Source: Synechococcus sp. JA-2-3B'a(2-13) (GTDB lineage: Bacteria > Cyanobacteriota > Cyanobacteriia > Thermostichales > Thermostichaceae). From it: a stretch of DNA of 64,000 bases. Positions 1 through 64,000 of the stretch are shown here, in pieces; position 1 is the first letter of the stretch; every line of letters begins with the position of its first letter. The DNA is taken from NCBI RefSeq assembly GCF_000013225.1, contig NC_007776.1:949277-1013276 (forward strand), read 5' to 3'. Both the position numbers and the translations under genes were made by a program. The notes under the pieces are model-generated. The model worked only from the letters and a program-made list of their open reading frames with translations. It searched no databases and was not told the origin of the DNA.

Positions 1-1
1 C

Positions 2-1732
2 GCCCGTGAGGTGATCCTGCAGCCGGGGGGAAGAGGTTGGGGGGGCTGGGTGTTGCGGCGGCGGGTGCGAGAGGCGTTCGTTGCTGGATTGGGGGAGCGG
101 CAGGGGAATCTGTTGGCTTCCTTGGTGCTGGGATCCCGGGCCGCCCAATTGGATTTCGACTTGCAGGATGCCTTCCGGGAAATCGGCATGGCCCATGCGC
201 TGGCCGCCTCTGGGTTCCATGTGTCGCTGTTGGTGGGGGTGGTGTTTGTCCTAACACGGCGGTTGGCGGTGCGCCTGCAGCAGGGGAGCATCCTGGCGGT
301 GCTGGGGCTTTATACCGCCCTCACGGGGTTCAGCCCTTCGGTGTTGCGAGCGGCACTGATGGGGGCGGCGGCCATGCTGGTGCTGACGGAGCCGCGCCTG
401 GAAGGAAAGGTGAAGCTCAATCCCCTGGGGACGCTACTGGTGGCGGCAGTTTTGCTCTTAATCTACGAGCCGCTGTGGATTACAGACCTGGGGTTTCAGC
501 TCAGCTTTGCCGCCACCCTGGGCCTGCTGGTCGGAACAGCCCCAATTGTTTCCCGGCTGGACTTTTTGCCTCCGGCTGTGGCCACCGCCTTGGCCGTTCC
601 GCTGGCAGCCCAGATCTGGACCTTGCCGCTGCAAGTGGCCATCTTTGGCCGCATCCCCACCTACTCGCTGCTGGCCAACCCGCTGCTGCTGATTCTGCTA
701 GTGCCGCTGCTGGTGGCGGGGTTCGGGGTGGCGTTTGGGGCTTTGCTCTGGCCGGGGCTGGGATCCCTGCTGGCCCGGCCCTTGACGTTTTTGATCACGC
801 CTTTAATCAACTGGGTGAACTGGATGGCCAGCTGGCCTCTGAGTTCCTACTACACCGGCCGGGTCTCCCTGCTCCAGTGCTTGCTCCTCTACGGGGCGCT
901 GGTGGCCCTAACCTTTTGGCCGCGGTGGCGACAGGCCTTCCGCTGGCAGGGCACAGCCCTGATCATGGCCGCCATCCTCCTGGGTCCAAGGATGTGGCCG
1001 GGGCCGCCGGTCCAAATTACCGCCTTGGCCAGTGGACGAATTCCCATCCTGGCCATTCAAGCGGAAGGGCGCCACCTCTTGCTCAACAGCGGGGATCCCC
1101 GTTTGGCAGAACGCACGGTGTTGCCCTTTTTGCGGCAGCAGGGCTTGCACCGTCTGGACGGGGCGGTGGCCATGACCTCCGCCGGCTCTGCCAATGGCGG
1201 CTGGGAGATCCTGCTGTCGGCTTTCTCCAAAGGAGTACGTCCCGCCAACGCGATTGGGCAATTCTGGGATGGGGGAGGGGCTAATGCGGCTTCCGAAAGT
1301 TACCTGCGTTCCCTTAGTGCCGTGCAAGCTGCCCAGATCCCCTATCAGGTGCTGCAGCCAGGCGATCGGATGCCTTTCTCGGAGCGGCTGCGGCTGCAAG
1401 CTGTCTACACCAATCCCCTGGTGTTGACACTGGAGGCTGAGGGATCCCATTGGCTGCTGCTGGGCTCTGCCGGCACCCATGTGCAAGTCGAGCTAACCGG
1501 ATCCCCGCTGATGCCGGCCCAGATCGACTGGCTGTGGTGGGACGGGGGATCCCTGATTTTGGATCTCCTGGAGCGCTTTCAGGTGCAGGCGGGCATTAGC
1601 TCTGGCTCTGTCGGCGAGACGGTGGTCACCTGGTTCCGGCAGAAACAACGACCCCTCTACGTAGCCGATCGGTCTGGAGCGGTAAGCTGGTCGCGGCGGG
1701 GAGTGCAAACCTTGAGGTCACAATTGGATTGA
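2..1732 (+). CDS. comEC: ComEC/Rec2-family DNA uptake channel protein, 5' partial
   Basis: This is an inner-membrane protein that moves single-stranded DNA into the cytoplasm during natural transformation. The frame is open to the left edge of the window, so the N-terminus is missing; the first visible GTG is at 11. The competence-domain signature GMAHALAASGFHV is at about residues 59-71 counted from that GTG. Many hydrophobic segments follow, up to about residue 325. The C-terminal 240 residues have the outline of the metallo-beta-lactamase-like domain found in ComEC (LLLNSGD, then a PFLRQQGLHRLDG stretch). However, the position where metal-binding His and Asp residues are expected reads TSAGSANGG, so the domain looks catalytically degenerate. 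A comF gene 4 kb downstream is a second competence-associated gene, but on the other strand. The family call is strong. Confidence 0.9.
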   Translation, partial: AREVILQPGGRGWGGWVLRRRVREAFVAGLGERQGNLLASLVLGSRAAQLDFDLQDAFREIGMAHALAASGFHVSLLVGVVFVLTRRLAVRLQQGSILAVLGLYTALTGFSPSVLRAALMGAAAMLVLTEPRLEGKVKLNPLGTLLVAAVLLLIYEPLWITDLGFQLSFAATLGLLVGTAPIVSRLDFLPPAVATALAVPLAAQIWTLPLQVAIFGRIPTYSLLANPLLLILLVPLLVAGFGVAFGALLWPGLGSLLARPLTFLITPLINWVNWMASWPLSSYYTGRVSLLQCLLLYGALVALTFWPRWRQAFRWQGTALIMAAILLGPRMWPGPPVQITALASGRIPILAIQAEGRHLLLNSGDPRLAERTVLPFLRQQGLHRLDGAVAMTSAGSANGGWEILLSAFSKGVRPANAIGQFWDGGGANAASESYLRSLSAVQAAQIPYQVLQPGDRMPFSERLRLQAVYTNPLVLTLEAEGSHWLLLGSAGTHVQVELTGSPLMPAQIDWLWWDGGSLILDLLERFQVQAGISSGSVGETVVTWFRQKQRPLYVADRSGAVSWSRRGVQTLRSQLD

Positions 1733-1914
1733 GCAGCGCTGTAGTCTGGGGTACAAACTCGGTAGAATTCGAGCAAAAAAGCTTGCAGCTTCCCAAACAA
1801 AGTGGGAGAGAGGCTAGCAGGGCAAGGCGGCGGGGGATGTCTTAGACATGTTCAGAGTAGCTACAGAGGAATAGCTACAGAAGCCGATCCCGCATTCGTC
1901 CACAGAGGGTACCC

Positions 1915-2190
1915 CTACACCTGCAGCGGTTCCCTGGGACAAGCGGGCAGTTGCCAGCACATCTCCAGCCAGCTTTTTAGCTCCTCAGGTTGGCCCATGA
2001 GGCTCATTTCCACCAGCAGAATGGCGGCTCGGTCGGCGGCTCCTTTGGATCCCAGACGAATCAAGGCAGACAGGCTTTCTTCCCGCCAGCAGACGGATAC
2101 CCCCTGCCGGATCAAGGCCCGGGCGGCAACGGGGATGCACGAGAGTGGCACTTGGATGTCCCGCCGCTCGTAATCGGGAATGGACAGCAT
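1915..2190 (-). CDS. Small hypothetical protein (91 aa)
   Basis: A short reading frame whose product begins MLSIPDYERRDIQVPLSC. It has a balanced composition and an amphipathic helical middle, with no transmembrane segment and no motif I recognise. The ATG at 2190 is chosen over a TTG at 2199. It lies alone between comEC and the SPFH genes, on the opposite strand from both. It reads more like a real protein than the competing frames on the plus strand, which are rich in Gly, Gln and His. No function can be assigned. Confidence 0.5.
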   Translation of the reverse strand: MLSIPDYERRDIQVPLSCIPVAARALIRQGVSVCWREESLSALIRLGSKGAADRAAILLVEMSLMGQPEELKSWLEMCWQLPACPREPLQV

Positions 2191-2438
2191 GAACGGCAAC
2201 CCAAATCTTTATTATGTCTTAATCTTCTTCCCTTTTCGCCTGTCCGTCACGGGTCTTTGCAAAGTATGAAGTGATCTTTTGTGAACTTTGTAGAGTTCTC
2301 GACATCGTTGAGAACAGTGGGCGAGCAAGCGCGGGATCTCTCGCGGGATCCCTGGAGAAAACTTAAAAGATAGCGGCGATTTCTCAGCCTCATTTCCCCA
2401 CAGCCGCGAGAATGGCTGCATGCGCAGGAGATGGGGAG

Positions 2439-3242
2439 ATGCGAGCAGAAGGTTGGGAGAGGCGAGTTGGTCGCTGGTTGCCCAAGGCCACCCTTGCCGG
2501 AGCCGTATTGATCCTGGTGGCAATGGGCAGGCCGCTGCGATTGGTGGGCAACGGAGAAAATATGGTGGTGTTCACCTGGGGAGGGGGGGTGAGCCCGATG
2601 GCTTTGCAGCCTGGTCTCCATTGGGTGCCGCCTTTTGTCTCGCGCACGGTTACCTTCGATGTAAAAACGCAGGCCCTCACCTGGAAGGACAAAGACCCGA
2701 CTGCCTACGCGCCGCGGCTGGTGGCCCTTTCTCAGGATGGGCAGCAGATTGCGGCTGAGGCGACGCTGCAGTTTCGCATTGTGGACGCCCCCAAGGTCTA
2801 TACGCAACTGGGGGAAAATTACCTGGATCGCATCGCCCCCATCGTCCGGTCGGTCATTCTGAATGAGACCAGCGGCTTTTCTGCCCAGGCTCTGTATTCC
2901 ACGGAGCGCCCGCTGCTGCAAGGACAAATTCGGGAACGGGTGGCTCTTCTGCTGAAGGAATACGGCATCGAGGTTTTGGATTTTCTGCTGCGGGATGTGG
3001 ATTTCGATCCTGATTTCGTAGCGGCCATTGAGGCAAAAACCATTGCCGAAAATCAACTGGCGCAAAAGCAATTTGAGATCGAGCAGGCCCGCCAAGATGC
3101 CCGCACCATCATTTCTCAAGCGGAGGCAGAAGCCGGTCAATTGAGAGCCAAAGCACAGGCCCTCACCCAAAATCCGCAGTACCTAGAGGTGGTGAAAGCC
3201 ACAGTACTGGGATCCCGCCTGGAAACTTTGATCACCAAATAA
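2439..3242 (+). CDS. SPFH/band 7 (prohibitin-like) membrane protein
   Basis: A membrane-anchored scaffold of the stomatin/prohibitin superfamily. Such proteins form large rings that organise membrane microdomains or chaperone membrane proteins. One hydrophobic segment near the N-terminus (KATLAGAVLILVAMG) is followed by the SPFH domain, with LQPGLHWVPPF and a repeated beta pattern. The C-terminal part is Ala/Glu/Gln-rich and probably a coiled-coil helix (AENQLAQKQFEIEQARQDA). The ATG at 2439 is preferred to the one at 2412 because GGAG and GGGAG runs precede it. A second SPFH gene follows 80 bp downstream on the same strand, so the two may be co-transcribed and assemble together. The exact role in the cell is unknown. 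Confidence 0.85.
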   Translation: MRAEGWERRVGRWLPKATLAGAVLILVAMGRPLRLVGNGENMVVFTWGGGVSPMALQPGLHWVPPFVSRTVTFDVKTQALTWKDKDPTAYAPRLVALSQDGQQIAAEATLQFRIVDAPKVYTQLGENYLDRIAPIVRSVILNETSGFSAQALYSTERPLLQGQIRERVALLLKEYGIEVLDFLLRDVDFDPDFVAAIEAKTIAENQLAQKQFEIEQARQDARTIISQAEAEAGQLRAKAQALTQNPQYLEVVKATVLGSRLETLITK

Positions 3243-3322
3243 CTCAACAGGAAATCAATCCTTTTAGCCTGTCCCCAATTTCCTCAGCTCTTCTCACCGA
3301 CCCTAAAACGGGAGCAGCCGCC

Positions 3323-4261
3323 ATGTATCCAACAGGAGAAACACCCCAAAGCAGAGTGGGTTGGTTAACCGTAGGAGGGATCGCCGTCTTGGCGGCCCTG
3401 GGAGTGCTCCGCTCTTGCCTGTACGTCACTTTGCCCGGACATGCCACTGTAGTTTTCAATACCTTTTCCGGGCTGCAAAAGGGGCGGGTAGAATTGCCGG
3501 GGGTCATCTTCCGGATTCCAGGGATCGAGACGCCGATCACCTACACCGTGCTCACCCGCGTTTGGGAGTTTACCAACGACCCTGCCTCGGCCAATGCCAT
3601 CAGCAACGCCATCACCGTGAACACCGCCGATGGACAAGCCTTTGCCATCGATGTGGCCATTGCCCTCAAGCCCAACCTCGCCACTTTGGACGAGCTGCAC
3701 GCCAGCATCGGCGAGAACTATCTTTCCACGGTGGTGGTGCCGGTGGTGCGCTCCAAAATCCGGGATATCTCCGCCTCTTTCAATTCGGAAGACTTTTACC
3801 GGAAAAGCCAGCGGGCTGCCATCGAACAACGAGCGCTGGACTTGATTCGCCAAGAGATGCCTACTGTCAACCGCGATGGCCAAACCCTGCCTCTGGTGCA
3901 GGTGGAGGGCCTGTTTCTGGGCAACCCCAATTTCCCACAAGCCTTAAGAGACTCGATTGAACGCAAACAGGTGGCCTCGATTACAGCACAAACGGCGGCA
4001 GTGCGGGCGCAAATTCAGGAAAAAGAGACCGAGCGGCTGCTGATCTTGGCGGCGGCCAACCAGCGGGCCATTGAGCTGAAAGGACAAGCGGCAGCGCAGA
4101 ACGCGCAACTGGCGGATCTGCTGTTCTACGAGAAGCTGCAAGAGCGCATCCAAAACCCGACGGGCTCGCTGCCCCGTTTGCGCATCATCCGCGTCGAGGG
4201 AGATGCCACCGTGTTTCTCAATGTGGATCCCCATCAGGCAGCCCTGCAAAGAGGGCAGTAG
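3323..4261 (+). CDS. SPFH/band 7 (prohibitin-like) membrane protein, second copy
   Basis: A second SPFH-domain protein of 312 residues. A short N-terminal stretch leads into a hydrophobic helix (VGGIAVLAALGVLRSCLYV). The band 7 core comes next, with LPGVIFRIPGIE and a conserved stretch shared with its upstream neighbour (GENYLSTVVVPVVRSKI here, GENYLDRIAPIVRSVI there). A long helical tail with QEKETERLLILAAANQRA follows. A GGGAG run about 10 bases upstream supports the ATG. The shared core pattern with the preceding gene suggests an old tandem duplication that has diverged widely. Heteromeric assembly of the two products is an inference from adjacency. Confidence 0.85.
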   Translation: MYPTGETPQSRVGWLTVGGIAVLAALGVLRSCLYVTLPGHATVVFNTFSGLQKGRVELPGVIFRIPGIETPITYTVLTRVWEFTNDPASANAISNAITVNTADGQAFAIDVAIALKPNLATLDELHASIGENYLSTVVVPVVRSKIRDISASFNSEDFYRKSQRAAIEQRALDLIRQEMPTVNRDGQTLPLVQVEGLFLGNPNFPQALRDSIERKQVASITAQTAAVRAQIQEKETERLLILAAANQRAIELKGQAAAQNAQLADLLFYEKLQERIQNPTGSLPRLRIIRVEGDATVFLNVDPHQAALQRGQ

Positions 4262-4282
4262 GTTCAGCGAAGTTGCGGAGTA

Positions 4283-4357
4283 CAGACTTAAAAGTCTGAG
4301 TATAAAGTGTGTCCAGATCTGAAGGCGAAGGGATGTCATTCGAGTTCGTTGACATCC
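4283..4357. repeat. Two inverted repeats between the SPFH and HD-GYP genes
   Basis: CAGACTT (4283-4289) and AAGTCTG (4292-4298) form a 7-base palindrome with two bases between the arms, as an operator might. GGATGTCA (4331-4338) and TGACATCC (4350-4357) form a perfect 8-base stem with an 11-base loop. GGATGTCA is also the terminal sequence of the TnpB-relic right end at 43255-43262, so the second hairpin may be a remnant of IS200/IS605-type ends. Neither function is proven. Confidence 0.5.
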
Positions 4358-4454
4358 TACCGCCAGGGGTCTGGGCTGGGATCCCTCGTAGAGTTGCGCC
4401 GAATCCGGCTGAGGGGGAAAGCTCGCACTCGATGCAAGGCTAGGTTTTACCACC

Positions 4455-5480
4455 ATGAACTCCCACCTGATCCACACCCCCTTTCCCCGCCTAAACCCGA
4501 AGCTGGCGGAGGCGGATCATGTTTTGGTGGTGGACGATCAGGCCAGCAGCCGCCTCTACATCGGTGAGCTGTTGCGGTCGGCCCACTTCCGCGTGAGCGA
4601 GGCCACCAACGGCGAAGAGGCTTTGGAGGCTGTGGAGCGGCTTCGGCCAGACTTGGTGCTGTTGGATGTGCTGATGCCGAACATGAGCGGGTTCGATGTC
4701 TGCCGGCAACTGAAGGCCAATGAGCTGACCCGCCTGATCCCCGTTGTGCTGATCACTGCCCTGACCGACCGCTCCAATCGCCTGATGGGGATGCAGGTGG
4801 GGGCCGACGACATTTTGACCAAGCCCTTCGATCACGTGGAGCTGCTGGCGCGGGTACGCTCATCCATCCACCAAAAGCGCTTGAACGAAGACCTGGATCA
4901 CGCTGCCGGGGTGTTGTTTGCCATTGCCCGCGCTGTGGAGAGCCGGGATCCCATCACGGGTGACCATTGCGAACGCTTGGTGGCCATGGGGGAACAGTTT
5001 GGCCGTTACTTGGGGCTGTCTCGTCAACAGATCAAGGCCCTGCGCTGGGGCGGCTACCTGCACGACATCGGCAAAGTCGGGATCCCGGATGCGATTTTGT
5101 GCAAGCAGGGCAAGCATACCCCGGAAGAATGGGAGATCATGAAATCCCACGTCTTGATTGGCGAAGACATTTGTCGGGGCTTGCGCACCATGCAGGATGT
5201 GCTGCCGATCATCCGCCACCACCACGAGCGTTGGGATGGCAGCGGCTACCCGGATGGGCTGGCAGGCGAAGAGATTCCCCTGTTGGCCCGCGTCTTTCAG
5301 GTGATCGACATTTTCGACGCTCTGACCTCTCCTCGCCCCTACAAACCGGCCTTGACCGCCGAACAGGCCCTGGAAGTGCTGCGGGAGGAAACCCGCAAGG
5401 GCTGGCGGGATCCGAACTTGGTGCGCGAGTTTTGTGACTTTATGTTTGTTACGGCCTTTAATTTGCTGGAGGCGGGATAG
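4455..5480 (+). CDS. Response regulator with HD-GYP output domain (likely cyclic-di-GMP phosphodiesterase)
   Basis: A two-domain cytoplasmic signalling protein of 341 residues. The N-terminal receiver domain has the acidic pocket (VVDDQ), the phospho-acceptor aspartate in LVLLDVLMPNMSGFD, the switch threonine (ITALTD) and the lysine in LTKPFD. The C-terminal HD-GYP domain has the metal-binding HDIGKVGIPDAIL and the HHERWDGSGYPDGL motif with GYP intact, so activity against cyclic-di-GMP is expected. No partner histidine kinase is adjacent. The gene ends 23 bases inside the convergent comF gene. The start ATG has no strong ribosome-binding site, but the receiver domain begins soon after it. Confidence 0.9.
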   Translation: MNSHLIHTPFPRLNPKLAEADHVLVVDDQASSRLYIGELLRSAHFRVSEATNGEEALEAVERLRPDLVLLDVLMPNMSGFDVCRQLKANELTRLIPVVLITALTDRSNRLMGMQVGADDILTKPFDHVELLARVRSSIHQKRLNEDLDHAAGVLFAIARAVESRDPITGDHCERLVAMGEQFGRYLGLSRQQIKALRWGGYLHDIGKVGIPDAILCKQGKHTPEEWEIMKSHVLIGEDICRGLRTMQDVLPIIRHHHERWDGSGYPDGLAGEEIPLLARVFQVIDIFDALTSPRPYKPALTAEQALEVLREETRKGWRDPNLVREFCDFMFVTAFNLLEAG

Positions 5481-6150
5481 GGTCTGGAGGGCCGGGCCAG
5501 TCTGGAGAGGCGGCTTTTGGGGTTTGAGCGGCAACGATTACCCCGGCTACACGGATCCCGGCAGCGGCCAATACCTGCTGGGCGGCTTGCACAGTAGAGC
5601 CGGTGGTGTAGATGTCATCCACCAGCAACACCGGTGTGGCCGGAACTTGTTTCAGGGCAAAGGCCCCGGCCAAGTTGTGCTGTCGTTGCAGCGGGTTGAG
5701 CTCATATTGAGCCGCTGTGGCCCGCACCCGCACCAGAGCCTCAGGCCAATGTCTCAGACCTGTCCGCTGGCAAAAGGCTTGGCTGATCAAGGCGGCTTGG
5801 TTGTAGCCCCGCTGCCGCAGCCGCTCTGCATGCAGAGGGATGGGCACCACCGTGTAGGCCCCAGGGGAGCCTAAAGAGGTGGACTGGCTTTCGACCCAAC
5901 GGGATCCCAGCCATTCTCCCAAAACCGAGCCAATGCGCCGTTGTCCTTCGTACTTCAGGCAATAGATGGCCCTGCGCAGCGCCCCCCGGTGGATCCCCCA
6001 GGCGTAAAGTGGCCAAGGCGAGGTGGTGACTGGCCAAGTGGCAAGGCGCTCCGCCTGCAACCGCCTTTGACAGTCTTGACAGAACACGGCCTTGGCAGGG
6101 CGCCGGCAAAGCGGACATGGAGGCACAATCCACCAATCTAACCAGCCCAT
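5458..6150 (-). CDS. comF: ComF-family phosphoribosyltransferase-like protein
   Basis: A cytoplasmic protein of the ComF/GntX family, often needed for DNA uptake. An N-terminal zinc-ribbon has two Cys pairs (CPLCRRP and FCQDCQRR). The C-terminal type I phosphoribosyltransferase fold shows the PRPP loop (PVLLVDDIYTTGSTVQAA at about residues 173-190). The length of 230 residues is typical. The 3' end overlaps the convergent HD-GYP gene by 23 bases. It is divergent from the str operon, with about 210 bases between for both promoters. Confidence 0.88.
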   Translation of the reverse strand: MGWLDWWIVPPCPLCRRPAKAVFCQDCQRRLQAERLATWPVTTSPWPLYAWGIHRGALRRAIYCLKYEGQRRIGSVLGEWLGSRWVESQSTSLGSPGAYTVVPIPLHAERLRQRGYNQAALISQAFCQRTGLRHWPEALVRVRATAAQYELNPLQRQHNLAGAFALKQVPATPVLLVDDIYTTGSTVQAAQQVLAAAGIRVAGVIVAAQTPKAASPDWPGPPDPIPPPAN

Positions 6151-6303
6151 CGTCTGCTAGGGATCCTTTCTGGTGTGCAGAGTCTCCTAAAAAGCTGAGG
6201 CAAGGGGGGAACGAGGCCGAAATTCAGACTCGGCCAGGCTAACAGCCCAGCAGTCCATCCCCAAGTTGACGCTGGGATCCCGCCTTGCTAGGATTCAATA
6301 TCG

Positions 6304-6326
6304 CCGGATAATTCAACCGGATAATT
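6304..6326. promoter_or_regulatory. AT-rich direct repeat upstream of the str operon
   Basis: CCGGATAATT occurs twice (6304-6313 and 6317-6326) with CAA between, directly before the AT-rich run TTTAAAATTTAAG that leads to rpsL. The position, 34-56 bases before the start codon, and the base composition suggest promoter or regulator-binding sequence. A -35/-10 pair cannot be fixed by eye. Confidence 0.4.
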
Positions 6327-6359
6327 TAAAATTTAAGTCGTGACCTTCTCTGCCAGCCC

Positions 6360-6767
6360 ATGCCCACCATTCAGCAACTGATCCGTGAGGAGCGCAGCGT
6401 TGCCGCTCGCAAGACCAAGTCTCCTGCCCTGAAGGCTTGTCCACAGCGGCGGGGGGTTTGCACCCGAGTGTACACGACAACGCCCAAAAAGCCCAACTCG
6501 GCCCTGAGAAAAGTGGCTCGCGTTCGCCTCACTTCCGGCTTTGAGGTCACCGCTTACATTCCCGGCATCGGCCACAACCTGCAGGAGCACTCTGTGGTCA
6601 TGATTCGCGGTGGGCGGGTTAAGGATTTGCCCGGCGTGCGTTACCACATTATCCGGGGTACCCTCGACGCTGCAGGGGTCAAAGACCGCAAACAAGGCCG
6701 CTCCAAATACGGGGCGAAACGGCCCAAGCCGGGCCAAGCTCCAGCCGCCGCTGGCAAGAAAAAATAG
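6360..6767 (+). CDS. rpsL: 30S ribosomal protein S12
   Basis: First gene of the str operon. The protein lies at the decoding centre of the small subunit. The sequence is highly conserved: [12 protein letters not shown] at the start, [17 protein letters not shown] in the middle, [18 protein letters not shown], and a basic tail ending AGKKK. The length is 135 residues, slightly longer than bacterial norms because of an Ala/Pro/Lys-rich C-terminal extension. The conserved lysine in KKPNS, the site of streptomycin-resistance changes in other bacteria, is wild type. Gene order rpsL-rpsG-fusA-tuf-rpsJ follows on one strand. Confidence 0.98.
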
Positions 6768-6850
6768 CTTTGCCCTCACCCTCAACCCTCCATATCCCAC
6801 TCGTCATCTTTCTTTCTGCCATCCCCATCTGAACAAGCAACCCAGCTCCT

Positions 6851-7321
6851 ATGTCTCGCCGCAACCGTGCCCCTCGTCGTGATGTGCCCCCGGATCCCAA
6901 GTATGGGAGCCGTCTGGTTACCATGCTGATCCGCAAGTTGATGATGAGGGGTAAGGCATCCCTGGCTGCCAGGATCCTCTATGAAGCTCTGGACATTGTG
7001 CGGGAGCGCACCGGCCAAGACCCACTGCCCTTGCTGGAAAATGCTGTTCGCAACGCCACCCCACTGGTGGAGGTGAAAGCCCGCCGGGTGGGCGGAGCCA
7101 CTTATCAGGTGCCTGTGGAGGTGAGAGGAGAGCGGGGCACTTCCCTAGCGCTGCGCTGGTTGGTGACCTTTTCGCGCACTCGTCCAGGTCGCACCATGGC
7201 CGCCAAGTTGGCCAATGAGCTGATCGATGCAGCCAACGAAACCGGCAGCGCCATTCGACGGCGGGAAGAGGTGCATCGCATGGCCGAGGCCAACAAAGCC
7301 TTTGCCCACTACCGCTACTGA
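6851..7321 (+). CDS. rpsG: 30S ribosomal protein S7
   Basis: A 156-residue small-subunit assembly protein that binds the 3' major domain of 16S rRNA. It opens [20 protein letters not shown] and contains the conserved [11 protein letters not shown] and [21 protein letters not shown] segments. It lies 83 bases after rpsL and about 150 bases before the chosen fusA start, in the same operon. Length and sequence are standard for the family. Confidence 0.98.
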
Positions 7322-7473
7322 ATTAGCCTGCGGAGCAGTGGAGACTTTTGGGATCCCTGTTCTGCCCAGCCCGAGTTCCAGCGAGGTGGAGAAAAATCGG
7401 CAAAAAAGATTAGAATTGTAAAGGATTTTTTAGTTTGCCCAAGTCGCAGGGCGACGAGGATTGGGAGGTTGAC

Positions 7474-9597
7474 GTGGCACGCACAGTTCCCCTAGAACGA
7501 GTCCGAAACATCGGCATCGCGGCTCACATCGATGCTGGCAAGACCACGACCACAGAGCGGATTCTCTTCTACTCCGGTCTGGTGCACAAAATTGGCGAAG
7601 TTCACGACGGAACTGCGGTCACCGATTGGATGGCCCAGGAGCGGGAGCGGGGCATCACCATCACCGCTGCGGCCATCACCACCCGTTGGACTAAGCGGGA
7701 TCCCGCAAATCCTTCCCAGCCCCTCTCCGGCGCACCGGAGTACACCATCAACATCATCGATACTCCTGGGCACGTCGATTTCACCATTGAAGTTGAGCGC
7801 TCCATGCGGGTGCTGGATGGGGTGATCGCCGTCTTTGACTCGGTGGGCGGCGTGCAGCCTCAGTCTGAGACCGTCTGGCGGCAAGCCAATCGTTACAATG
7901 TGCCCCGCATTGCCTTCGTCAACAAAATGGATCGCATGGGGGCCAATTTCCTCAAGGTTTACAACCAGATCCGGGAGCGCCTCAAGGCCAATGCTGTGCC
8001 CATCCAACTGCCCATCGGTGCCGAAGACGGGTTTTGCGGCATTGTTGACTTGGTGCGGATGCAAGCCCGCATTTATATGGATGAGATCGGCAAAGACATT
8101 CGTCCAGCCCCCATCCCTGAGGAGATGAAAGATCTCGTGGCAGAGTATCGGGCCAAGCTGGTGGAAGCAGTGGCCGAGACGGACGAAGCTCTGATGGAAA
8201 AGTACTTCGCCGAAGAAGATCTGAGCGAAGCCGACTTGATGGCGGGTCTGCGCAAAGGCACGATCAGCGGCCAAATTGTGCCCATGCTGTGTGGCTCTGC
8301 CTTCAAGAACAAGGGAGTCCAGATGCTGCTGGATGCGGTGGTGGATTACCTGCCCTCGCCTGTGGATATTCCGGCCATCAAGGGGGTGCTGCCAGATGGC
8401 TCAGAAGTGTCCCGCCGTGCCAGCGACGATGAGCCCTTCTCCGCCCTGGCCTTCAAGTTGATGAGTGATAAGTACGGGGATCTCACCTTTATTCGCGTCT
8501 ACTCGGGGGTGTTGACCAAAGGTACTTATGTGCTCAACTCCACCAAGAACAAGAAGGAGCGAATTTCGCGGTTGGTGGTGCTGAAGGCCGATGAACGCTT
8601 GGACGTGGATGAGCTGCGGGCAGGAGATCTGGGAGCTGTGGTGGGCCTCAAGGACACCACCACCGGAGACACCCTCTGCGACGAAAATGCGCCGGTGATC
8701 CTGGAGTCTCTGTTTATCCCAGAGCCGGTGATCTCAGTAGCGGTAGAACCCAAAACCAAAGCCGATATCGATAAGCTCTCCAAGGCCCTGCAGGCCCTGG
8801 CCAAGGAGGATCCCACCTTCCGCGTGTCTGTGGATCCCGAGACCAATCAAACCATCATCTCTGGGATGGGCGAGCTGCACCTGGAGATCTTGGTGGATCG
8901 GATGCTGCGGGAGTTCAACGTAGAAGCCAATGTTGGCAACCCACAGGTGGCCTACCGCGAAACCATTCGCAAGCCGGTCAGCCGCGTGGAAGGCAAGTTT
9001 GTTCGCCAGAGCGGTGGCCGTGGCCAGTACGGCCATGTGGTGATCGACCTAGAGCCGGCGGAGCCGGGTACAGGGTTTGAGTTTGTTTCCAAAATTGTGG
9101 GTGGCGTCGTGCCCAAGGAATACATTGGGCCGGCTGAGCAAGGGATCCGAGAAGCCTGCGAATCCGGTGTGCTGGCGGGCTATCCCTTGATCGACATCCG
9201 CGCCACCCTGGTGGATGGCTCCTACCACGAGGTGGACTCCAGCGAAATGGCCTTCAAGATCGCCGGTTCGATGGCTCTGAAGGAGGCCGCTCGCAGGGCA
9301 AGCCCTACCCTGCTGGAGCCGATGATGAAGGTCGAGGTGGAAGTCCCTGAAGCCTTTGTGGGGGATGTCATCGGGGACATCAACGCCCGCCGCGGCCAGA
9401 TGGAGGGGATGAATACAGAAGGCGGCATTACCAAAGTCAATGCCAAAGTTCCCTTGGCGGAGATGTTTGGCTATGCCACCGACATTCGCTCCAAGACCCA
9501 GGGTCGAGGCACCTTCACGATGGAGTTCAGCCACTACGAGGAAGTTCCTCGCAGTATCGCCGAAGCCATCATTGCCAAAAACAAAGGAAATGAGTAG
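7474..9597 (+). CDS. fusA: Elongation factor G
   Basis: A translational GTPase that drives ribosome translocation. The G domain is complete: [20 protein letters not shown] and NKMD. Domains II to V follow in normal order, with the conserved [10 protein letters not shown] and [13 protein letters not shown] segments. The open frame extends upstream to a TTG at 7435. The GTG at 7474 is chosen because a GGGAGG run lies just upstream and it gives the family-typical beginning [20 protein letters not shown]. This yields 707 residues, close to the usual length. It is 31 bases from tuf. Confidence 0.97.
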
Positions 9598-9628
9598 CTG
9601 ACTGAAACCAAAAAGGAAGTGATGATCC

Positions 9629-10858
9629 ATGGCACGCGCTAAGTTTGAACGCACCAAACCCCATGTCAACGTTGGCACCATCGGCCATGTTGACCACGGC
9701 AAGACCACCCTGACGGCTGCCATCACCACCACCTTGGCTGCTTTGGGTCAGGCCACAGCCAAAAGGTACGATGAGATCGACGCAGCGCCAGAGGAAAAAG
9801 CTCGCGGCATTACCATCAACACCGCCCACGTCGAGTATCAGACTGCCAACCGTCACTACGCCCACGTGGATTGTCCCGGCCACGCCGACTACGTGAAGAA
9901 CATGATCACAGGCGCGGCTCAGATGGATGGGGCCATCTTGGTGGTGTCTGCAGCTGATGGTCCCATGCCCCAAACACGGGAGCACATCCTGTTGGCCCGT
10001 CAGGTAGGGGTGCCCAGCTTGGTGGTCTTTCTGAACAAGGCAGACATGGTGGACGATCCAGAGCTGCTGGAGTTGGTGGAGCTGGAAGTGCGGGAGCTTC
10101 TCTCCAAATACGACTTCCCCGGCGACGACGTTCCCATCATCAGAGGATCGGCGCTGAAAGCCCTAGAAAGAATGACCGCCAACCCCAAAACCCAGCGGGG
10201 CGAAGATCCTTGGGTGGACAAAATTTATGAGCTGATGGATGCGGTGGACTCCTACATTCCCACGCCGGAGCGGGATGTGGACAAGCCCTTCCTGATGGCT
10301 GTGGAGGATGTCTTCTCGATTACTGGTCGGGGCACGGTGGCCACGGGCCGGATCGAGCGGGGCCGCATCAAAGTGGGCGAAACGGTGGAATTGGTGGGCC
10401 TGCGGGAAACTCGCTCCACCACTGTTACTGGCCTGGAAATGTTCCAAAAAACCCTCGATGAGGGGATCGCCGGCGACAACGTTGGTGTGCTGTTGCGCGG
10501 CATTCAGAAGAACGAAGTGGAGCGCGGCATGGTGCTGGCCAAGCCCAAGACCATTACTCCCCACACCAACTTCGAGTCTGAGGTGTATGTCCTCAAGAAA
10601 GAGGAGGGAGGTCGCCACACGCCCTTCTTTGCCGGCTATCGTCCTCAGTTCTATGTGCGCACCACCGATGTAACCGGCACCATCTCTTCCTTCACGGCTG
10701 ATGACGGATCCCAGCCAGAGATGGTGATGCCTGGTGACCGCGTTAAGATGACGGTGGAGCTGATCCAGCCCATCGCCATTGAGCAGGGGATGCGCTTTGC
10801 TATCCGCGAGGGTGGCCGTACTGTCGGAGCGGGTGTTGTCTCCAAGATCCTGAAGTAA
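9629..10858 (+). CDS. tuf: Elongation factor Tu
   Basis: A GTPase that delivers aminoacyl-tRNA to the ribosome. [17 protein letters not shown] and NKADM define the G domain, and domains II and III follow over 409 residues, the usual cyanobacterial length. A GGAAG run precedes the ATG. It is the fourth gene of the str operon. The 124-base gap after it carries a strong inverted repeat with a T run, so tuf and rpsJ may be partly uncoupled in transcription. Confidence 0.98.
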
Positions 10859-10869
10859 GCGGCTTTTTC

Positions 10870-10950
10870 CTGGCAGGGATTGAGTGCCGACGGCCCCAGA
10901 CCAACTCAGTTGCGATAGTGGCGCGGAGCACTTTCCCTGCCAGCTTTTTT
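10870..10950 (+). terminator. Long-range inverted repeat plus T run between tuf and rpsJ
   Basis: CTGGCAGGGA (10870-10879) and TCCCTGCCAG (10934-10943) are perfect 10-base complements, followed at once by CTTTTTT. The 54-base segment between the arms can itself pair (TGAGT at 10881-10885 with ACTCA at 10904-10908). The layout resembles an intrinsic terminator or attenuator with a branched loop. Since rpsJ lies downstream, partial read-through would be expected. Confidence 0.6.
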
Positions 10951-10982
10951 GAGTCCCCCTTTTTCTGGATTGCTCTCCGGCC

Positions 10983-11300
10983 ATGCCTACCTTGACTCAA
11001 CAGAAAATTCGCATCCGCCTGAAGGCTTACGATCATCGGCTGCTGGATACTTCCTGCGACAAAATCGTGGATACGGCTCGTCGTACCGACGCCGTGCCGG
11101 TTGGCCCGATTCCTTTGCCTACTCGGCGCCGCATCTACTGTGTGCTGCGCTCCCCCCACATCGACAAGGACTCGCGGGAACATTTTGAAACCCGCACCCA
11201 CCGGCGCATTATCGACATCTATTCCCCCTCTTCCAAAACCATCGATGCTCTCATGAAGCTGGATCTGCCGGCAGGGGTAGATATCGAGGTGAAGCTGTGA
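10983..11300 (+). CDS. rpsJ: 30S ribosomal protein S10
   Basis: A 105-residue small-subunit protein, also the NusE antitermination factor in other bacteria. It shows the family core [33 protein letters not shown] and the [22 protein letters not shown] block. In cyanobacteria this gene commonly closes the str operon instead of opening the S10 operon, which fits its place after tuf. It follows the inverted repeat described above. Confidence 0.98.
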
Positions 11301-11364
11301 TGGATCTGCAGGGATCCCCCGCTTTCGCAGTCATTTCGTAGAGCTTGGATGAGGGTAGCAGCGG

Positions 11365-12282
11365 GTGACAACATCGGTTGATCCGGTCGATCGCGATAGT
11401 GGTGCAGACCCCTCTCAGGGGTTGGCAACTCCAGGAGCGGCCCAATCCCCCATCCCGGTTTTGGTGGTGGGGGCCCTGGGCAAAATGGGGCGAGAGGTGG
11501 TGCGAGCCGTTGCCGAGACGCCCGACATGAGGTTGGTGGGGGCGGTGGCCCGCTCGCAATTGGGCTTGGACATTGGCGAGGTGCTGGGCCTGGGATCCCT
11601 GGGGGTGGAGATTACCGATGACTTGTCGGGGCAGTTGCTGAGGTTGTCGCAGCGGAGCAACCGCGGCGTGATGGTGGATTTTACCCATCCTTGGTCGGCA
11701 TTTGAACATGTTCGCTCGGCCATTGCCTTTGGCGTGCGTCCGGTGGTGGGGACGACGGGCCTGACGCCGGAGCAGGTGGAGCGGCTGCGGGATCTGGCGG
11801 ACAAGTCGGGTGTGGGCTGTTTAATCGCGCCCAATTTTGCCATCGGCATGATTTTGCTGCAGCAGATGGCGCTGCAGGCGGCCCAGTATTTTGACCATGT
11901 CGAGATCATCGAGCTGCACCACAACCGCAAAGCGGATGCCCCCAGCGGCACGGCTCTACAGACGGCCCAACGGCTGGGACAATTGGGCAAAACCTTTAAC
12001 CCGCCCGTTCGCGACAGCGGGACGGAGTCCTCAGTGGAAGAAAAAGAGCTGATCCCCGGTGCGCGGGGAGGGCTCTCTGGCCCCAACATTCCCATTCACA
12101 GCGTTCGTCTGCCGGGGTTGATCGCCCATCAGGAGGTCATTTTTGGTGGGATGGGGCAAACCCTCACCTTGAGACACGACACCACGGATCGGATAGCTTT
12201 TATGCCGGGAGTGATCCTGGGGATCCGCAAGGTGCTGCAGCTCAAAGGTTTGGTCTACGGGCTGGAGCAAGTGTTGAGCTAG
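11365..12282 (+). CDS. dapB: 4-hydroxy-tetrahydrodipicolinate reductase
   Basis: An NAD(P)H-dependent reductase of lysine and diaminopimelate synthesis. The nucleotide-binding motif is [13 protein letters not shown] after an unusually long, Ser/Pro/Ala-rich N-terminal lead of about 30 residues. The catalytic block [15 protein letters not shown] is intact. The start is a GTG; the true start could be further downstream. Bases 12007-12030, coding for the RDSGTESS stretch, match a short dispersed repeat found elsewhere in the window. That segment sits in a surface region where insertions are tolerated. The stop codon overlaps the convergent MetF-like gene by four bases. Confidence 0.95.
12007..12030 (+). 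repeat. Dispersed palindrome-type repeat, copy inside dapB
   Basis: A 24-base segment, TTCGCGACA then core GCGGGACGGAGTCC, that recurs with small changes at 13679-13702 (inverted), 42024-42045 and 43194-43213 (inverted). Here it is in frame inside dapB. Confidence 0.6.
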
Positions 12283-13196
12283 CCGGTCAGGGGAGGGATC
12301 CCGGCCTCATCCAGAATGCGGGGGATGAGGTGCTCGGCTTTGACGGCCATCAGATGCACCCCATGGCAGATCTGGCGGGCCTGCCGCACCTGTTCGGCGG
12401 CAATGCGGATCCCTTCTTCGAGGGGGTGGGCGGCGTTGGCCAGCCGCTGGATAATCTCGTCTGGGATCTTCACTCCTGGCAGGTTGCGGTTGATAAACTC
12501 GGCATTTTTGGCCGACTTGAGCAAAAAGATGCCAGCCAGGATGGGCTTGCCGGCGGGACGGCCCAACTTATCCATGAAGCGCTCCAGCTGCTCGAAGTCG
12601 GTGACCATCTGGCTTTGGAAAAATTGGGCCCCGTTTTCCAGCTTGCGGTGGAAGCGCCGCTCCAGGCCGGAAAAGCTGCCCGATTGGGGTTCTACCGCTG
12701 CCCCTGCCAACAGATGCGTGCCCCCATCCGGGAGAGGTTTGCCATTGCAATCGAGGCCGTTGTTCAGCCGCTGGATAAGCTGCAGCAAGCGCACCGACTC
12801 CAGATCGAATACGGGGCGGGCATCGGGGCAATCGCCGATGTGGATGGGATCCCCGGTGAGGGCCAACACATTGCGCAGGCCGAGAGCTGAGGCCCCCAAC
12901 AGATCCCCCTGGAGGGCCAGGCGGTTGCGATCTCGACAGGCCAACTGCAGGATCGGTTCAACGCCTGCCTGATGCAACAGCACCGAGGCCGCCAACGGGC
13001 TCATGCGGGCCATGGCTCGGTTGGAGTCCGTAATGTTGATGGCATGCACCCGCCCCTTGAGCTGCTGGGCCAGAGACAGCAGGGTGCTGGTGTCGGATCC
13101 CTTGGGGGGGGTGATCTCGGCGGTGAGCAGAAATTCCCCCCGCTGGATGGCCTGGGCGAAGCGGGACAGGGGAGGTGATGAGGGGATCAGGGCCAC
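12279..13196 (-). CDS. metF: Methylenetetrahydrofolate reductase-family protein
   Basis: An FAD-dependent TIM-barrel protein of the MetF family. MetF reduces 5,10-methylene-tetrahydrofolate to 5-methyl-tetrahydrofolate for methionine synthesis. Visible family traits are [13 protein letters not shown] near the N-terminus, [40 protein letters not shown] and NVLALTGDP, the folate/FAD-binding strands. At 305 residues it matches compact bacterial MetF. The 3' end overlaps dapB tail to tail by four bases. Its exact substrate is not proven, because related reductases act in other one-carbon pathways. Confidence 0.82.
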
Positions 13197-13273
13197 AATT
13201 CCTGAAGGAAAGGTAAAACGGCTGGCTTATTATCGACTTTTCCGGGAGGTTTTTCCAGACAGGTCGTCCTTTC

Positions 13274-14869
13274 TCAAGGCTTGGGCGAGGGAAGGGGGCT
13301 GGGCGGGGGCTGCACCCGCATTTCCCCCAGCCATATCTGGGGATCCCCCTGTTGCAGATGCTGCCGCCAATCTTGTGCGGCTGCAGGAGGGATCCCGTCC
13401 GGGCTTAAAGTCCAGCTCCAGCCGATCACCTGAGGCCAGCGCTGCGCCTCCAGACCTTCCAGCAGCGGTTGAGAGGTTGCTGAGCCCGGAGCCGGCCCGC
13501 GGATCACCACAGGCACTTTCGGGTTGAGGGCCTCAAGGCGGCGGTACAGCGGTTCAAAAGCGGCGGGATCCCCCGTTACCTGTAGGCTCAGCCAGTCCAT
13601 CTCAGGGAACCGAGCCCAGGTGGACACGGCCTTGGCATCTTCTCCGTCCAGCTCCACCACCCAGAGCAAATTGGCCGGGGACTCCGTCCCGCTAACGCGA
13701 ACAGAGCGCAGGGTTTGCATCAGGTGTTGGTAAGCCCGTTGTTGCAGCGAGGACTCCGTCCCACCAAAGGGCTCCCCACCGCTACCGCGAGCGCGTTCGG
13801 GATCCCCGTCGCCAACAACGACGGCCAGGATGATGGGGGTGGCAAAGCGCTGGATCCCGCGGGCCCAAGAGCGCAAGGTCTCATCGTGATCCCCATTGGC
13901 CAAGGCAGAAAGTTGGGCCGGATCTAGCCGCAGGCGCAGGTAGGGGACTGAGCCGCTTTCCCGCAGGCGACTGGCCAACTGCTGCGGAAAGTCCTGGCGG
14001 GGATCCCAGAGGTGATCCACGGCTGCCCAGGCGGGGGGCTGACCAATGGCCTGGCGATAGGCGAGGAGTTGATCCCAAGTGGGAATGCCCGGCCAAGCGA
14101 CCCCGTGATACAGCCGACCCGGAGGTGGCGGCAGCGGCCTACCCCGCAGAAAGGGGGCGGAATCGGGTGGGATCGGCGAGGTGAGAACAACCTCCAGCCG
14201 CAGCGGCGGCAAGACCTCACCGGCAGGGGGATGCGGCAGGGAGAAAGGGAGGATCCAACTGCGCTCCTGGAACTGGCCTCGGATGATCTGCTGAGGGTGA
14301 AAGTCCTGGGGAGGTGGCAGCGGTTCCAGCGGGTCTTCCCCCCAGAAAGCCCGTTGGATTACCAAGCGCACCCCTGCGCCGGGGTGGATCAGAGGCGTGG
14401 TGGTATCCAGGTGAAAGCTACCCCTGAGGCGGGTGGACGTCTCATTGGGCTCAACCCGGAAGGAGAAGGTGATCTGGTCAGATCGGTAGGTGCCTGGAGC
14501 GGGGGAAGCAGTGGGGGGCGGGGATCCCGGTAGGCTTTCGCAGTCGGTGCAGGGAAAAATGGCCTGCGGATGGAGCGAAACGGGAGCCTCGCGGGCGGAT
14601 TGCAGTTGCTCAGCAGTGATGACAAAACTGGCCCAAAGGTGTTTCAGACGGGGCTCCCGACCAGGCTGAATATCGGAAAAGGATCGGCCTTCGGGAGTGG
14701 CCGTCCGCGTGCCGACAGCAGCGCCATCCAGAGGGACTGTAGAAACCGGGTCGTCAGCACATCCCCCCAAAAAACCAACCGACAAAATCAGCAGCAGCGC
14801 CCAGCCGCAAGTGCTCCGCACCGCTACCGCGACCCAGGGGTCGAGTTTGCAGTTGGATGGCTGGATCAT
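13274..14869 (-). CDS. Predicted lipoprotein with a degenerate GH26-like barrel
   Basis: A 531-residue exported protein. A hydrophobic signal segment (WALLLILSVGFLGGC) ends in a lipobox-type LGGC, so a lipid anchor is likely. Residues ~40-250 form a beta-rich, Pro-rich region. From about residue 250 (VAWPGIPTWDQLLAYR) the spacing recalls glycoside hydrolase family 26: PAWAAVDHLWDPR, RFATPIILAVV, ANLLWVVELD, WLSLQVTGDP, PVVIRG and QVIGWSWTL. At the positions where GH26 enzymes have the HEMNG acid/base and the EFG nucleophile, this protein reads GDGDPERA and RGPAPG. If the assignment is right, it is probably a non-catalytic sugar-binding relative. Three copies or halves of a dispersed repeat lie within this gene. 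Confidence 0.6.
   Translation of the reverse strand: MIQPSNCKLDPWVAVAVRSTCGWALLLILSVGFLGGCADDPVSTVPLDGAAVGTRTATPEGRSFSDIQPGREPRLKHLWASFVITAEQLQSAREAPVSLHPQAIFPCTDCESLPGSPPPTASPAPGTYRSDQITFSFRVEPNETSTRLRGSFHLDTTTPLIHPGAGVRLVIQRAFWGEDPLEPLPPPQDFHPQQIIRGQFQERSWILPFSLPHPPAGEVLPPLRLEVVLTSPIPPDSAPFLRGRPLPPPPGRLYHGVAWPGIPTWDQLLAYRQAIGQPPAWAAVDHLWDPRQDFPQQLASRLRESGSVPYLRLRLDPAQLSALANGDHDETLRSWARGIQRFATPIILAVVVGDGDPERARGSGGEPFGGTESSLQQRAYQHLMQTLRSVRVSGTESPANLLWVVELDGEDAKAVSTWARFPEMDWLSLQVTGDPAAFEPLYRRLEALNPKVPVVIRGPAPGSATSQPLLEGLEAQRWPQVIGWSWTLSPDGIPPAAAQDWRQHLQQGDPQIWLGEMRVQPPPSPLPSPKP
13679..13702 (-). repeat. Dispersed repeat, copy inside the lipoprotein gene
   Basis: GGACTCCGTCCC followed by GCTAACGCGAAC is the inverted form of the dapB copy at 12007-12030, matching at 20 or more of 24 positions. 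It is located in the minus-strand lipoprotein gene, in frame. Confidence 0.6.
13751..13792 (-). repeat. Dispersed repeat, split copy
   Basis: GGACTCCGTCCC (13751-13762) and CCGCTACCGCGAGC (13779-13792) are the two halves of the repeat, separated here by 16 bases. A third half-copy, CCGCTACCGCGA, is at 14821-14832 in the same gene. Confidence 0.5.
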
Positions 14870-15093
14870 GATCTCACCTCAATACACCACTCCTGCCCGG
14901 CTACCGAAGGGAGTCGATGCCGCTCTCGTCTTGTGGACGGTGCGGTTCCCGACGGGGCACCAACGCAAACGGCCAGCAAGATCCCTTTCCCTCCGGTTGC
15001 TAGAGGGATCCTCGCCCAGAGGCACACCCTTTGAGATTGATCCCGATCACACCCGTTGCTGAACGGGAAAGGTCTCCGTCCTGCCCAGGCGAA

Positions 15094-16002
15094 CTATCCC
15101 TGCGGCACGGTTGCGACTTCTGGGTAAATGGTCAGGATCCCTTCGTAGAGGATTTGGCCGGGCTGCACCTCCAGGCGGTCGATGCGCACGCCCGGATCCA
15201 ACTGAATGGGGAAATCGGCCAGGCCGGGGATGGGGATCTCTTGGCCTTCGCTCACCCAGAGGGGATTGACCAGCCGCAACCGGTTGGGACCTTGGGCTTC
15301 TAGGCCGGTCAGCACCGTCACCGGCGCTTCCACCCCTTCGGGAGTGGTCAGGTTGGCCTGGATGCGCAGCCGACCCTGTTCCAGCGTGACCTGAGGCTGG
15401 CGGATGAGAAAGGGCACCACTTGGCCCCCAACGGGCAACTGCACCTGGGCCTGGGCCAGTTGGGCTTGGATGAGGGGAGCCTGAAGGGTGCGGTTCAGGT
15501 CTTCCTCGGTGAGGCGTAAACTCACCTGCACCGGCACAGGGGCCAATAGCCGCAGCGGGCTCCGTCCCTGGATGGCTTCGCCCACATTGAGGCGAATATC
15601 CTGGCCCCGCAGCCGCAGATGGCTGACCTGAAAGCCTTGATAGCTGAGGTTGTCTCCCGACACCTGGGCCTGAGGGATCTGCCCATTCAAAATCTGGGCG
15701 TCAGAGCCGACAATTTGCACTTGCAGGTTATCGACCCTCTGCACCTCCGAACGGATCCAAGCCGCCACCAAAGGGCTGAGAAGGGATCCGGCAATTTGGG
15801 CAAATCCGGGCCAAGGCCAAAACATGGTGGGTAGGCTGAGCAGCAATGCAAACCCCAGCCGCTGCCCCGCTTGCGAGAGCCGTTGGCGGCGACAGGTTGC
15901 CGATTGGGTTTGGAGAGGAGACGGATCTGGACTGGGCCGATGGCAAGACGTGAGCAGCACTGGATACCTCGGGAGCAACAACAAGCGATGGTTTCCACCC
16001 AA
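15094..16002 (-). CDS. DUF2993 (LmeA-like) exported protein
   Basis: The protein has a signal-like hydrophobic stretch at about residues 48-68 (RLGFALLLSLPTMFWPW). The mature beta-rich domain has the pattern of DUF2993 proteins: SPLVAAWIRSEVQRVDNLQVQI, then repeated strands such as VSGDNLSYQGFQVSHLRLRG and a closing DPGVRIDRLEVQPGQ. Cyanobacteria usually carry several such proteins, thought to bind lipids in the periplasm or at the thylakoid. The frame opens with a TTG, and the real start may be a GTG or ATG up to 50 codons further in, so the N-terminus is uncertain. It is the first gene upstream of a minus-strand block but separated by 224 bases from the lipoprotein gene. Confidence 0.75.
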   Translation of the reverse strand: MGGNHRLLLLPRYPVLLTSCHRPSPDPSPLQTQSATCRRQRLSQAGQRLGFALLLSLPTMFWPWPGFAQIAGSLLSPLVAAWIRSEVQRVDNLQVQIVGSDAQILNGQIPQAQVSGDNLSYQGFQVSHLRLRGQDIRLNVGEAIQGRSPLRLLAPVPVQVSLRLTEEDLNRTLQAPLIQAQLAQAQVQLPVGGQVVPFLIRQPQVTLEQGRLRIQANLTTPEGVEAPVTVLTGLEAQGPNRLRLVNPLWVSEGQEIPIPGLADFPIQLDPGVRIDRLEVQPGQILYEGILTIYPEVATVPQG

Positions 16003-16066
16003 CTACGACCAGACTAGGGCAGGACTTCTCCGCCGAACAGAGGGATCCCCCGCACACTTGGAGAGG

Positions 16067-17407
16067 CTATCCATCCGTCAACTGCCACCAGAGATACCCC
16101 AGCCGCAGATAGTGAAGCCGTAGCCAGGGCAAAGGGAAAGCGCGGGGCGGCTGGCGAAACAGAGCGCTCATCTGAGAAGGGATCCCGGCAATCTCCTGGG
16201 CCAGCATTTTGCCCGCCCACACTGCTGTGGCCACACCGCTGCCGTGATAGGCCAAGCCGTACCACAGGCTGGGATCCGCCGGCGAAGGGCCAATATGGGG
16301 GTGAAACTGCCGAGAAAGGCAGACCAGTCCATTCCAGGCGTACTCGATCTCCACCCCTTCCCAAGCAGGGAAAAGACGATAGAGCTGTCGGGTCATCCAA
16401 GTGCGCAACTGCTGTCGCTCCGTCGGGGTATCGCGGGTGCCACCCCGTCCCCCAAACAGCAGGCGCCCATCCGGCAGCAGACGGTAATAGAACAGCAGCC
16501 GCCGCATGTCGTAGAGCGGCGTCGGATCCCACCACCCCTGCGCTTTCTGCTCCTGAGGCGTTAGAGGTCGGGTGACCAGGATGTTGGACAGTGCCGGCAA
16601 CAGGGATCCCGCCAGTTGGGGATACAGGGCCTCTGGGGTGTAGCCATTGGTGGCAATGACCAAGTGCCGAGCGCGCACCGTTCCTCCCGGCGTGTGACAG
16701 ATGTGTTGGGATCCCACCTTTTCCCAGGCCGTGACCGGACTGCCGCTGTACAGTTTTGCCCCCCACCGGTGGGCCACTTGGGCCAGTCCTTGGGTGAGCT
16801 TGAGGGGGTTGAGGCCAAACCCCACCCCGATGTGCAAAGCGCCGTGGTTCTCTTGGCTGTTGAAGCCGCGTTCCCGCAGCTCTTTGGGGTTGAGGAGCTG
16901 GGCCGGGTAGCCCGCCACCTGAGTACAGATCTGGTACTCGGCCTCTAACTCCGACCATGCCTGTGGACGATGGGCCACTGCATAGCAGCCCTGTCCCTGA
17001 GCCTCTAGGGAGAAGCCCTCGCTGGCCGCCAGCTCCTGAACGGTTTCCACTGCCTGCCATTGATCCCGGTAGTAGCGCTCTGTCTCTGCCAGGCCCACCC
17101 GCCGCACCATCTGGGTGTGGGTAAGGTGGCTCGCCCCCACCCCGCAAAAGCCACCGTTGCGTCCCGAGGCCCCCCAACCCAGGGATCCCGCCTCCAGCAG
17201 ACAAGCATGGATGCCGTGGTCGCGGGCCAGGTGCAGAGCCGTCGATAGCCCCGTCAATCCTCCCCCCACAATGACCACCTCAGCGCTCACCTGCTCCTGC
17301 AAAGGTGCCGGATGCCGCCAGCCGGGATCTGCTATCGTGCTGTCCCAGTAGCTGCCGACCGGGCAGGCAGGATCGTAGGTGCTGGCAGGATAAAGGCCCT
17401 TTCTCAT
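16067..17407 (-). CDS. FAD-dependent oxidoreductase (DAO/PuuB-like)
   Basis: A D-amino-acid-oxidase-type flavoprotein of about 446 residues. The dinucleotide-binding motif VVIVGGGLTGLSTALHLA and the following LLEAGSLGWGASGRNGGFC fit the amine or gamma-glutamylputrescine oxidase subgroup. Near the C-terminus, YHGSGVATAVWAGKMLA is the second FAD contact. Substrate is not predictable; a secondary amine is likely. The frame extends to 17515, but the ATG at 17407 is chosen because the longer form would overlap the upstream MocA-like gene and its extra residues do not look like this family. The gene lies downstream of tatC and the MocA-like gene on the same strand. Confidence 0.82.
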   Translation of the reverse strand: MRKGLYPASTYDPACPVGSYWDSTIADPGWRHPAPLQEQVSAEVVIVGGGLTGLSTALHLARDHGIHACLLEAGSLGWGASGRNGGFCGVGASHLTHTQMVRRVGLAETERYYRDQWQAVETVQELAASEGFSLEAQGQGCYAVAHRPQAWSELEAEYQICTQVAGYPAQLLNPKELRERGFNSQENHGALHIGVGFGLNPLKLTQGLAQVAHRWGAKLYSGSPVTAWEKVGSQHICHTPGGTVRARHLVIATNGYTPEALYPQLAGSLLPALSNILVTRPLTPQEQKAQGWWDPTPLYDMRRLLFYYRLLPDGRLLFGGRGGTRDTPTERQQLRTWMTRQLYRLFPAWEGVEIEYAWNGLVCLSRQFHPHIGPSPADPSLWYGLAYHGSGVATAVWAGKMLAQEIAGIPSQMSALFRQPPRAFPLPWLRLHYLRLGYLWWQLTDG

Positions 17408-17501
17408 ACGAGCAATGGGAAGAACATCTTGCTGGGCAACGCCGAAGTGCTCGGTACCGCTGAGGCGACCGGTCGCAGGACAAGTGCTGAAGGGGATCCC
17501 C

Positions 17502-18116
17502 TCACTCCTGGGCAACGCTGTCGCAACCGGCAGCAGCGGCCTCCATATCGGCAGGGGTATTGCAGTCCAGGAAGATCTCAGGAGTGTAGAGCTCCACCTC
17601 CTGTACCCGCCTGCCCAGATCCTGCAACAACCGGCGCAGGCCCAGGGTTTCTTCTCGGAGATCCAACAGCTTTTCCCGCAAGCGCCTGTCGATCAGGGTA
17701 GGGTGCCCCCGTCGTCCTCGATGCACCGGCACAGTAACCCAAGCGCGATGGCGCAGATGGTACTCCAGCAAGCTGTGGTAGATCCACGCCGGACGGGGCT
17801 GATCCACCGCCGAAATGGCCAGCACCTGAAAATCGGCAGGGATCCCTTCCACCCCTACCCGAATGGAGTGGGTCTTGCCCAGCTCAGGAGCCGAATTGAC
17901 CAGCACCTCTGCCCCTGCCAAGTGGGGTTGGGCTGCCGCCAAATGCTGGGATCCCAGCACCACCCAGGGTTGAAACCCCGCCTGTCGCCACTGAAAAATC
18001 TGGTAAGAGAGCAGGGTTTGCCCGTCTTTCCAGGGCAGAAAGGCTTTCGGCTCTCCCATCCGCGTGGAAAACCCAGCCGCCAAGATCAGCGCATGCAGCT
18101 TCGGCTCATTTGCCAA
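17502..18116 (-). CDS. mocA: MocA-like nucleotidyltransferase
   Basis: A 204-residue GT-A-fold nucleotidyltransferase. The N-terminal ALILAAGFSTRMGEPKAFLPW motif binds the nucleotide. ISAVDQPRP provides the metal-binding aspartate, and NTPADMEAA near the C-terminus is the usual closing motif. The nearest described group is MocA/MobA, which attaches CTP or GTP to molybdopterin. Other NTP transferases of this size exist, so the cofactor role is a family inference. It starts 11 bases inside the 3' end of tatC, suggesting translational coupling. No other molybdenum cofactor gene is visible. Confidence 0.78.
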   Translation of the reverse strand: MANEPKLHALILAAGFSTRMGEPKAFLPWKDGQTLLSYQIFQWRQAGFQPWVVLGSQHLAAAQPHLAGAEVLVNSAPELGKTHSIRVGVEGIPADFQVLAISAVDQPRPAWIYHSLLEYHLRHRAWVTVPVHRGRRGHPTLIDRRLREKLLDLREETLGLRRLLQDLGRRVQEVELYTPEIFLDCNTPADMEAAAAGCDSVAQE

Positions 18117-18888
18117 GGAGCTTCACCAGCAGAATGCCAAACAAATATAGAAACGTCACAGCCCCGGCCAAAAGGCTCTGGGTAAGGGGATCCGTCGAGG
18201 GGGTGAGAATGGCCCCCGCCACCACCGCGCCCAGAACCACGTAGCGCCAGCCCTTGAACATCTGCTCGGCAGTCACCAGACCCAGCGCCCCCAGCAGCGC
18301 CTGCAAAATCGGCACCTGAAAGGCCAGGCCGGTGCTGAACAGCAGCAGCAGCACAAACTCAAAGTAGCGGTCGATGGACCAAGCCTGATCCACCACCCCT
18401 TCGCCGTAGCGAATGAAAAAGTTGAGCGCCGCCGGAATGAGGAGATAGTAGGCAAAGACCAAGCCGGCCACAAAGAGAAGGCTGGATCCCAGCACCACCG
18501 GCCCCAGCAGCTTGCGCTCCTTCACGCTCAGACCCGGCAAGACGAAGCGGGCAATTTGGTAGAGCAAAAAGGGCGTGGCCAGCAATAACCCCGAGTAGGC
18601 CGCCACCTTCACAGAAACGAAAAAATACTCCCCCGGCGCCAGTTGCAAAAAGGTAACCCCCCGAGCGGGCACCTCCAGCAGGGCGACAATGCGATTCACC
18701 ACGGCAAAGCAGGCGATGATGCAGATCGCCACCGCGATCACGCTGGCCAACAGGCGGCTGCGCAGCTCTTCCAAGTGCTCCATCAAGGTCATTTCGACCT
18801 CGTAGGGAAACTCCGGATCCCGCACCCGACCAGGCTCAGGGGCCGCCGCGGCTTGCTCCGGGGACTCGGTCTCAGAGGCAAGGGTCAT
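18106..18888 (-). CDS. tatC: Sec-independent protein translocase TatC
   Basis: A polytopic membrane protein that recognises twin-arginine signal peptides. The conserved N-terminal EMTLMEHLEELRSRLL is present, followed by about six membrane segments. VKVAAYSGLLLATPFLLYQI and FPVPILQALL-like stretches (here FQVPILQALLGALG) match the family. The 260-residue length includes a 28-residue acidic lead. It overlaps the MocA-like gene by 11 bases; no tatA or tatB gene is adjacent. In cyanobacteria the complex works in the plasma and thylakoid membranes. Confidence 0.96.
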   Translation of the reverse strand: MTLASETESPEQAAAAPEPGRVRDPEFPYEVEMTLMEHLEELRSRLLASVIAVAICIIACFAVVNRIVALLEVPARGVTFLQLAPGEYFFVSVKVAAYSGLLLATPFLLYQIARFVLPGLSVKERKLLGPVVLGSSLLFVAGLVFAYYLLIPAALNFFIRYGEGVVDQAWSIDRYFEFVLLLLFSTGLAFQVPILQALLGALGLVTAEQMFKGWRYVVLGAVVAGAILTPSTDPLTQSLLAGAVTFLYLFGILLVKLLGK

Positions 18889-19050
18889 GGGCCAAGGTGT
18901 AACGAAACGTTCCCCGCTATCTTAGCGCTGCCCCCTCTCCAGGGAAAAGCACTTGCCCAACACTCCTCGCCATTGGGCGGTGGCCCAAGCCCGTTAAGGG
19001 GATCCCGGGGCCTGAGCAGATGAAACTGGGAAGGGGAGCGGTTGCAGTTT

Positions 19051-20259
19051 TTAGCGCTTGCCCAAGCCCAGCGCCTTTTCCACCTGCTGGGCGGCATAGG
19101 CCATGGCAAAACAGCAGATGAAGTAGATTAGGCCGATAAAAAACAGCACTTCCCGCTGGGTGCCTAGCCAGTTGGGGTTGGTGAACACCACGCGCCCCGC
19201 CTGCAGCAGGTCGATGAGGCCGACAATGAACACCAGCGACGTGTCTTTGAAGAGGGTGAGGAACTCGTTCACCAGCGCCGGAACGGCTGCCCGCAGTGCC
19301 TGGGGCAAAATCACCAGAGCCGTCACTTGAAAGGGGTTCAAGCCGAGTGCCCGTGCCGCTTCTAGCTGGCCCAGCGGGATTGACTGCAGGCCGCCCCGCA
19401 CGTCCTCGGCCACGTACACGGCTGTAAACAAGATGAAGGCCACCTCCGCCCTGATGATCAGGTTGACGCTGATCCCCCCCAGAAAGAAGGGCACCAACAG
19501 CCAGGCGGCAAACAGAATGGTGGTCAGGGGCACCCCCCGCACCAGCTCGATCACCAGCGTGCAGAAGATCCGGATCACCGGCAACGCCCGATTGGCTCGG
19601 CCCAATGCCAGCAACACCCCGATGGGAAAGCCGATGATCATGGCGGCTGCCGCCAAGATCAAGGTAAGCAGCAGTCCAGACAGTTGCTCGGTTCGCACTG
19701 CCGGCCAATTGGGGCCCAGGTTGCCCAGCAGCAGCTCCAGACAGAGGGGCAAGATCAGGGCCCAAACCCAGATGGAAGCCAGCCGCCAGGATTCCCGTCC
19801 GCGACTGAGGGCAATAGCGGCAAAAGTCGCTCCAGAGCAAACCGCCAGCCACCCCTGCGACTGGGTTCCCAAAGGCAGGAACGCGGCTAAGCCCATAGCA
19901 GCTCCCAAGAGAATGAGGTAGTGCAGCAGCACACCGCCCCAAGTCCCCCCCGCTACCCCTAGGGTGGCCAGTACAATCCCCAGCACCGCCCACACCCGCC
20001 ACAGTTGGCTGCTGGGGTAGGTGCCGCTGGCAAAGATTTTGAGGTTGGCCGGGATCACTTCCCAGCGGGCTTGGGTGAACGCCCAGTTCCAGAACAGGGA
20101 AATTGCCCAAGCCAATACCAAGGCGGAGACCAAGGTGAGCAAGGTGCTCAACCAGGAGTCAAACAGGTTGCGACGCACCCAAGCCAGCGGACTTTGTTTC
20201 TCCGTGGGGGGGAGTACCTTTTCTTCTTCTATAAGCGGAGAGGAGAGACTGCTGGGCAT
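19051..20259 (-). CDS. aapM: Polar amino acid ABC transporter permease (AapM/NatH type)
   Basis: One of two permeases of a general L-amino-acid importer. It has a long hydrophobic N-terminal half. The binding-protein-dependent permease domain starts near SGLLLTLILAAAAM, with the EAA loop EAARALGLNPFQVTALVILPQALR and the tail ending AQQVEKALGLGKR. At 402 residues it matches AapM/NatH. It follows the second permease by three bases and lies in a minus-strand operon of binding protein, permease, permease. The ATPase gene lies on the other side of a divergent promoter region. Confidence 0.92.
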   Translation of the reverse strand: MPSSLSSPLIEEEKVLPPTEKQSPLAWVRRNLFDSWLSTLLTLVSALVLAWAISLFWNWAFTQARWEVIPANLKIFASGTYPSSQLWRVWAVLGIVLATLGVAGGTWGGVLLHYLILLGAAMGLAAFLPLGTQSQGWLAVCSGATFAAIALSRGRESWRLASIWVWALILPLCLELLLGNLGPNWPAVRTEQLSGLLLTLILAAAAMIIGFPIGVLLALGRANRALPVIRIFCTLVIELVRGVPLTTILFAAWLLVPFFLGGISVNLIIRAEVAFILFTAVYVAEDVRGGLQSIPLGQLEAARALGLNPFQVTALVILPQALRAAVPALVNEFLTLFKDTSLVFIVGLIDLLQAGRVVFTNPNWLGTQREVLFFIGLIYFICCFAMAYAAQQVEKALGLGKR

Positions 20260-20262
20260 GGG

Positions 20263-21435
20263 TTAGCGCTCCACCAATTTGACGCGGGCATTGAGCCAGT
20301 TCATGCCGTAGGAAACCACCAGGTTGAAGGTCAGATAGGTGGCCATGAGGATGGCGAACATCTCCACCGAGCGTCCCGACTGATTGATGATGGTGCTGCT
20401 GATGTTGAACAGATCGGAAAAGCCAACGGCAATGGCCAAGCTGGAGTTTTTGATCAGGGTGAGATACTGAGTGTTCAACGAGGGGATCATGATCCGCAGG
20501 GCCTGGGGCACAATCACCAAGCGAAAGGTTTGCAGCTCCGACAGGCCGACGGCCCGGGCCGCCTCCCACTGCCCCCGCGGCACCGCCAAAAAGGATCCCC
20601 GCACCACTTCGGCAATGTAGCAGCCGGTGTAGGTCACCAAGCCCAGCATCATGGCGGTAAACTCCGCCGAAAGTTGGATCCCGCCCCGGAAGTTAAAGCG
20701 CTCCAGTACCGGGACATCCAGCCGCACCGGCGGCTCTGGGAAGAGCACCCAGCAGGCCACCGCCAGCAGCGCCACCCCCGCAGCCACCCACAGGTTCCGC
20801 TGCCGGGATCCCAGCTCGGGGCGACGGGCCAGGAGCAGCTTGCGGATCCCCCACCCAGCCGCGATTACAATGGCCAGCGCGGGAACCAGCCAGCCGCTGG
20901 GATCCAACCCGGGCAGCTTCACTCCCCGCTGGTTGATAAAGACAAGCCCGCCGATGGAGAGACTGTTGCGCACCCCCGGCAGAGTGAGGATCACCCCCTG
21001 GTACCAGAAGATCACGATCAGCAGCACCGGGACATTGCGAAAGATCTCGGTGATGACGGTAGCCAATTGGCGGGCCAGCCAGTTGCTGGAGAGGCGAGCC
21101 ATCCCCAGGACAAAGCCCATCGCCGTCGCCAACACAATGCTGACTGCCGACAGCCAGAGGGTGTTCACCGCTCCCACCGCCAGAGCCTTCAGGTAGCTCT
21201 CGGAAGGGTCGTAGGGGATCAGCCCCTCGGTGATCCCAAAGTTGGCAGAGTTGCCCAAAAAGCGGAATCCCAAGCTGATGCCCAGGCGACGCATGCTGGC
21301 GAGGAGATTTTGGGCGAGGATCCCGAACACCAGCAGCACGGCCACGACAAAGGCCACCTGCAGCAGAACTTTTAGGATGCGCTCATTCCGCCACCAGGGG
21401 GGGCGAAGGTGGGACTGGTCGGACAGAGAAGTCAT
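20263..21435 (-). CDS. aapQ: Polar amino acid ABC transporter permease (AapQ/NatG type)
   Basis: The second permease of the importer. The sequence begins MTSLSDQSHLRPPWWRNERI when the ATG at 21435 is used. The frame continues upstream to 21498, but those residues are unlike the family. Membrane segments span most of the protein. The domain shows VNTLWLSAVSIVLATAMG and the EAA loop EAARAVGLSELQTFRLVIVPQALR. Length is 390 residues. The gene ends three bases before aapM, so the two are tightly coupled. It begins about 100 bases after the binding-protein gene. Confidence 0.92.
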   Translation of the reverse strand: MTSLSDQSHLRPPWWRNERILKVLLQVAFVVAVLLVFGILAQNLLASMRRLGISLGFRFLGNSANFGITEGLIPYDPSESYLKALAVGAVNTLWLSAVSIVLATAMGFVLGMARLSSNWLARQLATVITEIFRNVPVLLIVIFWYQGVILTLPGVRNSLSIGGLVFINQRGVKLPGLDPSGWLVPALAIVIAAGWGIRKLLLARRPELGSRQRNLWVAAGVALLAVACWVLFPEPPVRLDVPVLERFNFRGGIQLSAEFTAMMLGLVTYTGCYIAEVVRGSFLAVPRGQWEAARAVGLSELQTFRLVIVPQALRIMIPSLNTQYLTLIKNSSLAIAVGFSDLFNISSTIINQSGRSVEMFAILMATYLTFNLVVSYGMNWLNARVKLVER

Positions 21436-21533
21436 GCGGGGCAAGCAAAAATTCAGAGCACAGCAGAGAATAGGGGATCCCTGGCCGGTACTGACCAACC
21501 GGGATCCCTAGGCCCGGATTCCGAATCAGCCGA

Positions 21534-22571
21534 TCAGCGGAAAGGCGGCGCGTACTGGATCCCACCTTTGGTGTAGGGCTGGTTCAAGCCCCGCGGCACG
21601 CCCAAGGGGGTCAGGTGGCGGTTGAAGATCTCGCCGTAGTTGCCCACCGCCTTGATGACATTGACCACCCAATCCGGCTTCAGGCCCAGCAGCTCTCCCA
21701 GGTTGCCTTCCTGGCCCAAGAAGCGGCGAATGTCGGGATCCTCGGACTTGAGGAACTCGTCCACATTGGCGCTGGTGATCCCCTTTTCTTCTGCATAGAA
21801 GAGGGCGTAGACCGTCCAGTTCATAATGTCGGAGAAACTCTCATCTCCGTGGGGAACCAGCGGCCCCAAGGGCTCTTTGGAGATCACCTCCGGCAAGATC
21901 ACGTGGTCGTCGGGAGAAGCCAAGCTGGCCCGGCGGGAGATGAGGGCGCTTTGGTCGCTGGTGATGGCATCGCAACGGCCCTCTTCGTAGGCGTTGAAAG
22001 AGGAATCATCGCCGTCGAAAGTTACTGGCGTAAAGGCAATGCCACGGGCGCGGAAGGTATCCGCCAAGTTCAGCTCGGTGGTGGTGCCGGCAATCACACA
22101 GATGGTGGCCCCGTTCAGGTCTTCCAGCTTTTCCACCCCCAGCGACTTCCGCACCATAAATCCTTGGCCGTCGTAGTAGGTGGTGGGGCCGAAGGTCACC
22201 GCCCACTCGCGATCCCGAGTGAGGGTCCAGGTGGTGTTGCGGCTAATCATATCGACCTCGCCCGACTGAATCGCAGACTGGCGATTGGCCGCCGTCAGGT
22301 AGACGTATCGAACCTTGTCCGGATCTCCAAAGAGAGCGGCAGCTACTGCCCGGCAGATGTCGATATCAAAACCCACATACTTGCCTTGGTCATCCAGGTT
22401 GCCGAATCCGGGCAGTTGGTTGTTTACCCCACAGATCAACTCGCCCCGAGCCTTGATGCGGTCGGTGAGCGGCCCCAGCTGCGCCCAAGCGGGAAGGGAC
22501 TGCAGGCCCATAGACAACGCCAGTGCCCCGGCCAAGGGAGCCAATCCGTTCAAATGCTTTATCCAGTTCAT
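21534..22571 (-). CDS. aapJ: Polar amino acid ABC transporter substrate-binding protein (AapJ/NatF type)
   Basis: A periplasmic amino-acid-binding protein of 345 residues. The signal peptide is clear (GALALSMGLQSLPAWA, with cleavage after AWA). The mature part has the family-3 solute-binding pattern RIKARGELICGVN, GFDIDICRAVAAALFGD, VDMISRNTTWTLTRD and GNYGEIFNRHL. It is the promoter-proximal gene of the minus-strand block. The 263-base region before it also serves the divergent ATPase gene. Expected ligands are neutral and acidic L-amino acids, from the family and not from this sequence. Confidence 0.93.
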   Translation of the reverse strand: MNWIKHLNGLAPLAGALALSMGLQSLPAWAQLGPLTDRIKARGELICGVNNQLPGFGNLDDQGKYVGFDIDICRAVAAALFGDPDKVRYVYLTAANRQSAIQSGEVDMISRNTTWTLTRDREWAVTFGPTTYYDGQGFMVRKSLGVEKLEDLNGATICVIAGTTTELNLADTFRARGIAFTPVTFDGDDSSFNAYEEGRCDAITSDQSALISRRASLASPDDHVILPEVISKEPLGPLVPHGDESFSDIMNWTVYALFYAEEKGITSANVDEFLKSEDPDIRRFLGQEGNLGELLGLKPDWVVNVIKAVGNYGEIFNRHLTPLGVPRGLNQPYTKGGIQYAPPFR

Positions 22572-22834
22572 AAAATTACCCCATGTCAGTCCTCAAGATC
22601 TTCGTCGTCAACAGTCGTTCATACACGGCACTTCAACCGAGATACCGTGCCATTGGGTTACACTCCTGCCACACCCCACACCCCATAGAATGGTTTGCCA
22701 TAGGCGCCTACGATTTTCTCAAAGCCTTACATGTCAGGGCGTATGGAAATGTTGCAGAGGCTACGGTTGTGGCTCGGCCAGTTCTGCCATGGTACCCATG
22801 CCTGCTTTGGTGAAACTTAGGGAGTCACCCACCC

Positions 22835-23623
22835 ATGCAAGGATCCCCGCACATAAGGTCTTCACTCTCTCCGCAAAGTGCAGCCAGCGCTGACATTATC
22901 CAATGCGAAGATGTTCACAAATGGTACGGCGATTTCCACGTCCTCAAGGGCATTACCACCCGCATCCGCCGCGGAGAGGTGGTGGTGGTCTGTGGGCCTT
23001 CAGGTTCGGGCAAGTCAACGTTTATTCGCACGTTGAACCGCTTAGAAGAACACCAGAGAGGGCGCATTGTGGTAGATGGCATTGAGCTAACCAGCGACCT
23101 GCGCAACATCGATGCCATTCGCCGCGAGGTGGGCATGGTTTTTCAACAGTTCAACCTGTTTCCCCATCTCACGGTTTTGCAAAATGTAACCCTTGGCCCA
23201 ATCCACGTGAAAAAGATGAAAAAAAGTGAGGCGATAGAGCGGGCTATGGAACTGCTAAGCCGCGTGGGGATCGCCGAGCAAGCAGAAAAATACCCGGGGC
23301 AACTTTCGGGGGGGCAGCAGCAGCGGGTGGCGATTGCCCGCGCCTTGGCCATGAATCCGGCGGTGATGCTCTTCGATGAGCCCACCTCGGCCTTGGATCC
23401 AGAGATGATCAAGGAGGTGCTGGACGTGATGCGGGAGTTGGCCCGCTCGGGGATGACCATGGTGTGTGTAACCCACGAGATGGGCTTTGCCCGCGAGGTG
23501 GCGGATCGGATTATCTTCTTCGACCGCGGCAAGATCGTGGAGGAAAACACCCCCCAAGAGTTTTTCAGCAATCCGAAAGAAGAGCGCTCCCGCCTGTTTT
23601 TATCCCAGATCCTTTCCCACTAG
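22835..23623 (+). CDS. aapP: Amino acid ABC transporter ATPase (AapP/BgtA type)
   Basis: The ATP-hydrolysing subunit for the adjacent permeases. Walker A is GPSGSGKST, the Q loop follows in [13 protein letters not shown], the signature is [15 protein letters not shown], and Walker B is [14 protein letters not shown], with the H loop in VTHEMG. All sites are intact. It diverges from the binding-protein and permease genes instead of closing their operon, so stoichiometry depends on two promoters in the 263-base gap. A GGGAG run precedes the ATG. The ATPase may also serve other transporters, as BgtA does in Anabaena. Confidence 0.94.
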
Positions 23624-23631
23624 CGAGTCCT

Positions 23632-24480
23632 TCAGAAGGGGGTGAGGCGTGCCAGAAAAGCCCCCTCCGGCTCTTGATAGACAATCTGCCCCTGCCAGCC
23701 GTTGGCGTGGGCACACTGCAGCAGGGTTTCCGGATCTACAAATAGCCAGGGAAAGGGATCCCCCCGCTGGCCGTTGTACTCGGCTACAAAGTTCACTACC
23801 TTGGCTTTTGCCTCGCTCCCTTCCTGCCAATCTTCTGAGCCACCTGCTTCGAGGTGGGCAGGAGCGGCCAGCTTGCCAGAGGGATCTTCCAAGTTTTCTA
23901 AACGCCCTCCCTCTTCTGCCGGCAGATTCCGCAGATCTGCGAGGTCGCTGGCATCGCTCAAATCGGTGGAATCCAGGAGCAACTGGCCAGTGGGCTGAAC
24001 CCAGTGGCGAGCCAGGCGCAAAAAACGCTCCAAGCCCGACAGGGATCCCGCCAAGCCGACGCCGTTCATCAGCAGGAGTAGGGTATCGAAGGGCTCTCCT
24101 GGCCCCGCCCAGTGGAAAAGATCGGCGGCAATGCGGCAGCGCACCCCCCGCTCTGCCATGATCTGCAACGCCACCGGGGAGCGATCCAAGGCAGCCACGG
24201 CCAATCCTTCCTCCTGCAGCAGCAGGCTGTGGCGGCCCGTGCCGGCGCCGATGTCCAGCACCCGACCGCGGCATAGATCCAAAGCCATGGCCTCCACCTC
24301 CGGCAGCTCCTGGGTGAAGAACACCTCTGGGGAGACCACCTGGGGCTCTTCCGCCAACGGGATCCCCTCCAGGCCGTAGGCATGCAAGAGCAGGGATCCC
24401 TTGGCCTCTCCTCGGTGCCAGTCCCATAGGGCTTGCTCTAAGGGATCCTGAAGTGGGTAATTCTCGACAGCCTTTATCAT
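23632..24480 (-). CDS. Class I SAM-dependent methyltransferase
   Basis: A 282-residue cytoplasmic methyltransferase. SAM motif I is GRVLDIGAGTGRHSLLLQ; the acidic post-motif follows as AALDRSP. FDTLLLLMNGVGLAG corresponds to motif IV and LDSTDLSD to a later strand. The C-terminal third has no feature pointing to a substrate. It is convergent with the ABC ATPase gene and divergent from a small membrane protein 28 bases away. Substrate is unknown. Confidence 0.8.
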   Translation of the reverse strand: MIKAVENYPLQDPLEQALWDWHRGEAKGSLLLHAYGLEGIPLAEEPQVVSPEVFFTQELPEVEAMALDLCRGRVLDIGAGTGRHSLLLQEEGLAVAALDRSPVALQIMAERGVRCRIAADLFHWAGPGEPFDTLLLLMNGVGLAGSLSGLERFLRLARHWVQPTGQLLLDSTDLSDASDLADLRNLPAEEGGRLENLEDPSGKLAAPAHLEAGGSEDWQEGSEAKAKVVNFVAEYNGQRGDPFPWLFVDPETLLQCAHANGWQGQIVYQEPEGAFLARLTPF

Positions 24481-24508
24481 GGAAGGGGAAAGCTAAACCA
24501 TTGACCCG

Positions 24509-24724
24509 ATGGCCATCGTGGCATTTCTTGACGCTGCCGCTATCGTCCTTTTGCTGATTGCAGCGGTGGTTTGGGCAACATCTCGGCAGTTCAACGCGGA
24601 GACCGAGACGCAGATCGGCACCTCGCCAGAAGAGCCCTCCGAGACCTCATCCGTTCCCATTTCCATTGTGGAGCAGCTAGAGCGCCAATACCGCAACAGC
24701 CCTTCCTACCGTCCCGATCCGTGA
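24509..24724 (+). CDS. Small single-pass membrane protein (71 aa)
   Basis: An N-terminal transmembrane helix (FLDAAAIVLLLIAAVVWATS) is followed by a short acidic, Ser/Thr/Pro-rich tail ending NSPSYRPDP. It is divergent from the methyltransferase gene, with a 28-base gap. The composition and the clean helix favour a real protein. No family is recognised and no function can be given. Confidence 0.55.
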   Translation: MAIVAFLDAAAIVLLLIAAVVWATSRQFNAETETQIGTSPEEPSETSSVPISIVEQLERQYRNSPSYRPDP

Positions 24725-24863
24725 CATACTCCCGCACTCATGCTGATGCATAGTCGGAGATCCTTAGAGATCCTTGGAAAGATGACTTTTGAGGATTCCT
24801 GAGGATACAAGCAGTGTCTTTGCTGGCCAAAAGCTAGCGTTTTCTCTCTCTATAGTGTGATAT

Positions 24864-26279
24864 ATGGTTGCCAAGTCTCCACCACCCATTGTCTACATTG
24901 CCTTGGGGCTATTGCTACTCTGGGGCGGTCATCGCGCTTGGCAGGCGGGCTATGTTCGCTGGCCGGAAAGCATTTCTCTACCGCCAGTATCGCTGCCAGG
25001 GTTGGGGGGTGGAGCACAAGATCTGCTCCTGACCAGCGCCGAGCGCACCTTGTTTGCCGATAGCAGTCCCGCTGCCGTTGCCGCTGCAGAGCTGTTGCGC
25101 CAAGGTAACCTCAGCGCAGCCATCCCGGTGTTGGAGATGGGGCTGCAAAGCAACCGCAACGACCCGGAAGCTCGCATTTTCTTGAACAATGCCCGTGCCC
25201 AGCAGCAGGGCAGTCCCTTGAGCCTGGCGGTGGTGGTGCCCATCTCCAGCAACCCCAACCGCGCCAAAGAGACCCTGCGCGGGGTGGCGCAAGCTCAGGA
25301 GGAGCTTTTCCAACAGGGGGGAATCGGAGGACGGCTGCTGCGGGTAGTGATTGCCGACGATGGCGACAACCCTGAGCGAGCAACGGCGGTGGCCAAGGCT
25401 CTGGTGAGCCAGCCCGAGATCTTGGGGGTGATTGGCCATAACACCAGCGACGCCACCCTGGCTGCAGCCGAGGTTTATCAGCCTGCCGGCTTGGCCATGA
25501 TCTCCTCCACCTCCACCAGCACCCGCATCAGCATGCTGGGGGATGCCATTTTTCGCACCGTGCCCTCGGATCAAGTGGCCGGCACGCAACTGGCCCGTTA
25601 TGCTCTCAGCACGTTGCGGCTGCAAAGGGTGGCCATCTTCTACAACCCCAACAGCGCTTACAGTACCAGCCTGCGGGACGCCTTTGCCTCCACCCTGACC
25701 AGCGAAGGGGGCATCGTGCTGGCGGAGTTCGACTTATCGGCGTCGGACTTCAACCCCCAGGCCAGCCTGCAAAGGGCCGTCGGCCAAGGAGCCCAGGTAG
25801 CTTTTTTAGCTCCCACGGCTTCCGTAGCCGAAAAAGCGCTGGCCGTAGCCCGCGAGAACGCTGTAGCTGGTAAGCCCCTTGCTCTTCTGGGCGGCGATGT
25901 GCTCTTCAGCCTCACCACATTGCAAGACGGGGGAGCAGCGGTAGAAGGCTTGGTGGTGGCGGTACCCTGGCATCCCCAGGTGCCGCGCAACCGCGAGTTT
26001 GCCCAGAAGGCAGCCCAGCTCTGGGGAGGGCAGGTGAGCTGGCGCACCGCTCTGGCTTATGATGCCACCCGGGTTTTCTTGCAAGCTTTCAGCCAAGGAG
26101 CCACCAGCCGCAACGCTGTGCTGGCCCGTTTGCAGGATCCCAACTTCCTCCTCCAGGACGGCGCTTCCGGAGAAGTGCGCTTCTTGCCCTCCGGCGACCG
26201 CAATGCTCCCCATGTGCTGGTGCGGGTTGAGCCCGGCAACCGCTCCGGTACCGGCTACGATTTTGTGCCTCTCCCCTAG
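24864..26279 (+). CDS. LivK-like ABC transporter substrate-binding protein
   Basis: A 471-residue membrane-anchored or exported protein. A short N-terminal hydrophobic helix ([17 protein letters not shown]) is followed by a region with TPR-like helical pairs ([21 protein letters not shown]). From about residue 118 comes a periplasmic binding protein fold of the branched-chain amino acid type: [32 protein letters not shown] and [20 protein letters not shown]. No permease or ATPase gene is adjacent. It may serve a transporter encoded elsewhere or act as a ligand sensor. trpA starts about 50 bases downstream on the same strand. Confidence 0.78.
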
Positions 26280-26331
26280 GGATCCCGGCAGACGCTACAG
26301 TGGGGGATGCTCTCAATCTCCTCAGAATCGA

Positions 26332-27156
26332 ATGGATCCCATGCCCAGCCGGATCACAGCCTGTTTCCAGGCGCTGCGCAGCCGCGGTGAAGCAGCCCTC
26401 ATCCCCTACCTCACCGCCGGGGATCCCAACTTGGAAACCACCTTTGAGGCTTTGCAGGTTCTGGATCAGAGCGGCGCCGATCTTATCGAGCTGGGGGTAC
26501 CCTACTCGGATCCCTTGGCCGATGGGCCGGTGATCCAAGCAGCAGCCACCCGCGCCCTCAGTCGGGGAGTCACTTTGGGCGCCATTCTACAAGGCTTGCG
26601 CTGTCTCTCGCTGCAGGCCCCCCTGATCCTGTTCACCTACTACAACCCCATCCACCAGCTCGGCATCCCCAACTTTCTGCATCAACTGCGGCAGGCCGGC
26701 TGTGCCGGCTTGGTCGTCCCCGATCTGCCTCTGGAAGAGGCGGGATCCCTGCGACAAGCAGCCCAGGCCGAAGAGATCGACCTCATCCTGCTGGTGGCCC
26801 CCACCAGCCCCCCGGAGCGCATGCGCCGCATTGCCCAGCAGTCCAGTGGCTTTGTCTACTTGGTCAGCACCACCGGCGTTACCGGCGAACGGGCCACCCT
26901 GGAAAAGCGGATCCCGGCTTTGCTGCAGCAACTGCGCCAACAAACCCCCCTGCCGATTGGGGTGGGCTTCGGCATCTCCACTCCCGACCAGGCCCGCCAG
27001 ATCGCTCTCTGGGGAGCAGATGCAGCGATTGTGGGCAGCGCATTTGTGCAACGGCTGGCCAAAGCCCCCACGCCTGAAGAAGGACTGCAGCAAATAGCCC
27101 ACTTTTGTCGAGCCCTCAAAGCGGCTCTGCAAGAGGTGACCACTCCAGAGCGCTGA
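26332..27156 (+). CDS. trpA: Tryptophan synthase alpha subunit
   Basis: Cleaves indole-3-glycerol phosphate and passes indole to TrpB. The TIM barrel is complete. [15 protein letters not shown] carries the catalytic-loop region with the expected acidic residues, and [20 protein letters not shown] is the family signature containing the catalytic aspartate. STTGVTGER and [11 protein letters not shown] form the phosphate site. The open frame runs back to 26059, but family starts match the ATG at 26332 or the one at 26341 (MPSRITACF). No other trp gene is nearby, as is usual in cyanobacteria. The stop codon directly abuts a hairpin region resembling an IS200/IS605 right end. Confidence 0.95.
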
Positions 27157-27225
27157 CCGAAGCGCGAGGAGCGTGGAGCGGCGGAAAAATCCCCCGGCTT
27201 TAGCCGTGGGGAGAACGTCAGTTCT
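27157..27225 (+). mobile_element. Possible solitary IS200/IS605-type right end
   Basis: Immediately after the trpA stop codon comes a purine-rich stretch (GCGAGGAGCGTGGAGCGGCGG). A hairpin follows, CCCCCGGC-TTTA-GCCGTGGGG (27191-27211, one mismatch), then GAGAACGTCA. This order of structured tract, GC hairpin, and a purine/GTCA end resembles the right end of tnpB-carrying elements, and the decayed tnpB element at 42.4-43.3 kb ends in a similar way (hairpin, then GGATGTCA). No transposase gene is present here. The assignment is by pattern only. Confidence 0.4.
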
Positions 27226-27615
27226 GTTCAGGAGGGCGCCAACTCAGGTTGCTTCCATCTCAAAACAAATGTTTACATTCCGTAAGCCAGCCTGTAGACC
27301 CATTTCCCCCCTGCTGCGCCCCACAGTCCAGGGATCCCAGCCTAGGCAGACATTTTGGGGTTGGTAGGTTTGCAAATCTTCACAAAACACTCATCCATCC
27401 CGCGATATAAAATTAGGCTGGATGCTCGGCTGTCTGAAAGTCGCAGAGGTTCTTGACCTATCTAAAAATTTAGGGGTTCGGTGGGGGGTCTGCTGCCACG
27501 GAATCCTTGATTTTTGGGGGTCAAAGAGGATCCCGCAAAAAAGCTTGGGATTCGGCTTTTGGGAGGTTCAGCCAGTCGCTCACCACTTTTTGGAAAGACC
27601 AGAAGGAGATCCATC
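27226..27615 (+). promoter_or_regulatory. Leader and promoter region of the cpc operon
   Basis: This gene-free stretch of about 390 bases precedes cpcB. A -10-like TATAAA lies at 27406-27411 in CGCGATATAAAATTAGG. Transcription from there would give an untranslated leader of roughly 195 bases. A good ribosome-binding site, AAGGAG at 27603-27608, lies eight bases before the ATG of cpcB. No convincing -35 element is seen. No protein-coding frame is believable in the region. Confidence 0.5.
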
Positions 27616-28134
27616 ATGCAAGATGCTTTTACCCGGGTGATCGCTCAGGCAGATGCACGCGGTGCCTTTTTAAGTGACCAAGACTTTGACCGTTTGGCGG
27701 CTTTGGTGGCAGAGGGCAACAAGCGCCTAGATGCTGTCAACCGCATGACCAGCAATGCCGCCCAAATCGTAACCAATGCAGCTCGCTCTTTGTTTGCTCA
27801 AGAGCCAGATCTGATCGCTCCCGGCGGCAATGCCTACACCAACCGCCGCATGGCTGCCTGCCTACGGGACATGGAGATCATCCTGCGCTACATCACCTAT
27901 GCCACCTTGGCCGGGGATAGCTCTGTGCTGGAAGATCGCTGCCTGAACGGCCTGCGGGAAACCTACATTGCTCTGGGGGTGCCCACCACTTCTGTGGCCA
28001 ACGGCATTGCTGCCATGAAGAAAGAAGCCCTGGCCAAGATCATGGATCCGAAAGGCATCACCCCTGGGGACTGCTCTGCGCTGCAAAGCGAAGTGGCCAG
28101 CTACTTCGATAAGGCTGCTGCCGCCATCGTTTGA
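27616..28134 (+). CDS. cpcB: C-phycocyanin beta subunit
   Basis: A light-harvesting biliprotein of phycobilisome rods, 172 residues as usual. It begins [20 protein letters not shown]. The two bilin-attachment cysteines are in place: Cys82 in [16 protein letters not shown] and the second in GDCSALQSE, at about residue 153. Asn72 in [10 protein letters not shown], the residue methylated in this family, is present. Upstream AAGGAG at 27603-27608 supports the start. It is first in the cpc operon, 145 bases before cpcA. Confidence 0.98.
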
Positions 28135-28279
28135 GCTTTGGGTCGAAGCCAGCTTGGTCGTTCCTTTCAGAATTGAGATCCGTTAGATCCCTCATTTCTG
28201 ATAGGCAGGTGGAAATCCAGTCCGCCTTTCCTACAGAACGTCCATTAACAACACAATCGATGAATTTAGGAGTTGCAAG

Positions 28280-28768
28280 GTGAAAACTGTCATCACTGAA
28301 GCGATTGCTGCCGCTGACAATCAAGGGCGTTTTCTGAATGCCAGCGAACTGCAGGCCGTGAATGGTCGTTACCAGCGTGCTGCTGCTTCTCTGGAAGCGG
28401 CCCGTGTCCTAACCAACAACCAGCAAACTCTGGTGCGGGAAGCGGTGCAGGAAGTGTTCAAGAGGTTCCCTTACCTGACTCAGCCGGGTGAAATGGGCCA
28501 CGGCGATGTGTTTCAGGCCAAGTGTGCCCGCGACATCGGCTACTACCTCCGCTTCATTACCTATTCTCTGGTTGCAGGTGGCACCGGCCCCCTCGATGAA
28601 TACCTGGTGGCCGGACTGCGGGAAGTGAACCGCTCCTTTAACCTCTCTCCCAGCTGGTACATCGTGGCTCTGCAGTACATGAAGAGCCGCGCTCTGGGCA
28701 TGCTGAGCGGTCAAGCGGCCAACGAAGCTGCCATCTACTTCGATTACGCCATCAACGCCCTCAGCTAG
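28280..28768 (+). CDS. cpcA: C-phycocyanin alpha subunit
   Basis: The partner of CpcB in the phycocyanin heterodimer, 162 residues. It begins with a GTG codon, [19 protein letters not shown], with AGGAG eight bases upstream. The single bilin-attachment cysteine is at residue 82 here ([16 protein letters not shown]), equivalent to Cys84 in the consensus. Residues around 60-80 ([19 protein letters not shown]) differ from the common sequence and account for the two-residue shift. A 315-base spacer with strong secondary structure separates it from cpcD. Confidence 0.98.
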
Positions 28769-29083
28769 GGGATCCCAGGGCAGAGATCCCTGCTTGTTGG
28801 GAGTGGACGATCTCTTTCTTTGTCTTCCAATTGTGTGTCTCTCCAGAGCAGGCGACGGCTCCAAAGAGGTCTATTCCACCTGTTTCCAGGTTGGTTTGGC
28901 GCCTTGGCTTCTCTTAAGCCGGTTGGGTTGGTCGCCTGCTCTCCAGTCTGGGGTAGTTAGCCTTTGGATTGTAGGCATTGCCCAACGGCAGCGTGCTGGT
29001 TCGCGAGAATAGCCGGTACGGCTTGTTCGCTGGTCAGTTTGCCTGTCTTCCAAACGAAGTCTCATAGATACCTGGGGAAAGCG
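28769..29083 (+). promoter_or_regulatory. Structured cpcA-cpcD spacer with a 12-base inverted repeat
   Basis: AGAGCAGGCGAC (28845-28856) pairs perfectly with GTCGCCTGCTCT (28931-28942). The 74 bases between them can form at least two small hairpins (ACCTG-TTTC-CAGGT and GGCTT-CTCTT-AAGCC), so a branched RNA structure is likely. There is no T run, so a simple terminator is not supported. mRNA stabilisation or partial termination, which lets cpcBA transcripts outnumber downstream ones, would fit. No gene is seen here, although cpcC often occupies this place. Confidence 0.6.
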
Positions 29084-29353
29084 ATGTTTGGTCAAAGCAC
29101 CACCAGCCCTGAAGCCCTGACAGAAGCCGGCAGCCGGGTTTACCGAGTTGAGTACACCGGTCTGCTCAACCCGCCCGATGCTCTGGCCACCTCTGCCAAA
29201 GTTCGCCGCAGCACCCTGAGCACCACCGTTCCCTACAGTCGGTTGTCTGCCGAGATGCAGCGCATTCTGCGGATGGGTGGCAAAATCGTGCAGGTCACTG
29301 CCTTGTCGGGAGCCAATGCCTCTCCCGCTCAGGGCAACGGCGCTGCTGAGTGA
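29084..29353 (+). CDS. cpcD: Phycobilisome rod-capping linker CpcD
   Basis: A small linker of 89 residues that ends phycocyanin rods. The CpcD domain is visible: RVYRVEYTGLL, STTVPYSRLSAEMQRILRMGGKIVQVTAL. A poorly conserved Ala/Gly/Asn-rich C-terminus (GANASPAQGNGAAE) follows. The ATG at 29084 is used; GGGGAAA just upstream is a modest ribosome-binding site. It follows the structured spacer and precedes cpcE by 49 bases. Confidence 0.95.
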   Translation: MFGQSTTSPEALTEAGSRVYRVEYTGLLNPPDALATSAKVRRSTLSTTVPYSRLSAEMQRILRMGGKIVQVTALSGANASPAQGNGAAE

Positions 29354-29402
29354 GGGAGGCCCGACGGCCGACTGAAGTTACCGGCAAGGTTGCCCAGGTG
29401 TC

Positions 29403-30197
29403 ATGAACAGCTCTGCAACGGTTCGTATGGCATCCAACACGGCGGTGCTGCCGCAGCAGCTCACTTGGGAGCAGGCGATAGCCCGGCTGCAGGGGGATGA
29501 CTTGCAAGATCGGTACTATGCTGCCTGGTACCTGGGCACAGTTCGGGATCCAAGGGGGGTAGAGCCGCTGCTTTTGGCGTTGCAGGATGAGCGGGATCGC
29601 ACTGCCTTGGGGGGCTATCCTCTGCGCCGCAATGCCGCTAAGGCCCTGGGGCAAATCGGGGATGCGCGGGCCGTGCCCGGTTTGATCGAGGCGCTCACTT
29701 GTACCGACTTTCATGTGCGGGAAGAGGCTGCCTATGCCTTGGCTCAATTGGGGGACAAGCGAGCGGTGGATCCCTTGCTGGCACTGTTGCAGTCCCGCGA
29801 GCAGGAGCAGCCCTGGGAAGCCCTTATCGAGGCCTTGGGTCAGCTTCAGGCCACCGAGGCTGAGGCAGCGATCCGGCCCTTTTTGAACCATCCCTCTGAG
29901 CGGGTGCGTTCGGCAGCGGCTTGGGTGCTCTATCGCTTTACGCAAGCCGAGGAGCTGACCCAAATCCTGGTGGCGCTACTGGCCCACTCCAACTCCAGCC
30001 TACGACAGGCCGCTTTGTTCGACCTGGCCGAATCGGGATGGGTAGCGGGGGCGCCGCTGCTGGCCACAGCCGACGTGGCTCTCAACCTGCGCATCAATGC
30101 TCTGAAGCGGCTGTTCGATGTGGCGCTTCAGTTGGGGTGGGTGCCGCTGGCTCAGGTGACGGCGGTGATCCTGCCGCAACTGGAGAAGCTCTTCTAG
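29403..30197 (+). CDS. cpcE: Phycocyanobilin lyase subunit CpcE
   Basis: One half of the heterodimeric lyase that attaches phycocyanobilin to the CpcA cysteine. The 264-residue protein is made of HEAT/PBS lyase repeats: DDLQDRYYAAWYLGTVRDPR, PLRRNAAKALGQIGD, VREEAAYALAQLGDKRAV and VRSAAAWVLYRF. A second possible start is the ATG at 29427. cpcF follows after 64 bases. Place and order match the standard cpc operon. Confidence 0.96.
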   Translation: MNSSATVRMASNTAVLPQQLTWEQAIARLQGDDLQDRYYAAWYLGTVRDPRGVEPLLLALQDERDRTALGGYPLRRNAAKALGQIGDARAVPGLIEALTCTDFHVREEAAYALAQLGDKRAVDPLLALLQSREQEQPWEALIEALGQLQATEAEAAIRPFLNHPSERVRSAAAWVLYRFTQAEELTQILVALLAHSNSSLRQAALFDLAESGWVAGAPLLATADVALNLRINALKRLFDVALQLGWVPLAQVTAVILPQLEKLF

Positions 30198-30261
30198 GAT
30201 CCTGGGGCGCTCAGTGCCTTTGATCAGCGGTTTCAAGTGTACCTTTGACTATTCGTTGCCT

Positions 30262-30903
30262 ATGTCCTCCGCCTCGGCTGCTCAAGCGTTTCCCATTGCT
30301 GTGGCTCAACTGGCAGCAGAATTGGAGCAGGCCACGTCGCCTGAGGAATTGTTGCGGGTGGTGAGGGCGCTGGGCGCTTTGGGCCAAGTGGAAGGGATCC
30401 CCATCTTAATTCGCGCCTTTGGGTTCAATCGCCCTGCAGTGGGGGAAGCCGCCCTGGAGGAAGTGCTGCGCTTTGGGGAAGCCGCGGTGCAGCCCTTGCT
30501 GAGCCATATTGACGGTTTCGATTACGGGGCGCGGGCCTATTCGGTGCGGGCTTTGGCTCGCATTGGCCATGGGGATGCCTACCCCTTTTTGGCAGAAGCC
30601 ATTGTGGCGGACTTTGCCCCCAGTGTACGGCGGGCGGCGACCCGCGGGCTGGGACGGGTGGCGGCCAAGCGGCCCTTGCCCGATCAAGAGCGAGCCTTGC
30701 AACTGTTGCGGCAATGTCTTGCCGATGCCGATTGGGGAGTCCGCTACGCCGCCGTTGGATCCCTGACGGACTTGGCTCGCCAGGGTGAACAATCTCTGCG
30801 ACCCTCAGTCGAGGCTGCGCTCCAGATGGCCTTGGAAGATGCGGATCCTCTGATCCCTCTCCGCGCCCAGATGAGCTGGCAGGAATTGGCTGCTGAGCCT
30901 TAG
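30262..30903 (+). CDS. cpcF: Phycocyanobilin lyase subunit CpcF
   Basis: Partner of CpcE in alpha-phycocyanin chromophorylation. HEAT-type repeats are visible over 213 residues: YGARAYSVRALARIGHGDA, VRRAATRGLGRVAAK and WGVRYAAVGSLTDLARQG. The ATG at 30262 (MSSASAAQAF) is preferred to a start at 30214, whose additional residues are not family-like. It is the fifth gene in the operon; cpcG starts 58 bases downstream. Confidence 0.95.
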   Translation: MSSASAAQAFPIAVAQLAAELEQATSPEELLRVVRALGALGQVEGIPILIRAFGFNRPAVGEAALEEVLRFGEAAVQPLLSHIDGFDYGARAYSVRALARIGHGDAYPFLAEAIVADFAPSVRRAATRGLGRVAAKRPLPDQERALQLLRQCLADADWGVRYAAVGSLTDLARQGEQSLRPSVEAALQMALEDADPLIPLRAQMSWQELAAEP

Positions 30904-30961
30904 CTTCCCTGCCCCACTGTGTTTTTCTTAAGTTTTTCTCGTTTTTTTAGGAGCACCATCT

Positions 30962-31687
30962 ATGTCCCTTCCGTTGCTTGCCGATCGCCCCACCACCCAA
31001 AATGAACGGGTGCCTCGCTACTTTGTGCCCAGCGACGAAACCCCGCCGGTCTACCGTCCTGACGACCCGACAGGAATTGACAACATCATTCGCGCCGCCT
31101 ATCGCCAGATCTTCAGCGAGCATCTGATGCTGGAGAGTTATCGGCAAAAAGCTCTGGAGTCCCAATTGCGCAACGGGGCGATCTCGGTCAAAGAGTTTGT
31201 GCGCGGCCTGGGCAAGTCGGAGGTGTACCGGGATCTGGTCATGGTTCCCAACGACAACTACCGCTTCATCGAGGTCACCTTCCAGCGCTTTTTGGGTCGG
31301 CCCACCTACAGCCAACAGGAGCGCATCAAGTACTCCATCATCGTTGCCACCAAGGGGCTAGATGGCTTCATCGACGCTGTGGTGGATAGCGAAGAGTACA
31401 ATGCCGCCTTTGGGGACGATGTGGTGCCTTACCAACGCCGTCGCCTGTCGGAAAAGCCCGCCAACCTGGTAACCCCCCGCTATGGAGCTCGTTGGCGCGA
31501 TGTCTCCGGCGTGAAGCGCTCGACGCGGGAAGTGGTGCGCACCTATCGTCTCACCCGTCCTCCCAAACCCGGGGATCCAGAAAACTTCCTCAACATGGCC
31601 CGCATGCTCAATCCCAAGCCGGCTGCACGGCAAAACATCAGCGTCTTCGATCTGAAGATCCCGGACATGACCACCAGCCGCCGCTAG
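30962..31687 (+). CDS. cpcG: Phycobilisome rod-core linker CpcG
   Basis: A 241-residue linker that joins phycocyanin rods to the allophycocyanin core. The Pfam-type linker domain is clear: IDNIIRAAYRQIFSEHLM, NGAISVKEFVRGLGKSEVYR and YRFIEVTFQRFLGRPTYSQ. The last 60 residues match the CpcG1 type with no hydrophobic tail, so the CpcL (membrane-anchored) variant is excluded. AGGAG lies eight bases before the ATG. It is the last gene of the operon. Confidence 0.96.
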   Translation: MSLPLLADRPTTQNERVPRYFVPSDETPPVYRPDDPTGIDNIIRAAYRQIFSEHLMLESYRQKALESQLRNGAISVKEFVRGLGKSEVYRDLVMVPNDNYRFIEVTFQRFLGRPTYSQQERIKYSIIVATKGLDGFIDAVVDSEEYNAAFGDDVVPYQRRRLSEKPANLVTPRYGARWRDVSGVKRSTREVVRTYRLTRPPKPGDPENFLNMARMLNPKPAARQNISVFDLKIPDMTTSRR

Positions 31688-31792
31688 GACTGGGCAAGCT
31701 TCCGGGGACAACCCTTTGCGGGCTCTGCCGGGCCGATCGATCCGAGGCTGTTCGGGTGGGTCGGCTCGCCGCTGTGTTTGAGCAGGATTCGT

Positions 31793-31798
31793 TATAAT
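31793..31798 (+). promoter_or_regulatory. Consensus -10 hexamer before the DUF gene at 31829
   Basis: TATAAT sits in GATTCGTTATAATCTGGG, 30 bases before the next ATG. No good -35 element is found at the right spacing. It marks a plausible new transcript start after the cpc operon. Confidence 0.45.
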
Positions 31799-31828
31799 CT
31801 GGGTGATGCTTCTTAACACTTGGGTCGC

Positions 31829-32140
31829 ATGAAGAATCCGGTTGTGCAGGCTTTTTTTGTCGGCAAGGCTGTGGCAGACGTTCTGCGCGAGCGTTTGGAA
31901 AGCGCCCTCACCGATATTGCCGGGGAAGTGGGCAAGGTGTGGGCTGAGCTGCAGGAGGGCTGGCAAACCTTTGCCCAGGATGTCATGACCCGGGCTGAGG
32001 CAGAAGCATCCATGGCCGCCCAGGAAAGGGTGCCGCCTCCTTTCCAGACAGAAGATTTGCAGGCAACTCTGGACGACTTGCGGGCGGAAGTGGCGCAGCT
32101 GCGCTCCGAGTTGCAGAAGTACCGGAGTCGAAACGCTTGA
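31829..32140 (+). CDS. Conserved small cyanobacterial protein with coiled-coil tail
   Basis: A 103-residue soluble protein starting MKNPVVQAFFVGKAVADVLR. An amphipathic helical first half leads to a Pro-containing linker (QERVPPPFQ). The final heptad-rich segment (LQATLDDLRAEVAQLRSEL) is a likely coiled coil. I recall similar short proteins in many cyanobacteria, but no function is established from the sequence. The stop codon overlaps the TTG start of the following UbiB-type gene (TTGA), so the two are probably translated together. Confidence 0.7.
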   Translation: MKNPVVQAFFVGKAVADVLRERLESALTDIAGEVGKVWAELQEGWQTFAQDVMTRAEAEASMAAQERVPPPFQTEDLQATLDDLRAEVAQLRSELQKYRSRNA

Positions 32141-33873
32141 ACGCGAGCCTTTTGGGATCCCGGACTTCTTTGGGATCACAACCCGTCAAGCCCTATACCG
32201 CCTACCGCTGGGCCCGGGAGAACTATACTCGCCAGGGCCGCATGCTGGACATTTGGCGATTTGTGCTCACCTGGCTGTTTTACCTTTGGCTGGATCAGCA
32301 GGCTTGGAGCTATGGGGGACAACCCACGCCCGAGCGAAAGGCCCAGCGCCGCCGGGCCAGAGCCATTTGGATCCGCGAAACGCTGCTTAACTTAGGCCCT
32401 ACTTTTATTAAAGTGGGGCAGTTTTTCTCCACCCGCGCCGATCTCTTCCCCTCGGAATATGTCGAGGAGCTCTCCAAGCTGCAGGATCGGGTGCCTGCTT
32501 TCAGCTACGAACAGGTGGCGGCAATTGTGCAGCAGGAGCTGGGCAGGCCGATAACCCAAATCTACAGCTACTTTGATCCCACCCCTTTGGCCGCTGCCAG
32601 CTTGGGGCAGGTGCATCGCGCCAAGCTGAAAACCGGGGAAGAGGTGGTGGTGAAGGTGCAGCGTCCGGGGCTGACCCGGCTGTTCACCATCGATTTGGAG
32701 ATCTGCCGTGGGATTGCCGAGTTCTTTCAGTATCGCACCTCTTGGGGCGGGCCGGGCCGCGACTGGATCGGCATCTACGAAGAGTGTCGGCGCACCCTCT
32801 GGGAAGAGGTGGATTACCTCAATGAGGGCCGCAATGCCGATACCTTCCGTCGCAACTTTCGGGATATGCCGCAAATTGCTGTTCCCAAAGTGTATTGGCG
32901 TTACACCTCTCCTCGCCTGTTGACATTGGAATACCTGCCGGGGATCAAAATCAGCGATTACGAAGCCTTGAGTGCGGCAGGGTTGGATCGCAAGGTTTTG
33001 GCTCGTCTGGGGGCAGAGGCTTATCTGCGGCAACTGCTCAAGGATGGTTTTTTTCACGCCGATCCCCACCCCGGCAACATTGCCGTGAAGCCCGATGGCA
33101 CGTTGATCTTCTACGACTTCGGCATGATGGGCCGCCTGCGCTCCGATGTGAAAGAAAAGCTGATGGGCACGCTGGCAGGTGTGGTCTCCAAAAATGCCGA
33201 TCAGGTGGTGGCCTCGCTGGTGGAACTGGGGGTGCTGGTGCCCACCGCCGATCTGGCTCCGGTGCGCCGCTCGGTGCAGTACATGCTGGATCACTTTATG
33301 GACAAACCCTTTTCCAGCAACTCGGGAGAAATCTCGGTGGCGGCCATTAGCGAAGACCTTTACGAGCTGGCCTACGATCAGCCGTTTCGTTTTCCGGCTA
33401 CCTTTACTTTTGTGATGCGGGCCCTGACCACGCTGGAGGGGCTGGGGAAGGGGCTGGATCCGGAGTTCGACTTTATGGAGGTGGCCAAACCCTTTGCGGA
33501 AGAGCTGATGAGTTTAAACGGAAGCAAGACTGAGACCCTCTTGGCCCAGGTTGGCCGTCAAGCGGCTGAGTTCACCAGCAGCAGCCTCAGCTTGCCGCGC
33601 CGGATCGAGTCGACCTTGAGCAAGATAGAACAAGGGGAGCTACGCCTGCGGGTGCGATCCAGCGAGACGGAGCGCTTGCTGCGCAAGCTGAACAACACCG
33701 GGCTGGGAGTTAGTTATGCAGTGTTGTTTGCGGCCTTTTTTTTGAGCGCAACTCAGCTCTTTTTGGCCGGACATGCTACCTTAACGGTTATCACTTTGGT
33801 TTTGGCTGCCCTCGCTGCTCTTGCTTTAATCAGAGTACTCTTAAGGTTGAATCGGTCAGAGCGATTGATGTGA
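32137..33873 (+). CDS. ABC1/UbiB-family atypical kinase
   Basis: A 578-residue atypical protein-kinase-like ATPase. Members of this family support quinone or tocopherol synthesis and membrane lipid metabolism. Present are the family KxGQ motif (FIKVGQFFSTRADLFP), the Ala-rich loop (AAASLGQVHRAKL), the invariant lysine (VVVKVQRPGL), and FFHADPHPGN with IFYDFGMMG. Two hydrophobic segments near the C-terminus (AVLFAAFFLSATQLFLAG and the next) likely anchor it in a membrane. It begins on a TTG overlapping the preceding stop codon and ends overlapping the phosphatase start. Confidence 0.92.
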   Translation: MNASLLGSRTSLGSQPVKPYTAYRWARENYTRQGRMLDIWRFVLTWLFYLWLDQQAWSYGGQPTPERKAQRRRARAIWIRETLLNLGPTFIKVGQFFSTRADLFPSEYVEELSKLQDRVPAFSYEQVAAIVQQELGRPITQIYSYFDPTPLAAASLGQVHRAKLKTGEEVVVKVQRPGLTRLFTIDLEICRGIAEFFQYRTSWGGPGRDWIGIYEECRRTLWEEVDYLNEGRNADTFRRNFRDMPQIAVPKVYWRYTSPRLLTLEYLPGIKISDYEALSAAGLDRKVLARLGAEAYLRQLLKDGFFHADPHPGNIAVKPDGTLIFYDFGMMGRLRSDVKEKLMGTLAGVVSKNADQVVASLVELGVLVPTADLAPVRRSVQYMLDHFMDKPFSSNSGEISVAAISEDLYELAYDQPFRFPATFTFVMRALTTLEGLGKGLDPEFDFMEVAKPFAEELMSLNGSKTETLLAQVGRQAAEFTSSSLSLPRRIESTLSKIEQGELRLRVRSSETERLLRKLNNTGLGVSYAVLFAAFFLSATQLFLAGHATLTVITLVLAALAALALIRVLLRLNRSERLM

Positions 33874-34592
33874 TGCGACGATATGCCTGCGCTACGGATC
33901 CCGGCAAGATCCGCAGCAGCAATCAGGATGCCTACTACTGCGATCCAGAGGGGCGCTATTTTATTGTTGCCGATGGTATGGGAGGACATGCTGCCGGGGC
34001 TACAGCCAGCCTGTTGGCTGTCGAGACCATCCGAGAATATCTGGATCGAGGCTGGAAAAACGTGCCGGCACCCCGGTTGCTCAGCGAAGCCGTAGAAGCA
34101 GCCAACAGTGCCATCCTCAAGGATCAGCGGGAAAATCCAGAGCGGGCAGACATGGGCACTACGGTGGTGGTGGCCATGGTGGATCCCAAGGGCAACTGCT
34201 GGAGTGCTCACATTGGCGATTCTCGCCTCTATCGCCTACGGGGATCCGAAATGCAGCAAATGACCGAGGATCACACCTTAGTGGCTCGCTCCATTCGACT
34301 GGGGGAGCTGACCTATGAGCAGGCCCGGATTCACCCTTGGCGACATATTCTCGAGCGCTGCCTGGGCCGACCCGATGCGGGTCCACCTTCTGTGCAGCCG
34401 ATTACAGTTTACCCAGGGGATCGCCTGTTGTTGTGTAGCGACGGCCTAACTGAGGAGCTGGACGACGAAGTGATCATCGAGTATTGCCTGCAGGTGGAAG
34501 ATTTGGAGCAACTTCCCCTAAAGCTCATCGAGGCGGCCAAAGAGCGGGGCGGGCGAGACAACATCACAGTAGTGATTGCCGAATACGCCTAG
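33873..34592 (+). CDS. PP2C-type Ser/Thr protein phosphatase (Stp-like)
   Basis: A metal-dependent phosphatase of 239 residues. The conserved aspartates appear in SNQDAYYC, FIVADGMGGHAAG, GDSRLYRL, LLCSDGLTEEL and GGRDNITVV. All the usual metal ligands are present, so activity is expected. The ATG overlaps the stop codon of the UbiB-type kinase (GTGATG). A Ser/Thr kinase and an FHA-containing penicillin-binding protein lie about 1 kb downstream, separated by a minus-strand gene. The phosphatase probably reverses that kinase's phosphorylation, which is an inference from context. Confidence 0.93.
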   Translation: MRRYACATDPGKIRSSNQDAYYCDPEGRYFIVADGMGGHAAGATASLLAVETIREYLDRGWKNVPAPRLLSEAVEAANSAILKDQRENPERADMGTTVVVAMVDPKGNCWSAHIGDSRLYRLRGSEMQQMTEDHTLVARSIRLGELTYEQARIHPWRHILERCLGRPDAGPPSVQPITVYPGDRLLLCSDGLTEELDDEVIIEYCLQVEDLEQLPLKLIEAAKERGGRDNITVVIAEYA

Positions 34593-34603
34593 TTTGCGCC
34601 CGG

Positions 34604-35521
34604 CTAAAGACGGTATTGGCGGTACACTTCGCTGGCCGCTCGGTGCAGCAGGGAGTGGCGATACACGAGGCGGTTGAGGTCTTTGCCGTAGCCGCCGCCG
34701 ATGACGCAGGCGACAGGATAGCCCTGCTTTAGACAAGTGTTCAGCACCTGCATGTCTCGCCGAAACAGGCCCTGGTCGCTAAGGGCCAGCTTGCCCAGGA
34801 GATCTTCCTCGTGGGGATCCACACCGGCATCGTAGAGCACCAGGTCAGGGCGCACCTGAGCCAACAGATCGGGCAAGTGGTCGGCCAAAGTCTGGAGATA
34901 GGCTTCATCTTCCATGCCTACTGGCAGGGGCACGTCCAGGTCGCTCTGTTGTTTGGTGGCGGGGAAGTTGGCCTCGCAGTGCATGGAAAAGGTGAACACC
35001 CGCGGCTCGGAGCGAAAGATCCAAGCAGTGCCATCTCCTTGATGGACATCCAGATCCACGATCAAGAGCCTTTGCACCAGCCCTTGCTGCAGCAGGACTT
35101 GGGCGGCAATGGCCAGGTCGTTGAAGATACAAAAGCCGGAGCCGTAGGCGGGGAAGGCATGGTGGGTGCCGCCGGCGGTGTTGCAGGCCAGGCCGTGGCG
35201 CAGGGCCAATTGGGCGGTCAAGACGGTACCCCCCACCGCTCGACAGGTGCGCTGCACCAGCTCCGGGCTCCAGGGCAGGCCGATGCGCCGCTGCAGCTTG
35301 GCCTCCAGGGATCCCTCACAGTAGGCTCTGACGTACTCAGGGGTATGTACCGACTCAATCCAGGCGAGAGGGGGCAGCTCAGGGTGGTGCACTTGCTGGG
35401 GGCGGATCACCCCTTCCCGCAGCAGCAGCTCTTGCAAGAGGCGAAATTTCGGCATGGGAAAGCGATGGCCCGGCGGCAGGGGGGCACTGTAGTCGGGGTG
35501 GTAAACAATTGGCAAAGACAT
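34604..35521 (-). CDS. Histone deacetylase-family hydrolase
   Basis: A zinc-dependent deacetylase-fold protein of about 305 residues. The His pair is in NTAGGTHHAFPAYG; zinc ligands are in LDVHQGDGT and DAGVDPHEED, and the final IGGGYGKD loop is intact. In bacteria the family acts on acetoin-utilisation factors, polyamines or acetylated proteins; the substrate here is unknown. The ATG at 35521 (MSLPIVYHPDYS) is preferred to the frame start at 35623. It converges on the phosphatase (12-base gap) and diverges from the Ser/Thr kinase. Confidence 0.9.
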   Translation of the reverse strand: MSLPIVYHPDYSAPLPPGHRFPMPKFRLLQELLLREGVIRPQQVHHPELPPLAWIESVHTPEYVRAYCEGSLEAKLQRRIGLPWSPELVQRTCRAVGGTVLTAQLALRHGLACNTAGGTHHAFPAYGSGFCIFNDLAIAAQVLLQQGLVQRLLIVDLDVHQGDGTAWIFRSEPRVFTFSMHCEANFPATKQQSDLDVPLPVGMEDEAYLQTLADHLPDLLAQVRPDLVLYDAGVDPHEEDLLGKLALSDQGLFRRDMQVLNTCLKQGYPVACVIGGGYGKDLNRLVYRHSLLHRAASEVYRQYRL

Positions 35522-35652
35522 CAAGGGCAACTGGATTGACGGCGGCGAGCATGGCCTATGACGGCTCCAGTGCTTATGGTAGAGGTAGCCCGCTCCTGCC
35601 GGATCCCTTCGAGACTCTTGCAAACCTGTTCTCCGTACCGCCGCGATTCCCT

Positions 35653-37542
35653 ATGTTTACTGCGTCGGATCCCTTTTTGGGTCGCCTCTTGGCTCAGCGT
35701 TATCGACTCGTACATCTGCTGGGACAGGGGGGCATGGGGCGAGTCTATTTGGCTCAAGATTTGCTCTTTGGTGGGGTGGAAGTGGCTGTCAAGCTGCTTT
35801 CCCAGCCGGCAATGGATCGGCGCACCCGCCTGCGCTTTGAACGGGAAGCGAAAGCCTGCGCGGCTTTGGGCCAAAAAAGCCTGCACATTGTCAAAGTCAA
35901 TGACTATGGCCTTACCCCCGATGAGGTGCCTTTCTATGTGATGGAATACCTGAACGGCAAGACCCTCAAGGATATTCTGGCCGCGGGGGCTTTGCCTTTG
36001 GAGCGCTTTTTCCGGCTGGCCCGCCAAATTGGCCTGGGGTTAAAGGCGGCCCACGAGGGGATCCTCATGGAAGGGCAAAGGGTACAGGTGATCCACCGCG
36101 ATTTGAAGCCGGCCAATGTGATCGTGGTGGCCGATGACAGTTTTGGGGAACTGGCGAAGCTGGTGGATTTCGGCATTGCCAAGCTGCTCAACAGCCATGA
36201 ATCTTTGAGCTTTACCCATGCCTACCTGGGAACGCTGGCCTATTCTTCCCCGGAACAGCTGGAAGGGTTGCCGCTGGACGTCCGTTCCGACATCTACAGC
36301 TTCGGGATCATGCTGTACCAGATGGTGTCTGGCCAGATGCCCCTCAAGCCCACCACCGAATCTTTCCCGGGCTGGTACCAGGCCCACCACAAGCACCGGC
36401 CCATCCCTCTAGAAGACTGGGGACTGAAGTTTCCGCTGCCCGCCGGTTTGTCTGACTTGATCCTCGGTTGCCTGGCCAAAGATCCTGCCGCCCGCCCGCA
36501 GTCGGTGGCCAATGTGTTGGCGGAGCTGGAGCACATTCAAGCCAGAGCACAGGGATCTATTGCCCCTCAGGTCCCAGTCGCCTCGTCGGAAGAGGCTGCC
36601 TCTGGCCCACTTTCTGGAGGTCTCCCTGCCGCTGCGCCGTCCTTGGTTACAGCCGGTACTCTGCGGCTCAGGCCCTTGACGGCGGCCACGGAGGTCGAGA
36701 ACGGGGGATCCCTGCTTTGGGTGCGCCTGATTCCCTTTCTGATGGGCGGGCTGCTGGGCTGGGTTTTGGTGAGTTGGCAATGGGGACAGTTGCTGCAGCG
36801 CCCCTCGGCCCCCCGTGTTTCCGGGCCAGGATCTCGTCCGGCAGTGGAAGATCCCATTGCCCCAGAGAATGTCCATCCTATGCCTGGGGAGCTTGTCCCT
36901 GAGCCCCTTGTTTTGGCTTCAGAGCAGAACGGACGGCGGGATCCCGCGCCGGAGCTGGAACCCTACACCCGGAGCGGGCCGGTGTTTCGCGCCTTTCCCT
37001 TGGAGACTTCCCGCGAGACGGTACGAGCCAGCCTGGGATCCCCCAGCCAGCAGGGGCAGGGCGCTTGGCCCAATACCGTGTACGACCTGTACCGCTTTGG
37101 CGGGGTGGACTTGGGCCTCACCTACGACGAATCCAGCCTGGCCCTGCGGCAAACCGAAGCCACCGTCACCGATGGCGTACCCACCCCGCAAGTGGAAGGA
37201 CTCTTGGAGGATATGCTGCAAGCCCCCTTGCCTGCTCAACTGCAGCGAGAACTGCAGGCTGTGCGCGAGGGACGTTCCGGGCGAGTGCAATTCCGCGTTG
37301 GCCCCTGGGCCGGCAGGATCGAACGCAACGCCCAAGGCCATCTTTACATGGCCCTCTGGGATCCCACGCTGCCCAGCGGTGCTCCACCCCCTTCTCCTGT
37401 CTCCCCTCCCACCCTGCCCCCGACTGCCCCTGTTGCCCAGCCTCGTAAAGCTCCTAACCCCCATTCGGCAGCGGGCGGCCCTCGGCCCGGCCAGACCATG
37501 CAGGAGCTGCTGCGCCGTGCGCGCGAATTGCGGGGGGACTGA
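35653..37542 (+). CDS. Transmembrane Ser/Thr protein kinase with exported domain
   Basis: A 629-residue PknB-like kinase. The kinase domain is complete: GQGGMGRVYLAQD, the VAVKLL lysine, VIHRDLKPANVIV, VDFGIAK and YSSPEQLEG. A Pro/Ala-rich linker leads to one membrane helix (RLIPFLMGGLLGWVLVSW) at about residues 358-376. The outer part contains a compact globular region (FPLETSRETVRASLGSPS to FRVGPWAGRIERNAQGHLY) of unknown ligand, then a Pro-rich tail. Starts at 35509 or 35551 are possible; 35653 leaves 131 bases for divergent promoters. The FHA-PBP gene begins three bases after its stop codon, arguing for one transcript. Confidence 0.9.
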   Translation: MFTASDPFLGRLLAQRYRLVHLLGQGGMGRVYLAQDLLFGGVEVAVKLLSQPAMDRRTRLRFEREAKACAALGQKSLHIVKVNDYGLTPDEVPFYVMEYLNGKTLKDILAAGALPLERFFRLARQIGLGLKAAHEGILMEGQRVQVIHRDLKPANVIVVADDSFGELAKLVDFGIAKLLNSHESLSFTHAYLGTLAYSSPEQLEGLPLDVRSDIYSFGIMLYQMVSGQMPLKPTTESFPGWYQAHHKHRPIPLEDWGLKFPLPAGLSDLILGCLAKDPAARPQSVANVLAELEHIQARAQGSIAPQVPVASSEEAASGPLSGGLPAAAPSLVTAGTLRLRPLTAATEVENGGSLLWVRLIPFLMGGLLGWVLVSWQWGQLLQRPSAPRVSGPGSRPAVEDPIAPENVHPMPGELVPEPLVLASEQNGRRDPAPELEPYTRSGPVFRAFPLETSRETVRASLGSPSQQGQGAWPNTVYDLYRFGGVDLGLTYDESSLALRQTEATVTDGVPTPQVEGLLEDMLQAPLPAQLQRELQAVREGRSGRVQFRVGPWAGRIERNAQGHLYMALWDPTLPSGAPPPSPVSPPTLPPTAPVAQPRKAPNPHSAAGGPRPGQTMQELLRRARELRGD

Positions 37543-37545
37543 GCC

Positions 37546-39900
37546 ATGTCTGCTTCTGAAGACAAAAAGCCGCTGTTGAGCACCGTCGCTCGCCTCTTCA
37601 AAACTCTGGCGAGGCCTTTCCCTGTCGGGCCTACAGCTCTCCTCAAACCCCCCGAACCTCCTCCCCCCAAGCGCCCGGTGCGCCTGCGGATTACCTGCCC
37701 AGGAGAGCCCCCCCAGGTGGTTGCCCTGAAGGGATCCGACATTCTCGGTCGCAGCCAGACGGTGGCCACCATTCGCATCCCTGCCCCCGCGGTGAGCCAT
37801 CTCCACGCCCACATCCGTCCCCGCCCGGATTGGCGCCTGCCCGGTCTGGGTTGGCGGATCCCGTTGCCCCCTATTCTCTACTGGCTGGGGTGGAATGCCG
37901 GTCGCTACCAGCTAGAAGATCAAGACTCGACCAACGGCGTTTTCCGCCTCAAACCCTTCGGTGGTGTCGAGCGGGTGCGCCGGGTGATCTTGCGGCATGG
38001 CCAGCAACTGAGCCTTGGCCCGCCTTGGGATCCGGAGAGCATCTGGATTCAAGTGCTGGATCCACCCCCACCACAGGTGTATGGGGTGCGCGGCTGCCTC
38101 ATCCTGATAGTGGTCTTGGGGCTGGGGGCGAGGATTTGGATCGGCCATGAGTGGAGCAAGTTCTCAGTGGAGCCACCCCTCTCCGCGGATCGCAACCCCC
38201 TGATCGTCCTGGCCGGGGATCAGCAGACGGAGCTGCGCCGCCATCAGGGGGACACCTACCGGGAGCTGCCCAACCTAGAAGCTTTTGGGCCGATTTTGCC
38301 CAAGGTGGTGGTCGCCGCCGAAGATCACCGCTTTTACTCCCACTTTGGGGTGGATCTGCTGGGCATTGCCCGCGCCTTTTGGGTGAACCTGCGCTCGGGG
38401 GAAGTGCAGCAGGGGGGCAGCTCCATCAGCCAACAACTGGCCCGCACCGTGCTGCGGGACTACACCGGCTCCGGCAACACCTTCGGGCGCAAGCTGCGGG
38501 AGGCCGTCGCTGCCCTGAAGCTGGAACAGCGCTACAGCAAAGACGAAATCCTCGCTCTCTACCTCAACAATGTTTACCTGGGCAACGGCATCTACGGCTT
38601 TGAAACTGCTGCCCAGTTCTATTTCGGGATCCCAAGCCGCCAGCTCAGCCTTTCCGAAGCTGCGACCTTGGCGGCCATTTTGCCCGCGCCCAACGCCTTT
38701 AACCCCGTCGCCAACTATGATGCCGCCGTTCGAGGCCGGGATCGGGTGTTGGATCGCCTGAGCGAGCTGAAAGTCTTCCCCGAAGAGGAGATTCGGCGGG
38801 CCCGGCGCAGTCGCCTCACCCTCAACCCCAATTTGCGCTCCCAAACCATGACAGTTGCTCCCTACTTTTACAGCGCTGTCTTCCAGGAGCTGCGGCAGCT
38901 TTTGGGCCAAGACCTCTCGGCAGAGGGCAACTTCATCATCGAAACCACGGTGCATCTGCCCTACCAGCGTTTGGCAGAGCAAGTCCTGGCCCAAACGGTG
39001 CGCGAGTCGGGATCCCGCTTGGGCTTCAGCCAAGGCGCTTTGGTCAGTCTCGACAGCCGCAACGGCGAAGTGCTGGCTTTGGTGGGCGGGATCGACTACA
39101 ACGCCAGCCCCTTCAACCGGGCTACCCAAGCTCAAAGGCAGCCGGGCTCCACCTTCAAAGTGTTCACCTATGCGGCTGCCCTCACCCAGGGGATCCCTCT
39201 CTCCCAAGTGTTGTCTTGCGAGCCCCTCACCTGGGGCAACCTCACCTTTCGGGGCTGTCGCTCGGGATCGGCCCCTATGGATTTGGCCCGCGGCCTGATC
39301 CTCTCCGAAAACGTGATTGCCCTGCGGTTGGCCCAACAAGTCGGTCTAGAGCAAGTGGTGGCGACGGCCCGGCAAATGGGCATCCAATCGCCGTTGCAAC
39401 CCTATCCTTCTATGGTGATCGGCACCATGGAGGTGAACTTGCTGGAGTTGACAGCGGCCTTCACTCCTTTTGCCAATCGTGGCCTTTGGTCAAGGCCCCA
39501 CACCATCCGCCGCATCTTGGATAGCAGCGATTGCGCCAACCCCAACGACTTTCGCACCTGCCGTGAGATTTACCCTGGTCGGGAGGATCCCCGCTCTCAG
39601 CGACTTGTCCTGCCAGAAACCGTCGCCCAACAGATGACAACCGTACTGCAAGGGGTGATCAGCTCCGGCACCGGCACTGCTGCCCGGCTCGGCATTGGAG
39701 AAGCCGGTAAAACCGGCACCACCACCGCCAACAAGGATCTGCTCTTTATCGGCTACACGCCCAACCCTCCCCTGGTGACCGGCATTTGGCTGGGCAATGA
39801 TGACTCTAGCCCAACACGAGGAAGCAGCAGCATAGCTGCTCAAACTTGGGGAAATTACACGAGGCAAGTCATTACCAATAGTTTGACGATGGTTCAATAG
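37546..39900 (+). CDS. Class A penicillin-binding protein with N-terminal FHA domain
   Basis: A bifunctional peptidoglycan synthase of 784 residues. The N-terminal FHA domain shows GR at 68-69, SHLHAH at 84-89 and DSTNG at 127-131, the residues expected to bind phosphothreonine. A membrane helix follows at about 179-200. The glycosyltransferase domain has AAEDHRFYSHFG (Glu259 region) and QQGGSSISQQLAR. The transpeptidase domain has Ser535 in GSTFK, SEN at 587-589 and KTGT at 722. All catalytic motifs are intact. It directly follows the Ser/Thr kinase, so the FHA domain may read the phosphorylation state of that kinase or a partner protein. The FHA-to-PBP order is present within one open frame. 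Confidence 0.93.
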   Translation: MSASEDKKPLLSTVARLFKTLARPFPVGPTALLKPPEPPPPKRPVRLRITCPGEPPQVVALKGSDILGRSQTVATIRIPAPAVSHLHAHIRPRPDWRLPGLGWRIPLPPILYWLGWNAGRYQLEDQDSTNGVFRLKPFGGVERVRRVILRHGQQLSLGPPWDPESIWIQVLDPPPPQVYGVRGCLILIVVLGLGARIWIGHEWSKFSVEPPLSADRNPLIVLAGDQQTELRRHQGDTYRELPNLEAFGPILPKVVVAAEDHRFYSHFGVDLLGIARAFWVNLRSGEVQQGGSSISQQLARTVLRDYTGSGNTFGRKLREAVAALKLEQRYSKDEILALYLNNVYLGNGIYGFETAAQFYFGIPSRQLSLSEAATLAAILPAPNAFNPVANYDAAVRGRDRVLDRLSELKVFPEEEIRRARRSRLTLNPNLRSQTMTVAPYFYSAVFQELRQLLGQDLSAEGNFIIETTVHLPYQRLAEQVLAQTVRESGSRLGFSQGALVSLDSRNGEVLALVGGIDYNASPFNRATQAQRQPGSTFKVFTYAAALTQGIPLSQVLSCEPLTWGNLTFRGCRSGSAPMDLARGLILSENVIALRLAQQVGLEQVVATARQMGIQSPLQPYPSMVIGTMEVNLLELTAAFTPFANRGLWSRPHTIRRILDSSDCANPNDFRTCREIYPGREDPRSQRLVLPETVAQQMTTVLQGVISSGTGTAARLGIGEAGKTGTTTANKDLLFIGYTPNPPLVTGIWLGNDDSSPTRGSSSIAAQTWGNYTRQVITNSLTMVQ

Positions 39901-40047
39901 AGCAACTCCGAGAGCAGCCTTGGCAATTGGCAACCCCAAATCCTGACAACCCGACAGAAAACTCTCCTGCATCCCAAGTGAGAAATGCCTAATAACCAGT
40001 TTGGCCGTACCCCTCAATAAACCCACAATCTAGGTTCACCCACTTTC

Positions 40048-40415
40048 TCAGCGCAGATCTCGGCCAAAGGGCAACAACGACAAAATAATTAACTTCATGT
40101 GTTGTTTGGCAAAGGGGATCCCAACAATGGTGATTGCCAGAATCACAGCCCAGAAGAGATGGTTAAGCACCAACGGCCAGCCAAACAGCAACAGCCAGAT
40201 GACGTTAAAGATCAGCAGCAGCGGGCTGTTGGCATCGGGATACTCCACCACTTCCTTTCCGAAGGGGGCAAGCACTGCAAACCCCAGTTTGATGCTCTGC
40301 CAGCCAAAGGGAATGCCGATGATTGTCAGGCAAAGGCTCAGTCCTCTAAGATGTAGCCCAAACCTGTCAGCAAACCCCCGAAGATTAGCCAGATGATGTT
40401 GCCAATCAAGCTCAT
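40048..40415 (-). pseudogene. yccF: YccF-family membrane protein gene disrupted by a one-base frameshift
   Basis: Reading from the ATG at 40415 gives MSLIGNIIWLIFGGLLTGLG, the exact beginning expected for YccF proteins. It stops after YILED at a TGA (40338-40340). The remaining protein (LSLCLTIIGIPFGWQSIKLG onwards, to HMKLIILSLLPFGRDLR) continues in another frame to 40048. Restoring one G in the run TTAGAGGACTG (complement of 40340-40350) would rejoin them as YILGGLSLC. Both halves carry the duplicated family motif TIIGIPF/TIVGIPF. Either the gene is newly inactivated or the base is a sequencing error. An apparent longer frame upstream (to 40563) is not authentic. Confidence 0.85.
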
Positions 40416-40546
40416 GATTCAGATCCTCCACCGTTGAGACCAAATTGCAGGGTACAAGAGCAGAACTAGCCTTCCTGTTCGACATCCATACTCTAACCAG
40501 CTGTTGGCCAAGACTGGGATCCCAAAATCTGCTTCTTTCCTGGGCT

Positions 40547-41827
40547 CTAGCGTTCTGCGTCACCGAGGGGAGCGGGCTCCATCACCGGAGGCACTGCGGC
40601 CCTATTCACCTTGCAGGGCAGAATGCGGTTCAGAAAGCGGAGGATCCCCCAAACCCAACTGACGGTGATCACCCAAAAGATCCACAACCCGCTTGCCCAC
40701 GGTTGCGGCAAGTCCAAGGCCATCCCCCCAATCATTGGGCCAAGAGCAAACCCCGCCGCCCAGCAGAGGGAGTTGACCGACAGATACACCCCCCGCAAGT
40801 GATCCGGCGCCAAATCCGCCACCAAAGCAGAGGCAGAGGGGTTGTAGCTCACCAACGCCAAAGAGAGCACCGCCAGCGCCAAGACTGCCACCGCCGGGGC
40901 CGGAGCCCCCAATTCCGCCGCCAGACCGCTAAGCCAAACCAAAAGAAATCCCACCCCCCACATCAGGGCGGATCCCTGCAACCCTTGGATGCGCGTCCGG
41001 CGATTCAACCAACGGGCCACCGGCATCTGCAGCAGAGCGATCAAGGCCCCATGCAAGGCAAACAAAATGCCGATTTGCACCTCTGGGATCCCTACCCCAT
41101 TGCGGAAGTAAAGGGGCATGCTGCTGCTGAGCTGGGCCACATAGGTGGTGAACAGGATATTCGACAGGCCAAACACCAAAAGGGAGCGATCTCTAAGGGC
41201 GGTTTTCCAACCTGCCAACACAGGCTCTGCTGCCGGACAAGTCGCCCGAGTTTCCCGGATAAAAAACCAAAGTACTGCCAGAAAGATTAGAAAAGTGACA
41301 CCGTCGATTACAAACAAGAGCCGATAGGCCCCCGTCAGAGCCACCAGCGTGCTGGCCATAGCCACCCCAAGGCTGAGGCCCAGGTTATCCCCCAGACGGT
41401 TGAGAGCGTAGGCTTCGTTGCGCTGCTCACGAGTGGTTAGATCTGCTACAATCGCTTCCGCAGGCGGCCAGTACAACCCCTGCCCCAAGCCTGCAGCCAT
41501 ATTGGCCAGGGCAAAACTCCAGAAGTCATAGGAGAGCGCAAACCCAAACGACCCCAAGGTGGAAATAGCCAGAGAGAGGATCAAAGTGGAACGGCGCCCC
41601 CAAGCTCCATCGGCCATCGAGCCGCCCAGGATGCGGCCAAACACCCCGGCAAAAGCCATAATGCCTAGCCCCAGGCCCACTTGGGTGGCGGTCAGCCCCA
41701 CCTGATTCACAAAAAAGAGACTGGCATAAAACAAGGTAAAGCCGGTTCCAGTTTGGGAAAGCAGCCGACCGATAAAGATCAGCCAAACCTGAAAACTGAG
41801 CTTCGGCCACCAAGAAGGGATCCACAT
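40547..41827 (-). CDS. Major facilitator superfamily transporter
   Basis: A 426-residue multi-spanning transporter. About twelve hydrophobic segments are seen. The loop 2-3 motif of MFS is GVFGRILGGSMADGAWGRRS, with a typical Gly and Arg arrangement. It is likely an exporter of drugs or metabolites; substrate unknown. The start ATG at 41827 lies within a 17-base tandem duplication. It is followed downstream by the frameshifted yccF gene, with a 131-base gap. Confidence 0.85.
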   Translation of the reverse strand: MWIPSWWPKLSFQVWLIFIGRLLSQTGTGFTLFYASLFFVNQVGLTATQVGLGLGIMAFAGVFGRILGGSMADGAWGRRSTLILSLAISTLGSFGFALSYDFWSFALANMAAGLGQGLYWPPAEAIVADLTTREQRNEAYALNRLGDNLGLSLGVAMASTLVALTGAYRLLFVIDGVTFLIFLAVLWFFIRETRATCPAAEPVLAGWKTALRDRSLLVFGLSNILFTTYVAQLSSSMPLYFRNGVGIPEVQIGILFALHGALIALLQMPVARWLNRRTRIQGLQGSALMWGVGFLLVWLSGLAAELGAPAPAVAVLALAVLSLALVSYNPSASALVADLAPDHLRGVYLSVNSLCWAAGFALGPMIGGMALDLPQPWASGLWIFWVITVSWVWGILRFLNRILPCKVNRAAVPPVMEPAPLGDAER

Positions 41828-41859
41828 GTTGAGTGCAGCAGGATGTTGAGTGCAGCAGG
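41826..41859. repeat. 17-base perfect tandem duplication at the MFS gene start
   Basis: ATGTTGAGTGCAGCAGG occurs at 41826-41842 and again at 41843-41859. The first copy contains part of the start codon of the minus-strand MFS gene, so the duplication changes the sequence just before the start, where a ribosome-binding site would be. Confidence 0.75.
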
Positions 41860-42433
41860 GGAGGGCCTACCTAGCCTACGGGATCCCGATCCTTGAGGCC
41901 AGGGCAAGGAGCCTGCTCTGACAAGTAAACTGAAAATTTGTGCAGCCAGGCTTGATGTTCGTTGCCAGAAGGCTCTTCACCCAGCGGGCCAGCAGACAGG
42001 GCAACCCATTTCCCCAACTCCAATCGCGTCAGCGGGACGGAGTCCAATATATTCGCTCAACAGCCGCGCCAACTTATAAACTCGATAATCGAGCTGCACT
42101 AAGCTACTTTTCATCTGCCCCAAAACACCCAGTCCTCTTCTGAGCCAACTTACAACCTTCAACCTTTCCCAAAACCTGCTGAGCAGGAAGCCAACCCCCA
42201 TCTTGCTTGCTGCAGCCGAGGCGCAAGTTCCCTTTGCCCACAACAGAGCACCTGTAGCTCAGTCGCAAACCTGGACAAAGCTAGAAGAAGCTGTGCCTTA
42301 CAGTTCTAGTACCAACAATTTTAACTAACGGGGGTGCGGGGGCAATAGGTCCCATGCTCTAGCCGCAGGGTGAGCACTGGGATACATGGATCCCCGCCAT
42401 ACCCCTGAGCGAAATCTGTAGTAAAGTCTACTT
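41860..42433. other. Gene-free, partly degenerate spacer
   Basis: No believable protein or RNA gene is seen in about 570 bases. It holds one copy of the dispersed repeat (42024-42045) and a short palindrome, CTCGAT-A-ATCGAG (42081-42093). A stretch near 42250 (CACCTGTAGCTCAGTCG) looks like the D-arm of a tRNA but the rest of a tRNA is missing. The last 100 bases probably include the left end of the decayed TnpB element. Confidence 0.45.
42024..42045 (+). repeat. Dispersed repeat, intergenic copy
   Basis: TCGCGTCA followed by GCGGGACGGAGTCC; it matches the dapB copy at 12007-12030 apart from two or three bases. Confidence 0.6.
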
Positions 42434-43093
42434 ATGCTGGCGGTAACCTACAAGTACTGGGCTTATCCAGATGCCTCCCAACAAACCAGCTCACGGGCGG
42501 ACGACGGGGATTGACCTGGTTTTGGAGCAATTCCTGACGACTTCAGAGGGCGCTTTTGGGAACGGCCCAAGGGCTTCAAAGCCCTGCAAGGCCAGCTGAG
42601 AAGGCTGCAACCCAGGGGGGCGAGAAAACAGCAGGGGTCTTGCCACTGGAAGAGAGCACCACTGCAGGTTGCCAGGATGCAGCAGGGCATTGCCAATGGT
42701 TGCCAAGAGTTTCATTTCCAGAGGGCCCATTGGCGTTGAGACCGAGGGCAGACCCTCTCTATCTTTTCTTTGTGGAAGATCTTTGTGGAAGACCTCAAGG
42801 CCAAGGGCTGGGCAAGGGGGATGTTGCCCAAGGATTGCGTCGAGGCTGCCTGGGGATAGATTCTCTGCCTTCTGGAGTGGGTTTGCTGGAAAGGTGGGGT
42901 GGACTTTGCCAAGGTTGACCCCAAAGGAAGCGGCCAAATCGGTTGCAAGTGCTGGGGGATGGTTAGCAACAGCTGGGCTGTCGGGGGGCCTCAGTGCCCT
43001 GAATGCCGGTACCGGGTGCATCAGGACTCAGCCTCAGCCTTGGGAACTGTGCTGGGTGGATTAGAGGTTGTTTTGCGAGCTGGCAGTGCCTAG
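42434..43093 (+). pseudogene. tnpB: Decayed TnpB (IS200/IS605-type RNA-guided nuclease) gene
   Basis: The ATG at 42434 gives MLAVTYKYWAYPDASQQ, a TnpB beginning; most of the N-terminal domain is then missing. TGIDLVLEQFLTTSEGAF (RuvC-I aspartate, codon 42513-42515) appears next in a different frame. WERPKGFKALQGQLRRLQ and KVARM-type residues follow after another frame change. IFVEDL keeps the RuvC-II glutamate (42788-42790). FAKVDPKGSGQIGCKC shows a damaged first zinc-knuckle, and CPECRYRVHQD keeps the second knuckle and the RuvC-III aspartate (43025-43027). At least two in-frame stop codons and a 13-base tandem duplication (42767-42792) break the gene. It is certainly not translatable as one protein. 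Confidence 0.85.
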
Positions 43094-43262
43094 GGGGGAG
43101 GCTGGGGAAGGGGAACCGCCTGTCCAGTTGTTCTGTCGGGGGTTGTAGACCCAGACAAGTGGCGTGGGGCAGGAATGCCCGACCGCGAGGTAAGGACTCC
43201 GTCCTGCTGACGGGAAGGGTGGCCCGCGCTCTGTCCATAGGATGAGCGCCGGGAGGATGTCA
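43094..43262 (+). mobile_element. Right end of the decayed TnpB element, possible omega-RNA region
   Basis: The GC-rich tract after the tnpB stop codon ends in a hairpin, CCCGCGCT (43223-43230) against AGCGCCGGG (43245-43253, one bulge), followed by AGGATGTCAC. The sequence GGATGTCA (43255-43262) is the likely element terminus. In intact elements this region makes the guide RNA scaffold. The last three bases form the stop codon of the convergent HNH gene, so the element ends exactly at that gene. A copy of the dispersed repeat lies inside it (43194-43213). Confidence 0.65.
43194..43213 (-). repeat. Dispersed repeat, copy inside the TnpB element end
   Basis: GGACTCCGTCCTGCTGACGG, the inverted form of the 42024-42045 copy with one difference. 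Confidence 0.6.
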
Positions 43263-43778
43263 CTCTTGCCGACTTTGGTGTTCGCGCCAGAACTGCTCCG
43301 CAAAAGCCACCGTCGGGTGGAGAGGGGCACGGGGTTTGCTGCGCAGGGGCATGTTGGCTTCTTCAGGGGTGCGGTTGCCCTTGCGTTGATTGCAGCGTTC
43401 GCAAGCCGTCACCACATTGTCCCAACTGTGGGATCCCCCTTTGGAGAGGGGCACGACATGATCCAAGGTCAAATTGTGGGTGGTGCCACAATACTGGCAG
43501 GTGTGGTGATCCCGCCGCAAAACCTCCCGCCGATTCACAGGGGGCACGCGCCAAGCGCGCTCTTTGCCCTTGATGGTCAGGCGAATATGTTCGGGCACTT
43601 CAATGACCTGGCTGGGGGAGCGCACCTTCCACACCGGCACATTCATCATCGAGAGCGGTTCGGCTTTGCCTGTTAGCAGCAGCACGATTGCCCGCTTGAT
43701 ATTGACCCGGCTGATGGGCAAATAGTTTTGGGAAAAGACAACGATCGACTGTTCCAGAAGGTGGGTAGCGGCAGTCAT
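43260..43778 (-). CDS. HNH endonuclease-family protein
   Basis: A 172-residue protein with the HNH motif in VLRRDHHTCQYCGTTHNLTLDHVVPL, then GGSHSWDNVVTACERCNQRKGNR. The two Cys pairs (CQYC and CERC) form the zinc-binding frame and the histidine pair is intact. The N-terminal part (VNIKRAIVLLLTGKAEPL) is the domain typical of a widespread cyanobacterial HNH group. Its cellular role is unknown. The stop codon TGA is formed by the final TCA of the TnpB-element right end. Confidence 0.9.
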   Translation of the reverse strand: MTAATHLLEQSIVVFSQNYLPISRVNIKRAIVLLLTGKAEPLSMMNVPVWKVRSPSQVIEVPEHIRLTIKGKERAWRVPPVNRREVLRRDHHTCQYCGTTHNLTLDHVVPLSKGGSHSWDNVVTACERCNQRKGNRTPEEANMPLRSKPRAPLHPTVAFAEQFWREHQSRQE

Positions 43779-43933
43779 GGCTCAGCTCTTCCTTTTGCCG
43801 CCATTCTCCTGAGGAATCTTGCGAATGGCAAGCTTTTCCCCACCGGCAGCGCTCAGACATTCAAGAGTTTCTTACGATCGCGAGCCAGACAGATGGGCTA
43901 GTATCCGGGTGATGGTTGGATCCGGTACCGCCC

Positions 43934-46141
43934 ATGACCTACCCGCTGCACGTCGCCCTGGTTTGGCACCAACACCAACCCCTCTACAAAAGTCCGGTGG
44001 CGGGTAAATATCGCATGCCTTGGGTGCGCCTACACGGGATCAAAGATTACCTGGACTTGGTCTTGCTGCTGGAGCGCTATCCCCGCTTGCACCAAACGAT
44101 TAACCTGGTGCCCTCCCTGATTCTACAGATCGAAGAGTATGTGGCCGGCTCGGCTTTTGATCCTTACCTGGAACTGACCCTATCCCCTGTCGAAAAGCTC
44201 GGCCCCGATCAACTGCGCTTTGTGGTCGAGCGTTTTTTCGACAGCCACTACCCCACCATGATCGAGCCCTACCCCCGTTACCGGCAGCTCTACAACCAAC
44301 GGGAATCTCAGGGGGTGAACTGGTGTCTGCAGTACTGGACTCCGCAGGACTTCGGGGATCTGCTGGCCTGGCACAACCTGTCTTGGTTTGATCCTCTCTT
44401 TCAGGAGGATCCTGAGATTGAGGGCTGGATCAAAATGGGATCCGGTTTTACCCTGGCGGATCGGCAGCGGATCTACGCCAAGCAACAACAGATCCTCGGC
44501 GCCATCTTGCCCCAGCACGCCAAACTGCAGAGCAACGGCCAACTGGAGCTGACCACCAGCCCCTATACCCACCCCATCTTGCCCCTGTTGGTGAGCGAGC
44601 GCTCGGCACGGGTGGCTCGGCCAGGGTTGCCTTTGCCTCGCTACCCCTTTCACTGGGAGCAGGATGTCCACAGCCAACTGGAGCGGGCTAAGCAGATCTA
44701 TCGGGAGCGCTTTGGCCGCGAGCCGCGGGGCCTGTGGCCTTCCGAGCAATCCGTAAGCCCTGCCATTGTGCCGATTGTGCAAAAACAGGGCTTTGAGTGG
44801 ATCATCTCCGACGAAGGGGTTTTGGGGTGGAGCCTGGGTCAACCGTTTCACCGCGATGGGCAGGGCCACATTCTGGAGCCGGAGAAGCTCTACCGCCCCT
44901 ACCGCCTGGAAACCGAGCGGGGGGATCTGGCCATCGTCTTTCGGGATCACCGCCTTTCGGATTTGATCGGCTTCAGCTACAGCGCCATGCCCGCCGATGC
45001 TGCCGCCAAAGATCTCATCGGCCATCTGGAGAGCATCCGCAACCGCCTGCCCCAGGAGCAGCCCTGGCTGGTGACCATCGCTCTGGATGGGGAAAACTGC
45101 TGGGAGTACTACCCCCAAGATGGCCGGCCCTTCTTGGAAAACCTTTACACCCGCCTCAGCCAGCACTCCTCCCTGCGGCTGGTGACCGTTTCGGAGTTTC
45201 TGGATCAGTTTCCGCCCACCGAGTTTTTGCCGGCAGAGCAACTTCACAGCGGCTCCTGGATCGAGGCAGATTTCACCACCTGGATTGGGGATCCCGTCAA
45301 AAACCGCGCTTGGGAGCTCTTGGCTCAGGCCCGCCAGGTGATTCAGGATCATCCCCGCGCCAATCCCCAAGCCTGGGAAGCCCTCTGGGCCGCCGAGGGA
45401 TCCGATTGGTTCTGGTGGTTTGGGGCAGGCCACTCCTCCGCCCATGATGCCGTTTTCGACCAGTTGTTTCGGGAGCACCTGCAGGCGCTCTACACTGCTT
45501 TGGGAGAGGCGGTGCCGACCGTGCTGCAATTTCCCCTGGAGGATCATGACGGCCTAGGGGATCGCCTGCCGCAGGGGTTTATCCACCCGGCCATCAACGG
45601 TCGTCCGGCAGAACGGGAGTGGAGCCAAGCGGGGCGGGTGGAGATTGGAGCGGCCCGAGGCACCATGCACCGCAACAGCATTGTTCGTCGCCTCTGGTAC
45701 GGGTTCGATCACTTCAACCTCTACCTGCGGCTGGATTTTAACTCGGTGGTGCAGCGGCCCAGGCAATTGCTGGTGCTGTGGTTCTACCCCAACCGTGTCA
45801 CCGTCAACAGCCCCATTCCCCTGCAGGGGTTGCCGGCAGAAGCTCCTCTCAACTACCACTACCGCCACCTGCTGCGGTTGTCGCTGCCGCCTCCCGGCAC
45901 CGGCCAGCATCCGGCAGAGGTGCAAGCCCAGCTCTTGCAGGCAGGGGAGTACCACACCTGGCACGCCATCGGCCATCAAGTGAAGGCGGTGGTGGATGCC
46001 TGTTTGGAGGTGGCCATCCCCTGGAGCAATTTGGGCGCCCAGCCGGGTCAGGAGCTGCAATTTGTCATCCTGGCCGCGGATGGCGAGACCTTTCAGGAAG
46101 GGATCCCGCCCAAGGCCACCATTGCCCTGCGCAGACCCTGA
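43934..46141 (+). CDS. Glycoside hydrolase family 57 protein
   Basis: A 735-residue alpha-glucan-active enzyme of the GH57 type (amylase, amylopullulanase or 4-alpha-glucanotransferase group). VALVWHQHQPLYK is the first conserved region; RGLWPSEQSVSPAIV contains the expected nucleophile glutamate; VTIALDGENCWEYY contains the acid aspartate; and EGSDWFWWFG is the fifth region. A C-terminal beta-rich part (DHFNLYLRLDFNS to the end) completes a DUF1957-like or carbohydrate-related domain. The ATG at 43934 (MTYPLHVALVW) is chosen over a TTG at 43916. It probably acts in glycogen turnover. Prolyl iminopeptidase follows after 27 bases. Confidence 0.9.
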   Translation: MTYPLHVALVWHQHQPLYKSPVAGKYRMPWVRLHGIKDYLDLVLLLERYPRLHQTINLVPSLILQIEEYVAGSAFDPYLELTLSPVEKLGPDQLRFVVERFFDSHYPTMIEPYPRYRQLYNQRESQGVNWCLQYWTPQDFGDLLAWHNLSWFDPLFQEDPEIEGWIKMGSGFTLADRQRIYAKQQQILGAILPQHAKLQSNGQLELTTSPYTHPILPLLVSERSARVARPGLPLPRYPFHWEQDVHSQLERAKQIYRERFGREPRGLWPSEQSVSPAIVPIVQKQGFEWIISDEGVLGWSLGQPFHRDGQGHILEPEKLYRPYRLETERGDLAIVFRDHRLSDLIGFSYSAMPADAAAKDLIGHLESIRNRLPQEQPWLVTIALDGENCWEYYPQDGRPFLENLYTRLSQHSSLRLVTVSEFLDQFPPTEFLPAEQLHSGSWIEADFTTWIGDPVKNRAWELLAQARQVIQDHPRANPQAWEALWAAEGSDWFWWFGAGHSSAHDAVFDQLFREHLQALYTALGEAVPTVLQFPLEDHDGLGDRLPQGFIHPAINGRPAEREWSQAGRVEIGAARGTMHRNSIVRRLWYGFDHFNLYLRLDFNSVVQRPRQLLVLWFYPNRVTVNSPIPLQGLPAEAPLNYHYRHLLRLSLPPPGTGQHPAEVQAQLLQAGEYHTWHAIGHQVKAVVDACLEVAIPWSNLGAQPGQELQFVILAADGETFQEGIPPKATIALRRP

Positions 46142-46168
46142 GAGTGATGACCAGCAGAGCTTCAAGTT

Positions 46169-47119
46169 ATGTCGCGCGATCTCTATCCCCCCATCGAGCC
46201 CTACGATCAAGGCTTTCTGGCGGTTTCCTCCCTCCACACCCTGTACTACGAGCAGTGCGGCAACCCGGCAGGCAAGCCGGTGGTGTTTTTGCACGGGGGG
46301 CCTGGAGGCGGGATCGATCCCATCTACCGGCAGTATTTCGATCCCAGCCGCTGGCGGGTGGTGCTGTTCGATCAGCGGGGCTGCGGGAAAAGTCGCCCCT
46401 ATGCCGAGCTGCGGGAGAACACCACCTGGGATCTGGTGGCGGATATCGAGAAGTTGCGCCAGCATCTGGGCATTGATCGCTGGTTTGTGTTCGGGGGCAG
46501 CTGGGGCAGTGCCCTTGCCCTGGCCTATGGGCAAACCCACCCCCAATCCTGCCTAGGGTTTGTCTTGCGGGGCATTTTTCTCTTGCGCCCTTTTGAGCTC
46601 CGCTGGTTTTACCAGTCGGGGGCCAGCTACTTTTTCCCCGATGCTTGGGAACATTACCTGGAGCCGATCCCTCCCGAAGAGCGGGATGACCTGCTGGCAG
46701 CCTACCACCGCCGCCTAAACGACCCAGATCCCCAGGTACGGCTGAGGGCAGCTCGCGCCTGGTCCGTCTGGGAGGCCAGCACCAGCAAGTTGATCCCCAG
46801 CCCAGAGCTCATCGAGCGCTTTGGTCGAGGAGAGTTTGCCGAGGCCTTTGCCCGCATTGAGTGCCATTACTTTGTCCACGGCGGTTTTTTGGATCCGGAG
46901 GATCAGCTCCTCAGGGGGGTGGGGCGGCTGCGCCATCTGCCGGCGGTGATCGTCCAGGGACGTTACGACGTGGTGTGCCCTCCCATTTCTGCCTGGGAAC
47001 TGCATCAGGCTTGGCCAGAAGCAGAGTTTCGGATGATCCCCGATGCCGGACATTCCATCACTGAACCCGGAATCCGCACCGCCCTCCTGGAAGCCACCGA
47101 TCGCTTTGCCGGTTTGTGA
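46169..47119 (+). CDS. pip: Prolyl iminopeptidase
   Basis: An alpha/beta-hydrolase that removes N-terminal proline from peptides. HGGPGGGIDP forms the oxyanion hole, GGSWGSALALAYGQTHP carries the nucleophilic serine, VQGRYDVVCP the acid, and DAGHSITEP the histidine. The 316-residue length and the DQRGCGKSRP segment match the proline iminopeptidase family closely. It is on the same strand and 27 bases after the GH57 gene. Cytoplasmic location is likely, since no signal peptide is seen. Confidence 0.95.
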   Translation: MSRDLYPPIEPYDQGFLAVSSLHTLYYEQCGNPAGKPVVFLHGGPGGGIDPIYRQYFDPSRWRVVLFDQRGCGKSRPYAELRENTTWDLVADIEKLRQHLGIDRWFVFGGSWGSALALAYGQTHPQSCLGFVLRGIFLLRPFELRWFYQSGASYFFPDAWEHYLEPIPPEERDDLLAAYHRRLNDPDPQVRLRAARAWSVWEASTSKLIPSPELIERFGRGEFAEAFARIECHYFVHGGFLDPEDQLLRGVGRLRHLPAVIVQGRYDVVCPPISAWELHQAWPEAEFRMIPDAGHSITEPGIRTALLEATDRFAGL

Positions 47120-47359
47120 GCCCCGCCGAGCCAACCCAGTGCTGCCAGGGATCCCAAGACCTTGAAGAATTGCTACAGGAAGGCCGGCAAAACCTTGGGA
47201 TCCAGCCCAGAAGCACGGCCAAGCCTATCGACAGTTGGCGATTTTGGGTTTATCACTGAGGGAGGGGCGGTGCAAGCTGCCCACACCTGGCTGGTGCATC
47301 CACCCAAGTGCTTCGCGGATTCAAGCTCATTTCTACTTCACCGTTTCCAGGGTCGAACC

Positions 47360-47899
47360 ATGCAGAAACCAACCCATCTGTTCAAGCTTGCCCTAGCCCT
47401 GCCCATCTCCTTCTTGCTGGCAGATGCAGTTGTGGCCTACCCCTGCGACTCGGTTGGGGGTGAAGCTTACAACCACCACGGCTCCACGGTTCAGGTCAGC
47501 AGCGACGCCAACAGCTTCGGGGTTCAGTGGTCGCCTGCCTCCTATGCTGTCGGCAACGGCTTCATTGGAGTTGCCATTGAAACGGTGAACGGCGAGCAAG
47601 CCCAGAGCGCCATCAGCCGTCGTCTGTTCGGCCCCGCACTTCGAGTTCAGGGGGTGCAGGTGGTCGGCTTGCTCCAGGATGGTCCTGCTCAACGAGCCGG
47701 TCTGGCCCAGGGCGATATTTTGATTGGAGTGGATGGGCAGCGGGTCACCTCCGTGCAACATGTGCAGCAGATCATCCAAAATACCCCGGTAGGCCAATCG
47801 GTGCCGATTACCTTCCGCCGTGGTGAGCAGGTGCTGTCAACGGTGGTTGTGGTGGGGGATGGCCGGGTGTTGCGCCCCTTGATGCTGCAGCAGCAGTGA
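47360..47899 (+). CDS. Exported PDZ-domain protein without protease domain
   Basis: A secreted protein of 179 residues. A signal peptide (LFKLALALPISFLLADAVVA) is followed by a short spacer and a single PDZ domain (GVQVVGLLQDGPAQRAGLAQGDILIGVDG to the VVVVGDGR strand). The spacer contains FGVQWSPASYAVGNGFIGVAI. No catalytic serine-protease domain precedes the PDZ, unlike HtrA/Deg proteins. It may be a substrate-tethering or adaptor protein in the periplasm. The ATG at 47360 is used; the frame starts earlier (47162) but those residues are unlike a protein. Confidence 0.75.
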   Translation: MQKPTHLFKLALALPISFLLADAVVAYPCDSVGGEAYNHHGSTVQVSSDANSFGVQWSPASYAVGNGFIGVAIETVNGEQAQSAISRRLFGPALRVQGVQVVGLLQDGPAQRAGLAQGDILIGVDGQRVTSVQHVQQIIQNTPVGQSVPITFRRGEQVLSTVVVVGDGRVLRPLMLQQQ

Positions 47900-47930
47900 G
47901 CCTTGTCGGGATCCCTACCCGGAGCTCTCT

Positions 47931-48239
47931 GTGAATGCCAATTGGAGTTCGGGATGGGCTGTCTGGGCAGTTTGCGGCCTCAACGGCTTGCTGTTTTTGG
48001 CCCTGGTTGCTCTCATTCCTGTCATTTTGAAGCTGCGCTCGGCTCTTGGGGTCACAGAGCAGGCCATGGCCGATTGGCGAGAAGCAGCTCAACAGGCCTT
48101 GGCTCCCACTCCCGCTGAGTTGCTGCGTCTGCGGGATCGTCTGCGCGAGAATCGCCATACCCTTGCCCGCTGGCAACGTCGTTTGCAGTTCTGGCAAGGG
48201 ATCCGCAGGGTGGCCGTTTGGCTGCGGCGCAGGCTTTGA
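47931..48239 (+). CDS. Small membrane protein with coiled-coil tail (102 aa)
   Basis: Begins with a GTG. One transmembrane helix (NGLLFLALVALIPVILKL) is followed by an amphipathic, Arg-rich helix (PAELLRLRDRLRENRHTLARW) and a basic tail. It sits 31 bases after the PDZ gene and 10 bases before hyuB, on the same strand. It may be cotranscribed with both. No family is recognised. Confidence 0.6.
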   Translation: MNANWSSGWAVWAVCGLNGLLFLALVALIPVILKLRSALGVTEQAMADWREAAQQALAPTPAELLRLRDRLRENRHTLARWQRRLQFWQGIRRVAVWLRRRL

Positions 48240-48249
48240 TTGGAGAGGT

Positions 48250-49845
48250 ATGGATAGCAACCGTCCTGTCTCCAACCCCATCCGGTTGCAGGTCATGGCC
48301 AACGCTCTGGCGGGGATTGCCGAAGAGATGGGGGCGCGCCTCATCCGCGGTTCATACTCGGCCAACATCAAGGAACGGCGGGATTGCTCCACAGCTCTGT
48401 TTGACGCGCAAGGGGCCTGTATTGCCCAGGCAGCCCACATCCCGGTACATCTGGGAGCCCTCTCGGAGGCGGTGCGGGCGGTGGTGGCAGCCGACCCCTG
48501 CCCCGGAGATGTGTTTCTCCTCAACGATCCCTACCAGGGGGGATCCCATCTGCCGGACGTTACGGTGGTCGCGGCCATTCCCGGCTGGAGGGATCCCGAC
48601 CGGATTTGCGCCTATGCTGTGAACCGTGCTCATCACGCTGATATTGGAGGGATGCGCCCTGGCTCCATGCCCGCCGACTCCACAGAACTTTGGCAAGAGG
48701 GGCTGGTGATCCCGCCGGTACGGCTGGCTGGGCTCTCTCTAGAAGGAGAGTTGTACTGGCAGGAGGATCTGCTGCGCCTAATCCTGGCCAATGTGCGCAA
48801 TGCCGAGCAGCGGCGGGGGGATCTGCAGGCCCAGGTGGGGGCCAGCGCAGTGGGGATGAGCCGGTTTCGGGAGTTGCTGGCCCGCTTTGGAGAAGAGGAA
48901 GCTTGGCAGTTGATCGCAGGGGTCATCGAGTACAGCCGCCGGCGGATGCGGGCGCAAATTCAGGCTCTGCCCGATGGGATCTACACGGCTGAGGATTGGT
49001 TGGAGGGCTACGGGGATCCGCCCGCGCCCCTTGAGATTCGGGTGCAGGTGGAAGTAGAGGGCGAGAAGCTGCGGGTGGACTTCACCGGCACTGCTCCGGC
49101 CATGGCGGGAAACCTGAACGCGCCCCTGGCCGTCACCCGCTCGGCGGTGTTGTTTGCCCTGCGCTGTCTGTTGGATCCCACGGCCCCCAGCAATGTCGGC
49201 TTGGAGGATCCCATCGAGATCGTGGCGCCGCCCGGCTGCTTGGTGAATGCCCAGTTTCCGGCAGCAGTGGTGGCGGGCAATGTGGAAACCTCGCAGCGCA
49301 TTGCCGATGTGGTGTTCAAAGCTCTGGCTCCCGTGGCCGGATTGCGGAGCATCGCTCAGGGGCAGGGCACCATGAACAACTGTGTGCTGGGCAACCGCCA
49401 CTTCACCTACTACGAAACCCTGGGAGGTGGTCAGGGGGCCAGCCGGCAACGACCGGGTTTGGACGGAGTGCATGTGGGCATGAGCAATACCCTCAACACC
49501 CCCATCGAGGCTCTGGAGCTGGAGTATCCCCTGCGGGTACTGCGCTACGAGCTACGCCAGGATTCCGGCGGCCATGGCCAACAGCGGGGCGGCTGGGGGC
49601 TAATCCGCTCCATCCAGACTTTGCAGGATTGCACCCTCTCCCTGCTCACCGAGCGGCGCCATTATGCCCCCCAAGGAGAACAGGGGGGTGGGCCAGGCCA
49701 GGTGGGGATCAACCTCCTCAACGGGGATCCCCTACCCGGCAAAATCAGCCGCTCCCTAAAAGCCGGCGACGTGATCACCCTCTACACGCCGGGCGGCGGG
49801 GCTTGGGGCTCAAACGAGGATGAGCAGGCTCCCGAACCCAGGTAG
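48250..49845 (+). CDS. hyuB: Hydantoinase B/oxoprolinase-family protein
   Basis: A 531-residue HyuB-type subunit. In this family HyuA and HyuB hydrolyse 5-oxoproline or hydantoins using ATP. Conserved blocks are IKERRDCSTALFD, DVFLLNDPYQGGSHLPDVTVVA, NRAHHADIGGMRPGSMPADS, and GTMNNCVLGN. GAGAGG lies just before the ATG at 48250. No hyuA is present nearby, so either the partner is encoded elsewhere or the protein works alone. Its last 64 bases overlap the convergent thioredoxin-like gene. Confidence 0.9.
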   Translation: MDSNRPVSNPIRLQVMANALAGIAEEMGARLIRGSYSANIKERRDCSTALFDAQGACIAQAAHIPVHLGALSEAVRAVVAADPCPGDVFLLNDPYQGGSHLPDVTVVAAIPGWRDPDRICAYAVNRAHHADIGGMRPGSMPADSTELWQEGLVIPPVRLAGLSLEGELYWQEDLLRLILANVRNAEQRRGDLQAQVGASAVGMSRFRELLARFGEEEAWQLIAGVIEYSRRRMRAQIQALPDGIYTAEDWLEGYGDPPAPLEIRVQVEVEGEKLRVDFTGTAPAMAGNLNAPLAVTRSAVLFALRCLLDPTAPSNVGLEDPIEIVAPPGCLVNAQFPAAVVAGNVETSQRIADVVFKALAPVAGLRSIAQGQGTMNNCVLGNRHFTYYETLGGGQGASRQRPGLDGVHVGMSNTLNTPIEALELEYPLRVLRYELRQDSGGHGQQRGGWGLIRSIQTLQDCTLSLLTERRHYAPQGEQGGGPGQVGINLLNGDPLPGKISRSLKAGDVITLYTPGGGAWGSNEDEQAPEPR

Positions 49846-50174
49846 CGCAGGTGGTCAAGAAACAACTGCTCGCAGCGGCGAAGCACCTCATCGCGGCTGG
49901 CGAAGTGCTCCAGCCTTTGCACTTCTTGACCTTTCTCAAACAAAATTAGGGTTGGCAAAGAGCGCACCCGATAGCGGCGCGGCAGCCAAAAATTGTCGTC
50001 TACATTCACCCGCAGTACTTTGACCGCTCCTCCCCACTCGGCTACGAGACGGTCGGTAATCGGCTGAATGAAGCGACACAGGCCACACCAAGGGGCGCCG
50101 AAATCCACCAAAACCAACCCGTCACTTGTCAAAAGTTCTTGATTAAAAGCATCTAAAGCAACTTGCAAGGCCAT
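49782..50174 (-). CDS. Thioredoxin-like protein with CGLC active site
   Basis: A thioredoxin-fold protein of 130 residues. It shows LVLVDFGAPWCGLCRFIQPI in place of the usual WCGPC, then the conserved VNVDDN and RSLPTLILFEKGQEV with the cis-proline. The replacement of proline by leucine between the cysteines should alter redox potential and specificity. The ATG at 50174 (MALQVALDAF) is chosen; two earlier starts exist at 50258 and 50204. The 3' end overlaps hyuB by 64 bases in the convergent orientation. Confidence 0.85.
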   Translation of the reverse strand: MALQVALDAFNQELLTSDGLVLVDFGAPWCGLCRFIQPITDRLVAEWGGAVKVLRVNVDDNFWLPRRYRVRSLPTLILFEKGQEVQRLEHFASRDEVLRRCEQLFLDHLRYLGSGACSSSFEPQAPPPGV

Positions 50175-50208
50175 CACTCCCAAACTAAAGAAGTTCTTTG
50201 GGATCATG

Positions 50209-50949
50209 CTACCAGGCAACTCGGCTGGCTGCAGAAACCATTTGGGGATGGAAAGCATAAAGAATCAATACAAAGCTGAATACCCCCAGATAGGCCCAGC
50301 GAAAAAACTCTTGGGGGCGCAGTTGCTGTCGCTTCTGCAGAATGGCCAAGCCGGGGATCACGGAGGTGCGCGCCTTGAGATCGCGGAAGGCCTGCCCGTA
50401 TTTCCGCTCCAGGCGGTGATCCCCGTGCCAAACCGCAAACAGGTGGTAGGCAATGAGCCCAAGCGAGGTCACCACCATAAAGCTGGAGCCAATCCAAAGG
50501 GTATGGGCTACACACCAGATCACCTGGCCCACCATTTGGGGATGACGGGTGATACGGATGATCCCGGTTTCAAACAGGTGGATCTCCGGCTTGCGAATGG
50601 CGGCGATCTCCAGCAAGTTGAAGGTGGCCGGATACAAAAAGAAAAAAGAGAGGGCAGACAAAAGAGCAACGGTGGTGCGAATGCCCGGGACGGCTTGGAG
50701 ATCCCAGAGAATCACCCCGTCGTAGCGGTGGTTGAAAAAATAGATGAGCAACAGCGGTGCCAAACTGAGGCTCACCAGAGCAAAGAAGATGCGGTACAGA
50801 CGGGATCCCAGCCGGCTTTCCCCCCAGGGTCGCAAGTAGGCCAGTCCGCTGTGAGCACAGGCAAATCCCAAGATTAGGGCCAGCACTGTCCAATGGGATC
50901 CGTACTGGCCCAGCTTCTGCAGAAAGTCGCTGAAGGGGGTGAACAGCAT
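50209..50949 (-). CDS. NnrU/Z-ISO-family membrane protein
   Basis: A 246-residue polytopic membrane protein. SGLAYLRPWGESRLGSRLYR, GIIRITRHPQMVGQVIWCVAH and WHGDHRLERKYG fit the NnrU family. Plant 15-cis-zeta-carotene isomerase (Z-ISO), a heme enzyme in carotenoid synthesis, belongs to this family, and the histidines in RHPQ and GDH fit metal binding. A carotenoid role is therefore plausible in a cyanobacterium but not proven. It is on the same strand as the thioredoxin-like gene, which starts about 35 bases after its stop. Confidence 0.75.
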   Translation of the reverse strand: MLFTPFSDFLQKLGQYGSHWTVLALILGFACAHSGLAYLRPWGESRLGSRLYRIFFALVSLSLAPLLLIYFFNHRYDGVILWDLQAVPGIRTTVALLSALSFFFLYPATFNLLEIAAIRKPEIHLFETGIIRITRHPQMVGQVIWCVAHTLWIGSSFMVVTSLGLIAYHLFAVWHGDHRLERKYGQAFRDLKARTSVIPGLAILQKRQQLRPQEFFRWAYLGVFSFVLILYAFHPQMVSAASRVAW

Positions 50950-51017
50950 CTTTTGGGTGACTCCTCTTCTGGTGTTGCTGTGGCTTATGCTTAAAAGTAA
51001 GTTACATTAGGTTCCCC

Positions 51018-51419
51018 ATGCTCAAAACTTTTTTTCTGCGTCTTGTCAGCCTGCTCCTATCTGTAGCCCTTTTGCTGGGCTCAGCGAGCTCAGTTGCTCA
51101 GGCTGCCCGTCTCACCGGCAAGTATTACGAAGACAGCATGACCCTGATCCAAACCCTACGCACCGTCCTTTCAGAAGGGGATCCCCTGATGAACCCGGAA
51201 GAGGCGCGAGCGGAAGCCATGCAAGCCATCCAGGAGTTTTCTGGGCGCTACCACGGCCATCGCTACGATAAGCTGCAGTCTTTTACCACTTTGCGCACGG
51301 TGTTTAACACGCTGGCCTCCCAGTACCGCACTTCCAACCGGCCTCTCAACCCCGAAAAGGTGGAGCGGGTGCTAATGCAACTGGATCGGGCCGAATTGGC
51401 CCTGCGCCGAGAAGGTTGA
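51018..51419 (+). CDS. psb27: Photosystem II assembly protein Psb27
   Basis: A lumenal factor that binds CP43 during photosystem II assembly and repair. After a signal peptide (RLVSLLLSVALLLGSASSVAQA) comes LTGKYYEDSMTLIQTLRTVL, then SFTTLRTVFNTLASQYRTS and the C-terminal VLMQLDRAELALRREG, which match the four-helix family. In many cyanobacteria Psb27 is a lipoprotein with a cysteine after the signal. Here no cysteine is present at the cleavage region, so it appears to be a free lumenal protein. No strong ribosome-binding site is seen before the ATG. Confidence 0.9.
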   Translation: MLKTFFLRLVSLLLSVALLLGSASSVAQAARLTGKYYEDSMTLIQTLRTVLSEGDPLMNPEEARAEAMQAIQEFSGRYHGHRYDKLQSFTTLRTVFNTLASQYRTSNRPLNPEKVERVLMQLDRAELALRREG

Positions 51420-51609
51420 GCTTTTTTTAGATTGGATCTCCCCGATCCAAATCACAGGCAAATCTCCTCGCTGTGGCCAAACTGTTCCCAGTCCCCGGAA
51501 GCCAGCATCTCCTCAGATGTCTTTTGTCAGATGTCTTTTGGAACCTGAAGGGGAAGAGTAAGGCTTTCTTGCTCATTTCGATTTTCGATTGAGGACTTGG
51601 GAGGTTGTG

Positions 51610-52113
51610 ATGGTCAAAAATCGTTGGGCTTTGATCCCGCTGCTGCTGATGGTTGGGGCTGTTGCTTCTCACCCAGCTTGGCTCCTGTCTCTCCCAGCCC
51701 AAGGACAGGTTGTTGGGGCTGTCGAGGAGGGATCCCCGGGCCCCTTTTTTGCAACGGATGGCCTGGCCCTGCGGGGCTATGACCCGGTGGCCTATTTCAT
51801 CGACGGCAAGCCGGTCAAGGGATCCCCAGCGTATGAATGGGAGTGGGGAGGGGTAACCTGGAGGTTTGCCAGCGCCGACAATCGAGAGCGGTTTCGCAAC
51901 AACCCAGAGCGCTTTGCCCCCCAGTACGGCGGGTTTTGTGCCTGGGCCGTGGCCCACAACTACCTTTACCCGGTGGATCCCTTTGCCTGGAAAATTGTTG
52001 ATGACAAGCTATACCTGAACGCCAACCAGCGGGTACAGCGTAACTGGGAGCGCGACATCCCCGGCTTGATCAAGAGGGCAGATGCCAACTGGCCAGCTTT
52101 GAGAAGCCGATAG
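51610..52113 (+). CDS. Exported YHS-domain protein
   Basis: A 167-residue protein with an N-terminal signal-like hydrophobic segment (WALIPLLLMVGAVASHPAWLL). The YHS domain follows: LALRGYDPVAYFIDGKPVKG, then WRFASADNRERFRNNPERFAPQYGGFCAWAVA and WKIVDDKLYLN. YHS domains are associated with metal binding; the exported types often have no known activity. The ATG at 51610 has GGGAGG just upstream and is preferred to the one at 51589. It stands alone between psb27 and the histidine kinase-like gene. Confidence 0.85.
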   Translation: MVKNRWALIPLLLMVGAVASHPAWLLSLPAQGQVVGAVEEGSPGPFFATDGLALRGYDPVAYFIDGKPVKGSPAYEWEWGGVTWRFASADNRERFRNNPERFAPQYGGFCAWAVAHNYLYPVDPFAWKIVDDKLYLNANQRVQRNWERDIPGLIKRADANWPALRSR

Positions 52114-52137
52114 GCCCAAGTCCCTCTGGCCTGGGGT

Positions 52138-52953
52138 TCAATGGGCGAGGCGCAGGGTCACCTTGATGCCAACTCGGTAGGGGCCGCTTTCGCAGAGTTC
52201 CAGCTGGCCTCCCATTTCTCTCAGGAGCCGCTCGCTTACCCGCCAGACAGCACAGCCCTCTGTTTGAATGGGCACATGGCATCGCCCCTCAAGGTTCCAC
52301 CCCAGGCACAGTCGCCCCTCTTCTTCTGCGGTGGGATAGGGGTGCAAAGCCATCGAACCGTAGCGTAGGGTGCGGATGCCCCAGCGACACACTCCCAGCA
52401 GCGCCTGCACCAAGCCGTGGGGATCCGCCCAAACGGTGAGGCTGTCGGGGAGAAGGGGCACCTCAGAGGCTGGGGCTGGTTGTAGAACCGGCCATTCGTA
52501 GCGAATGCCCTGATCCTGGGCCTGTAGGCGAGTTAGGCTGTACACATCCTGCAGGAGGGGGCGTAGTCGGGTCGGTTCCGGTCGCAGAGGTTGGATGGGC
52601 AGGTCATGGCGAGCCAGGCGGGTGTATTCCTCAAGCAGCTTGATCAGGCGCTCTACCGCCTCTTTGGCACTTTGAAGGTATTCCCGCTCCTCTTCGGGGG
52701 AATCACACAGATCTGACAGCACCAACTGCAGGGATCCCATCTGGCTGCTGAGGGGATTGCGCAGCTCATGGCCGATGCTGACGAGCAACTCTTGTTGAAA
52801 GGCCCGCATCACCTCAGAGCGTTCAAAAGCAAATTGCCAATCCACAGCCTCTTGCTTGTCGGCAGAGGCAGCCTGCTGTAAGGGTGGGTCGGGTTTGGCT
52901 GTAGGCGAAGGCTCCCTCAAGAAGTGCTCCTGGCGAAGGACAGGGGATCCCAT
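52138..52953 (-). CDS. Histidine kinase-like protein with degenerate ATPase domain
   Basis: A 271-residue soluble protein. The dimerisation/phospho-acceptor helix is clear (LLVSIGHELRNPLSSQMGSLQ, His in an H-box). The region after WADPHGLVQALLGV resembles an N-box, but the usual Asn and the glycine-rich G1 and G2 ATP-binding motifs are missing, while the domain ends in the common GGQLELCESGPYRVGIKVTLRL strands. It is probably not an active autokinase. It may be a phosphotransfer or dimerisation partner, or a degraded copy. No sensory domain and no adjacent regulator are present. Confidence 0.8.
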   Translation of the reverse strand: MGSPVLRQEHFLREPSPTAKPDPPLQQAASADKQEAVDWQFAFERSEVMRAFQQELLVSIGHELRNPLSSQMGSLQLVLSDLCDSPEEEREYLQSAKEAVERLIKLLEEYTRLARHDLPIQPLRPEPTRLRPLLQDVYSLTRLQAQDQGIRYEWPVLQPAPASEVPLLPDSLTVWADPHGLVQALLGVCRWGIRTLRYGSMALHPYPTAEEEGRLCLGWNLEGRCHVPIQTEGCAVWRVSERLLREMGGQLELCESGPYRVGIKVTLRLAH

Positions 52954-53040
52954 CCGTGCTCAGATCTCTGGGCTCGGAGCTTTAAGTTTTGGACAGTTCC
53001 GGCTCCGGCGATACCCCATCTTATGGGATCCTACCCTTTT

Positions 53041-53928
53041 CTATCCGACGAAGTGGGCGCTGACCACCCGTTCAACCCCGGCCAGATCTCGGTGAACTTG
53101 GATCTGCCGATAGCAGCTTCTAGCTTGCAACTGCTCCGCCACCCAAGGGGCTTGGCCTCGCATCACTTCCACCGCCCAAAAGGAGTTCGGGGCCAGGTAA
53201 TCCGGTGCTGCTTGAATCAACAGTCGCAAGTGGGCTAGGCCATCTTCTCCGCCATCCAGAGCCTGTCGCGGCTCGTGCAGTCGCACCTCTGGCATGAGCG
53301 AGGCCAGGTCGGCAGAGGGAATGTAGGGAGGGTTGGAAACCAGGCCGCGCAGCCGTCCTCGCCAGGGATCCAAAGGTACAAACCAGGATCCCAGCAGCAA
53401 GTTCACCCGCTCCTGCAGATGGTGGGCTACCACATTGTCTGCCGCAACAGCCAATGCCTCTGGGCTAGAATCCACGGCCAGAAGCCGCAACTGGGGGTGC
53501 TGATGGGCCAACGCAATGGCAATCGCTCCGCTGCCTGTACCCAGGTCGGCAAAACAGGATCCCGGCGGCAGAGGATTGGCCTGTAGCCAAAGGGAAGCCT
53601 GCTCCACCAGCAGCTCGGTCTCCGGGCGCGGGATCAGCACCGCCGGCGTCACCCGCAAGCTCAAGCCCGCCCACTCAACTTTGCCCAACAGGTACTGTAG
53701 GGGGATGCGCTCTTCCACCCTTTGCCGCCAAAGGGCCTGCACCTCCTCCAGGGGATCCCCCTCCCCAGCCGGAGCGCGACCCATCAGCCGCTCCAACGGC
53801 CCCCACCCCAGCCGTTCTTTGAGCAAAATGTCCACTTCCTCGGCAGGGATCCCAGCCGCTTTTGCCGCCCTCAGGGCTTGGGCACGCCACTCTGTTAACC
53901 GCTTCACCAGAGCAGACGGGGATCCCAT
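53041..53928 (-). CDS. prmC: Peptide chain release factor glutamine methyltransferase
   Basis: Methylates the glutamine of the GGQ motif in release factors. The N-terminal helical domain includes VEDILLKERLGW-like residues (here VDILLKERLGWGPLERL), and the SAM domain shows FADLGTGSGAIAIALA and the catalytic NPPY in LVSNPPYIPSADLA. A length of 295 residues is usual. It is downstream of tic22 on the same strand with a 12-base gap, so they may be cotranscribed. Confidence 0.94.
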   Translation of the reverse strand: MGSPSALVKRLTEWRAQALRAAKAAGIPAEEVDILLKERLGWGPLERLMGRAPAGEGDPLEEVQALWRQRVEERIPLQYLLGKVEWAGLSLRVTPAVLIPRPETELLVEQASLWLQANPLPPGSCFADLGTGSGAIAIALAHQHPQLRLLAVDSSPEALAVAADNVVAHHLQERVNLLLGSWFVPLDPWRGRLRGLVSNPPYIPSADLASLMPEVRLHEPRQALDGGEDGLAHLRLLIQAAPDYLAPNSFWAVEVMRGQAPWVAEQLQARSCYRQIQVHRDLAGVERVVSAHFVG

Positions 53929-53940
53929 CAGGGGCTTAGG

Positions 53941-54810
53941 TTAACGCTGAGGCTGGGGACTTGCAGAAGGATTGGCAGGCCGGGCCAGGGATTGGATATA
54001 CTCCAGCGCCGAGCGAGAGGGGATAAAAGCGATCTTCTGCACATCGGCCTGTGCGTCGGGAGCCAACATGCGCTCCACCACAATGGCCAGCGAGGTCACT
54101 TCAATCTGGGTCTTTCCAACTACATCCGGGTTCTGCGCTGCCGCTCGATCCAAAGCCCTCCGCAAATCGTTGCGGTCGAAGAAGAAGGGCACCACCTCAT
54201 GGCCATCCTGCTCGATGGTCAGCAGCCCCTCTCCGGAGCGGCCATAGAACAGAGGCACACCAATCGCTTCTGCAGGCACATCTTGACCGGTTTCCTTCAG
54301 CACCTGCTTGGCTGCTTCCACATCAGAAGCCCGAGGCACCACCTCAAAATACAGGTCACTATTCTTGGCGCGCTCCTCTTCCGATTTTTCGTAGGCATAC
54401 CCCAGCGAGAGAGGCACCACCCGGGCTTGACTGGCTATCTCGGGGTTGCTGGCTTTCACCTGCTCCAACACTTGCTGGGCCTGGGCCTGATCCAGCCAGA
54501 AGGAAACCACTTGGATGGTGCGGCCATCTCGCTCCACATTGGCGACAACGGGGGTGCCGTTCTGAGACACAATGGCAAAAACAGGCACCAGATTTAGCCG
54601 CTCCGCCACCTCTTGCCGGCTCATGGGGCCTGCGGCTGCCTGAGCCAGTAGGGCATTCTCCTGAGCCCAAACAGGAGTCACAGCCAAACCCCCCCAAGCT
54701 GTTCCGATCAGGATCCCGGCTACGCCGCCCACCTGAGCTGCACAGCGGCAGAGGGAGCGCACAGGCGATACTACATTACAACGCGTCATTCTCATCTCAA
54801 CTCCCGGCAT
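53941..54810 (-). CDS. tic22: Tic22-like protein
   Basis: A 289-residue exported protein. A signal segment (GGVAGILIGTAWGGLAVTPVWA) is followed by the Tic22 fold: VAERLNLVPVFAIVSQNGTPVVA, VVSFWLDQAQAQQVLEQVK and GVPLFYGRSGEGLLTIEQDGHEVVPFFFDRNDL. In cyanobacteria Tic22 is a periplasmic chaperone-like protein needed for outer-membrane biogenesis. Several in-frame starts lie close together at the N-terminus, so the exact start is uncertain. prmC follows on the same strand. Confidence 0.9.
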   Translation of the reverse strand: MPGVEMRMTRCNVVSPVRSLCRCAAQVGGVAGILIGTAWGGLAVTPVWAQENALLAQAAAGPMSRQEVAERLNLVPVFAIVSQNGTPVVANVERDGRTIQVVSFWLDQAQAQQVLEQVKASNPEIASQARVVPLSLGYAYEKSEEERAKNSDLYFEVVPRASDVEAAKQVLKETGQDVPAEAIGVPLFYGRSGEGLLTIEQDGHEVVPFFFDRNDLRRALDRAAAQNPDVVGKTQIEVTSLAIVVERMLAPDAQADVQKIAFIPSRSALEYIQSLARPANPSASPQPQR

Positions 54811-55292
54811 CGCGCCTTGTTCTGGTTGCTATGGGGTCAGCTTCCTAAGTACTAACCAACAGCCTGGGGCAAATCAAAAGCTGCCTAGATTAAACCCGCT
54901 CAACAGGGCTTAGGCTAGCGATGCGGCACACTCTCAGCCTTAGGATCCCGGTTGGCCATCGCTGACAACACCCCGGCACACCTATCTTGAAGAGCGCTCT
55001 TGGGCCACCCTAGAAGCCAAGGTTAGAACATCTGCTCGACCTCTGTCGAGGGGCAAAGCCCCTGTTTTGGGTGGGGATCCCGCATCACCCAATACTATAT
55101 ACGGAGTCGCATACAACTGATCCACGCTAGATGCAGATCCCTCCGAGGGTTGTGTACCCAGCTCTCCCATAAAACGCTGCCTATTCCAGCCTTGTTCGGC
55201 GGTGTCCTGATGTAGCCGCGCAAACGTGGCAGCTGCTGTTAACTTTTGTTAAGGTAGGGGTGTTAACCCACAGCTGTAGGGAGCATTGAGTC
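54811..55292. other. Gene-free region with several hairpins
   Basis: About 480 bases with no convincing protein frame. AAGAGCGCTCTT (54990-55001) is a perfect 12-base palindrome. CTCGAC-CTCT-GTCGAG (55035-55050) and GGGGC-AAA-GCCCC (55050-55062) form two hairpins back to back. The concentration of structure suggests an untranslated RNA or a transcriptional regulatory region between tic22 and the small membrane protein gene. Confidence 0.45.
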
Positions 55293-55484
55293 ATGGCTAA
55301 GATCTTCACCGCTGAATTCAACCAATTTGAGACCATCAACGCTACTCAGGCCTGGTCTTTGTTTTTCACCATCAGCGCTTCCGATCGGCTGCTGGGTGAC
55401 AACCCGGCTGTTGGCCGCTACCTAACGTTGGCTTTGTTCAGCGCCGTCCTCACCGGGATCCTGAATGTGCTGGTGGCTTCTTAG
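55293..55484 (+). CDS. Small membrane protein of unknown family (63 aa)
   Basis: The product is MAKIFTAEFNQFETINATQA followed by a polar middle and a C-terminal hydrophobic helix (RYLTLALFSAVLTGILNVLV). A GGGAG run about 10 bases before the ATG and low-complexity-free composition support a real gene. In size and shape it recalls small subunits of photosynthetic complexes, but I do not recognise it as any known Psa, Psb, Pet or Ndh subunit. Confidence 0.65.
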   Translation: MAKIFTAEFNQFETINATQAWSLFFTISASDRLLGDNPAVGRYLTLALFSAVLTGILNVLVAS

Positions 55485-55587
55485 CTAGACCCTTTGCGGA
55501 CGGAACGAGTTTTTTGTTAAGAGGTCGCCGGCAGAGGCAGCTTGACCTGAGACAAGGGGATCCTGCTCTCAGGTTTTTTGATTTTGA

Positions 55588-58143
55588 ATGGGAAAGGATC
55601 CCTTGTTCTCTTTGTGGGGCTGTCTTCCGATGAAAGCTGCTGGGATAGATTTCGCGGAAACGGATCACTTTGAGGCGCCGCCTCTGACCACCAAGTTGCC
55701 CCTGCTGCTGGCCCCGGCGGGGGATTGGGAGTGTGCCAAGGCGGCAGTGGAAAACGGAGCCGATGCCATTTACTTTGGGCTGGAGCGCTTCAACGCCCGG
55801 ATGCGCGCCCGCAACTTTACGGAAGCGGATTTGCCGGAACTGATGGCCTGGCTGCACCGGCGGGGGGTACGGGGCTATGTTACTTTGAATACTCTGGTTT
55901 TTCCAAGGGAGCTGACGGAAGCCGAGGGATACATCCGCTCGATGATTGCGGCGGGGGTGGATGCGGTGATTGTGCAGGATATTGGCATCGCCCGCCTGAT
56001 CCGGCATCTTTCCCCCGATTTCCCCATCCATGCTTCCACGCAAATGACCATCACCAGTGGAGTGGGAGCGGAGTTTGCCGCTGAGCTGGGCTGTGAGGTG
56101 GTGGTGCTGGCGCGGGAATGTTCCCTCCAGGAAATCGCCCAGATCCAGGCCTATCTGCAAGAGAAGGGATCCTCCCTATCTCTGGAGGTCTTTGTGCATG
56201 GGGCGTTGTGCGTGGCCTACTCGGGGCAATGTCTGACCAGCGAGGCGCTGGGGGGGCGTTCGGCCAATCGGGGGGAATGTGCCCAAGCCTGCCGCATGCC
56301 CTATGAGCTGGTGGTAGACGGGATCCGCCGCGACTTGGGGGAGAAGCGGTATCTGCTCAGCCCTCAAGATTTGGCCGGGCTGGAGGTGCTACCGGAGCTG
56401 GTGAAGCTGGGGATCCGCTGTCTGAAAATTGAGGGCCGGCTGAAATCCCCAGAATATGTAGCCAATGTAACGCGGGTGTATCGGCAGGCCTTGGATGCGC
56501 TGGGGGTGGGACAGCCGTGGCAGCCCTCGCAACAGGAACGCTACGAGCTGGAGATGAGCTTTTCTCGCGGGCTCTACACAGGCTGGCTGCGGGGCATCAA
56601 CAACCAGGAGCTGGTGCACGCGCGGTTTGGCAAGAAACGGGGGGTTTACCTGGGGCAGGTGGTGGGGATCCAACAGGATCAGGTGGGGATCCGGCTGGAG
56701 GCACCCCTCAAAGCCGGGGATGGCGTGGTGTTTGACCAGGGGCAGCCGGAGTTACCGGAGCAGGGGGGACGGGTTTACCGGGTGCAAGAGAAGCAGGGGC
56801 TGGCCTGGCTCAGCTTCGGAGAGGGGGTCATTGATCTCAAACGTCTGCGGGTGGGGGATCGCCTCTGGAAGACCAGCGACCCGGAACTGGAAAAGCGCCT
56901 GCGCCAAAGCTACGCCGGGGATCACCCCCGCTTTCAGCGGCCTGTCCACATGGAGGTTCACGGCCAAGTGGGATCCCCGCTGACGCTGATCCTGCGGGAT
57001 GAGCAAGGCCATACAGTGCAGGTGGATTCGCCGCTGCCCCTGGAAGCTGCCCACCGCCAACCCCTCACCACCGAAAAACTGCGACAGCAACTGGGCCGTT
57101 TGGGCTCCACTCCCTTCAAGTTGGGATCCCTGCACAATGCCTTGCAGGGGGAGGTAATGCTGCCGGTGAGCCTGCTCAACCAGATGCGCCGACAAGCGGT
57201 GGAACGCCTACAAGCTCTGCGAGCTCAGCCCCCGCGCTGGCAACTCAATCCCGAAGCTCGCTGGCAAGATCTGGTGCCTTCTCAGGAGGAGCCCGAAAGG
57301 GGATCCCCGCAGTTGGTGGTGTTGGTGCGGGATCCGGCGCAACTGCCGGCGGCGATAGCCAGCGGTATTAGGCAGATCTATCTGGAGTTTGAGGATCCCC
57401 GCCGCTATCGGGAGGTGATCCGCACAACCAAAGCCGCCCATCCCGAGGTGGAACTGTGGGTCGCTCCGCCCCGCATCACCAAGCCAGGAGAAACCTGGAT
57501 CCTAAAGCAAGTGTTGGTCGGCGGAGCCGATGGCTACTTGGTGAGAAATTACGACCATCTCCGTTTTTTTGCCGGGCAGCGCTGCATTGGGGATTTTTCC
57601 TTGAATGTGGCCAATCCCATCACGGCCCACTATCTCAAAACCCGTTACAACCTGGAGCGCCTGACGGCTTCCTATGACCTCAACCACGAGCAACTGGGAT
57701 CCCTGCTGCAAGCCGGCCCCGCCCATAGGTATGAGGTTACCCTTCATCAACATATGCCCCTGTTCCACATGGAGCACTGCGTCTTTTGCGCCTTTTTATC
57801 CAGCGGAACGGATTACACCAATTGTGGTCGCCCATGTGAAAAACACGAGGTGAAGCTGAGGGACAGGGCCAATGTCGAGCACATTTTGAAGGCCGATGCC
57901 GGCTGTCGGAATACCCTCTACAACGGCAAGGCCCAAACGGGGGCAGAGTATGTGCCGAAATTATTGGCCTTGGGCCTGCGCTATCTGCGCATCGAATTTT
58001 TGCATGAATCCCCCGCCGAGATTCAACAAACGCTGCATCGCTATCAGCAACTCCTACAAGGTCAACTCAGCGGATCCCAACTGTGGCAGGAGCTGAAGCT
58101 ACACAGCCAATTGGGGGTTACGCGCGGGTCTTTGGAGAGTTAA
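55588..58143 (+). CDS. Double U32-family protein (RlhA/UbiU-like iron-sulfur type)
   Basis: An 851-residue protein with two U32-type modules. The first runs from LLLAPAGDWECAKAAVENGADA and includes ASTQMTITS and the four-cysteine set CVAYSGQCL, CAQACRMPY, expected to hold a 4Fe-4S cluster. A DUF3656-like middle region follows. The second module ends with MEHCVFCAF, NCGRPCEKH and a later single Cys (DAGCRNT). Family members add hydroxyl groups to rRNA or quinones. The substrate here is not evident. The ATG at 55588 is used; 55630 is an alternative. Confidence 0.88.
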   Translation: MGKDPLFSLWGCLPMKAAGIDFAETDHFEAPPLTTKLPLLLAPAGDWECAKAAVENGADAIYFGLERFNARMRARNFTEADLPELMAWLHRRGVRGYVTLNTLVFPRELTEAEGYIRSMIAAGVDAVIVQDIGIARLIRHLSPDFPIHASTQMTITSGVGAEFAAELGCEVVVLARECSLQEIAQIQAYLQEKGSSLSLEVFVHGALCVAYSGQCLTSEALGGRSANRGECAQACRMPYELVVDGIRRDLGEKRYLLSPQDLAGLEVLPELVKLGIRCLKIEGRLKSPEYVANVTRVYRQALDALGVGQPWQPSQQERYELEMSFSRGLYTGWLRGINNQELVHARFGKKRGVYLGQVVGIQQDQVGIRLEAPLKAGDGVVFDQGQPELPEQGGRVYRVQEKQGLAWLSFGEGVIDLKRLRVGDRLWKTSDPELEKRLRQSYAGDHPRFQRPVHMEVHGQVGSPLTLILRDEQGHTVQVDSPLPLEAAHRQPLTTEKLRQQLGRLGSTPFKLGSLHNALQGEVMLPVSLLNQMRRQAVERLQALRAQPPRWQLNPEARWQDLVPSQEEPERGSPQLVVLVRDPAQLPAAIASGIRQIYLEFEDPRRYREVIRTTKAAHPEVELWVAPPRITKPGETWILKQVLVGGADGYLVRNYDHLRFFAGQRCIGDFSLNVANPITAHYLKTRYNLERLTASYDLNHEQLGSLLQAGPAHRYEVTLHQHMPLFHMEHCVFCAFLSSGTDYTNCGRPCEKHEVKLRDRANVEHILKADAGCRNTLYNGKAQTGAEYVPKLLALGLRYLRIEFLHESPAEIQQTLHRYQQLLQGQLSGSQLWQELKLHSQLGVTRGSLES

Positions 58144-58307
58144 CGGCTGCGCTGTCTTTCTCTAGGGCGCCGGCTCTGCAGCTGTGCTCCGACCGGAGCA
58201 ATGCGAAAAACATTCCGGCAAAGTTGGCGTAAAATTTCCTCAGGGTATTGTTATTCCCAGGTGCTTCCCCAACCTCTTCTCAGCTTTTTCTCTATCCTCT
58301 GGTTGCC

Positions 58308-58832
58308 GTGAAACACACCCTCAGCGCCCTCGTGCAGGATCAGCCTGGCGTTTTAACCCGCATTGCGGGGATGTTTGCCCGTCGCGGCTTTAACATCGAC
58401 AGCCTCACCGTTGGCCCCACCGAACGACCGGGGATCTCTCGTATCACTATGGTGGTGCAGGGCGATGAACACGATGTGGAGCAGATGACGAAGCAGCTCT
58501 ACAAGCTCATTGACGTGCTGAAAGTAACCGACATCACCCATGTTCCCTGTGTGGAACGGGAGCTGATGCTGGTCAAAGTTAACGCCAGCCCCGATACCCG
58601 CTCCGCCATCATGGATGTGGCCCAAATGTTTCGTGCCCGGATTGTGGATGTGGCAGAGGAGTCTTTGACTCTCGAGGTAACCGGGGATCCCGGCAAAATG
58701 GTGGCCATCATCAAGATGTTGACCAGCTTTGGCATCCGCGAGATCGCCCGTACCGGCCTTGTGGCTCTCACCCGCGAGTCCGGCGTGAATACGGAATACC
58801 TGAAGCAACACCCCACCTTAGTTACCGTCTGA
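58308..58832 (+). CDS. ilvH: Acetolactate synthase small (regulatory) subunit
   Basis: The valine-sensing regulatory subunit of acetolactate synthase. The ACT domain is at the N-terminus ([37 protein letters not shown]), and the second domain has [24 protein letters not shown] and MVAIIKML. The GTG at 58308 gives the family-standard beginning. The frame reaches back to 58248, but those extra residues are unlike the family. At 174 residues it is typical. The stop codon overlaps the ATG of the lipoprotein gene. Confidence 0.95.
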
Positions 58833-59488
58833 TGGCCTCAGGGGAAGCGATGCCAAAACTGGGGTGGAGTTGTAGGGGATCGGTTCTGCGGGGCACGATT
58901 AGCCTTGTGGCTATTGTGCTGGTGGGGCTGCTGGCCGGCTGCGGCCCTAGACCGCCAAAGCCGATTGTGCAGCAGGCCCTCGCCTATCAGATCGCTCATT
59001 TGTCCGGGCCGGTGGGATCCTTAGTGGGCAGCGACCGGTTGTCGGCACATCTGGAATTGCAGGATGTGAAAATCCGCCAGGATCGCCGTGAACCTTTGCT
59101 GTTAGTCTCAGGAGAAACCCTGGAAGGCCATCACCTCAGCGGCACCTACACCCTAATCGTGCATCCGCCGGGATCCCGCCGCCCCTATCGCCGCAAAGGG
59201 GATCCCTTCCAGATCACCCTGGCCCACCAAAAGGCACAAACTGTTGCTACACAACGCTCGCCCGACCGCGTCAAAACCGTGCCCGAACGGTGGCTGCTGG
59301 CCTACAGCTCACCGGATTCCAAGACTTGGGAGGTCATCGACTTTCTGCCTCAGCCCGCACCGGCACCGGAGTTGCCTCCTGCTGGGCCAGAACCTACACT
59401 GCCGGCAACTGCACCTGCTGCCGCCGACGTTGGCAGGACGGAGTCCGATGGAGCTCCCAGCCCTACCAATACTTCTACTCCCACCTGA
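58832..59488 (+). CDS. Predicted lipoprotein
   Basis: A 218-residue exported protein with a signal peptide and lipobox (LVAIVLVGLLAGCG). The globular middle is basic and beta-rich (SAHLELQDVKIRQDRREPLLLVSG), and a Pro/Ala-rich, Ser/Thr-rich tail of about 50 residues closes it. No family is recognised. The ATG overlaps the ilvH stop codon (TGATG); a second ATG is at 58850. A fragment of the dispersed repeat, GGACGGAGTCC at 59436-59446, lies in the tail-coding part. Confidence 0.7.
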   Translation: MASGEAMPKLGWSCRGSVLRGTISLVAIVLVGLLAGCGPRPPKPIVQQALAYQIAHLSGPVGSLVGSDRLSAHLELQDVKIRQDRREPLLLVSGETLEGHHLSGTYTLIVHPPGSRRPYRRKGDPFQITLAHQKAQTVATQRSPDRVKTVPERWLLAYSSPDSKTWEVIDFLPQPAPAPELPPAGPEPTLPATAPAAADVGRTESDGAPSPTNTSTPT

Positions 59489-59513
59489 AGCAGAGTTATG
59501 GGGATGTCCCAGC

Positions 59514-60260
59514 TCACCGCAGCAGAGCTGCCCCCCAGCCAAATAGCCCATCCACCAACAGGGTATTCAGCACTGCTCCCGCAAATGCCCAATGGTGCAA
59601 GCGGCGGGATCCCTGGACTCTCCACAATCCAACACCCAGCAACAGAAGGCCCAAGCCGATGCCCCAACCCAGGCCCCAGGGGGTAGCCATTTTGTCGAGG
59701 GCCGCCCTAAAAGGGACAACCGCCTGCTCCAACCGGTCAAACTGCATCGCCTGCCGCCACTCAGGCAGCAGCCCCACCGAGTGAATGTAGAGATCTGTAA
59801 CCGCCGTACCCCACAGGGAGCCGAGATAAAACCAGGTACCGATGCGGGCAAACCGTCGCCGTATCCCCCACCAGACAATCGGGATCCCCAAGGCTTCCAT
59901 GGGCATGTGCCAAAGAGGCTCAAAGCGCAGCCATCCCCAATACAGGGATCCTGCCAGCCAAGTCAGGGTAAAGCCGTACAGCAAATCTCCCCACAGGCGG
60001 GTACGGGGCTGGGAGTAGAGATGCAAGCTAAGGCCCAGCCAGCCCAAAGACATCACCAAGCTGACCCAAGGGGCATACCGCACCAGGGGCGCTTGCACAA
60101 AAACGGGCAGACTCACGAGCAGAGCTGCCACTCCCCCAATGGCATGGTGGGATCGGAAACGCCTTTGAACCGAGAGAGGGTGGGGATCCAGCCCGGCCAA
60201 ATGCTCAGAGGACAGCAGAGGCTCATCTTGGAGAGGGGGTAAAAAAGGTGTAGAAGACAA
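59514..60260 (-). CDS. DUF3120-type membrane protein
   Basis: A 248-residue cyanobacterial membrane protein with about six hydrophobic segments. Recognisable are SLPVFVQAPLVRYAPWVSL, YGFTLTWLAGSLYWGWLRFEPLWHMPMEA and IGTWFYLGSLWGTAVTDLYIH, which match my recollection of DUF3120. The function is unknown. It is convergent with the lipoprotein gene and divergent from glk, about 150 bases away. Confidence 0.75.
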   Translation of the reverse strand: MSSTPFLPPLQDEPLLSSEHLAGLDPHPLSVQRRFRSHHAIGGVAALLVSLPVFVQAPLVRYAPWVSLVMSLGWLGLSLHLYSQPRTRLWGDLLYGFTLTWLAGSLYWGWLRFEPLWHMPMEALGIPIVWWGIRRRFARIGTWFYLGSLWGTAVTDLYIHSVGLLPEWRQAMQFDRLEQAVVPFRAALDKMATPWGLGWGIGLGLLLLGVGLWRVQGSRRLHHWAFAGAVLNTLLVDGLFGWGAALLR

Positions 60261-60412
60261 AATGCAATATTAAAAACCTTTACATCAGTTAACATAGCAC
60301 CTTCTTTGCCCTTCCCTCTTCTCCCCAGCAGGAGCGGGGAAGCCTTGGGGGCCTGGCATTCTCTCTCCAGAGATGTCAGGGTGGGAAGGAGGTGCTGGCC
60401 GGAGGAAACTGT

Positions 60413-61456
60413 ATGGACTTGTTGTTGGCAGGAGACATCGGGGGCACCAAAACCAGCCTCAGCCTTGTCAATGCCGAGGATCCCGAGCACAGCCTTTACC
60501 ACTGCCGCTATGCCAGCCAAGATTACGCCAACCTCGCCCCAATGGTGGGAGAGTTTCTGGCCCAGGCTCGGCGGGAGCTGGGGCGAGATCCACAGCCTGC
60601 TGCCGCCTGTTTTGCAGTGGCCGGCCCCGTCATGGAAACAAGGGGCTCAGGGTCTGAGGGACAGACTGCCAAAGTGACCAACTTGCCCTGGGATCTGCAG
60701 TCGAGCCAATTGGCCGCAGAGCTGGGGATCCCGCGCGTAGCCTTGATCAACGACTTCAGCGCCGTAGGGTATGGCGTGCTTGCCCTCGGCGACCAGGATC
60801 TGGACACCTTGCAAGTGGGTGAGCGTCAACCGCGGGCTCCGATTGGCGTGATGGGAGCAGGCACGGGTTTGGGGCAGGCTTACCTTACCTGGGGAGAAGG
60901 GGGTTACCAAGTTCATGCCAGCGAGGGCGGTCACGTGGACTTTTCCCCGCGCACCCCTCTGGAGTGGGAGCTCTTGAGGTATTTGCAAAAACGGCACGGA
61001 CGTGTCTCCACCGAGCGGGTGGTCTCGGGGCAGGGGATCGTTGCCATTTATCAATTTTTGCGGGATAGCCAGTGGGGCTCAGGAGAAGAACAGCTGCTGG
61101 CCCAAATTGAGGCTTGGGAAAAGGGAGCTAAGCATATTGACCCGGCAGCCCAAATTGCCAATGCTGCCATGGAAGCACGGGATCCCCTGGCGGTGGAGTG
61201 TCTGCGGCTTTTCATCAGCCTGTACGGGGCTGCAGTCGGGAACTTTGCCCTACACCTATTGCCGCGCGGGGGCCTGTTCATCGCTGGGGGGATCGCGCCC
61301 AAGCTCTTGCGCCTACTGCATCAAGGGGAGTTTTTGTCCTCGTTTTTGGATAAGGGGCGGATGCGTCCTCTTCTAGAGCAACTGTCGGTGCAGGTGGTGG
61401 TGAATGCGCAGGTGGGGCTGAGGGGAGCTGCTCGCTACGCCGCCAACCTTTTGTGA
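60413..61456 (+). CDS. glk: Glucokinase
   Basis: Phosphorylates glucose with ATP. Visible are LLLAGDIGGTKTSLSLV (phosphate 1), LINDFSAVGYG containing the catalytic aspartate, GVMGAGTGLGQAYL (phosphate 2) and GLFIAGGIAPK (adenosine). GGAGGA lies six bases before the ATG at 60413. Length is 347 residues. It is a Glk of the cyanobacterial/proteobacterial type and not a ROK protein. It probably feeds glucose from glycogen or uptake into sugar phosphate pools. Confidence 0.95.
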   Translation: MDLLLAGDIGGTKTSLSLVNAEDPEHSLYHCRYASQDYANLAPMVGEFLAQARRELGRDPQPAAACFAVAGPVMETRGSGSEGQTAKVTNLPWDLQSSQLAAELGIPRVALINDFSAVGYGVLALGDQDLDTLQVGERQPRAPIGVMGAGTGLGQAYLTWGEGGYQVHASEGGHVDFSPRTPLEWELLRYLQKRHGRVSTERVVSGQGIVAIYQFLRDSQWGSGEEQLLAQIEAWEKGAKHIDPAAQIANAAMEARDPLAVECLRLFISLYGAAVGNFALHLLPRGGLFIAGGIAPKLLRLLHQGEFLSSFLDKGRMRPLLEQLSVQVVVNAQVGLRGAARYAANLL

Positions 61457-61735
61457 AGGAGCAGCCGCTGCTGTTGAGGTTGCCACCCCTGGAACACCCC
61501 ATCCAGCAGGTGATGGCAGCGACCCCAACGGATGCTGGAATCGTGCTGGAAAATCTCGCCCAGCTGCCCTTTGCCCCAGACTCCATCTTGAGCCAGCAGA
61601 TGGGGCAAGATGGGATTGCGCCTTTGCTGGGCTGGATTGGCAGACCCCACACCGGAAAGCACTCTGCCTGTGGCTCCGCCATCCAACTGACAATGATCGC
61701 CACCACGCAGAGGGACTTCATATCATAGAAACTTC
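61457..61735. other. Spacer with no convincing gene
   Basis: Both strands have open frames (for example 61453-61728 plus and 61435-61686 minus), but neither has a good start signal, hydrophobic core or recognised motif. The plus frame overlaps the glk stop codon as GTGA. The stretch may be a decayed gene or leader for the methyltransferase gene. Confidence 0.4.
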
Positions 61736-62734
61736 ATGGTTGATCCGATGAATCCAATCTTTTGGGCTTTGGGCATAGCTGTGCTGCTGGCCGTGGGCTT
61801 GGCAGCCTATCTGTTGACTGCTCGCAAATACGAGTCTCCCGCCTCTGTGGCCAAGTCTTACGACGAGTGGACTCGGGATGGGATCCTAGAGTTTTACTGG
61901 GGCGAACACATTCACCTAGGCCACTACGGCTCTCCTCCCCAACGAAAAAATTTTCTGCAGGCCAAGCACGACTTTGTCCACGAGATGGTGCGCTGGGGTG
62001 GGTTGGATCGACTGCCTGCAGGGACAACCGTGTTGGATGTGGGCTGCGGCATTGGTGGGAGCTGCCGCATCTTGGCCCGCGACTACGGCTTTGTTGTAAC
62101 CGGTATCACCATCAGTCCTCAGCAGGTGAAGCGGGCCCAGGAGCTCACCCCCCCTGATCTGCCTGTCCAGTTTCAGGTGGCAGATGCCCTCGACCTGCCC
62201 TTCCCCGATGCCAGCTTCGATGTGGTGTGGTCCATTGAGGCAGGGCCTCACATGCCGGACAAGGCCCGCTATGCCCAAGAGATGCTGCGGGTGTTGAAGC
62301 CAGGGGGAATCCTGGTGGTGGCGGACTGGAACCAGCGGGACGACCGGCAAAAGCCCCTGAACTTTTGGGAGCGGCTGGTGATGCGGCAACTGTTGGATCA
62401 ATGGTCACACCCTTCCTTCTCCAGCATCGAAGGCTTTGCCGAGCAGTTGGAGGCTACTGGCCTGGTGGCAGGACGAGTGGAAACCGCCGACTGGACTCAG
62501 GAGACCCTTCCCTCTTGGCTGGATTCCATCTGGCAGGGCATTGTCCGTCCCGAAGGGTTGCTGAAGTTTGGCTTGGTGGGCCTGATTAAGTCGCTACGGG
62601 AGGTGCCCACTTTCTTGCTCATGCGCCTGGCCTTCGGCACTGGCCTCTGCCGCTTTGGCATGTTCCGGGCCGTGCGAGCCGCCACGTCGGCAGACTCCAC
62701 CCGCACAGAAGTGGTTGCCCACAGCAGCCAATAG
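61736..62734 (+). CDS. MPBQ/MSBQ methyltransferase (tocopherol and plastoquinone pathway)
   Basis: A SAM-dependent methyltransferase closely resembling Synechocystis Sll0418, which methylates 2-methyl-6-phytyl-1,4-benzoquinone. An N-terminal membrane anchor (FWALGIAVLLAVGLAAYLLT) precedes DGILEFYWGEHIHLGHYG, SAM motif I TVLDVGCGIGGSCRILA, then GITISPQQVKRAQEL and SIEAGPHMPDK. The closing LMRLAFGTGLCRFGMF is shared with that enzyme as I recall it. A UbiH-like hydroxylase follows after 13 bases, suggesting a quinone-related operon. Length is 332 residues. Confidence 0.9.
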   Translation: MVDPMNPIFWALGIAVLLAVGLAAYLLTARKYESPASVAKSYDEWTRDGILEFYWGEHIHLGHYGSPPQRKNFLQAKHDFVHEMVRWGGLDRLPAGTTVLDVGCGIGGSCRILARDYGFVVTGITISPQQVKRAQELTPPDLPVQFQVADALDLPFPDASFDVVWSIEAGPHMPDKARYAQEMLRVLKPGGILVVADWNQRDDRQKPLNFWERLVMRQLLDQWSHPSFSSIEGFAEQLEATGLVAGRVETADWTQETLPSWLDSIWQGIVRPEGLLKFGLVGLIKSLREVPTFLLMRLAFGTGLCRFGMFRAVRAATSADSTRTEVVAHSSQ

Positions 62735-62747
62735 GAGAATAAGAGAG

Positions 62748-63965
62748 ATGACAACTCTTGCTCCCACTCCGGATACTTTGGCAGCCCTCTACGACGTGAT
62801 TATCGTCGGCGGAGGCATCGCGGGCTTAACCCTAGCTTGTGCCCTGCGGGGATCCGGCCTGCGGTTGGCCCTCATTGAGGCCCAGTCGGCTGAGGCAGTC
62901 AAACAGCGCCCCCTGGCCTATGCCCTTTCGCCGCTGTCAATCCGCATCTTCCGGGCCGTCGGGGTGTGGGAGGCGCTGGCTCCCCACATTACGCCCTTTG
63001 CTCAGGTGATTTTAACCGACGCCAACGCTCCCCAGCGGGTGACGTTTAGACCGGAGGATGTGGGGGAAGCGGCAGTTTTCTACTGTGGCGAGCATGCCTG
63101 GCTGCAGCAGGCGCTCCAGGAGCAGGTGGCTGCCGATCCCAAAATTAGCTGCTACTACGAAGCCAAGGTGGAGAGCGTAACCTATGGGAAGGCTGCAGCC
63201 GAGGTAGAGCTGGAAACGGCCCAGGGGCGTCGCCAACTGCGGGCCTCCCTGGTGGTCGCCGCCGACGGCCTGCGCTCCCAGGTGCGGCAGTGGGCAGGGA
63301 TCCCTAGCGACGGCTGGGACTATTGGCAGTCCTGCATCACCGCCTTGGTGGCCCCTTCCCAAGACCACCAAAACATTGCCTACGAGCGCTTCTGGCCTGC
63401 CGGCCCCTTCGCCATCTTGCCCCTGCCCGGCAACCGCTGTCAGGTGGTCTGGATCATGCCCCACGAGCAGGCCAAAGCCACCCTGGCCCTTCCTCAGGCC
63501 GACTTCTTGGCCGAGATGCAGCGCTACTACGGCGGTCAGAGCGGCCAGCTCACTTTGCTGAACCGGCCCCAGGTTTTCCCGGCTCGCCTACGGCAAAGCC
63601 GCCGCTACTATCAGCATCGTCTTGCCTTAGTGGGAGATGCCGCCCACCACTGCCATCCGGTGGCTGGCCAAGGGCTCAACCTCGGCATCCGCGACGCCGC
63701 TGCCCTGGCCCAGGTGCTCCTAGACGCCTGGAGACGGCATGAGGATCTGGGAGATGTCAAAGTCCTGCGCCGCTACGGTCGCCGTCGCCGCTGGGAAAAC
63801 TGGGTGGTGCTGCTCTTCACGGATCTGCTCACCCGCACTTTCTCCAACTCCTACTGGCCCGTAGTGGTTATGCGGCGGTGGATCCTGAGAGGGATGATGG
63901 CCTTCCCCCCCCTGCGGTGCTTGCTGCTGTGCTTGATGACGGGACTTTGGGGGAGCTCTCCCTAA
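62748..63965 (+). CDS. UbiH/Coq6-family FAD-dependent hydroxylase
   Basis: A flavin monooxygenase of 405 residues. VIIVGGGIAGLTLACALRGS binds FAD, the DG motif is in LVVAADGLRSQVR, and LVGDAAHHCHPVAGQGLNLG is the second FAD motif of aromatic-ring hydroxylases. It follows the MPBQ methyltransferase by 13 bases on the same strand with AGGAG before the ATG at 62748, so a role in prenylquinone modification is likely. It ends with hydrophobic residues. The stop codon overlaps a possible gene on the other strand. Confidence 0.85.
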   Translation: MTTLAPTPDTLAALYDVIIVGGGIAGLTLACALRGSGLRLALIEAQSAEAVKQRPLAYALSPLSIRIFRAVGVWEALAPHITPFAQVILTDANAPQRVTFRPEDVGEAAVFYCGEHAWLQQALQEQVAADPKISCYYEAKVESVTYGKAAAEVELETAQGRRQLRASLVVAADGLRSQVRQWAGIPSDGWDYWQSCITALVAPSQDHQNIAYERFWPAGPFAILPLPGNRCQVVWIMPHEQAKATLALPQADFLAEMQRYYGGQSGQLTLLNRPQVFPARLRQSRRYYQHRLALVGDAAHHCHPVAGQGLNLGIRDAAALAQVLLDAWRRHEDLGDVKVLRRYGRRRRWENWVVLLFTDLLTRTFSNSYWPVVVMRRWILRGMMAFPPLRCLLLCLMTGLWGSSP

Positions 63966-64000
63966 AGTCCCAGCTCCTCCTTGGCCTTCTGAGCGGCCAG
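63962..64000 (-). CDS. Possible 3' end of a minus-strand gene
   Basis: Reading the complement inward from the right edge gives LAAQKAKEELGL and a TAG at 63962-63964. The alternation of Lys, Glu and Ala looks like a helical protein C-terminus. Only 12 codons are visible, so no identity can be given. It would be convergent with the UbiH-like gene, overlapping its stop codon. Confidence 0.3.
   Translation of the reverse strand: MAAQKAKEELGL

What the first reader, a model, noticed from the sequence alone, without database searches (positions are those of the whole stretch)
10870..10950. 10-base long-range inverted repeat with T run before rpsJ
The arms CTGGCAGGGA and TCCCTGCCAG are perfect and end at CTTTTTT, but the loop is 54 bases and itself foldable. 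This is an unusual terminator shape. It could be an attenuator that sets S10 level apart from EF-Tu, or a feedback site for a ribosomal protein.
Basis: partly seen in the sequence, partly recalled or inferred. Interest (0 to 1): 0.55.

Follow-up and report, generated by a model that had tools for sequence, protein, structure and literature searches.

The report
Repeat-enlarged terminator between tuf and rpsJ
A hairpin and T-run between the genes for EF-Tu and ribosomal protein S10 in a cyanobacterium look like a leaky stop signal for transcription, whose loop is long because a tiny 24-base mobile repeat landed inside it.

Summary
The inverted repeat is real and at the stated coordinates, but it is not a simple stem with a 54-base loop. 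All six genomes of the genus carry a hairpin plus T-run in the tuf-rpsJ gap; four have a compact stem. In the window genome and its nearest relative (G004), a 24-nt dispersed repeat sits inside the ancestral 3' arm, and its GCACTT pairs with GAGTGC to make a new inner stem. Best reading: a leaky intrinsic terminator that lets less RNA into rpsJ than into tuf (inferred; no expression data). Strong hairpins with T-runs occur in 33 of 58 tuf-rpsJ gaps against 12 of 58 rpsG-fusA gaps. No protein-feedback site is seen in the hairpin. But 48 of 50 genomes outside the window's family carry a boxA-like motif 6-46 nt before rpsJ, the same motif as in 16S rRNA leaders. BoxA is the site of NusB with S10 itself (NusE), which suggests S10 autoregulation in a phylum reported to lack Rho. 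The window's family (8 of 8) lacks this site at rpsJ. The papers searched gave no report of it for cyanobacteria.

The parts
9629..10858 (+). tuf (EF-Tu), gene before the hairpin
   Evidence: ORF of 409 aa
10870..10879 (+). 5' arm of the outer stem, CTGGCAGGGA, 11 nt after the tuf stop
10882..10887 (+). 5' arm of the inner stem, GAGTGC
10910..10933 (+). 24-nt dispersed repeat inserted inside the ancestral 3' arm; its last six bases (GCACTT, 10928-10933) form the 3' arm of the inner stem
   Evidence: 38 matches with up to 3 mismatches in the genome, control 0; absent from four of six genus members at this site
10934..10943 (+). 3' arm of the outer stem, TCCCTGCCAG
10944..10950 (+). CTTTTTT, U-tract of the terminator-like hairpin
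   Evidence: T-run also follows the stem in the other five genus members
10983..11300 (+). rpsJ (ribosomal protein S10, NusE), gene after the hairpin
   Evidence: ORF of 105 aa; matches in 8 of 8 family genomes

Best explanation
It is an intrinsic-terminator-type hairpin placed inside the str operon between tuf and rpsJ. RNA polymerase leaving tuf partly terminates at the T-run, so EF-Tu mRNA exceeds S10 mRNA, and the read-through fraction supplies rpsJ. The ancestral hairpin was compact. In the common ancestor of the window genome and G004 a 24-nt dispersed repeat inserted into its 3' arm, leaving the outer 10-bp stem and the T-run intact; the end of the repeat pairs with the old 5' inner arm, so the hairpin stayed strong. 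Shown: hairpin, T-run, presence throughout the genus, filled against empty sites. Inferred: termination, its partial nature, and the effect on S10 level.
For: Hairpin plus T-run in 6 of 6 genus members, each better than 100 of 100 shuffles. 33 of 58 tuf-rpsJ gaps hold a hairpin of -15 kcal/mol or better beside a T-run, against 12 of 58 rpsG-fusA gaps; 51 of 73 readable gaps of 80 named loci. No + strand consensus promoter in tuf or the gap. Repeat; empty sites; re-pairing 6 of 6 in the filled and 5 of 6 in the empty forms. Same unit in frame in another gene, 1, 4, 0 and 0 copies in G000, G004, G003 and G007. Rho not found above cut-off in 8 of 8 family genomes.
Against: No expression data. 25 of 58 gaps fail the hairpin threshold, and the window's own rpsG-fusA gap also scores -16.3. 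Covariation in the genus is weak: 3 of 15 pairs changed on both sides, reached by 56 of 500 shuffles. The consensus scan cannot exclude an unusual promoter for rpsJ.
Confidence: 0.66

Rival explanations
1. A complete terminator for tuf; rpsJ is transcribed from its own promoter within the 3' part of tuf or the gap.
For: Strong stem and T-run. In many other cyanobacteria the hairpin is about 100 nt or more from rpsJ, leaving room for a promoter.
Against: Only 33-46 nt lie between hairpin and rpsJ in the genus; no consensus promoter on the + strand there.
Confidence: 0.17
2. An RNA 3'-end protector or processing site: the hairpin blocks exonucleases after cleavage, so tuf RNA outlives rpsJ RNA without termination.
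For: A long stable hairpin right after a highly expressed gene fits. PMC13289151 (passages) names cleavage followed by selective stabilisation as a possible source of non-canonical 3' ends.
Against: The T-run directly after the stem in all six genus members is expected for termination and not needed for protection.
Confidence: 0.12
3. A binding site for a ribosomal protein (S10 or another) that regulates rpsJ by feedback through the hairpin itself.
For: Position before rpsJ; outer-stem sequence conserved in the genus.
Against: Loop and inner part differ between genus members and tolerated a 24-nt insertion; no Rfam family reaches its cut-off in the window; hairpin sequences change freely across the class.
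Confidence: 0.04
4. Chance or a neutral inverted repeat.
For: 7 of 200 shuffles of the 94-nt stretch fold as well; 2 of 50 shuffled windows hold a comparable repeat with a T-run.
Against: Kept at the same place in 6 of 6 genus members.
Confidence: 0.01

Closest known systems
Canonical intrinsic (Rho-independent) terminator, including partial terminators inside operons
   Same: GC-rich stem followed at once by a run of T; within the stem-loop plus U-tract definition of PMC7843447 (passages).
   Different: Lies inside an operon 39 nt before the next gene, and the stem is 74 nt long with an inserted repeat instead of a short loop.
Small dispersed repeats (SDR, 21-27 nt) of Nostoc and relatives (Elhai et al. 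2008; recalled, the paper is not held)
   Same: Very short (24 nt), dispersed in many copies, found in tandem and at filled sites with empty counterparts in relatives.
   Different: Different organism group; sequence and structure could not be compared with the published families.
BoxA-mediated autoregulation of Nus factor genes (suhB in E. coli; putative for rpsJ in three gammaproteobacterial genera; PMC5725501, passages and Discussion)
   Same: In other cyanobacteria a boxA-like motif lies 6-46 nt before the gene for NusE (S10).
   Different: Found here in 48 of 50 sampled genomes of the class outside the family, in a group reported to lack Rho; absent at rpsJ in the window's family.

Membership tests
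Intrinsic terminator | GC-rich hairpin directly followed by a U-tract in the transcript | tested here: met
   Stem 10870-10943, T-run 10945-10950; same form in 6 of 6 genus members
Intrinsic terminator | RNA polymerase releases RNA at the U-tract | not testable with these tools
   No RNA 3'-end data or in vitro assay
Intrinsic terminator | Pairing kept by compensatory changes in relatives | tested here: inconclusive
   94.4% of cells paired, 3 of 15 pairs changed on both sides, but 56 of 500 shuffles reach that
Small dispersed repeat (SDR-like) | Short unit (21-27 nt by recall) dispersed in many copies | tested here: met
   24-nt spacing of tandem pairs; 38 matches at up to 3 mismatches, control 0
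Small dispersed repeat (SDR-like) | Mobility, seen as filled and empty sites in relatives | tested here: met
   tuf-rpsJ gap: filled in G000 and G004, empty in G003, G005, G006, G007; second gene with 1, 4, 0 and 0 copies in G000, G004, G003 and G007
Small dispersed repeat (SDR-like) | Sequence or fold of a named SDR family | not tested
   The defining paper is not held
BoxA autoregulation of rpsJ/nusE | BoxA motif close before the rpsJ start in the window genome | tested here: not met
   Best match in the window's gap has weighted mismatch 4.3; absent in 8 of 8 family genomes
BoxA autoregulation of rpsJ/nusE | BoxA motif close before rpsJ in other Cyanobacteriia, equal to the rRNA boxA | tested here: met
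   48 of 50 genomes; same motif in 19 of 20 readable 16S leaders and both of the window genome
BoxA autoregulation of rpsJ/nusE | NusB-S10 binds the leader and represses rpsJ | not testable with these tools
   NusB is encoded in 8 of 8 family genomes; binding and repression need an experiment

The most novel reading that the evidence does not exclude
In nearly all Cyanobacteriia, S10 (NusE) with NusB binds a boxA placed just before the rpsJ start codon and shuts off its own translation, downstream of a leaky tuf terminator. This would couple S10 supply to rRNA boxA demand in bacteria without Rho. The window's family lacks this boxA and keeps only the terminator, which in two genomes absorbed a 24-nt mobile repeat as part of its stem.
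Probability: 0.5. Interest if true: 0.62.

Novelty: new member of a known kind. Interest (0 to 1): 0.45.

Why it matters
How a cell makes far more EF-Tu than S10 from one operon is a basic question of stoichiometry; a leaky terminator at the tuf-rpsJ junction is a direct answer that one RNA 3'-end map would test. The boxA before rpsJ in most cyanobacteria gives a concrete hypothesis for what NusB-S10 does in a group where Rho, the usual opponent of the boxA complex, is reported absent. The filled and empty sites show how a mobile element of only 24 bases can enter an RNA hairpin and be absorbed into its stem.

Tried and rejected
Rfam scan of the window: no family at its cut-off. No tRNA or tmRNA gene in the window. 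The first MAFFT alignment did not place the 24-nt insertion as one gap, so pair counts were made on trimmed arms. GCGATAGTGG looked at first like a separate local element; it proved part of the 24-nt repeat. I considered that the boxA might antiterminate the hairpin; rejected, because in all 27 genomes outside the family that have both, the boxA starts downstream of the hairpin. Of 20 genomes sampled from other classes of the phylum, 1 of 20 had a weak boxA-like match (L196, score 1.6) and none a better one. The N-terminus of the second gene gave no readable comparison for G005 and G006. In L079 (G001) the tuf frame was misread, so its gap includes tuf sequence and its hairpin score of 0 is unreliable; locus L012 gives that gap as 121 nt. 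The hairpin scan demands a T-run close to four T in five, so genomes such as L029 with a stem and only three T count as lacking it; the 33 of 58 is then a low estimate.

Full report
Observation. The two perfect 10-base arms lie at 10870-10879 and 10934-10943, 54 bases apart, followed by CTTTTTT at 10944-10950. The gap runs from the tuf stop (10858) to the rpsJ start (10983). It is the only perfect 10-bp inverted repeat with a following TTTTT on the + strand of the window; 2 of 50 shuffled windows had one. The fold extends the stem inward: after a two-base bulge, GAGTGC (10882-10887) pairs with GCACTT (10928-10933). The 54-base loop is therefore largely structured.

Why the loop is long. Bases 10910-10933 are one copy of a dispersed repeat. 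A 24-base query close to it has 38 matches with up to 3 mismatches in the genome, and 0 for the reversed-pattern control. The 17-base core with up to 2 mismatches has 127 matches in the window genome (G000), 127 in G004, 95 in G007, 25 in G003, 18 in G006, 9 in G005, 4 in G002 and 0 in G001; controls were 0 except 1 in G002. These counts include a second recurring sequence (AGCGGCGCGGAGCGCTT) that may be a different element. Twenty-three aligned copies from 20 fetched stretches share about 28 positions, and two stretches hold head-to-tail pairs exactly 24 bases apart.

Filled and empty sites. All six genus members have a hairpin and T-run in the tuf-rpsJ gap. G003, G005, G006 and G007 lack the repeat and have a compact stem of the type GGCAGGGATTGAG ... 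CTCAATCCCTGCC followed by T's. G000 and G004 carry the repeat between CTC(A/G) and TCCCTGCC, inside the ancestral 3' arm, a net gain of 24 bases (my reading). The repeat's GCACTT pairs 6 of 6 with GAGTGC in both filled genomes and 5 of 6 with the corresponding bases of the four empty ones. One C-to-T difference thus goes with the insertion; this is a single event and only suggestive. A second gene (13274-14869, minus strand) shows the same unit in frame: one copy in G000, four tandem copies in G004, none in G003 and G007.

Is the hairpin conserved as a terminator? I fetched 57 further tuf-rpsJ regions: 50 of the same-class genomes outside the family that one search listed, picked by hand for spread, and the 7 other family genomes. 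With the window, 33 of 58 gaps hold a hairpin of -15 kcal/mol or better beside a T-run, and 30 of 58 are matched by at most 2 of 100 shuffles. The rpsG-fusA gap of the same regions gives 12 of 58, Fisher p about 1e-4. By group, 27 of 50 outside the family and 6 of 8 inside it pass. In the named GTDB loci 51 of 73 readable gaps pass, out of 80 loci; this set overlaps the first. Against: the window's own rpsG-fusA gap scores -16.3, and 25 of 58 tuf-rpsJ gaps fail. Within the genus, 94% of cells are paired but covariation is weak: 3 of 15 pairs changed on both sides, which 56 of 500 shuffles reach.

How it probably works. The hairpin begins 11-15 nt after the tuf stop in the genus and ends 33-46 nt before rpsJ. 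The consensus scan shows no + strand promoter in tuf or the gap. If rpsJ is to be expressed, polymerase must then read through, so a leaky terminator is the simplest account; it would set S10 mRNA below EF-Tu mRNA. A ribosome at the tuf stop may also cover the base of the 5' arm and modulate read-through; this is speculation. Rho was not found above cut-off in 8 of 8 family genomes; the best weak matches lie in open frames of about 480 residues that look like ATP synthase subunits (my reading). PMC13289151 (outline, abstract and passages read) reports that cyanobacteria lack Rho and that 22% of transcription units in S. elongatus end at canonical intrinsic terminators; tuf and rpsJ do not occur in its main text.

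A boxA-like site in other cyanobacteria. While reading the gaps I saw a shared motif, GAACCTNGANAA, just before rpsJ. It is present (weighted mismatch 1.6 or less, a threshold set after seeing the motif) within 60 nt of the start in 48 of 50 genomes outside the family; composition-shuffled sequence gave 13 of 10000. It ends 6-46 nt before the start codon, median 15. In the named loci it is present in 73 of 79 readable ones. It is absent in L064, L068 and all 8 family genomes. The same motif stands before 16S rRNA in 19 of 20 readable leaders; 30 genomes were asked, 21 gave a 16S gene and one of these had too little upstream sequence. The window genome keeps it in both rRNA leaders, 133 nt before AGAGTTTGAT. 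By position and sequence this is the rRNA boxA; that the cyanobacterial boxA reads GAACCTTGAAAA is also my recall. BoxA is the RNA site of NusB with S10 (NusE), as stated in PMC5725501 and PMC10931766 (passages). PMC5725501 shows boxA-dependent repression of suhB in E. coli and lists putative boxA before rpsJ in three gammaproteobacterial genera (passages and Discussion); the word cyanobacteria does not occur in its main text. Paper searches with boxA and cyanobacteria terms listed no paper whose title or abstract start describes this for cyanobacteria; apart from passages of PMC10931766 I did not open the papers that they listed.

Verdict. The odd loop is a 24-nt repeat insertion. The feedback idea is not supported at the hairpin, but the same junction in most other cyanobacteria holds a plausible S10 feedback site, which the window's family lacks. 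The host is recalled to be Synechococcus sp. JA-2-3B'a from its 3,046,682-base genome; no tool named it.

Noticed in passing
rpsJ leaders of 48 of 50 sampled Cyanobacteriia outside the family (e.g. L027, L036, L045): A boxA-like motif identical to the 16S rRNA leader boxA lies 6-46 nt before rpsJ, the gene of the boxA-binding protein S10 (NusE); the window's family lacks it.
   Followed up: yes
window 14809-14832, minus strand, within ORF 13274-14869: Another copy of the 24-nt repeat lies in frame in a coding sequence; the orthologue in G004 has four tandem copies, and G003 and G007 have none.
   Followed up: partly
window 11391-11408: A partial copy of the same repeat (TCGCGATAGTGGTGCAGA) near the start of the gene after rpsJ, which I read as dapB.
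   Followed up: no
G000, places listed: A second recurring sequence, AGCGGCGCGGAGCGCTT, occurs in many copies in G000 and G003 and may be a separate repeat or part of a transposon.
   Followed up: no
L110 and L111 (G000:C1:1428800-1429800 and 604900-605700): Two CRISPR arrays (Rfam CRISPR-DR57) hold repeats that resemble the boxA search pattern, probably by coincidence.
   Followed up: no
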